Source of the DNA: a virus
Strand: one strand, 5' to 3'
DNA: 24,114 nucleotides
IMG/VR virus record: IMGVR_UViG_3300033183_000086
Coordinates: 1-24,114 of that record
The notes under the pieces were generated by a model. The model was not told the DNA's origin and did no database searches. It was given only the letters and a program-made list of their open reading frames with translations. Each line of letters begins with the position of its first letter. The stretch's first letter is position 1. Below, piece by piece: positions 1 to 24,114 of the stretch. Made by a program: the position numbers and the translations under genes.

Positions 1-2
1 CA

Positions 3-218
3 AAGGCGGCAGGCAAGGAGGTGGTCATCAAACATGTTGATGGTCCCCTGGGAGTTCGCGGTCGTAATAGCCAGAACGATCGGATCCGTCATTGCTTACG
101 TTGGGACTATACCATTAGCCTTGAGGAAGGTATTCGACGAACATACGCATGGGTAGAAGATCAGTACAACAGATCTCAATTGGAACAACATTACTCTCTT
201 GAAGAGGCTGAAGCATGA
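3..218 (+). CDS. NAD-dependent sugar epimerase, C-terminal end (GDP-mannose 3,5-epimerase-like), partial
   Basis: Only the last 71 codons are in the window; the frame is open to the left edge. The tail carries a GPxGVRGRNS segment followed by a leucine-rich stretch and a TYAWVEDQY-like end. This resembles the C-terminus of extended short-chain dehydrogenases of the GDP-mannose 3,5-epimerase type, which convert nucleotide sugars with a bound NAD. The active-site Tyr-Lys and Rossmann glycine motif lie upstream and cannot be checked. Its stop overlaps the ATG of the next gene (ATGA), so it belongs to the glycan operon and probably supplies a GDP-sugar to it. The exact substrate is uncertain; another NDP-sugar epimerase or dehydratase is possible. 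Confidence 0.7.
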   Translation, partial: KAAGKEVVIKHVDGPLGVRGRNSQNDRIRHCLRWDYTISLEEGIRRTYAWVEDQYNRSQLEQHYSLEEAEA

Positions 219-1033
219 TTGGTTTTAATGTATTAGGAAAACTTGGACAACTGGGTAACCAGATGTTCCAAGTGGCGGCTTTGAGGGGAATCGCATCAAA
301 TCGTGGATACAACTATGCGTTTCCAATCACAAATGATGTTGTGGTTGATCACCTTGGAAATAAACTGAGAGTTGACATCCATAACCCATTCACTCTACAG
401 AACGTTAGTCCTCTGAATATTCAGATGATTGATGCTGGTAGACCTGTAGTTTCTGAAGGAACGTTTCACTTCAATGAGAAACTCTTCAATGAGTGCCCTG
501 ATTGGGTGAGTCTTCAAGGTTTCTTCCAGAGTGAAAAGTATTTCTCTCACGATAAAGATATGGTTCGTGAGATGTTTACTTTCCGTCCAGAAGTCATTGA
601 TCCTGCAAAGGGGTTAGTAAACAGTTTGAATAAAGCTCCAGTTGCACTTCACATTCGTCGTGGTGATTTCCTCCGTAACTCTGGTAATCACAACAATCTT
701 GGAATTGAGTGGTATGCAAGAGCTCTAGATAAGTTTGATCTTGGTGGTCGTCAGGTCGCAATCTTCAGTGATGATACTGAGTGGTGTAAACAACAAGACT
801 TGTTTAAAGACGATGACAAGTTCTTGATTAGTGAGGGTAATTCACACTATACTGACCTTGCAATGATGTCTCTTTGTACTGGTCATATCATCGCAAACTC
901 TACTTTCTCTTGGTGGGGTGCATGGTTGGCTGATAGTAAAGAAGTGATCGCACCTAAGAAATGGTTTGGTCCTGACAACGCACACCTAGATACAAAAGAT
1001 CTTTATCCTGACCATTGGGAGGTACTTGAGTGA
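215..1033 (+). CDS. GT11-family alpha-1,2-fucosyltransferase-like glycosyltransferase
   Basis: 272 aa. The N-terminus has GQLGNQMFQ (residues 11-19). A HIRRGD motif at 146-151 is the GDP-fucose-binding signature of alpha-1,2/1,6-fucosyltransferases. FSDD at 184-187 and ANSTFSWWGAWL near 227-238 are also typical of GT11. The length suits the bacterial and viral family. The predicted reaction is transfer of fucose, or a related GDP-sugar, to a glycan acceptor. The ATG overlaps the stop of the epimerase-like gene (ATGA), and a GDP-mannose-derived donor from that pathway would fit. The next gene starts with GTG inside its stop. The family call is strong; donor and acceptor are inferred. Confidence 0.88.
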   Translation: MIGFNVLGKLGQLGNQMFQVAALRGIASNRGYNYAFPITNDVVVDHLGNKLRVDIHNPFTLQNVSPLNIQMIDAGRPVVSEGTFHFNEKLFNECPDWVSLQGFFQSEKYFSHDKDMVREMFTFRPEVIDPAKGLVNSLNKAPVALHIRRGDFLRNSGNHNNLGIEWYARALDKFDLGGRQVAIFSDDTEWCKQQDLFKDDDKFLISEGNSHYTDLAMMSLCTGHIIANSTFSWWGAWLADSKEVIAPKKWFGPDNAHLDTKDLYPDHWEVLE

Positions 1034-1764
1034 GAGCCGCAAAAGTTGCTGTAGTATTCATTGGAACTGGAAAGTATCTCAACTTCCTTCCATCTTGGTA
1101 TGAACGTTGTGAAGAGAACTTTCTTCCTGACATGGAGAAACAATATTTTGTTTTCACCGATGGTAATGTTCCAGAAGTACCAGACAATGCCATCGTATAT
1201 CCAGTAGAACATCTGGAATGGCCATACATCACTCTCTATCGATTTGATATTATCAATAGAGCCCGTAAAGAACTTAATAAGTTTGATTGGTTAGTCTTCC
1301 TTGATGCAGATATGGCTGTGGTAGACAAGGTAACTCCAGAGGAGTTCTTTGATAACACTGGAACCAAGTCTTTCTTTGGTGTTCATCACCCATGTCACTT
1401 CCTGAAGTTCCCTCCACACAATCAACCACCTGGTTCGTTTGAAACCAATCCTCTTTCAACTGCAAAAGTTCCTGAGGATTATGACTTTTCGATCTATTGG
1501 CAAGGATGTCTCTGGGGTGGCCGAGTTCCAGATGTGATTGAGATGATGGATGAACTTCATGATCGCATTACAAAGGATGAGAAGAATAATGTAATTGCTG
1601 TATGGCATGATGAGAGTCACCTCAATGCCTTCTATGCACAAAACAAAGAAAGAGTTCATACTCTTGGTCCAGAGTTTGCATTTCCAGAAGTCTTTGCAGA
1701 AGCGTGTGACTTCCAACCTAAGATGGTTCACTTAGCAAAGGACAATAGTAAGTATCATGCCTAA
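1030..1764 (+). CDS. GT6-family glycosyltransferase (ABO / alpha-1,3-galactosyltransferase-like)
   Basis: 244 aa, started at GTG 1030, which overlaps the upstream stop (GTGA). A DxD metal-nucleotide-sugar site is seen as FLDADM (D92, D94). The GT6 signature WHDESHLN is intact at 192-199. The segment YWQGCLWGG (157-164) aligns with the acceptor-side region of ABO-type enzymes. There is no membrane anchor, so it would be a soluble catalytic domain. The family retains configuration and transfers Gal or GalNAc to galactosyl acceptors. Many bacterial GT6 enzymes have NxN in place of DxD, whereas this one keeps DxD as animal enzymes do; a DxD-type GT6 has been noted before in a cyanophage. It directly follows the fucosyltransferase-like gene, which is suggestive because ABO enzymes act on fucosylated acceptors. 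Confidence 0.9.
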   Translation: MRAAKVAVVFIGTGKYLNFLPSWYERCEENFLPDMEKQYFVFTDGNVPEVPDNAIVYPVEHLEWPYITLYRFDIINRARKELNKFDWLVFLDADMAVVDKVTPEEFFDNTGTKSFFGVHHPCHFLKFPPHNQPPGSFETNPLSTAKVPEDYDFSIYWQGCLWGGRVPDVIEMMDELHDRITKDEKNNVIAVWHDESHLNAFYAQNKERVHTLGPEFAFPEVFAEACDFQPKMVHLAKDNSKYHA

Positions 1765-2419
1765 GAAACGTATTGCGATTCTTTATTCTGGTCAACCAAG
1801 GGCTTGGAGAGAGTGTTTTCCAAACCACATGAGGTTCTTGTTCCAACCAAATATGGAACATGAGATTGATGTCTTTGCACACATCTGGACACCTAATAAT
1901 GGACCAGAGGATAAAACTCTTCACTATTTTGTGGAGAGTTTGTATAACATCAGGGGTATTGAATGGGAACCTGCAAAGAGTTTTGAACATGAGACGATCG
2001 TACCAGATCCCCGTGCATATCATCCATTAAACAATATTGTTTCCCAATCTTACAGCCTGTGGAAGACCTGGGACATGATGGATAAATACGTGCAGGAATA
2101 TGGGGAATACGATATTGTCGTAAGAACCAGAACCGACAACTGGTTCGTTGAACCATTGGGTAACCTATCTGATTATGATCCCGAAGGACTTCATATCACA
2201 GATATTCAAAGTCACGAAGACTATGCATTAGGAGATACTTTTGCTTGGGGTGACTACGATGCAATGAAAGCTTATTGCAGTATGTTCCCAGACTTCGAAA
2301 CTATGGTTGAAGAAGGGGCTAGAGTAAATCCCGAATGTCTGTTAGGATGGGCTATTAAGAGGAACAATATTAGTGTTCATAAACACCCAATATATCCCAA
2401 ACTTTATAGAGACGTTTGA
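1757..2419 (+). CDS. GQPR-motif family protein A, putative glycosyltransferase
   Basis: 220 aa, overlapping the GT6 gene by 8 nt. An initial beta strand leads into SGQPR (11-15). An R-x-D motif follows a hydrophobic strand (VVRTRTD, ending at 127), which looks like the metal-binding corner of a GT-A glycosyltransferase fold. The same two landmarks occur in the proteins at 3804-4532 and 5716-6459, so the window holds three paralogues. This copy is the most divergent and lacks the DRYDTDVY block the other two share. I know of no characterised member. The glycosyltransferase role is inferred from the motif layout and from its position among recognised glycosyltransferases. It could instead transfer a non-sugar group. 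Confidence 0.6.
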   Translation: MPKKRIAILYSGQPRAWRECFPNHMRFLFQPNMEHEIDVFAHIWTPNNGPEDKTLHYFVESLYNIRGIEWEPAKSFEHETIVPDPRAYHPLNNIVSQSYSLWKTWDMMDKYVQEYGEYDIVVRTRTDNWFVEPLGNLSDYDPEGLHITDIQSHEDYALGDTFAWGDYDAMKAYCSMFPDFETMVEEGARVNPECLLGWAIKRNNISVHKHPIYPKLYRDV

Positions 2420-3804
2420 TGACTAAACTTGTAATCTTTGATCTTGATGGTGTACTGATTGACAGTAAAGATTATCACTTTGATGCACTCAACAATGCAC
2501 TTGCAAAAGTTGGTGAACAATATGTAATCACACGTCAAGAACACGTTAGTATCTACGACGGTCTTCCTACTAGACCAAAACTTCAGTTATTAACAAAGAA
2601 TAAAGGTCTTCCAACTGAATACTACGATCAGATTTGGAAAGACAAACAAGAAGAAACTCTCAAGATCTTTGATGATCAAGTTCGCAAAGACTATGAGTTG
2701 ATGGGTTACTTCCAACAACTGAAGGATGAGGGTTACAGTATTGCCGTTGCATCAAATTCAATTCGTAATACTGTAAAAATTATTCTTTTGCGTCTGGGTC
2801 TGCTTGAGTTTATCGATCTATACATTAGTAATGAAGATGTATATCGTAACAAGCCCTACCCAGAAATGTACTGGAAGTGTATGATTAGGTTGGGTGCCCT
2901 TCCTAAGGACACTGTGATTGTGGAAGACAGTCATATTGGTCGTCAAGGAGCTATTGACAGTAAGTGTCATTTGGTTCCTGTTGATGACCGCAAAGATTTC
3001 AGTCAACAAAAAGTTGACAAGATCAAATCTATCTTAAACGATACTAGTAAGAAAAAAATTGCCTGGAGGTCTGAGAAAATGAACGTTCTGGTTCCTATGG
3101 CTGGTGCGGGTAGTCGATTTGCCAAGGTCGGTTATACGTTCCCTAAGCCTCTGATTGAAGTAAAGGGTAAACCCATGATCCAAGTGGTTGTGGAAGCTCT
3201 GAATGTTGAAGCCAAATATACTTACGTTGTTCAGAAAGAACACTATGAGAAGTACAATCTTCAGTATCTTCTGAATCTTCTGACACCTGGATGTAATATT
3301 GTTCAGGTTGATGGTCTGACTGAAGGTGCTGCTTGTACTACTCTGCTTGCAAAAGAGTTCATCAACAATGATGAGCCTCTGATCATGACCAACTCTGACC
3401 AGTTGATTCTGTGGGATTCTAATGAAACCCTCTATGCGTTTAACAATGACAACGTGGACGGCGGTATCGTCACTTTCCCTGCCACCCATCCAAAGTGGTC
3501 CTTCGCCAAACTTGGTGATGATGGGTATGTCTGTGAGGTCGCAGAGAAGAAGCCCATCAGTAATCATGCTACTGCTGGTATCTACTACTGGAAACATGGC
3601 TCCGACTATGTTAAGTACGCAGAACAAATGATTGAGAAGAACATTCGTGTGAACAACGAGTTCTACGTCTGCCCTGTATACAACGAAGCCATTGGTGATG
3701 GTAAGAAAATCCGTATCAAGGAAATTGGTACTGAAGATATGTGGGGTCTTGGAACTCCTGAAGATCTGGATTACTTCCTGGAGAACTACAAAGGAGAAGT
3801 CTGA
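2419..3804 (+). CDS. Fusion of HAD-superfamily phosphatase/phosphomutase and sugar-phosphate nucleotidyltransferase
   Basis: 461 aa from ATG 2419 (TGATG overlap); a TTG three bases upstream is less likely. Residues 1-205 form a HAD domain of beta-phosphoglucomutase type: FDLDG (D8, D10), ASNS (111-114), K145 and VEDSHIG (D170). After a Lys-rich linker (~206-220), residues 221-461 form a nucleotidyltransferase: GAGSRF (229-234), TFPKPLIEV (240-248), and NSDQ (325-328). The fusion could handle successive steps, preparing a sugar phosphate and then activating it as an NDP-sugar. Met221 is preceded by a good ribosome-binding site, so a separate nucleotidyltransferase may also be made. The HAD half is a paralogue of the stand-alone HAD at 4529-5206. 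The exact sugar is unknown. Confidence 0.88.
   Translation: MTKLVIFDLDGVLIDSKDYHFDALNNALAKVGEQYVITRQEHVSIYDGLPTRPKLQLLTKNKGLPTEYYDQIWKDKQEETLKIFDDQVRKDYELMGYFQQLKDEGYSIAVASNSIRNTVKIILLRLGLLEFIDLYISNEDVYRNKPYPEMYWKCMIRLGALPKDTVIVEDSHIGRQGAIDSKCHLVPVDDRKDFSQQKVDKIKSILNDTSKKKIAWRSEKMNVLVPMAGAGSRFAKVGYTFPKPLIEVKGKPMIQVVVEALNVEAKYTYVVQKEHYEKYNLQYLLNLLTPGCNIVQVDGLTEGAACTTLLAKEFINNDEPLIMTNSDQLILWDSNETLYAFNNDNVDGGIVTFPATHPKWSFAKLGDDGYVCEVAEKKPISNHATAGIYYWKHGSDYVKYAEQMIEKNIRVNNEFYVCPVYNEAIGDGKKIRIKEIGTEDMWGLGTPEDLDYFLENYKGEV
3065..3081 (+). promoter_or_regulatory. Internal Shine-Dalgarno and in-frame ATG inside the HAD-nucleotidyltransferase fusion
   Basis: GGAGG at 3065-3069 lies 9 nt before an in-frame ATG at 3079, exactly at the first residue of the nucleotidyltransferase domain (Met221 of the fusion). 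Most genes in this cassette have only weak ribosome-binding sites, so a strong one at a domain boundary is unlikely to be coding noise. It suggests either a relic of two formerly separate genes or production of a free ~241-aa nucleotidyltransferase in addition to the fusion. Confidence 0.55.
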
Positions 3805-4532
3805 TGAAAGTTGCACTTCTATTCTTTGGTCAACCACGTTACCTGGATGATGAACGTCCATATAACGATTACAAAAGATTGATTCTTGATCGTTATGACA
3901 CTGATGTCTACATCCACACTTGGTTTGATGAACAAGGTGGGAAGTATGACGTATCAACTTGGGCTGAGATGCACGGTGCAAAAAACTGTGTCATCTTGCC
4001 CGATTCGATTGAAAGACTTCAGAGGATGTACAATCCTAAAGTTTTGGTACATGAAAAACCAAGGAAGTTCACTCTCCCTCCCGATGCGTTAAAATGGTGT
4101 GATGAGAGATTTACTGGTAAACATCCTGAGGGTCATTGGAACCATGGGAACTACAGTAATATCATGTCTCAACTGAAAACCATTCAACGTGTTGCAGAAC
4201 TCTATGAAGAAACTGGAGATCAACATGACATCATTGTTCTCGCTAGACTTGATACCTGGCTTGAGAACTTCCCTGAAGATCTATCTCGTCTTGATAAGTC
4301 TAAGTTCTATCTTCCTGGCCATCATCCTCGTTTCCCAGATGTGATTCATGTGTGCGGACGTAAATACCTTGGGTGGATGAAGAACGCATTTAATGATGTA
4401 AACCATCCCAATGTTTATCAACACATTTGGGAACCATCTCCAGAGGCTTTCAAAGGTAATGCATTCCTTCTGAGGTATGCACCATCAGATCTTTCTCCCG
4501 ATCCAATGAACGCACATACTGTTCGTAAATGA
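3804..4532 (+). CDS. GQPR-motif family protein B, putative glycosyltransferase
   Basis: 242 aa; its ATG overlaps the fusion-gene stop (TGATG). It carries FGQPR at 8-12, then LDRYDTDVYIHTW (28-40), and a RLD motif at 148-150 after the strand DIIVLA. The same layout occurs in protein C (5716-6459), including the shared DRYDTDVY block and a similar SQL.SIQ/KTIQ helix before the R-x-D motif. Both also begin MKVA. The fold looks like a compact GT-A type enzyme without signal peptide or membrane segment. The function is inferred from the cassette. The next gene overlaps its stop by 4 nt (ATGA). Confidence 0.6.
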   Translation: MKVALLFFGQPRYLDDERPYNDYKRLILDRYDTDVYIHTWFDEQGGKYDVSTWAEMHGAKNCVILPDSIERLQRMYNPKVLVHEKPRKFTLPPDALKWCDERFTGKHPEGHWNHGNYSNIMSQLKTIQRVAELYEETGDQHDIIVLARLDTWLENFPEDLSRLDKSKFYLPGHHPRFPDVIHVCGRKYLGWMKNAFNDVNHPNVYQHIWEPSPEAFKGNAFLLRYAPSDLSPDPMNAHTVRK

Positions 4533-5206
4533 CCGATACCAAACTCTGCATATTTGATGTTGATGGGGTTCTCGTAAACAGCCGAGAACTTCATTATCCT
4601 GCAACTGCATCTGCACTAGCTGATTATGGTTGTAAGTATTTTCGTGAGGAGGATGAGGCCTTTGGAACTATTCCTACCAGAGAGAAACTTCATCTTCTTG
4701 CAGAGTATGATCGAATCAAATTTGATGATGTCGAAGATATCTGGCAACTCAAAGATGATTATGCATGTGAATACTTTGATGACAAGATTCTAATCAATCA
4801 TAATATCAAAGAGTTATTTGAAGAACTAAAAAACCGTGACATTTGGATTGCCTTAGGATCCAATGCACGGTATAGTTTCTTAGAGAAAGTCATAGACGCT
4901 CTTGATGTAGACGGTCTGGTTGATCACATTGCAAGTGCTCAGGGCATGTTACCCAAACCAGATCCTTACATGTATACTTCTGCCATGGAGAAGTTTGAAG
5001 TTCTGCCTGAGAACACAGTCATCTTTGAAGACAGTGAAGTAGGGAGAAAGGCTGCATACGATAGTGGAGCTTTTGTCTATGAAGTTGAATCTTATGATGA
5101 ACTTTCAATCAAGATTTTAAATGAAATTAATTGCCCACCGTGCCAATTTAAATGGTCCGTCTCCCTCCACAGAAAATTCCCCAGAACAAATTATCTCCTG
5201 CATTGA
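4529..5206 (+). CDS. HAD-superfamily hydrolase with a run-on C-terminal tail
   Basis: 225 aa. HAD motifs are complete: FDVDG (D10, D12), GSN at 110-112, K143, and IFEDSEVG (D168). The helical cap contains IPTREKLHLL, matching GLPTRPKLQLL in the HAD half of the upstream fusion, so the two are paralogues. The domain should end near residue 197. The last 28 residues are encoded over the start of the next gene (86-nt overlap) and look like out-of-frame noise. Removing one T from TTTT at 5115-5118 would give a TAA immediately before the next ATG, so a one-base indel may have extended this protein. Likely role: a phosphatase or phosphomutase on a sugar phosphate in the glycan pathway. Confidence 0.8.
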   Translation: MTDTKLCIFDVDGVLVNSRELHYPATASALADYGCKYFREEDEAFGTIPTREKLHLLAEYDRIKFDDVEDIWQLKDDYACEYFDDKILINHNIKELFEELKNRDIWIALGSNARYSFLEKVIDALDVDGLVDHIASAQGMLPKPDPYMYTSAMEKFEVLPENTVIFEDSEVGRKAAYDSGAFVYEVESYDELSIKILNEINCPPCQFKWSVSLHRKFPRTNYLLH

Positions 5207-5579
5207 ACAGGGATATGATGTAGAAGTTGATGTTCGTTATGATCCAAAGTCAGATACTCTCTGGTTGGGTCATGACGAACCTCAGTATATGGTGACATGG
5301 TATTGGTTGGCTGGTAAAGCTGATCATCTCTGGGTTCATTGTAAAGACATCACAACTTTTCATGAGTTTTCTACTAAGACCAGTGGATATAATTACTTCT
5401 GGCATCAAGAAGATGATTACACTTTGACCAGTAAACAACGTATCTGGGCCTATCCTGGTAAAACATACACAGAGAATACTGTCATTGTTATGCCAGAGTG
5501 GAGTAAGATGAGTTGGGATATGTTGAAAGTGACTAATTGTTATGGTGTTTGTTCCGATTACGTTGAGAAACTAAAATGA
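5121..5579 (+). CDS. GDPD / PI-PLC-like TIM-barrel protein, short form
   Basis: 152 aa. The start has LIAHRA, then STENSPEQI, then VEVDVR and LGHDE, matching the order of catalytic motifs in glycerophosphodiester phosphodiesterases (HR, E, ExD, H). At 152 aa it is much shorter than the usual ~240-aa barrel, so it may be a reduced relative rather than a complete phosphodiesterase. It has no signal peptide. Short proteins of this kind occur in some polysaccharide loci. It lies between the HAD gene, which overlaps its first 86 nt, and an AbrB-like gene. It may process a glycerol-phosphate-type decoration; that role is an inference. Confidence 0.65.
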   Translation: MKLIAHRANLNGPSPSTENSPEQIISCIEQGYDVEVDVRYDPKSDTLWLGHDEPQYMVTWYWLAGKADHLWVHCKDITTFHEFSTKTSGYNYFWHQEDDYTLTSKQRIWAYPGKTYTENTVIVMPEWSKMSWDMLKVTNCYGVCSDYVEKLK

Positions 5580-5719
5580 TTATTACTCTAGAAGAAAACG
5601 AAGACGGTTTGATTTTTCCAATCCCCGATGAAATATTTGATAAACTCTCTTGGAAGGAAGGTGATCAAGTTGAGTGGATTAACAATGAAGATGGCACACT
5701 AACCATTAGAAAAGTATGA
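5576..5719 (+). CDS. AbrB/MazE-like swapped-hairpin mini-protein
   Basis: 47 aa, overlapping both neighbours by 4 nt (ATGA at each end). The pattern is FPIPDEIFDKLSWKEGDQV, then E-W, then DGTLTIRK. This is the layout of SpoVT/AbrB-type DNA-binding domains: an IP.EI.DKLGW.EGD core followed by a short beta hairpin. Such domains occur in transition-state regulators and in antitoxins. No adjacent toxin gene is visible. In the middle of an operon it could be a phage regulator acting elsewhere. It is too short to exclude another beta-rich fold. Confidence 0.62.
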   Translation: MIITLEENEDGLIFPIPDEIFDKLSWKEGDQVEWINNEDGTLTIRKV

Positions 5720-6459
5720 AAGTAGCCTGTCTTTACTACGGTCAACCACGATTCACAAACAATCCATATTGTTTTGAGAGTCATAAGAAGTTTATCTTTG
5801 ACCGTTATGATACGGATGTTTATGCACATCTATGGTGGGATGAGGATGAAGACTATGATCGTTCTCATGTAACTGACTGGGAGTTCTCTTCTTGGTTGCA
5901 GATGGAGAAGTGTCCCAAGGATAAAGAAGATCTAGCTCATTTCGTTGATAAGTGGCAACCACTTAAGATGAAGACTTCCAAACCAAAAGAGTTTTGGAAT
6001 GAGAAAATGTGGGGTGAGGTTGAGAAAAGATTTGATACTGAAAGGTTTCACAAGAAGAACTTTCATAATCAACTTTCTCAACTGTATTCAATTCAACAGG
6101 TTAGTGAACTTGTTGAAGATTATAATCAATACGATTTCATCATCACTATCCGCAGCGACATAAATATCTGGGACTATCCAGATCTGAACCAACTACCGAA
6201 GAATAAGCTTTATCTTTCAAGTCACGCGATGCCTTTTCCTGACTTGGGATTTATCTTCCCTCCAAGGTTCAAGAGATTTCTTAGAACTTATGAACACTGT
6301 GAGAAAAATTTGGTAAACTGGGATCTGTGTTGGGCTCCAGTTGCAGAAGCGTTCAAATATTCATGTTTCAAACGCAACTATAGTGAGAGTGATCTACTTC
6401 GTGGTCCTCTCCCTCTACGGCTAGTTCGTGGTGTTGACTGTCAAGGACCTACGTGGTAA
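5716..6459 (+). CDS. GQPR-motif family protein C, putative glycosyltransferase
   Basis: 247 aa, ATG overlapping the upstream stop (ATGA). It has YGQPR at 8-12, FDRYDTDVYAHLW at 28-40 and an IRSD motif at 145-148, so it is the closest relative of protein B. The shared blocks cover the N-terminal nucleotide-binding half; the C-terminal halves differ more, as expected for different acceptors. It has no signal peptide or membrane segment. Activity is inferred from the motif layout and from the GT4 gene that follows 2 nt after its stop. Confidence 0.6.
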   Translation: MKVACLYYGQPRFTNNPYCFESHKKFIFDRYDTDVYAHLWWDEDEDYDRSHVTDWEFSSWLQMEKCPKDKEDLAHFVDKWQPLKMKTSKPKEFWNEKMWGEVEKRFDTERFHKKNFHNQLSQLYSIQQVSELVEDYNQYDFIITIRSDINIWDYPDLNQLPKNKLYLSSHAMPFPDLGFIFPPRFKRFLRTYEHCEKNLVNWDLCWAPVAEAFKYSCFKRNYSESDLLRGPLPLRLVRGVDCQGPTW

Positions 6460-6461
6460 TT

Positions 6462-7415
6462 ATGAGAATCGTACTTATTGGACCAGGAATTATGCCCATC
6501 CCTCCAGTGGGATGGGGTGCATGTGAGATCCTAATCTGGGATACAAAACTTGCATTAGAGAAGTTGGGCCATAAGGTCCACATCGTAAACACAAAGGACT
6601 CTAGACAGATTCTCACAGAGATCAATGACTTTCGTCCTGACTTCGTGCATGTTCACTACGATGAGTTTATTCCTCTCGTTCCGTTCATTCAATATCCAAA
6701 TGCAATCACCAGTCACTTTGGATATCTGGAAAGACCAAACATGTTCAATGGTTACATCAATGTAGCCAATGAGTTCATGCGCATCAAACCTAACATCTTC
6801 TGTCTCTCTGAAGGGATCCAGAAGGTTTATAACGTGATGTTTGATATTCCTAAAGAACGAACATGGGTGACACCAAACGGAGTTAACTCTGATGCCTTTG
6901 AATATGTTGATGATCCGCAACATACTGATCGTAGTTTGTATCTTGCAAAAGTAGACTACCGTAAGAGACAACATCTATTCCAGTCGATTGAGAGTCTCTG
7001 GTATGCAGGTAATGTTGTTGATGATAGGTTCAATAAGTCAAAGAACTATCTTGGTGAGTGGTCTAAAGATACCCTGTACAATGAACTGACCGAGTATGGT
7101 AATTTGGTTCTTCTGTCTGATGGTGAGGCTCATCCTCTTGTCTGTATGGAAGCTCTGAACGCAGGACTTGGTGTGGTAGTATGTGAATGGGGTAAGGCTA
7201 ATCTGGACATTGATAAAGAATTCATTACCGTTATCCCAGAAGACAAGATCGAAGACATTGAGTATGTAGAAAAAGAAATCATCAAGAATCGTGAATACTC
7301 TGTTCAACATAGAGATGAGATTCGTGAATATGGAAAACAGTTTGATTGGGTAAACGTACTCAAGACACACTACATCCCTGCCGTTGAAGAGGTAATCGCA
7401 AACCATGGATCGTAA
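6462..7415 (+). CDS. GT4-family (GT-B fold) glycosyltransferase
   Basis: 317 aa from ATG 6462, 2 nt after the preceding stop; a GTG at 6453 would overlap that gene and is less likely. The N-terminal half begins RIVLIGPG with PPVGWGACE, the glycine-rich first loop of GT4 enzymes. VTPNGV (136-141) starts the second Rossmann half. The C-terminal half has the nucleotide-sugar EX7E pair in GEAHPLVCMEAL (E222, E230). It is slightly shorter than typical GT4 proteins (~350-400 aa), with the reduction between the two halves. It probably transfers a sugar from an NDP donor to a growing glycan at the cytoplasmic face of the membrane. Donor and acceptor are unknown. Confidence 0.83.
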   Translation: MRIVLIGPGIMPIPPVGWGACEILIWDTKLALEKLGHKVHIVNTKDSRQILTEINDFRPDFVHVHYDEFIPLVPFIQYPNAITSHFGYLERPNMFNGYINVANEFMRIKPNIFCLSEGIQKVYNVMFDIPKERTWVTPNGVNSDAFEYVDDPQHTDRSLYLAKVDYRKRQHLFQSIESLWYAGNVVDDRFNKSKNYLGEWSKDTLYNELTEYGNLVLLSDGEAHPLVCMEALNAGLGVVVCEWGKANLDIDKEFITVIPEDKIEDIEYVEKEIIKNREYSVQHRDEIREYGKQFDWVNVLKTHYIPAVEEVIANHGS

Positions 7416-8169
7416 TAAAGCTGCATACAAACTTAAAGACTTTGGTCCTCTCTACATTATCAATCTGGATGGACAACCAGAACGATGGAAGTTTATGGAG
7501 GATCAACTTAAGTATTGGAAGGTTGAAAACTATGAACGTATTTCTGCCTTCGATGGTAGAAATAGTGACTTGTCCGATATCCTTGTTGATGGATATCCAA
7601 ATGCAGTTTCTCCTGGAGAAATTGGATGTGTAACCTCTCACCTCAAAGCCATCAAACATTGGTATGACACCACAGATGCAGAGTATGGTATCTTCATGGA
7701 AGATGACTGCGACTTTGTATCTGTTAGTTGTTGGCCCTTCTCATGGAGGGAGTTCATGGCTAGGGTTCCATATGATTGGGACTGTTTGCAGATTGCGGTA
7801 ATCAATCCCCGCAAGTTAGTTGCAAATATCCATCCTAGATATGTCGATGACTACTCTACTGCCTGCTTTGTGATTAACCGCAGGTATGCAGAGAAACTCA
7901 TGCACTTCCATTGTCGTGGAGACAAGTTCAAGTTGGATAATGGTGTGCGTCCCCGTGCCGTTGCAGACGATTTGATTTACAATGCAGGAAAAACATACGC
8001 CATACCCTTATTCCTTTATAAACTGGAGCTTGGTTCAACTATCCATCCAGAACATATTGACGTTTTCCATAAGTCTAGCCGTGAGGGACTAGACCACTGG
8101 TGGCATAACAGTGCATCAGAAATGCCTATCGATAAGTTCTTCGAATACGATACACACGAACTGAACTGA
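7405..8169 (+). CDS. GT25-family (LPS-type) glycosyltransferase
   Basis: 254 aa, overlapping the GT4 gene by 11 nt. It has the GT25 pattern: YIINLDGQPERW near the start (17-28), then AFDGR, then SPGEIGCVTSHLKA (69-82), then the acidic MEDDCD (98-103). These match the beta-glycosyltransferases of Gram-negative lipooligosaccharide synthesis. No signal peptide. It is the last gene of the cassette; a promoter region follows. With the GT11, GT6 and GT4 neighbours it supports a phage-encoded surface-glycan pathway. The sugar is not predictable from sequence. Confidence 0.85.
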   Translation: MDRNKAAYKLKDFGPLYIINLDGQPERWKFMEDQLKYWKVENYERISAFDGRNSDLSDILVDGYPNAVSPGEIGCVTSHLKAIKHWYDTTDAEYGIFMEDDCDFVSVSCWPFSWREFMARVPYDWDCLQIAVINPRKLVANIHPRYVDDYSTACFVINRRYAEKLMHFHCRGDKFKLDNGVRPRAVADDLIYNAGKTYAIPLFLYKLELGSTIHPEHIDVFHKSSREGLDHWWHNSASEMPIDKFFEYDTHELN

Positions 8170-8188
8170 TACGGTTATCCGTCAGCCC

Positions 8189-8223
8189 TTGACATTAACC
8201 AATTCTTAAGTTACTATAAATAG
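8189..8223 (+). promoter_or_regulatory. Compound promoter: TTGACA -35, Pho-box-like repeats and T4-type late box
   Basis: TTGACA (8189-8194) lies 17 nt before TACTAT (8212-8217). Between them are ATTAACCA (8194-8201) and CTTAAGTT (8205-8212), two repeats spaced 11 bp as in cyanobacterial Pho boxes. The -10 runs into TATAAATA (8215-8222), the T4-like late promoter box. It could thus be read by host sigma factor, by phosphate-stressed host PhoB, and by the phage late machinery. It drives the predicted beta-barrel gene at 8339. Confidence 0.65.
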
Positions 8224-8338
8224 GTAATCGTGACGAAGCCTCAACTACTCGCCGAGTTCACGAGAACCAAACAGAGACATGTCGAGTCTCTTTACATCCG
8301 CAGGTTTTACTCTGCGAGAAAATAACGAGGTATCTAAA

Positions 8339-8695
8339 ATGATCAAATCCGTATTCGCAGCTGCCGCTGCTGCTCCCCTTTTCGCTGGTGCTGCGTTTGC
8401 AGGACCCTACGTTAACGTCGAAGCCAACTCTGGTTTCGCTGGTAGTGACTACACTGGCACCACGACTGACTTCCACGTAGGTTATGAAGGCACTTCTGGT
8501 GCTGCTGCCTGGTACATCCAAGGTGGCCCTTCGGTCATCAGCCCCGATGGTGGTGCTGCCGAAACCAAGTTCTCTGCTAAGACTGGTGGTTCTATCGCCG
8601 CTACTGAGAGCCTGGGTGTCTATGGCGAAATCAGCTTCGTCAACGGTACTACCAACTCCTACGGTACTAAGGCTGGTCTGAAGTACTCCTTCTGA
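8339..8695 (+). CDS. Small secreted outer-membrane beta-barrel-like (porin-like) protein 1
   Basis: 118 aa. ATG 8339 is chosen because a clean signal peptide follows it (basic start, Ala-rich core, AFA cut at 21/22) and GAGG lies upstream; an in-frame upstream ATG at 8279 adds a non-signal stretch. The mature part is ~97 aa, rich in Gly, Ser, Thr and aromatic residues in alternating strands, and ends in Phe (LKYSF), the C-terminal aromatic typical of barrels inserted by the BAM machinery. It is the same length as the next gene product and shares AGPYV after the cut, PDGG in the middle and KY-x-F at the end. With Pho boxes and pstS nearby, a role in phosphate entry is plausible. A short lipid-bound or virion protein is an alternative. 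Confidence 0.72.
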   Translation: MIKSVFAAAAAAPLFAGAAFAGPYVNVEANSGFAGSDYTGTTTDFHVGYEGTSGAAAWYIQGGPSVISPDGGAAETKFSAKTGGSIAATESLGVYGEISFVNGTTNSYGTKAGLKYSF

Positions 8696-8715
8696 TAAGT
8701 TAGGATATACTAATC

Positions 8716-8740
8716 AAGACCCCTTCGGGGGTCTTTTTTT
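8716..8740 (+). terminator. Intrinsic terminator after beta-barrel gene 1
   Basis: Stem AAGACCCC (8716-8723) with TTCG loop and GGGGTCTT (8728-8735), followed by a T run to 8740. It closes the single-gene unit. Confidence 0.95.
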
Positions 8741-8794
8741 ATGGTTAAAATTCCTTTAAGGTGCTCTATATACCAAGGTTTGTCAATTTCGAAT

Positions 8795-8838
8795 ATTAAC
8801 CAACCCTTAACGACAAACCATGAAGACCCTGGTAAGAT
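8795..8838 (+). promoter_or_regulatory. Pho-box-like repeat pair and candidate -10 for the beta-barrel 2 / pstS operon
   Basis: ATTAACCA (8795-8802), three bases, then CTTAACGA (8806-8813): two 8-mers at 11-bp spacing, matching the cyanobacterial Pho-box layout and nearly identical to the pair before the first barrel gene. No good -35 is present, as expected for an activator-dependent promoter. TAAGAT at 8833-8838 is a possible -10, at 19 nt from the second repeat. Confidence 0.65.
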
Positions 8839-8883
8839 ATTCAGGTCTTCAACAGACACGTTGTTTACTCAAAGGAAATTCAA

Positions 8884-9240
8884 ATGAAAGCAATCGCTCT
8901 TGCCGCACTGGCAATCCCCATGGTGACGGCACCTGCCCTTGCTGGTCCATACGTCATGACCAAATCAGAACTTAAGTTCTCTGATGCGAACTATAAAGAG
9001 GCAGTCAACCAAGCCCGTCTTGGTTATGATTGGAAAGTCGGTGCTCTGAAACCCTACGTTGAACTGGGTGGTGGTGCTAAGACTCCCGACGGTGGTTCTT
9101 CTACTGGTTTCACCGCCGCTGAAATTGGTACGGGTATGAAGATCACTGACAAACTTTCTGCTAAACTGAAGGCAGAAGCTACTCAAGCCAAGAGTAAGAC
9201 CAGCTGGAAAGCTGAACTCAGCACCAAGTACCGTTTCTGA
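8884..9240 (+). CDS. Small secreted outer-membrane beta-barrel-like (porin-like) protein 2
   Basis: 118 aa with an upstream AAAGGA. Signal peptide of 20 residues (MKAIALAAL..., cut after APALA). The mature protein starts GPYV, contains TPDGG and ends KYRF with a terminal Phe, parallel to protein 1, so the two are likely diverged duplicates. Alternating polar/hydrophobic stretches (VGALKPYVELGGG, GTGMKITDKLSAKLKAE) fit amphipathic beta strands. It is richer in Lys than protein 1, which could favour passage of anions such as phosphate. It lies 21 nt before pstS and behind a Pho-box-like promoter, so both are probably induced together under phosphate stress. Confidence 0.72.
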   Translation: MKAIALAALAIPMVTAPALAGPYVMTKSELKFSDANYKEAVNQARLGYDWKVGALKPYVELGGGAKTPDGGSSTGFTAAEIGTGMKITDKLSAKLKAEATQAKSKTSWKAELSTKYRF

Positions 9241-9261
9241 TAAAGAAGAAAGGAGATATCC

Positions 9262-10239
9262 ATGAAAAAAGTTCTTGCTACTCTCGCTGCACTGACCGCT
9301 GGTACTACTCTTATTGCCTGTGGTTCTGCACCTGAAACTGCATCTACTTTTACTATCAATGGTGCAGGGGCTACGTTCCCCGCGATGCTGTACCAGAACT
9401 GGTTCCAGTCCTTTGCAAAGGACACTGGCAACCAAGTGAACTACCAGGCAGTTGGTAGTGGTGCTGGTGTCCGTCAGTTCACTGCCAAGACTGTTGACTT
9501 CGGTGCCTCTGATGGTGCCGTCAAGGACAGTAAGCAACCTGCTGGAGGTATGGTTCACATCCCCATGACTGGTGGTGCAATCGTTCCTGCATATAATGTG
9601 CCTGATTGTGATGTCAAGATGACACAAACTCAACTGGCTGATGTCTTCCTTGGTAAGATCACTAACTGGTCTACCTTTGGTTGTGCTGATGGTGTGATCA
9701 AGACAGTTCATCGTTCTGATGGTTCTGGTACTACCAAGGGTTTCACTAACTCCCTCTCTGCCTTCTCTCCTGAGTGGAAAGAGAAAGTTGGTACTGGTAA
9801 GGCAGTGAAATGGCCCGTTGGTATCGGTGCCAAAGGTAACTCTGGTGTTGCCGCACAAATCAAAAACACTCCTGGTGCTATTGGTTATGTGAACTATGGA
9901 TATGTAAAACAGGGTCTACAACAAGTTGCTATTCAAAACAAGGCTGGTAACTATGTCACGGCATCTGCTGAAACTGCTTCTGAAGGACTTGGGAAGATTG
10001 TTCTTGACGATCAACTTCGTGGTGCTGACGCTAACCCCGCAGGTGAAAATGCTTATCCTATCGTCTCCCTGACTTGGATTCTTGCATACCCCGAGTATGA
10101 AAAGAATGATAATGTCAAAGAAATGCTTCGTTATGCATTGACCCCCACCCAACAGGCGAAGGCTGATAGTCTGGGTTACGTTCCTCTTCCCGAGAACCTT
10201 CGACAGAAGGCTCTTGCGGCAGTTGAAACTCTGAAGTAA
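9262..10239 (+). CDS. pstS: Phosphate ABC transporter substrate-binding protein PstS (lipoprotein)
   Basis: 325 aa. A strong ribosome-binding site (AGGAG at 9251-9255) precedes the ATG. The N-terminus is a lipoprotein signal with LIAC lipobox, cysteine at residue 20. After it come INGAGATFPAMLYQNW, GSGAGVRQF, DFGASDG, and HRSDGSGTTKGF, the phosphate-contacting loops of PstS. Length matches the cyanobacterial family. It captures periplasmic phosphate for the host PstCAB permease, which is not encoded here. Cyanophage pstS genes are known to respond to the host PhoBR system. It shares a transcript with beta-barrel gene 2 and is followed by a terminator at 10259. Confidence 0.96.
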   Translation: MKKVLATLAALTAGTTLIACGSAPETASTFTINGAGATFPAMLYQNWFQSFAKDTGNQVNYQAVGSGAGVRQFTAKTVDFGASDGAVKDSKQPAGGMVHIPMTGGAIVPAYNVPDCDVKMTQTQLADVFLGKITNWSTFGCADGVIKTVHRSDGSGTTKGFTNSLSAFSPEWKEKVGTGKAVKWPVGIGAKGNSGVAAQIKNTPGAIGYVNYGYVKQGLQQVAIQNKAGNYVTASAETASEGLGKIVLDDQLRGADANPAGENAYPIVSLTWILAYPEYEKNDNVKEMLRYALTPTQQAKADSLGYVPLPENLRQKALAAVETLK

Positions 10240-10258
10240 GTCGGGAAATCATGACACG

Positions 10259-10284
10259 GAGGGGCTTGACCCCTCTTTCTTTTT
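10259..10284 (+). terminator. Intrinsic terminator after pstS
   Basis: Stem GAGGGG (10259-10264), loop CTTGA, CCCCTC (10270-10275), then a T-rich tail TTTCTTTTT. The loop and 3' arm also hold the -35 of the following promoter. Confidence 0.9.
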
Positions 10285-10294
10285 ACTATATACT
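10266..10294 (+). promoter_or_regulatory. Sigma70-like promoter overlapping the pstS terminator
   Basis: TTGACC (10266-10271) lies 17 nt before TATACT (10289-10294). The -35 is inside the terminator hairpin and the -10 lies just after its T run. It would start transcription about 18 nt before hli and uncouple the photosynthesis genes from pstS. Confidence 0.65.
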
Positions 10295-10317
10295 TTGTAA
10301 CAGTTCGTAACAAACCA

Positions 10318-10512
10318 ATGACCGTAACGACAAATGAACTTGGACAACAGAACATGTTTGCCAAGGAACCCGTAATGTACTATGAAAATTACGGTATGAA
10401 GTCACCTAATCAGGTGAAAGAACGTACTAACGGTCGTTGGGCCATGATGGGTATCATCTCTGGCTTTATTTCTTACGCACTTACCGACAAGTTCTTCTTC
10501 GGGATCTTCTGA
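10318..10512 (+). CDS. hli: High-light-inducible protein (Hli, one-helix chlorophyll-binding)
   Basis: 64 aa. The helix carries the light-harvesting signature E-R-T-N-G-R-W-A-M-M-G (residues 35-45), followed by a hydrophobic stretch to residue 55. The N-terminal ~30 residues are a soluble extension. The family binds chlorophyll and carotenoid in the thylakoid and protects photosystem II during stress and repair. It starts the unit hli, 25-aa peptide, second hli. Cyanophages carry such genes near psbA, where they are thought to sustain photosynthesis during infection. Confidence 0.95.
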   Translation: MTVTTNELGQQNMFAKEPVMYYENYGMKSPNQVKERTNGRWAMMGIISGFISYALTDKFFFGIF

Positions 10513-10589
10513 TGTTGGCTGTCGCTGGTATTATGGTTCTTACTTTCATTGGAGCCTCATTCTTAACCCCTAGTAAAGGAAAAAACTGA
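10512..10589 (+). CDS. 25-aa single-helix membrane peptide between two hli genes
   Basis: The ATG overlaps the hli stop (TGATG), so translation is probably coupled. The peptide is one hydrophobic helix (residues 1-18, including VAGIMVLTFIGASFL) and a short Lys-rich tail. Its size and layout recall the small one-helix subunits of photosystem II and cytochrome b6f, but no specific family is recognised. AAAGGA inside its 3' end serves as ribosome-binding site for the next hli. Confidence 0.6.
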   Translation: MLAVAGIMVLTFIGASFLTPSKGKN

Positions 10590-10590
10590 A

Positions 10591-10704
10591 ATGGGATTTA
10601 ACGACAAAGCTGAAGTTCTTAACGGTCGTCTTGCAATGATGGGTTTCGTTGCCGCCGTTGGTTCATATCTCACCACAGGTCAAATTCTACCTGGAGTATG
10701 GTAA
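10591..10704 (+). CDS. hli: High-light-inducible protein, minimal form
   Basis: 37 aa, preceded by AAAGGA. The signature A-E-V-L-N-G-R-L-A-M-M-G spans residues 7-18, followed by a hydrophobic helix (FVAAVGSYLTTG). It lacks the N-terminal extension of the first copy and is close to the smallest size that can hold the chlorophyll-binding helix. It probably acts in photosystem II protection, possibly as a dimer with itself or with the larger Hli. A terminator follows at 10721. Confidence 0.93.
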   Translation: MGFNDKAEVLNGRLAMMGFVAAVGSYLTTGQILPGVW

Positions 10705-10720
10705 AACTTAATATAACTTC

Positions 10721-10754
10721 AAAGACCCCTACATAACTTAGAGGGTCTTTTTTT
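10721..10754 (+). terminator. Intrinsic terminator after the hli unit
   Basis: AAAGACCC (10721-10728) pairs with GGGTCTTT (10743-10750) around a 14-nt loop; T run to 10754. The next ORF starts at 10755, directly after the T run, so it may depend on read-through. Confidence 0.88.
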
Positions 10755-10910
10755 ATGCCTAGAAACGAACTCACAAAAGAAGAAATCAAGTGTGAGGTTT
10801 TGAAGTTAAAAAAGAAACTTCAACACGAACCTTACTCTGAAGGAATCAGGTTCCTTGCAGACAAATACCTGAACGCCGTCCTGGACAAGATCGACGAGTA
10901 TGCCAGATAA
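10755..10910 (+). CDS. 51-aa hypothetical helical protein
   Basis: ATG immediately after the terminator T run. The product is charged and probably all-helical (EEIKCEVLKLKKKL..., FLADKYLNAVLDKIDEY) with one Cys. No signal peptide or known motif. It is separated from psbA by the psbA promoter. No ribosome-binding site is visible because the T run takes its place, so expression could need read-through and a leaderless or weak start. The codon pattern still looks genuine. Confidence 0.6.
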   Translation: MPRNELTKEEIKCEVLKLKKKLQHEPYSEGIRFLADKYLNAVLDKIDEYAR

Positions 10911-10922
10911 TCAACTGGGCTC

Positions 10923-10956
10923 TTGACTGGGACGCGGAACTGGGTTATTATAAATA
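10923..10956 (+). promoter_or_regulatory. psbA promoter: sigma70-like elements fused to a T4-type late box
   Basis: TTGACT (10923-10928), 17 nt, then TATTAT (10946-10951), which runs into TATAAATA (10949-10956). This is the same compound design as at 8189-8223. It could serve both host polymerase early in infection and the late sigma/co-activator pair. Confidence 0.75.
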
Positions 10957-10964
10957 GGTAAACA

Positions 10965-11117
10965 AATGTTACGGAAATCAAGGTTTCCTTAACATTGTCA
11001 CATCCCTGCCGTTTGACCGAGACTAGGCTGGGTTACAAAACCGTCTCTCATATCCTGTCTTAGGGTGACAGGAAATAAGTACCTCCACCATTTCCCTGAT
11101 GGTTCTACTTATTTTTT
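10965..11117 (+). ncRNA. Structured psbA 5' leader with four stem-loops (PhotoRC-type candidate)
   Basis: The leader starts with a hairpin right at the predicted 5' end: 10965-10977 pairs with 10984-10996 (13 positions, one C/T mismatch, 6-nt loop). Next, GAGAC (11019-11023) and GGTT (11031-11034) pair with AACC (11039-11042) and GTCTC (11043-11047). CCTGTC (11054-11059) pairs with GACAGG (11067-11072). Last, AAATAAGTA (11073-11081) pairs with TACTTATTT (11106-11114), enclosing ACCAT/ATGGT, and a T run follows to 11117. PhotoRC RNA motifs are known in psbA leaders of cyanobacteria and cyanophages; whether this matches that family needs a covariance-model search. The last hairpin plus T run, 8 nt before the ATG, resembles an attenuator. 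Confidence 0.6.
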
Positions 11118-11124
11118 CAAAAAA

Positions 11125-12204
11125 ATGACTGCTACACTTTCACGTCAATCACAACCGAATACTTGGGAACAGTTCTGCGATTGGGTAACCTCTACTGACA
11201 ATCGTCTGTATGTTGGTTGGTTTGGAGTCCTGATGATTCCTTGCCTGCTCGCCGCTACCATCTGTTTCATCGTTGCCTTCGTTGCTGCTCCCCCTGTGGA
11301 CATCGACGGCATCCGTGAGCCCGTTGCTGGTTCACTCATGTATGGAAACAACATCATCTCTGGTGCTGTTGTTCCTTCGTCCAACGCGATTGGACTTCAC
11401 TTTTATCCCATCTGGGAAGCTGCTTCCCTAGATGAGTGGCTTTACAACGGTGGTCCTTTCCAGCTGGTTGTTTTCCACTTCCTCATCGGCATCTACGCCT
11501 ACATGGGTCGTGAGTGGGAATTGTCCTATCGTCTGGGTATGCGCCCTTGGATCTGTGTTGCTTACTCCGCTCCCGTCGCTGCCGCATCTGCCGTCTTCCT
11601 TGTCTATCCTTTCGGTCAAGGTTCTTTCAGTGACGCAATGCCTCTGGGCATCTCTGGTACGTTCAACTACATGTTGGTCTTCCAGGCTGAACACAACATC
11701 CTCATGCACCCCTTCCATATGCTTGGTGTTGCTGGTGTATTTGGTGGCTCTTTGTTCAGTGCTATGCATGGATCTCTCGTCACCTCCTCACTTGTCAGGG
11801 AGACCACGGAAAACGAATCCCAAAACTATGGTTATAAATTCGGTCAGGAAGAGGAGACCTACAATATCGTTGCCGCACACGGATACTTCGGTCGTCTAAT
11901 TTTCCAGTACGCATCGTTTAACAACTCCCGTTCGCTGCACTTCTTCCTTGCTGCTTGGCCCGTTGTTGGTATCTGGTTCGCCGCTCTGGGTGTTTCCACG
12001 ATGGCCTTCAACCTCAACGGTTTCAATTTCAATCAGTCCCTCCTCGATAACGAGGGTCGTGTCGTCAACACTTGGGCTGATATCCTGAACCGTGCCAACC
12101 TTGGCTTTGAAGTGATGCATGAGCGCAATGCTCACAACTTCCCTCTGGATCTTGCAAGTGTCGAAGCAACTCCTGTTGCCCTTAAGGCTCCTGCGATTGG
12201 TTGA
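11125..12204 (+). CDS. psbA: Photosystem II D1 protein
   Basis: 359 aa from ATG 11125, the standard D1 N-terminus (MTATLSRQ); an upstream in-frame GTG at 11065 would translate the leader hairpins. Five membrane helices are present. Key residues are in register: Y161, D170, H190, H198, H215, S264, H332, E333, H337, D342 and A344, with a C-terminal extension ([15 protein letters not shown]) removed after A344. Residue 130 is Glu (GREWELS), the high-light D1 form. No intron or frameshift. Cyanophage psbA replaces turned-over host D1 during infection. It has its own promoter, leader and terminator. No Shine-Dalgarno is visible, only A-rich sequence before the ATG. Confidence 0.99.
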
Positions 12205-12230
12205 TATATCTAAAAACCGAATATCCTAAC

Positions 12231-12257
12231 AAAGACTCCCTTTGGGGGGTCTTTTTT
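12231..12257 (+). terminator. Intrinsic terminator after psbA
   Basis: AAAGACTCCC (12231-12240), TTTG loop, GGGGGTCTTT (12245-12254) with one G-T pair, then further T residues. It ends the psbA transcript 28 nt before petE. Confidence 0.92.
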
Positions 12258-12284
12258 TATAGATAGGGTAGTTGCAAATACCTA

Positions 12285-12608
12285 ATGAAGTTTCTGTTCA
12301 CGATTATAGCTTCACTGTTCTTTGCACTACCAGCATGGGCTGTAGATGTTCAAATGGGCGCTAACGGTAATCTTGTCTTCGAACCATCAGAAATTAACAT
12401 CGCTCCAGGCGAATCAATTCACTTCGTCAACAACATGCTTCCACCTCACAACGTCGTTGTAGAGGATCATCCAGAACTCTCACACACAGATCTTGCTTTC
12501 GCTCCTGGTGAGGAATTCGATATTGCCTTCCCAGATGAAGGGGACTATACTTTTTGGTGTGACCCTCACAAGGGTGCTGGTATGATTGGTATCGTTCATG
12601 TCTCATAA
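12285..12608 (+). CDS. petE: Plastocyanin, secreted copper protein
   Basis: 107 aa with a 19-residue signal peptide (LFFALPAWA cut). The copper ligands are all present: H55 (PPHNVVV), C92, H95 and M100 in WCDPHKGAGM. The mature chain is ~88 aa, shorter than the ~97-99 aa of typical host plastocyanins. It carries electrons from cytochrome b6f to photosystem I or to terminal oxidase in the thylakoid lumen. Cyanophage petE genes are known. The stop overlaps the next small gene, so petE heads a co-translated set of mini-genes. No clear promoter is seen in the 28 nt after the psbA terminator. Confidence 0.95.
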   Translation: MKFLFTIIASLFFALPAWAVDVQMGANGNLVFEPSEINIAPGESIHFVNNMLPPHNVVVEDHPELSHTDLAFAPGEEFDIAFPDEGDYTFWCDPHKGAGMIGIVHVS

Positions 12609-12723
12609 TCACAACTATGAACCAATGCCAGCCTGGGTTCCCTGGGCTGGTGTGGGGTTGATGATCTTTACGGTCATTATTTTTGTGGTGTTTACACTCT
12701 CTATAATTTACTTTCCAAATTAA
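12598..12723 (+). CDS. 41-aa single-pass membrane peptide coupled to petE
   Basis: The ATG lies inside the last codons of petE (11-nt overlap). The N-terminal 15 residues hold two His and two Trp (HNHNYEPMPAWVPW); one hydrophobic helix follows (~residues 17-38, VGLMIFTVIIFVVFTLSI). The overlap with plastocyanin suggests a thylakoid role. His near the membrane surface could bind metal, but this is speculation. No named family is recognised. Confidence 0.65.
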   Translation: MSHNHNYEPMPAWVPWAGVGLMIFTVIIFVVFTLSIIYFPN

Positions 12724-12809
12724 TGGAACACATATTCATTTTTGGATTTGTTCTTTTGTTGACCACAACATTGGAACTAACTTGGCCAATTAAAAAATCA
12801 CATGATTAG
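12723..12809 (+). CDS. 28-aa membrane peptide
   Basis: The ATG overlaps the preceding stop by one base (TAATG). It is a single hydrophobic helix (IFIFGFVLLLTTTLELTW) with a short polar tail PIKKSHD. The downstream ORF starts inside its last codons. No family is recognised. The chain of overlapping stop/start codons argues that it is translated. Confidence 0.5.
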   Translation: MEHIFIFGFVLLLTTTLELTWPIKKSHD

Positions 12810-12948
12810 TTCCCACACTCCTGATAAACTTCGTGATATAATTCAAGACACCTGGCCCAATCTTTACTATTTGAAAAATGAACGGAAACCTGGAACCCGA
12901 AGAGAACGTGATGAACGACATTCCCAAGAGCGACTGGACAAAGAATAA
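12802..12948 (+). CDS. 48-aa charged hypothetical protein
   Basis: The ATG overlaps the end of the 28-aa peptide gene by 8 nt. The first half (SHTPDKLRDIIQDTWPNLYYL) looks like a normal folded helix-strand segment; the second half is very rich in Arg, Lys and Glu. Its last 71 nt overlap the next ORF in another frame if that ORF starts at 12878, or 38 nt if it starts at 12911. The start/stop chain supports it, but the low-complexity charged tail could be a shadow. Confidence 0.45.
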   Translation: MISSHTPDKLRDIIQDTWPNLYYLKNERKPGTRRERDERHSQERLDKE

Positions 12949-13204
12949 AGATAAGTTCTTTGCCTGGGAAGACAATGGGATTATGGATCGCGTCCAAGAC
13001 TTTATTGAAACCCTAGATTGGAATGAAGGAGATGACATTGTGGTAGAGATTGGTGGAACTGCCGTCTCTGGTATCCATCAAGGTGAAAACTACAATGAGA
13101 AGTGGTCAACTCCTTATGGTGTTCGCAAGTACAACAAAGATGCCTTCATTGTTATTAAGAACCGTACCCGCGATCCTTTTGTTCCTTCACAACCATCTAA
13201 ATAA
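12878..13204 (+). CDS. Hypothetical acidic cyanophage protein, ~97-108 aa
   Basis: 108 aa from ATG 12878 or 97 aa from ATG 12911; neither has a strong ribosome-binding site, and the later start shortens the overlap with the 48-aa ORF. The body has many acidic and Trp residues (DWTKNKDKFFAWED, ETLDWNEGDDIVVEIGGTAVSGIHQGE) with several beta-strand-like stretches. No signal peptide, Cys pair or known motif. It is the last gene of the petE unit; a strong terminator follows. Confidence 0.7.
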   Translation: MNGNLEPEENVMNDIPKSDWTKNKDKFFAWEDNGIMDRVQDFIETLDWNEGDDIVVEIGGTAVSGIHQGENYNEKWSTPYGVRKYNKDAFIVIKNRTRDPFVPSQPSK

Positions 13205-13228
13205 AACTGAATATCGTCGGCGCATGAC

Positions 13229-13271
13229 AGAGGGGTAACTGGCCAAATCCAGTTGACACCCCTCTTTTTTT
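13229..13271 (+). terminator. Long intrinsic terminator ending the petE unit
   Basis: AGAGGGGT (13229-13236) pairs with ACCCCTCT (13258-13265), and inside it AACTGG (13237-13242) pairs with CCAGTT (13249-13254). A run of T follows to 13271. The hairpin's 3' arm contains the -35 of the next promoter. Confidence 0.95.
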
Positions 13272-13280
13272 GTGTATAAT
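13253..13280 (+). promoter_or_regulatory. Consensus sigma70 promoter embedded in a terminator
   Basis: TTGACA (13253-13258), 16 nt, TATAAT (13275-13280): both hexamers are perfect consensus. The -35 lies in the terminator 3' arm and the spacer holds the T run. It opens the long early-type run of small genes from 13302 on. Confidence 0.88.
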
Positions 13281-13301
13281 TAGATCAGGTGAGCTCACAC
13301 A

Positions 13302-13967
13302 ATGAAGAAGTTTATTACTGGTTTGGTAGCTGCAACCGCACTTGCAACTCCTGCGTTTGCACATCCAACTAAAGGTTGGTACACCATGGATGCCATGGGA
13401 TGTATGCTTGTACAAGAGTGTACTGATGGTGTGGTTGAAGTTAAGAACCACAAGGACATTGCAAAACATTTTAATAAGTTCTCAATGACACCACCAATGT
13501 CGGTGGAGTTTGATGAACTGGTCAAGGCTTCCAATGCAGTAGGTTCTAAAGTTTTTCTTGCACCAGAAAAATATTTTCCTCCTGGTCATCGCGGTGTCTA
13601 TCACACCGTCAGTAATAACTTCTATCTCAATGAGAGATTTGTGCATAGGTATAATGTCTTGATGATTGTGATGCGTCATGAGGGCTGGCACGCCGCACAA
13701 GACTGTATGGCGGGTTCTATCAACAACACCATGATTGCAATCATTCTCCCTGAGGAAGACGTGCCACAGGTCTGGAGAGACATCGTAGAGAAGACGTATC
13801 CTGCAAGTGCAGTTCCTTGGGAAGCAGAGGCGAAGTGGGCTGGTATGACTGAAGGAATGACCATGAAGGCACTCAAGTCATGTGCTGCTGGTACGATGTG
13901 GACAGATTACAAACCCACTCCACTCACTGAGAAGTGGTTGAGAGAAGAAGGTTATATCAAGGAGTAA
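13302..13967 (+). CDS. Secreted putative zinc metallopeptidase-like protein (HExxH)
   Basis: 221 aa with a 20-residue signal peptide (ALATPAFA cut). A zinc-binding motif HEGWH lies at 126-130 on a helix that starts MIVMR. Acidic residues in PWEAEA (E174, E176) are well placed for the third ligand, as in gluzincins. Four Cys (34, 40, 135 and one near 193) could form disulfides in the periplasm. It is the first gene after the strong promoter, so it is probably made early and in quantity. It may act on host periplasmic proteins or peptidoglycan-linked targets. No characterised homologue is recognised; the peptidase call rests on the motif. Confidence 0.7.
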   Translation: MKKFITGLVAATALATPAFAHPTKGWYTMDAMGCMLVQECTDGVVEVKNHKDIAKHFNKFSMTPPMSVEFDELVKASNAVGSKVFLAPEKYFPPGHRGVYHTVSNNFYLNERFVHRYNVLMIVMRHEGWHAAQDCMAGSINNTMIAIILPEEDVPQVWRDIVEKTYPASAVPWEAEAKWAGMTEGMTMKALKSCAAGTMWTDYKPTPLTEKWLREEGYIKE

Positions 13968-13970
13968 GTC

Positions 13971-14354
13971 ATGGGAATGTTTGATACTGTAAGATCTTCA
14001 TATGATCTTGGACCTGGTTGGTTAAACAAAGAACTCCAGACAAAAGACCTGGACTGTTGCATGAATGAGTATTGGATCTCTCCAACTGGTCAGTTATTTG
14101 AACTTGATTATTCTGGAACTCATGATTTTGTTGATATACCTGAGGAGGAAAGAGTACGTCCTTGGAATGTTTTTAAAACTGTTCCAAACGGTAATCATGG
14201 AAAGGTGCGTCCTGTTTATATCTTCAAAGTAGTAGAGTTGTATCCTGCCAACTGGGACGCCCACTATGCAAAGTGGCCCTCTTGTCATGTCTACTTCAGG
14301 GATGGTATGATCAAGGAAGTTAGACACGCAAACCTGCACGATGTAACATGGTAG
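13971..14354 (+). CDS. Conserved phage hypothetical protein (MGMFDTV start)
   Basis: 127 aa, 3 nt after the previous stop. The N-terminus MGMFDTVRSSYDLGPGW recalls a family of small phage proteins that begin MGMFD and contain paired Cys and Trp residues. Mid-part beta-rich (GQLFELDYSGTHDF, VRPVYIFKVVELYP). No signal peptide or enzymatic motif is visible. The stop overlaps the next ATG. Function unknown. Confidence 0.8.
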   Translation: MGMFDTVRSSYDLGPGWLNKELQTKDLDCCMNEYWISPTGQLFELDYSGTHDFVDIPEEERVRPWNVFKTVPNGNHGKVRPVYIFKVVELYPANWDAHYAKWPSCHVYFRDGMIKEVRHANLHDVTW

Positions 14355-14569
14355 AGCTCACACTTGCAACCCTCCTAGGAACAGTCGCAGGAGACTTCTG
14401 CGAACTGCGGAACGAGGGTAGACCAGTTCTGGAATCCGTTCTTCTTGCATACTCCAAAGCCAATGATCAGTATGGTGGTGAGAATGTACGAAATGTGATC
14501 AGTGGATCCTTTGGTCTTGAAGCCCAGGCTATTGGTTTCGTTGTGACAAAGTGCCCTGATAAACTGTAA
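14348..14569 (+). CDS. 73-aa hypothetical protein
   Basis: The ATG overlaps the upstream stop by 7 nt, and the stop overlaps the next ATG (TAATG). The sequence looks helical and globular (LATLLGTVAGDFCELRNEGRPVLESVLLAYSK...), without signal peptide, with two Cys. No family recognised. The overlapping arrangement and normal codon use support expression. Confidence 0.68.
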   Translation: MVELTLATLLGTVAGDFCELRNEGRPVLESVLLAYSKANDQYGGENVRNVISGSFGLEAQAIGFVVTKCPDKL

Positions 14570-14748
14570 TGTACACACTGAAATTTCTTGTTCCATTTAT
14601 TGCATTATCTTGTGCAGAGGGTTTGACTACTGGACAAGGTGATATGTGTGTTCTTCGTGAACCCACACCAGTTGTCAAGTATTATGAGCCTGGTAAATCC
14701 TGTTACGTCAACGGAACTTTCTATCGGGATTGTGCAAATCGACCATGA
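14569..14748 (+). CDS. 59-aa small lipoprotein-like secreted protein
   Basis: TAATG overlap with the gene before, ATGA with the gene after. The start is a short signal sequence ending ALSC (Cys15), a plausible lipobox. Three further Cys sit in the short mature part, including KSCYVNGTFYRDC. It could be anchored in a host membrane during infection, for example in superinfection exclusion; that is an inference from its small secreted Cys-rich form only. Confidence 0.62.
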   Translation: MYTLKFLVPFIALSCAEGLTTGQGDMCVLREPTPVVKYYEPGKSCYVNGTFYRDCANRP

Positions 14749-14933
14749 CTAAATTGATTAAAAAATCTGATTCACGATACTTTGAGGTGTCTTCAGAAGA
14801 TCCATACCTTCGACATCACTACAAAGTGGTTGATGTCAACGGTGATTCAGTTGTACTAGACAACTGGCAAGACACCGCAGTGTTGTGGTGGAACATGAAA
14901 ACATTTCTTTCTCACATCGAAGTGATGAACTAA
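14745..14933 (+). CDS. 62-aa hypothetical protein
   Basis: Started at ATG 14745, which forms ATGA with the previous stop; an in-frame non-ATG start 15 nt upstream is less likely. The body is beta-rich with several Trp (VVDVNGDSVVLDNWQDTAVLWWNM). It resembles a small SH3-like barrel by pattern only. No motif or signal peptide. The next gene starts in its stop (TAATG). Confidence 0.66.
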   Translation: MTKLIKKSDSRYFEVSSEDPYLRHHYKVVDVNGDSVVLDNWQDTAVLWWNMKTFLSHIEVMN

Positions 14934-15097
14934 TGCGAGACAAAATTATTTTCATTCTTCCGTTCTTTCAGGTGATTATTGCTCTGGTAACACTATCCAA
15001 GATACCAGAGCCACCACCACAATACTTCTGTCAACAATCATCATACAATCTAATCGTATGTAATCCTAACAGTCCAGTTAATCTACAACTACGATGA
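14933..15097 (+). CDS. 54-aa small secreted or membrane-anchored protein
   Basis: ATG 14933 overlaps the previous stop. Residues 1-22 are a signal or membrane segment (KIIFILPFFQVIIALVTL). The rest is Pro-rich (KIPEPPPQYFC) with two Cys. The stop overlaps the HNH ATG (ATGA). Function unknown; it is one of several short exported proteins in this run. Confidence 0.62.
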   Translation: MRDKIIFILPFFQVIIALVTLSKIPEPPPQYFCQQSSYNLIVCNPNSPVNLQLR

Positions 15098-15486
15098 GAG
15101 ATCACAAAGCTGAGTATCAACGTTTATCACCAGAACAAAAAGCAAAGAAGTCTGCCCGTAATAAACTCCCTGAAGTAAAACAACTTAAGAGAGAATATTA
15201 CCTACGTAATAAACAACTGATAGAAGAACGTTATCAACAACATAAACAACAAGTAGTAGAATACTTACAACATAAACATGATCACATAGGTTGTATTGGT
15301 TGTGGTACTACTATTCAATTAGAGATAGATCATATAGATCCCTCTACTAAAGAATGTGATCCTGCTAAGAGTCTTGGTAGTAAAACTATCTCCCAACGTA
15401 TATGGAATGAGATAGATAAATGTCAACTACTATGCTATGATTGTCATAGAGAGAAGACGGGTAAACAGTTCCGTAAACCACAATGA
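15094..15486 (+). CDS. HNH endonuclease
   Basis: 130 aa. The N-terminal half is a basic, coiled-coil-like region with many Lys, Gln and Tyr. The C-terminal half is an HNH domain: CIGC (67-70), LEIDHID (D79, H80), then CQLLCYDCHREKT with C114, C117 and H118, so a Zn ribbon and the catalytic His are present. This is the form of free-standing homing endonucleases in T4-like phages. Codon use leans to AT-ending codons (many CAA, TTA) more than neighbours, a sign of separate origin. It is joined by ATGA at both ends, which is unusually neat for a mobile gene. Confidence 0.88.
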   Translation: MRDHKAEYQRLSPEQKAKKSARNKLPEVKQLKREYYLRNKQLIEERYQQHKQQVVEYLQHKHDHIGCIGCGTTIQLEIDHIDPSTKECDPAKSLGSKTISQRIWNEIDKCQLLCYDCHREKTGKQFRKPQ

Positions 15487-15614
15487 AAGACACCAGAGTT
15501 CCCTTGACAATCACTCTAGGTGTGTTAGGATTGTGCGTGATCGCCACCATCGTGGCTGGTTACTCTCATGGTCACATGGATCTGCCTAAAGTATTACACA
15601 ATGCATTTAAATGA
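15483..15614 (+). CDS. 43-aa single-pass membrane peptide
   Basis: ATGA overlaps at both ends. One hydrophobic helix (LTITLGVLGLCVIATIVAGY, residues 8-27), then a His-rich segment SHGHMDLPKVLHNAF. The orientation is probably N-in. No family recognised. Confidence 0.6.
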   Translation: MKDTRVPLTITLGVLGLCVIATIVAGYSHGHMDLPKVLHNAFK

Positions 15615-15835
15615 CCGTACCATTTTTTATTGAAGAACCTATCACTTGGAAAAAGGTTGAGGTTCCGCAAGATATTCTGTACTATTGTGACATGACTACA
15701 TATGATGCAGATCGTGAAGATCTTCGTTATATTGACTGTGTATGGATGCACATGGGTTACTATGGAGTTCCAAAACATGTCATGAAAGCTCATCGTGAAG
15801 AATTTAATCCTCCTGTTAGACCTGTTTTCAAATGA
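15611..15835 (+). CDS. 74-aa hypothetical protein
   Basis: ATGA with both neighbours. An acidic, Tyr-rich protein (DILYYCDMTTYDADREDLRYIDCVWMHMGYYGVP) with two Cys and no signal peptide. No motif recognised. The two Cys plus His could bind metal, but spacing is not that of a known site. Confidence 0.66.
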   Translation: MTVPFFIEEPITWKKVEVPQDILYYCDMTTYDADREDLRYIDCVWMHMGYYGVPKHVMKAHREEFNPPVRPVFK

Positions 15836-16221
15836 CTTACGACGCAACTGTTGAATTTAAGTTTAATGCTACCTACACTCCCACATATAAGAGTGGGTTT
15901 GGATCTACTGTTGATGATGATATGCTCCCTGAAGAGCATTATGTGATCACTGCACCAGCAGCAGATCTTAACTGCCGCCAATACTTCAAACTGTTTGAGA
16001 AGTTTATGCTGTGTGTTGGTATGAGCCCTCAAAATATTCGTAGTGGTGCTATGTCATTGGTCTTCAATGATATGGTGCTTGAGGAAGAACAACGTAAGAT
16101 CTGTGCTGAGTATGAGCTGACTATGGATGAAGACCTCCGTAAGAAGTATGAGGACTTCAAGAAAGCAGATGAAGAATGGGCACGATTGGAGAAAGGTCCT
16201 ATGGGTACAGTAGAAGAATGA
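15832..16221 (+). CDS. 129-aa hypothetical protein with acidic helical C-terminus
   Basis: ATG overlaps the previous stop (ATGA). The first ~70 residues are mixed, with beta strands (ATVEFKFNATYTPTY) and a PEEHYVITAPAADLNC stretch. From ~85 on it is a highly charged helix (EEEQRKICAEYELTMDED...). No enzymatic motif or signal peptide. Conserved-looking but unassigned. Confidence 0.72.
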   Translation: MTYDATVEFKFNATYTPTYKSGFGSTVDDDMLPEEHYVITAPAADLNCRQYFKLFEKFMLCVGMSPQNIRSGAMSLVFNDMVLEEEQRKICAEYELTMDEDLRKKYEDFKKADEEWARLEKGPMGTVEE

Positions 16222-16499
16222 AACTCATTCAGTTTGGTGCTCGTGAAGATTACGGCACAGAATACTACATGACTGTACTTACAACTAAAAGTTATTCCCT
16301 ACTTCAGGTGGCATTTGACATCGGTGAGTATGGTAATTGGATTGAGTTTCCATATCTGCAAATTACAATGGGATATGGTAGATTGTTCTCATTCCTATTC
16401 TCTCTCGGCAAGCTGGGATTTACTTTTGACATTGCTGGTCGTAATTGGCGTGATGAATTGTTTTATCAAGCACAAGATTACATGAGGTTGAAAGAATGA
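16218..16499 (+). CDS. 93-aa hypothetical protein
   Basis: ATG 16218 (ATGA) is preferred to an upstream in-frame start at 16176 that would overlap deeply. The sequence is rich in Tyr, Phe and Gly with beta-strand character (TEYYMTVLTTKSYSLLQVAFDIGEYGNWIEFPYLQITMGYG). No signal peptide. Function unknown; the stop overlaps the next ATG. Confidence 0.68.
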   Translation: MKLIQFGAREDYGTEYYMTVLTTKSYSLLQVAFDIGEYGNWIEFPYLQITMGYGRLFSFLFSLGKLGFTFDIAGRNWRDELFYQAQDYMRLKE

Positions 16500-16648
16500 T
16501 TACTACAATTATGGCAGGATTTGCCTTTGGATACTGTGTGATGGACATCATCATGAACTATCGTGCTCGTCGTGCTGCTGACGAGATGCTTAAATCTACC
16601 AAGGAGAACTACAATGAAAATCAAATTCAAATCGCATCAAATCACTGA
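16496..16648 (+). CDS. 50-aa membrane-anchored peptide
   Basis: ATGA with the upstream gene. Residues 1-20 are hydrophobic (MAGFAFGYCVMDIIMNY), followed by RARRAADEM, a positive segment that would stay in the cytoplasm. Its last 35 nt overlap the next gene, whose ribosome-binding site AAGGAG lies inside this ORF. Only the first ~35 residues look conserved in character. Confidence 0.55.
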   Translation: MITTIMAGFAFGYCVMDIIMNYRARRAADEMLKSTKENYNENQIQIASNH

Positions 16649-16871
16649 CCGTGAGGTAGAATTCACACATGACGATAAAGTTCGTCTGTTTGAACTGATG
16701 AAGGAAGAGTTCATCAATCACATCATCTATTCTAGGTTCGATAATCTTTATCCCACTCATCTTGAAAAGCAACTTGGCACATTTTGTGATGATTATGGTG
16801 TTGATGTGGAATACGATAAAGATCGTGTAGAATTCTTTACTGCACTTGTCAAGGAGATGAAGTATGACTGA
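16614..16871 (+). CDS. 85-aa hypothetical protein
   Basis: ATG 16614 is chosen because AAGGAG (16601-16606) sits 7 nt before it; an earlier in-frame start is less likely. Charged, mainly helical (DDKVRLFELMKEEFINHIIYS) with a C-terminal D-V-E-Y-D-K-D-R segment. No motif recognised. It begins the series of small genes joined by the ATGACTGAC junction. Confidence 0.72.
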   Translation: MKIKFKSHQITDREVEFTHDDKVRLFELMKEEFINHIIYSRFDNLYPTHLEKQLGTFCDDYGVDVEYDKDRVEFFTALVKEMKYD

Positions 16872-17016
16872 CGAACAAATTGAAATGCTCCGCCGTCTCA
16901 TTCAAGATGAGATTGAAGTTGCTGGAGTTGATGGTATGGAACATGGTGTCTGGGGCTGGATGGATAGTCAATTAGACAAACGCTGGAAGAAATTTCAGGA
17001 GAGTTTTAATGACTGA
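16864..17016 (+). CDS. 50-aa acidic mini-protein (MTD series, 1)
   Basis: Starts at ATGACTGA, which also holds the previous gene's stop (8-nt overlap). The product is Asp/Glu-rich, with several Trp (HGVWGWMDSQLDKRW). No motif. First of four consecutive small proteins that begin MTD from nearly the same DNA junction. Confidence 0.62.
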   Translation: MTDEQIEMLRRLIQDEIEVAGVDGMEHGVWGWMDSQLDKRWKKFQESFND

Positions 17017-17167
17017 CTACGAACAACAACTCTATGATGTGATTGCTGATTGGTGGGATGAAGTATTTGTTGTCAATCCACCACCAGTAGATCGTGATGG
17101 TGAATATATGGATAAGAACCCTACAATCATTGATCTTGTCAAAGCTATCAGTGAGATTAAACAATGA
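17009..17167 (+). CDS. 52-aa acidic mini-protein (MTD series, 2)
   Basis: Starts at ATGACTGACTAC with an 8-nt overlap to the previous stop. Helical acidic N-terminus (MTDYEQQLYDVIADWWDEVF), then a PPP stretch and a second helix. No motif recognised. The stop overlaps the next ATG by 4 nt. Confidence 0.62.
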   Translation: MTDYEQQLYDVIADWWDEVFVVNPPPVDRDGEYMDKNPTIIDLVKAISEIKQ

Positions 17168-17379
17168 CTGACTTTGAAAAGGCAAAAGAAAGAGTTAGAA
17201 AAGCACAAGCATTGATGCAAGTGAAGCAGAGAATGATTGCTGATTTACCACCACGAGGCAGTGCTTTCTATCGGTACTTTCTTGATCCAGAAAAGAACCC
17301 TAAACCATACTCTGAACAAGTAAAACGCATTGAAAGTTTGACCTACGAAGATGTATTTGGAATGGAAGATGAAGTATGA
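17164..17379 (+). CDS. 71-aa helical mini-protein (MTD series, 3)
   Basis: Starts at ATGACTGACT with a 4-nt overlap. First 27 residues are a basic helix (FEKAKERVRKAQALMQVKQRM), then Pro-Arg-Gly and an acidic end (YEDVFGMEDEV). This charge split recalls small phage regulators or DNA mimics only in a general way. Function unknown. Confidence 0.66.
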   Translation: MTDFEKAKERVRKAQALMQVKQRMIADLPPRGSAFYRYFLDPEKNPKPYSEQVKRIESLTYEDVFGMEDEV

Positions 17380-17690
17380 CTGACTACAACCTCCCAGACA
17401 AAGATGATGCTCCATGGTTGGACACTACCTATGATGGATTCATGACTGATGCTGAACTTGGTTTCAATGCTTGGTTTAATGACATCTATGGTGTATATTC
17501 TCACCGTTGTGAGTGGTTCTTTGGTGACTGTGAAGTAGAAGATGTAAAGACCCGTAAGGATTTACTCTACAAATGGATTCATGCTGCCTACTGTGCTGGT
17601 TACAGTCAAAATAAAGCACTCAAAGCACTTGACAAACTCTACCAAGTGAATGATAATGGTATGAAGGAGTTGGCAGATGAAAAAGACTAA
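17376..17690 (+). CDS. 104-aa acidic hypothetical protein (MTD series, 4)
   Basis: Starts at ATGACTGACTAC, 4-nt overlap. Mixed acidic protein with many Trp, Tyr and three Cys (SHRCEWFFGDCEVEDV, AAYCAGYSQNKALKALDKLY). No signal peptide. A conserved-looking cyanophage protein but unassigned. The next ORF overlaps its last 14 nt. Confidence 0.7.
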   Translation: MTDYNLPDKDDAPWLDTTYDGFMTDAELGFNAWFNDIYGVYSHRCEWFFGDCEVEDVKTRKDLLYKWIHAAYCAGYSQNKALKALDKLYQVNDNGMKELADEKD

Positions 17691-17859
17691 GTTTCCATGG
17701 CCATATCATATTGATGAAGAAACAAAAATTGTTTCTGTCTATGTTGTCAGTGGTTGGCCATCTGTTATGATTGTACCCAAGAAGGTAGAAGAATACTTTC
17801 CTGGATACAAAGGTGTAGTAGTATCCAAAGATTACTTTGATCAATTAAAAGAACAATGA
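17677..17859 (+). CDS. 60-aa hypothetical protein
   Basis: ATG 17677 overlaps the previous gene by 14 nt. Small beta-rich protein (EETKIVSVYVVSGWPSVMIVPKKVEEYF) with Tyr and Pro. No motif. ATGA to the next gene. Confidence 0.62.
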   Translation: MKKTKFPWPYHIDEETKIVSVYVVSGWPSVMIVPKKVEEYFPGYKGVVVSKDYFDQLKEQ

Positions 17860-18242
17860 CAATCCCTAATTTCAAATCCCAAGAAGATTGGGAAGCATTT
17901 ACATCTCTCTTTGATGCACGTTGGCATTGTAAGAAAGCATTGCTAGATCGTGTCAAGGATGATATGTATGGTAGACAGGGATTTCCATCACCAGAATGGT
18001 CATCTCTTCCACCACACTCTGTTGAAACTATCAATGACATTGTACAATCTCTGCTGTATGATGTAGAATATGATTTTGAACAATCACATCCTGACTACAA
18101 ACGTGAGGATGATGTATTCATTCCTCGTCGTACATTCAAACAGGATGTAACCGAAGCACTCCTCGAAGCAAACCAAAAGTTCTGGAATAGTGGTAATGAA
18201 CCAACTGAATTGGCCTGTGTTGACCACCTTACTGACGAATAA
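17856..18242 (+). CDS. 128-aa hypothetical protein
   Basis: ATGA with the previous gene. Acidic, helical, with Trp and single Cys residues (SQEDWEAFTSLFDARWHCKKALLDRVKDD). A mid-part IVQSLLYDVEYDFEQSHPDY is followed by FIPRRTFKQDVTEALLEANQKFW. No enzymatic motif. Conserved in character, unassigned. Confidence 0.72.
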   Translation: MTIPNFKSQEDWEAFTSLFDARWHCKKALLDRVKDDMYGRQGFPSPEWSSLPPHSVETINDIVQSLLYDVEYDFEQSHPDYKREDDVFIPRRTFKQDVTEALLEANQKFWNSGNEPTELACVDHLTDE

Positions 18243-18244
18243 AA

Positions 18245-18379
18245 ATGACACAACGAACTTTTACTGGCAAGACTGGTGATGTATGGACTTGGGAAGAAAC
18301 TCCTGAGACTATTGAAGCCCTGAAAAAACTCCATGAAACTGTGAAGAAAGTTAATGAACAACAAACCACTAACGACTGA
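18245..18379 (+). CDS. 44-aa hypothetical mini-protein
   Basis: Starts 2 nt after the previous stop. Polar start (QRTFTGKTGDVWTWEETPE) and a charged helix (IEALKKLHETVKKVNEQQ). The next gene starts inside its end (26-nt overlap). No motif recognised. Confidence 0.58.
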   Translation: MTQRTFTGKTGDVWTWEETPETIEALKKLHETVKKVNEQQTTND

Positions 18380-18575
18380 AGAAGTAGAAGAAGCTGCAGA
18401 ACAATTCTTTCCGTTGTTTGATATTGTCCGCAACCAAATGCCGGTAGAGGCAACCATTGAAGACACACTCAAAGTAATGGAAACTGTTTGTAACCTTGCA
18501 CAGAAACTCCGTACTCAAAAAGAGATGGAGAAACAACCTTTTGGGTTCAATAAAAAAGATCAAACTGATACATAA
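18354..18575 (+). CDS. 73-aa helical hypothetical protein
   Basis: ATG 18354 is preceded by AAGAAAG-type sequence. The product is almost wholly helical and acidic at the start (TTEEVEEAAEQFFPLFDIVRNQ), basic at the end. No motif. It ends 5 nt before the glutaredoxin gene. Confidence 0.66.
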   Translation: MNNKPLTTEEVEEAAEQFFPLFDIVRNQMPVEATIEDTLKVMETVCNLAQKLRTQKEMEKQPFGFNKKDQTDT

Positions 18576-18580
18576 AAGCA

Positions 18581-18817
18581 ATGTCATTCACTGTTTACTC
18601 TAAAGACGGCTGTCCATACTGTGAGATGGTCAAACAAGTTTTGGTCGGAAAGGATCTTACCTTTGCAGAATACAAACTTGGAGAAGACTTTGATAAGGAA
18701 CAATTCTATCAAGAGTTTGGTCAAGGTTCTACGTTTCCACAGGTCATTATGAACGGTGAGAAACTTGGTGGATGTACAGACACTGTAAAGTATCTACGAG
18801 AACAAGGGATTGTGTGA
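18581..18817 (+). CDS. Glutaredoxin
   Basis: 78 aa. The dithiol site CPYC is at 11-14 after the first strand (FTVYSKDG). TFPQVIMNG holds the cis-proline and GGCTD the glutathione-binding loop. The length matches class I glutaredoxins such as the T4 NrdC type, and the product probably reduces ribonucleotide reductase or other disulfides with glutathione. It is joined to the next gene by TGATG. Confidence 0.93.
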   Translation: MSFTVYSKDGCPYCEMVKQVLVGKDLTFAEYKLGEDFDKEQFYQEFGQGSTFPQVIMNGEKLGGCTDTVKYLREQGIV

Positions 18818-19167
18818 TGAACAATGAACTCTACTACGATGTTGACAGAGCAATTGACTATGCATTTGAAGGTCAGTTCGTTCTCAAGTTTTATGATTAT
18901 CTAAAAGTTCGTGGTGCAAAACGAGCTGAAGTAGAGGAGTTCATTACCAGTTCCACTGCAACAGAACTGAGTGATCTTGTAAACGAACTGGAAGAATACT
19001 TAGAGGGTGGTCAGGACTACAACCACAAACTCCTCCGTGAGGCCTATGGACACATCCCAAAGCCACAGGCTAGAAAAATCAAGGACTATCTCTATGGTAT
19101 ACTTCAAGATGCCTGGCAATACAGTCATGACAAACGACCTGGAAGACGCAAGAAGGTATCTAAATAA
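18817..19167 (+). CDS. 116-aa conserved hypothetical protein
   Basis: ATG 18817 overlaps the glutaredoxin stop (TGATG); an upstream in-frame start inside glutaredoxin is rejected. Helical: VDRAIDYAFEGQFVLKFYDYLK, TATELSDLVNELEEYL, ARKIKDYLYGILQDAW, with a Lys/Arg-rich tail (KRPGRRKKVSK) that could bind nucleic acid. No motif recognised. Its stop lies in TCTAAATAAA. Confidence 0.74.
   Translation: MNNELYYDVDRAIDYAFEGQFVLKFYDYLKVRGAKRAEVEEFITSSTATELSDLVNELEEYLEGGQDYNHKLLREAYGHIPKPQARKIKDYLYGILQDAWQYSHDKRPGRRKKVSK
19159..19166 (+). promoter_or_regulatory. Late-promoter-like box TCTAAATA
   Basis: TCTAAATA overlaps the previous stop codon and resembles the CTAAATA/ATAAATA late boxes of T4-like cyanophages. 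It sits ~58 nt before the next gene, in one of the few gaps of this run, so late transcription from here is possible. A single 8-mer is weak evidence. Confidence 0.35.
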
Positions 19168-19223
19168 ACCAGAGAGTTGGAGGGTGTAAGTAAGTTTTTT
19201 TGTAGTCTCTCTAGGAAAGGAAA

Positions 19224-19460
19224 ATGTTAATAGGAGTAACCCTGGTTTTCGCCACCCTCTTCTGCATTGGTGGCATCTTGGTTGGGTTTGTTGTTGGATG
19301 GTTTGCTGGTGAAAAGTACAACGAGTACATGGAGCTAAAGACCGCACAAGTCACAACTCATCCAGAAATGTATGACACAGATGGAAACTTACTTAATACC
19401 GAACTAACCGCACTTCGATTTGTAATCGACGAAGACACTTATTACGACGACGAAGAGTAA
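19224..19460 (+). CDS. 78-aa membrane-anchored acidic protein
   Basis: ATG 19224 with AAAGG upstream. Residues 1-28 are a membrane helix (VTLVFATLFCIGGILVGFVVGWFAG) and the rest is a soluble acidic domain ending DEDTYYDDEE. A single-pass protein with a large polar C-terminus. Similar proteins occur in other cyanomyoviruses by my recollection, without assigned function. Confidence 0.75.
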   Translation: MLIGVTLVFATLFCIGGILVGFVVGWFAGEKYNEYMELKTAQVTTHPEMYDTDGNLLNTELTALRFVIDEDTYYDDEE

Positions 19461-19462
19461 TC

Positions 19463-19924
19463 ATGCCCGCTACAAAAACGAAATTACCAAAGGATGCTTT
19501 GGTAAGTGAAATCCTTGAAGCAGTAACTAAACAACGATCTAAGGCTAAAAAAGTTGAGATCCTTCAGGAGTTTGATTCTCCTGCACTCCGCGCTGTTCTA
19601 ATCTGGAACTTTGACGAGAGTGCAAGAAGTATGCTCCCTGAAGGTGATGTTCCTTACAATCCCAACGAGGCTCCAAAGGGAACTGATCACAATCGATTGA
19701 CCTCTGAGTACAAGAATCTCTATCACTTTGTCAAAGGTGGTAATGATACTCTTGCACCTCTGCGTCGTGAGAGTATGTTCATTCAACTCCTGGAACGTCT
19801 TCATGCTGAGGAAGCTGAGGTTATCTGTCTTACCAAAGATAAAAACCTCACTCAAAAATATAAACTGACAAGGGAAGTTGTTGCTGAAGCCTTCCCTGAT
19901 ATTGCCTGGGGCTGGAGGTCCTGA
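19463..19924 (+). CDS. Conserved T4-like cyanophage protein (DUF6433-like)
   Basis: 153 aa, 2 nt after the previous stop. Features: KAKKVEILQEFDSPALRAVLIWNFDESARSMLPEG, then VPYNPNEAPKGTDHNRLTSEYKNLYHFVKGG, and a C-terminal CLTKDKNLTQKYKLTREVV. This matches my memory of a protein conserved in most T4-like cyanophages and listed as DUF6433, with no known function. It is one of the strongest phage-lineage markers in the window. The DUF name should be checked by profile search. Confidence 0.83.
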   Translation: MPATKTKLPKDALVSEILEAVTKQRSKAKKVEILQEFDSPALRAVLIWNFDESARSMLPEGDVPYNPNEAPKGTDHNRLTSEYKNLYHFVKGGNDTLAPLRRESMFIQLLERLHAEEAEVICLTKDKNLTQKYKLTREVVAEAFPDIAWGWRS

Positions 19925-20220
19925 TGCTTACAACTGGTGACGTTCAAAAAATGAAAAGAATGGGCGTCACCGTCATCTATTCGAATTGTGAACCTATTGC
20001 AGCTAACGATAAGAGTCTTCCCAGTTCAAGTTACTTGGTAACATGTAAAGAAGGTGATGATCAATGGTATGACGTTGTGTTGGGACTACAGGTTCCAATC
20101 TTTGATGCGTACCATGAAGTGTTTGGACACAATGTAATCCAGAAATGGAGATGGACTGACGGGACGTGTAACCCAAAACTTTGGGCTGCTAGAAATGAAC
20201 CTGAAAAGAAAAAGAAATGA
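19924..20220 (+). CDS. 98-aa conserved hypothetical protein
   Basis: Its ATG overlaps the previous stop (TGATG). Beta-rich N-terminal half (VTVIYSNCEPIAAND, SSYLVTCKEGDDQWYDVVLG) and a Lys-rich tail. Two Cys, several Trp, no signal peptide. Function unknown. ATGA with the next gene. Confidence 0.75.
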   Translation: MLTTGDVQKMKRMGVTVIYSNCEPIAANDKSLPSSSYLVTCKEGDDQWYDVVLGLQVPIFDAYHEVFGHNVIQKWRWTDGTCNPKLWAARNEPEKKKK

Positions 20221-20519
20221 CTGAAGAAAACAAACAACTTGGTCTAGGTGGTGGTGGTTACAAACCAGAATTCAAGGTCGCTGAGAACAGTGGTTTCGTC
20301 GGCGGCCGTGATATGGTTGATGATGTTGAGGTATCTGATCCCCGACAAAATCTTGACAACTACACCGTCAACATGGAAGAGATGAAAAAGGTTGTCAAGA
20401 AGTATAAAAAACTGAAGAAGTATACAAAGTCAAACTTATTTCAAATTCAAAAACTCAGTGGTCAAGAGACAATCATTGACAAACTCACTAGAGAATTTAA
20501 TGAGAATCCAGAAGTGTAA
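20217..20519 (+). CDS. 100-aa hypothetical protein with helical coiled-coil end
   Basis: ATGA with the upstream gene. A Gly-rich start (LGLGGGGYKPEF), then an acidic linker, then a Lys-rich heptad-like helix (MEEMKKVVKKYKKLKKYTKSN). It ends the long run of small genes; a 154-nt gap follows. No known motif. Confidence 0.72.
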   Translation: MTEENKQLGLGGGGYKPEFKVAENSGFVGGRDMVDDVEVSDPRQNLDNYTVNMEEMKKVVKKYKKLKKYTKSNLFQIQKLSGQETIIDKLTREFNENPEV

Positions 20520-20573
20520 CTGTTAGGGGCTTCAATCTGTGTCTGGGGAGATAATGATGATTTTCTTAATTCT

Positions 20574-20595
20574 TTGATACATCAAGTTGTATCAA
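20574..20595 (+). repeat. Inverted repeat TTGATAC / GTATCAA
   Basis: TTGATAC (20574-20580) and GTATCAA (20589-20595) are exact inverted copies separated by 8 nt. There is no following T run, so it is not a typical terminator. The half-site TGATAC/GTATCA also forms the palindrome at 21505-21521. It could be an operator for the promoter at 20628. Confidence 0.5.
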
Positions 20596-20627
20596 GATAA
20601 ACATTTTAGTGTAATTTGTTACAGCTC

Positions 20628-20656
20628 TTGCCTATATAAAGCTCAAAGGGTATACT
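20628..20656 (+). promoter_or_regulatory. Candidate sigma70-like promoter
   Basis: TTGCCT (20628-20633), 17 nt, TATACT (20651-20656). It lies in the 154-nt gap before the 60-aa gene at 20674. A TATATAAAG stretch inside the spacer adds AT-rich character. It is weaker than the promoters at 13253 and 10923. Confidence 0.4.
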
Positions 20657-20673
20657 GCCCTTACGTTCATCCT

Positions 20674-20856
20674 ATGATCTTACCTCTACTACTGGCATTG
20701 TCCGTACCAGAGCCATCACTGATGACTTGTGATCAGTTTGAGTGGTTAGTTGAGGGAACTTTGGAAACAAAATCTCTTTCTATTTCGGAAAAGATTTATT
20801 TTATCCAGAGTTATGCTAGATGGACAGATCCATCATGTTTTGAGGAAGAAAAATAG
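20674..20856 (+). CDS. 60-aa small secreted protein
   Basis: ATG 20674 is chosen because a signal-like segment follows directly (MILPLLLALSVPEPS); the longer in-frame extension to 20587 would cover the promoter. The mature part is acidic with two Cys (MTCDQFEWLVEGTLET, SCFEEEK). Its TAG shares its last base with the riboswitch-like element. Function unknown. Confidence 0.6.
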   Translation: MILPLLLALSVPEPSLMTCDQFEWLVEGTLETKSLSISEKIYFIQSYARWTDPSCFEEEK

Positions 20857-20957
20857 GACGCAAGTAGGACGACGCGGAACGGATCGTTCATCGGGAAACC
20901 GACGCAAACGCCGCCCGAAGGAACGGGATCTAACCAATCTCATTTCTTTGGAGAAAT
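20856..20957 (+). ncRNA. Glutamine-riboswitch-like (glnA / Downstream-peptide) RNA with SD-masking hairpin
   Basis: Conserved blocks of this RNA class are visible: GGACGCAAGTAGG (20856-20868), CGTTCATC (20885-20892) and CCGAAGGAACG (20915-20925). CGTTC pairs with GAACG (20921-20925) as P1, and CGG-GAAA-CCG forms P2. The class binds glutamine in cyanobacteria and phages, and often precedes short ORFs. Here the GGACGCAAGTAGG block lies before P1, not inside it, while P1 encloses a variant (GACGCAAACG), so it may be a tandem or permuted copy. ATTTCT (20942-20947) pairs with AGAAAT (20952-20957), with part of the GGAG ribosome-binding site (20950-20953) in the loop, a plausible expression platform. 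Confidence 0.65.
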
Positions 20958-20960
20958 CTC

Positions 20961-21089
20961 ATGTCTAAAGTCGTTTACCGTGGTCAAGCTTACGATACCG
21001 AAGTTCGTAAGCAACAACAGGCCCAACAACAACCTCAACAGTACAACGAGACCTATCGTGGTATCAAGTATGTTAAGGAGGGTAAGTGA
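20961..21089 (+). CDS. 42-aa YRG-motif peptide (DUF4278-like), riboswitch-controlled
   Basis: GGAG at 20950-20953 lies 7 nt before the ATG. Two copies of a Y-R-G-x-x-Y motif (VYRGQAYDT at 5-13 and TYRGIKYVK near 32-40) flank a Gln-rich linker (QQQAQQQPQQ). Short proteins with this motif are common in marine cyanobacteria, where they are grouped as DUF4278. It is the small ORF expected downstream of a Downstream-peptide RNA. Its role is unknown; nitrogen-status response is inferred from the RNA. Confidence 0.75.
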   Translation: MSKVVYRGQAYDTEVRKQQQAQQQPQQYNETYRGIKYVKEGK

Positions 21090-21199
21090 TGCAGAAACTC
21101 AATTTCCTTCAACTCATTAAAGAGAAGAAGCAAAAAGAAGATCGCCGTCACAAAGCCGAACTCTGCATGGCAGGTAACTGCCAGGTGGTGAAAAAATGA
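21089..21199 (+). CDS. 36-aa basic mini-protein
   Basis: Overlaps the YRG gene stop (TGATG), with GGAGG upstream inside that gene. Highly basic helix (KEKKQKEDRRHKAE) with two Cys (CMAGNC) at the end. Could bind nucleic acid or metal. No family recognised; likely co-translated under the same riboswitch. Confidence 0.55.
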   Translation: MQKLNFLQLIKEKKQKEDRRHKAELCMAGNCQVVKK

Positions 21200-21282
21200 T
21201 TCCGTTAATTAGTGGGATCGTTTTTGGTTCAACTGCCTTCATTCTTTTGATCTATGCGGAAGTTCTATTACTGAATAGGTAA
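21196..21282 (+). CDS. 28-aa single-helix membrane peptide
   Basis: ATGA with the previous gene. One hydrophobic helix (LISGIVFGSTAFILLIYAEVLLL) ending in NR. No family recognised. Stop overlaps the next ATG (TAATG). Confidence 0.5.
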   Translation: MIPLISGIVFGSTAFILLIYAEVLLLNR

Positions 21283-21437
21283 TGGAAAACTATCGATATC
21301 ACTATGATGATATGGATAAAGACAACAGGCCACCAGCTTGTTATCAACTAACGTACAGAGGTTGTAACTACTGGTCATGTTATCTCATTCGTTTGGATGA
21401 GTGGTTTGACAAAATCTTCGATTTGAAGGGGGACTAA
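21282..21437 (+). CDS. 51-aa mini-protein with one YRG motif
   Basis: TAATG overlap upstream. An acidic Tyr-rich start (MENYRYHYDDMDKDNRPPACYQ), then LTYRGCNYW, a single copy of the Y-R-G-x-x-Y motif seen in the 42-aa peptide, then a Trp/Asp-rich end. Three Cys. Its TAA sits in the loop of the terminator hairpin. It is the last gene of the riboswitch unit. Confidence 0.6.
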   Translation: MENYRYHYDDMDKDNRPPACYQLTYRGCNYWSCYLIRLDEWFDKIFDLKGD

Positions 21438-21452
21438 TGTCTCCCTTTTTTT
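21426..21452 (+). terminator. Intrinsic terminator of the riboswitch unit
   Basis: AAGGGGGAC (21426-21434), TAAT loop, GTCTCCCTT (21439-21447) with one G-T pair, then a T run to 21452. The stop codon of the 51-aa gene is in the loop. Confidence 0.9.
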
Positions 21453-21490
21453 GTCTTCAAACCTTAACAAAATCTAAAAAATTCAGTTAC

Positions 21491-21522
21491 AGTGGATACA
21501 GAAGTGTATCATAGTGATACAG
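21491..21522 (+). repeat. Repeat cluster with perfect palindrome TGTATCA-TAG-TGATACA
   Basis: TGTATCA (21505-21511), three bases, TGATACA (21515-21521): a perfect 7-bp inverted repeat. AGTG-GATACAG (21491-21501) and AGTGATACAG (21513-21522) are also direct repeats 22 bp apart. An AT-rich stretch (TAAAATATAGAT, 21523-21534) follows, which could hold a -10. The half-site matches the repeat at 20574-20595. Probably a protein-binding site controlling the 27-aa gene. Confidence 0.5.
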
Positions 21523-21559
21523 TAAAATATAGATAGTTATGAACAATGGAGGAAAAACG

Positions 21560-21643
21560 ATGAACTACACTGGATCGTTTCTAATCGTTGGAACATTGAT
21601 GTCTCTTTTCTTCGGGTGGCCCATTGCGACCCTTATACCATGA
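21560..21643 (+). CDS. 27-aa membrane peptide with a strong ribosome-binding site
   Basis: GGAGG (21548-21552) lies 7 nt before the ATG, the clearest Shine-Dalgarno for any mini-gene here. The peptide is one hydrophobic helix (FLIVGTLMSLFFGWPIATLI) ending in Pro. It sits alone between two terminators with its own putative promoter and operator. No family recognised. Confidence 0.62.
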   Translation: MNYTGSFLIVGTLMSLFFGWPIATLIP

Positions 21644-21663
21644 CACTTCCTGAATAAGCTCTG

Positions 21664-21691
21664 AGAGGGTCCTTAGTGACCCTCTTTTTTT
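21664..21691 (+). terminator. Intrinsic terminator after the 27-aa gene
   Basis: AGAGGGTC (21664-21671), CTTAGT loop, GACCCTCT (21678-21685), then a T run to 21691. Confidence 0.93.
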
Positions 21692-21739
21692 GTGTAAATA
21701 GTTACGGTAGTCACGGGCACACAACCCCTATGGGTATGA

Positions 21740-21988
21740 GTGTACAGAGAACCGCATTTGCAGCGTAAATCCAACGAGTGCGCTGAGATCTGGAAGGAAT
21801 GGTATGAGTGGCGTTACAACCGCCCTGAGGACCCTCTGGCACCCTCTGTGGCTAGGGAGATGAGGTGTCGGTGGGGTCAGTGTGCAGAAGAACTTGGAGA
21901 GATGATTCAGGAGACTTTAAGGACTGATCCTCATTACAAGGGCTGGGAGAAACTGGCAAGACTTGACAAGAAGCGGAAACCTAGATAG
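21740..21988 (+). CDS. 82-aa basic hypothetical protein with non-ATG start
   Basis: The frame opens at GTG 21740, directly after an in-frame TGA; TTG 21758 is the alternative. No ATG is available. The protein is rich in Arg, Trp and Glu (NECAEIWKEWYEWRYNRPEDPLAPSVAREMRCRWGQCAEEL), helical, with three Cys. It comes after a terminator, so a promoter is expected in 21692-21739; only a poor late-like TGTAAATA (21693-21700) is visible. Start and expression are less certain than for neighbours. Confidence 0.6.
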   Translation: MYREPHLQRKSNECAEIWKEWYEWRYNRPEDPLAPSVAREMRCRWGQCAEELGEMIQETLRTDPHYKGWEKLARLDKKRKPR

Positions 21989-22014
21989 AATAACTCTGCC
22001 AGGGTTCAAGGGAC

Positions 22015-22179
22015 ATGAACAAAGCTAAACTTAAAGTTCTCTTAGCCGCTCTAAAGGAGGTTGTAGAGGAACTAGAATCTGAAGTGTATTCAGATACCGA
22101 TTCCTATCTCAAAGAGATAGATTACAAACTCACAGATTACGATGAGGTATGGGACGATGACGACGGCTATCCAGACTGA
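22015..22179 (+). CDS. 54-aa acidic cyanophage mini-protein
   Basis: CAAGGGA lies upstream of ATG 22015. A Lys-rich helix (NKAKLKVLLAALKEVVEELESEVYSD) leads into a very acidic tail ending WDDDDGYPD. Similar proteins are, by my recollection, frequent in cyanomyoviruses with no known role. The acidic tail could act as a nucleic-acid mimic, but this is speculation. Ends 4 nt before the oxygenase gene. Confidence 0.72.
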   Translation: MNKAKLKVLLAALKEVVEELESEVYSDTDSYLKEIDYKLTDYDEVWDDDDGYPD

Positions 22180-22183
22180 TTGT

Positions 22184-22804
22184 ATGAAGATACAATACTT
22201 AGAGAATGAATTTCCTTACATCATCATTGATGATACATATGATGAATTTGAATTAAATTTAATCTGGGAAGAGCTTAATTTTTTATGTCATCCACACAAA
22301 TTAGAGAGTGACCCAGGAACTACTAATTCTGCCTTGAGGTCAGACGGGACACCAAAGAAAAACAACATGTGTCTATTTTTAGACGATGTTTATACAAATA
22401 GAAATACATCTAACATTCTTGGTATCAATAGAAAACTATTGTCTAATGAGTTGTTTTTTCTTAAACAACATCCCAGTTGGTTTTTCAAAGAGTTCATGTG
22501 TAACTATGACACAACTCTAATTTCATATTATGAAGACAGTAACTACTATGAACGACATTACGATCATTGCATAGTTACAATGTTGACTTGGTTGTTTAAT
22601 GAGCCAAAAAAATTCAGTGGAGGGGATGTAAATCTGCACTATAAAGATAACGTTACTAAGATTGAGTGCCTAAACAATAGGACACTAATTATTCCCTCAA
22701 TGATTAATCACTCTGTTGATAAAGTTGAGATGTCTGAGAGTGATATGTTTAAACAACAAGGTAGAATTTGTATCAGTCAATTTTTGAGTTTTAGAGATGG
22801 TTAA
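22184..22804 (+). CDS. 2OG-Fe(II) oxygenase-like protein 1
   Basis: 206 aa from ATG 22184; an earlier in-frame start at 22142 would overlap the previous gene. It has the double-stranded beta-helix iron triad: HYD at 125-127 (H125, D127), distal H176 (PSMINHSVDKVE) and R194 (GRICISQF) for 2-oxoglutarate. FSGGDVNLH (144-152) sits between them as in prolyl-4-hydroxylase relatives. Cyanophages often encode such enzymes; their substrates are mostly unknown. Local AT content is higher than in psbA or pstS. Confidence 0.87.
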   Translation: MKIQYLENEFPYIIIDDTYDEFELNLIWEELNFLCHPHKLESDPGTTNSALRSDGTPKKNNMCLFLDDVYTNRNTSNILGINRKLLSNELFFLKQHPSWFFKEFMCNYDTTLISYYEDSNYYERHYDHCIVTMLTWLFNEPKKFSGGDVNLHYKDNVTKIECLNNRTLIIPSMINHSVDKVEMSESDMFKQQGRICISQFLSFRDG

Positions 22805-23045
22805 ATCAATTGAAACTGACTGGAGATACAGTGACAGTCGCATGAAACTGAGACAAGAAGTTCTAAGTATTCTCCTTGAGAAGTATGGTAAAGAACTCAA
22901 TGAAGATGGATCACCAAAACATTCATCTCAATCAATTTATGAGTGTGCCCATGATTGGGTCTCTCAAGGGAATGAGATCTGTGCTGGTGTGGTTGCATTT
23001 TACAAAGCTTATTACACAGACTACGGAAGGTATCGCAATGTATGA
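22797..23045 (+). CDS. 82-aa conserved hypothetical protein
   Basis: Overlaps the oxygenase gene by 8 nt. Helical, with HSSQSIYECAHDWVSQGNEICAGVVAFYKAYYTDYG in the second half; Cys and His placed in a helix pair. No catalytic motif recognised. The stop overlaps the next ATG region by 8 nt. Confidence 0.74.
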   Translation: MVKSIETDWRYSDSRMKLRQEVLSILLEKYGKELNEDGSPKHSSQSIYECAHDWVSQGNEICAGVVAFYKAYYTDYGRYRNV

Positions 23046-23226
23046 AGATCTAGATTGTTTCGAAAAAGCCTTAGCACACTTTGGAACTAGGGTAGATATC
23101 TTTATTGCCTTAGAGATGGGTGATAAGATAGACTCTGAGACTGCCTACCAAATGATCAAGAAAGAACTCAAGGAGTTAAAGAGAGTTCGCAAACAACACA
23201 AAGAAACCAACTGTGAGGATTGTTAA
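23038..23226 (+). CDS. 62-aa helical hypothetical protein
   Basis: ATG 23038 is chosen; the longer in-frame extension lies inside the previous gene. Helical protein (CFEKALAHFGTRVDIFIALEMGDKI, AYQMIKKELKELKRVRKQHK) ending CEDC, a possible metal-binding pair. Its TAA overlaps the thyX ATG (TAATG). Confidence 0.7.
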   Translation: MYEDLDCFEKALAHFGTRVDIFIALEMGDKIDSETAYQMIKKELKELKRVRKQHKETNCEDC

Positions 23227-23867
23227 TGACTGTCAAACTTGTAAGTGTCACTCCTGATGCTGAACAAACTATGGCCTATGTGGCACGGGTGAGTAACCCT
23301 GCCAATCAGGACAATGATAACTATGCAGGTCTTCTGCGTTACTGTATCAAACATGATCACTGGAGTGTGTTTGAACAATCGTTCATGACTCTGGAGATTG
23401 AGACCACCCGTGCAATCGCGGCCCAAATACTCCGTCACCGTTCGTTCACATTTCAAGAGTTTTCCCAACGGTATGCTGATTCTTCCCTACTCTCGAAGGC
23501 GATCCCTCTTCCAGAACTCCGTCGTCAGGACACGAAGAATCGTCAAAACTCTATTGATGACTTGGATCAAGAAACGATTGACCTTCTGACCCGACAGATG
23601 GATACTCTCTTCTCTTCATCGATGGCTCTGTATCAACAGATGTTGGATCGTGGAGTTGCAAAAGAGTGTGCTCGTAATGTGTTGCCTCTGTGTACTCCTA
23701 CCCGTATTTACATGAGTGGCTCTTGCCGTTCTTGGATCCATTACATTAATCTTCGTTCTGCAAATGGAACCCAGAAAGAACACATGGTAGTTGCAGAAGC
23801 TTGTAAGAAAGTATTTGTCGAACAGTTCCCCACCGTTGCAGAAGCTCTTGAATGGACTACAAAGTAA
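23226..23867 (+). CDS. thyX: Flavin-dependent thymidylate synthase ThyX
   Basis: 213 aa from ATG 23226; the TTG at 23220 is less likely. The ThyX signature RHRx7S is intact: RHR at 70-72 and S80 (RHRSFTFQEFS). SGSCRSWIHYINLRS near the C-terminus matches the family dUMP/FAD region. It makes dTMP from dUMP with methylene-tetrahydrofolate and FAD, supplying thymidine for phage DNA. It is standard in T4-like cyanophages, together with glutaredoxin and ribonucleotide reductase. The next gene starts in its last codons. Confidence 0.96.
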   Translation: MTVKLVSVTPDAEQTMAYVARVSNPANQDNDNYAGLLRYCIKHDHWSVFEQSFMTLEIETTRAIAAQILRHRSFTFQEFSQRYADSSLLSKAIPLPELRRQDTKNRQNSIDDLDQETIDLLTRQMDTLFSSSMALYQQMLDRGVAKECARNVLPLCTPTRIYMSGSCRSWIHYINLRSANGTQKEHMVVAEACKKVFVEQFPTVAEALEWTTK

Positions 23868-24114
23868 TTGATAATTTTCTATCAGAAGATGAACTGAAAT
23901 ATGTTCAAAATCTTCTGATTTTTAATCCAGACACACCATTCTTCCTTAATCCTACAGTCGCTTCTGATAATGACAGTACGAATAAAATTTGGAACTGGTA
24001 TGGTACTCATGTCTTTTATGACTGGGAAAGACCAATGTCCAATTTTTTCAACGGTGTGTGGGGAATCTTTTCACCAAAATTGAAAGAGTACAAGTCTCTA
24101 ATACGAATCAAAGC
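23852..24114 (+). CDS. 2OG-Fe(II) oxygenase-like protein 2, N-terminal part, cut by window end
   Basis: ATG 23852 overlaps thyX by 16 nt; 87 codons are in the window. The start YKVIDNFLSEDELKYVQNLL has the DNFLSxxEL pattern of 2OG-Fe(II) oxygenases of the prolyl-hydroxylase type, followed by FYDWERPMSNFFNGVWGIF. The iron-binding HxD and distal His would be beyond the edge, so the call depends on the N-terminus only. Confidence 0.6.
   Translation, partial: MDYKVIDNFLSEDELKYVQNLLIFNPDTPFFLNPTVASDNDSTNKIWNWYGTHVFYDWERPMSNFFNGVWGIFSPKLKEYKSLIRIK

Follow-up and report, generated by a model that had tools for sequence, protein, structure and literature searches.

A putative cyanophage glutamine riboswitch with interlocked half-modules and small protein genes in its P2 arms

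Upstream of a small YRG-peptide gene, a stretch of viral DNA 24,114 nt long (IMG/VR record IMGVR_UViG_3300033183_000086, hereafter the window) carries what is probably a phage glutamine riboswitch of new architecture, in which half-modules interlock, genes lie in P2 arms, and the RNA would toggle between two small proteins. Its two modules, A and B, are not independent copies; a domain-swapped double aptamer is well supported by comparison of relatives, because a long-range "linchpin" base pair covaries between the modules and because the P3 helix is formed between them. In the proposed fold, an outer P1 would join the 5′ strand of A to the 3′ strand of B and an inner P1′ the 3′ strand of A to the 5′ strand of B, and P3 would be common to both. 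Such interlocking would create a canonical glutamine-I site and, probably, another that lacks loop E. Short genes ride in the P2 arms, the window having one, in P2a. Comparative evidence supports the pairings between modules, the placement of ORFs in the arms, their coding nature and the promoter (Table 1).

Table 1. Features of the element, in window coordinates
Feature	Position	Strand	Basis
Sigma-70-type promoter TTGCCT, 17 nt, TATACT	20628-20656	+	-10 box spacing statistics
Predicted transcript start, aptamer 5′ end	~20662-20664	+	promoter position
Module A P1 5′ strand (A5′) CGUUC; partner B3′ 20921-20925 (outer P1)	20664-20668	+	element parse; topology via linchpin covariation
Module A 5′ half CGTTCATCCTATG	20664-20676	+	sequence
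P2a 5′ strand UCCUAU, includes A and U of nested AUG	20670-20675	+	element parse
Nested ORF, 60 aa, within P2a arm; phrog_13397 relative; conserved C19, C55	20674-20856	+	
P2a 3′ strand AUAGGA, includes UAG stop of nested ORF	20853-20858	+	element parse
GGACGCAAGTAGG block	20856-20868	+	sequence
Core A ACGCAAGUA: linchpin C20861 (partner G20926), loop-E 5′ strand AGUA 20863-20866	20858-20866	+	linchpin Watson-Crick in 337/337 listed elements
P3 5′ strand GGACGACG; partner 20909-20916	20867-20874	+	inter-module complementarity, compensatory variants
A3′ strand GAACG; partner B5′ 20885-20889 (inner P1′)	20877-20881	+	
Linker GAU; G20882 is site 2 linchpin partner of C20905	20882-20884	+	Watson-Crick in 320/337 listed elements
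Module B P1 5′ strand (B5′) CGUUC	20885-20889	+	element parse
CGTTCATC block	20885-20892	+	sequence
P2b hairpin UCGG-GAAA-CCGA, short arm	20891-20902	+	element parse
GACGCAAACG block	20901-20910	+	sequence
Core B ACGCAAA with linchpin C20905	20902-20908	+	linchpin comparison
P3 3′ strand CGCCGCCC	20909-20916	+	inter-module complementarity
CCGAAGGAACG block	20915-20925	+	sequence
Loop-E 3′ strand GAA 20917-20919 and P1 3′ strand (B3′) GAAGGAACG, then linchpin G20926	20917-20925	+	cmscan, linchpin comparison
Alternative hairpin GAAGGAA-C-GGGAU / AUCUC-A-UUUCUUU, ends at GGAG	20917-20949	+	-10.1 kcal/mol; predicted expression platform
Shine-Dalgarno GGAG of YRG ORF	20950-20953	+	sequence
YRG peptide ORF, 42 aa, DUF4278-like	20961-21089	+	profile matches
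36-aa ORF overlapping YRG ORF stop, probably next gene of operon	21089-21199	+	weak phrog_545 match

The gene content of the window is cyanophage-like, with psbA, plastocyanin, a cyanophage outer-membrane protein, a PBP-like protein and ThyX. Immediately 5′ of psbA lies a PhotoRC-II RNA (10990-11086, 56.7 bits), which is ordinary for cyanophages. An 86-nt block of the element matches 361 phage records, cyanophages nearly throughout; the conserved part of these matches starts at the GGACGCAAGTAGG block, 5′ of P1 and directly before the second CGTTCAT. Pattern scans of IMG/VR, combined with phage and genome loci, yielded at least 337 distinct elements, and, judged by sequence, the same design is found across hundreds of related viruses. 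A glnA RNA had been annotated previously in one of them, S-CREM1 (PMC9964418). A search for a host origin of the composite in 84,980 cellular genomes gave only six contigs, several of which, from single-cell or metagenome assemblies, are plausibly of phage origin, and none was found in plasmids. At locus L004 in P-RSM6, a manA RNA (739-909, 158 bits) lies a little downstream of the YRG gene.

A complete module runs in the order CGUUCAUC, P2 hairpin, ACGCAAGUA, P3 strand, CGGAACG. The GGACGCAAGTAGG-type block can be recognized as the second half of such a module, because in S-PM2 and S-CREM1 CGTTCATC and a short hairpin precede it. A gene opens a P2 hairpin in P-RSM6 and in the single-cell virus AG-345-L05; in the window, a 60-codon ORF fills the P2a loop, and CGUUCAUCCUAU at 20664, 190 nt upstream of GGACGCAAGTAGG, is the 5′ half of module A. 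The first-pass annotation had located the core blocks, the GGAG and the 42-aa ORF correctly, and comparison with related cyanophages finds its region conserved, the block 5′ of P1 included. It missed the 5′ half of module A because the gene separates the halves. Its suspicion of a doubled or permuted core was sound, but the supposed degenerate tandem copy proves to be the 3′ half of a complete module that a nested gene divides in two.

Nesting of genes in the P2 arms is widespread, S-RIM2 and S-ShM2, phages of Synechococcus WH7803 and WH8102 respectively, being among the carriers. In the first 210 elements the lengths of the P2 loops are bimodal, 9-46 or 185-233 nt for the A arm and 10-64 or 137-244 nt for the B arm; in the full set of at least 337 elements, at least 104 A arms and at least 136 B arms are long. 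An arm-filling ORF is contained in 235 of the 240 long P2 loops listed, its AUG lying in the P2 5′ strand at an offset of 3-7. The reading frames stop at a few fixed sites: the P2 3′ strand or a short distance 5′ of it, the UAA within AAGUAAG, and the UGA or UAA in the 3′ strand of loop E. Many B-arm ORFs draw the codons for their final residues (DAND, DAKAD) from the riboswitch core itself. The P2b position, a short hairpin in the window, holds a second nested ORF in other phages, and a Shine-Dalgarno GGAG is present in the linker of 61 of the 136 listed elements with a B-arm ORF, as against 1 of 201 without one (p 1e-27); within the 5-bp P3 type, the figures are 60/64 and 0/25. ORF state, mapped on the downstream-peptide tree, changes at least 53 times in the A arm and at least 51 times in the B arm, so ORF and plain hairpin often swap.

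The nested ORFs are well supported, by their pattern of substitution, as real genes under purifying selection. Changes at codon positions 1, 2 and 3 number 7416, 3824 and 13626, and median dN/dS is 0.22-0.25 for pairs above 50% identity. Most of the ORFs fall into two sequence families, one of which occurs in both arms, and their products have one invariant and one near-invariant cysteine. The protein nested in the window matches phrog_13397, and 33 of 46 relatives match phrog_504. AlphaFold2 predicts a confident helical hairpin for it (pLDDT 86). A fold search of this model against the PDB found no solved relative (best E-value 3.8); its best matches among viral proteins are uncharacterised and come mostly from cyanophages, and the search of solved structures returned short helical matches only, chiefly Protein A domains. 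The YRG peptide is present as the gene that had been proposed to be under control, but it is not the sole one, a second protein being encoded inside the aptamer.

In 230 of 279 strong promoter matches the -10 box begins 13-16 nt 5′ of the first CGTTC, shuffled upstream sequence scoring far lower. Transcription would thus start at the first P1 strand, leaving the A-arm ORF a leader of only ~10-15 nt. Downstream of the aptamer, the YRG ORF matches phrog_5049 (3.6e-12) and PF14105 (DUF4278) at 20.9 bits, below the cut-off of 25.3; downstream ORFs belong to one family in 191 of 192 cases, and 270 of the 337 listed elements show the M..YRG/YRC start. Many elements of the 5-bp P3 type have a first downstream ORF that begins MNTL. 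The 36-aa ORF that follows in the window contains ..KAELCMAGNCQ.., and S-PM2 has a similar ORF after its YRG gene. Farther on, a 51-aa ORF with LTYRGCNYW (21282-21437) is possibly a second YRG protein of the same unit, and a GGGGGAC/GTCTCCC stem with a T run is seen at ~21428-21452.

Two arrangements of the expression platform can be distinguished. In the G-C linchpin class, an anti-Shine-Dalgarno sequence CUCUUUAA, which lies downstream of B3′ and starts from the linchpin C, pairs with UUAAGGAG (pairing probability of the Shine-Dalgarno 0.93, MFE z -2.85). In the C-G class, to which the window belongs, the alternative hairpin adjoins the GGAG without covering it (class mean z -1.15). The TTTCT/AGAAA hairpin that the first-pass annotation placed over the GGAG exists but is short; the 12-bp alternative hairpin is stronger, uses the P1 3′ strand, and is exclusive with P1. 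Formation of the aptamer would loosen or free either arrangement, as expected of an ON switch. An extra conserved hairpin, ACGGAUC-(compensatory stem with a GAAA/GUAA-like loop)-AAGGU, is found in 16 of the 337 listed elements (L017, L023, L064, L098 and others), directly 3′ of B3′ and before the ribosome-binding site of the next ORF.

It is possible to envisage how such an RNA might work. At low glutamine, ribosomes would load on the nested ORF near the transcript 5′ end and hold the P2 and P1 strands open; the free P1 3′ strand, or the anti-Shine-Dalgarno in other phages, would then pair beside or over the YRG ribosome-binding site and repress the YRG ORF. At high glutamine, the interlocked fold would bury the nested AUG in P2 and free that site. 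In this way the RNA would switch output from one small protein to another, the DUF4278-like one, and translation of the nested gene and folding of the sensor are probably mutually exclusive. Glutamine binding by this sequence, occupancy of site 2, which way the RNA switches and what the two proteins do all enter the scheme as predictions. The fuller proposal is offered tentatively, at somewhat short of even chances: an aptamer that encloses the genes under its control, translation competing exclusively with the ligand-stabilised fold, two ligand sites made cooperative by the strands that they have in common, and two classes of small effectors toggled by host glutamine.

The opposite direction of control, a whole-operon OFF switch, is unlikely, although some observations favour it. 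Here the glutamine-bound fold would silence the nested ORF or ORFs and, with coupled translation lost, also the YRG ORF. P2 buries the nested AUG, and nested stops often lie in aptamer helices or the core, so that terminating ribosomes would hold the downstream structure open. However, host glutamine-I and -II riboswitches turn on DUF4278 genes upon glutamine binding (PMC6316151), and those preceding such genes have been described as ON switches (PMC6316151; PMC6698751). In the glutamine-synthetase inhibitor IF17 of hosts, DUF4278 makes up the N-terminal portion (PMC6316151). The anti-Shine-Dalgarno helix of the G-C class, moreover, starts from the linchpin base, which fits ON control.

A second alternative, of distinctly lower probability, is that the conserved RNA is a mere translational scaffold for a small-ORF operon, supplying start and stop contexts, and that the glutamine response has been lost. 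Glutamine binding by phage elements of this kind is indeed a prediction, loop E is absent from site 2, and the stop codon and last codons of the B-arm ORFs overlap core bases. Against such a role, both arms are short and devoid of nested ORFs in 136 of the 337 listed elements, where the same core is kept. At site 1 the linchpin, a pair belonging to the ligand-bound fold, is intact in every listed element.

Evidence for the domain-swapped fold comes from that linchpin. At site 1, the base in core A and the base after B3′ form a Watson-Crick pair in every one of the listed elements, 240 times as C-G and 97 times as G-C (p 3e-87), in counts that include related sequences. A tree of the YRG protein encoded downstream lessens the effect of kinship, though not fully, and is built on a short protein; on it the interlocked pair covaries in 13 of 13 supported independent changes (sign test, p 0.00024). 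At site 2, where the base in core B faces the base after A3′, about five of seven changes on this tree agree and none is opposite. Pairing within one module, of the core A base with the base that follows A3′, displays no Watson-Crick covariation, either in the direct comparison or on the tree. The P3 strands of the two modules were complementary in every equal-length combination of the first comparison (21 distinct), compensatory types being present (AGUCG/CGACU, AGUCA/UGACU, AGCCGACU/AGCCGACU, AGCCGACA/UGCCGACU, GGACGG/CCGCCC and GGACGACG/CGCCGCCC); the larger set includes a few combinations of poorer pairing or unequal length. In most elements P3 has A·C or C·A mismatches at fixed positions, possibly A+·C wobbles, whose orientation switches between types. 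At locus L117 (6525-6990) three consecutive modules, A-A′-B, are found; A′ and B share a P3 (AGUCA/UGACU), and the P3 strand of the first module has no obvious partner.

Earlier it had been suggested that covariation be sought in P1 and P2, and the outcome differs between the helices. P2 of ORF-bearing B arms covaries clearly (91/117, against a shuffled mean of 48 and maximum of 68) and that of ORF-bearing A arms modestly (61/81, shuffled maximum 59). The P1 strands are invariant, and variants of A3′ sought in IMG/VR were not found; P1 gives no covariation because it never varies, and its partners are deduced from the linchpin and P3. Could the element then consist of two ordinary tandem glutamine aptamers, each with its own P1, which afford more digital control and have genes between their halves by accident? 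Tandem glnA RNAs were noted in 2010 by Weinberg et al. (PMC2864571), the four P1 strands are all identical or complementary alike, cmscan lists the modules separately, and thermodynamic models permit the fold. The interlocked fold is not preferred over two separate P1 helices (190 versus 147 elements, median 0.3 kcal/mol), and the unconstrained minimum for the window has separate helices. Since the energy models show no preference for the interlocked fold, both folds may be populated, and the separate-P1 fold may be a real alternative state. Nevertheless, independent tandem aptamers are very improbable: each module would be complete with its own P3 and linchpin, whereas module A lacks the P3 3′ strand and the GAA loop-E strand, module B lacks the AGUA strand, the P3 strands of A and B pair mutually, and the linchpin covaries between modules and not within them.

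With regard to class, cmscan places RF01739 (glutamine-I, glnA) at 20883-20929 with 30.0 bits, under the gathering cut-off of 35 (E 0.0074 in the window, 9.8e-5 in the local stretch), and scores relatives at 20.9-34.9 bits. The earlier proposal of a glutamine-riboswitch-like RNA before a small YRG peptide in a cyanophage was right. Of the two classes then named, glnA stands, on loop E, P3 and the linchpin, and Downstream-peptide falls away. The window element displays a P1/P2/P3 three-way junction with the loop-E strands AGUA and GAA, a long-range linchpin closing P1 (of two pair types among the listed elements), and association with DUF4278 via the downstream YRG family. It is predicted to bind glutamine and to be a cyanophage version of the glutamine-I riboswitch, built as a domain-swapped double aptamer that encloses genes. 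The RF01739 model can span neither a nested gene nor the interlocked insert, which would explain why such elements escape standard covariance models or score too low. That the RNA is instead a glutamine-II riboswitch is scarcely credible: it has CGUUCA, GACGC and GGAACGG blocks in common with that class, and module A of some relatives matches RF01704 weakly (best 33.1 bits, cut-off 33), but RF01704 has no match in the window, nor in the local stretch at E up to 10, loop E and P3 fit the class I junction, and the pseudoknot pairing inside one module shows no linchpin covariation.

Searches of open-access literature found no report of genes inside riboswitch loops, of interlocked modules, or of cyanophage glutamine riboswitches with such an architecture. 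If the reading is correct, this would be, as far as that literature shows, the first ligand-sensing RNA to carry protein genes in its aptamer arms; it would also be a double aptamer with naturally swapped domains, occurring in ocean viruses that are widespread. Phage infection would be tied to a host glutamine signal through DUF4278, the module employed by hosts around glutamine synthetase, and competition of ribosome and metabolite for one RNA fold would become testable.

Comparison with known systems places the element closest to glutamine-I (RF01739). The two have in common the order CGUUCAUC, P2, GACG[G/C]AAGUA, P3, GAAGGAACG, the loop-E strands, a long-range pair after P1 (PMC6698751) and a downstream DUF4278 gene (PMC6316151); closure of P1 by such a pair is general to glutamine riboswitches I and II (PMC6698751). 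In the phage RNA, by contrast, P3 has been opened and a second half-site inserted, P1 is made between two modules, the P2 arms enclose protein genes, and the linchpin of the window is C-G where the Rfam consensus has G-C. Glutamine-II (RF01704) resembles the element in the P1 and core letters (GACGC with GGAACGG) and in a small downstream ORF but is a pseudoknot of ~60 nt without loop E. Tandem glnA riboswitches likewise have two successive modules in one leader (PMC2864571). Known tandem riboswitches are, however, two complete aptamers, whereas each phage module is incomplete alone. Group I and II introns offer a parallel for nesting, with ORF-bearing loops in which a peripheral loop of a structured RNA holds a protein gene; unlike them, the phage RNA is presumably a ligand-sensing mRNA leader, and its start and stop codons lie inside helix strands or the core.
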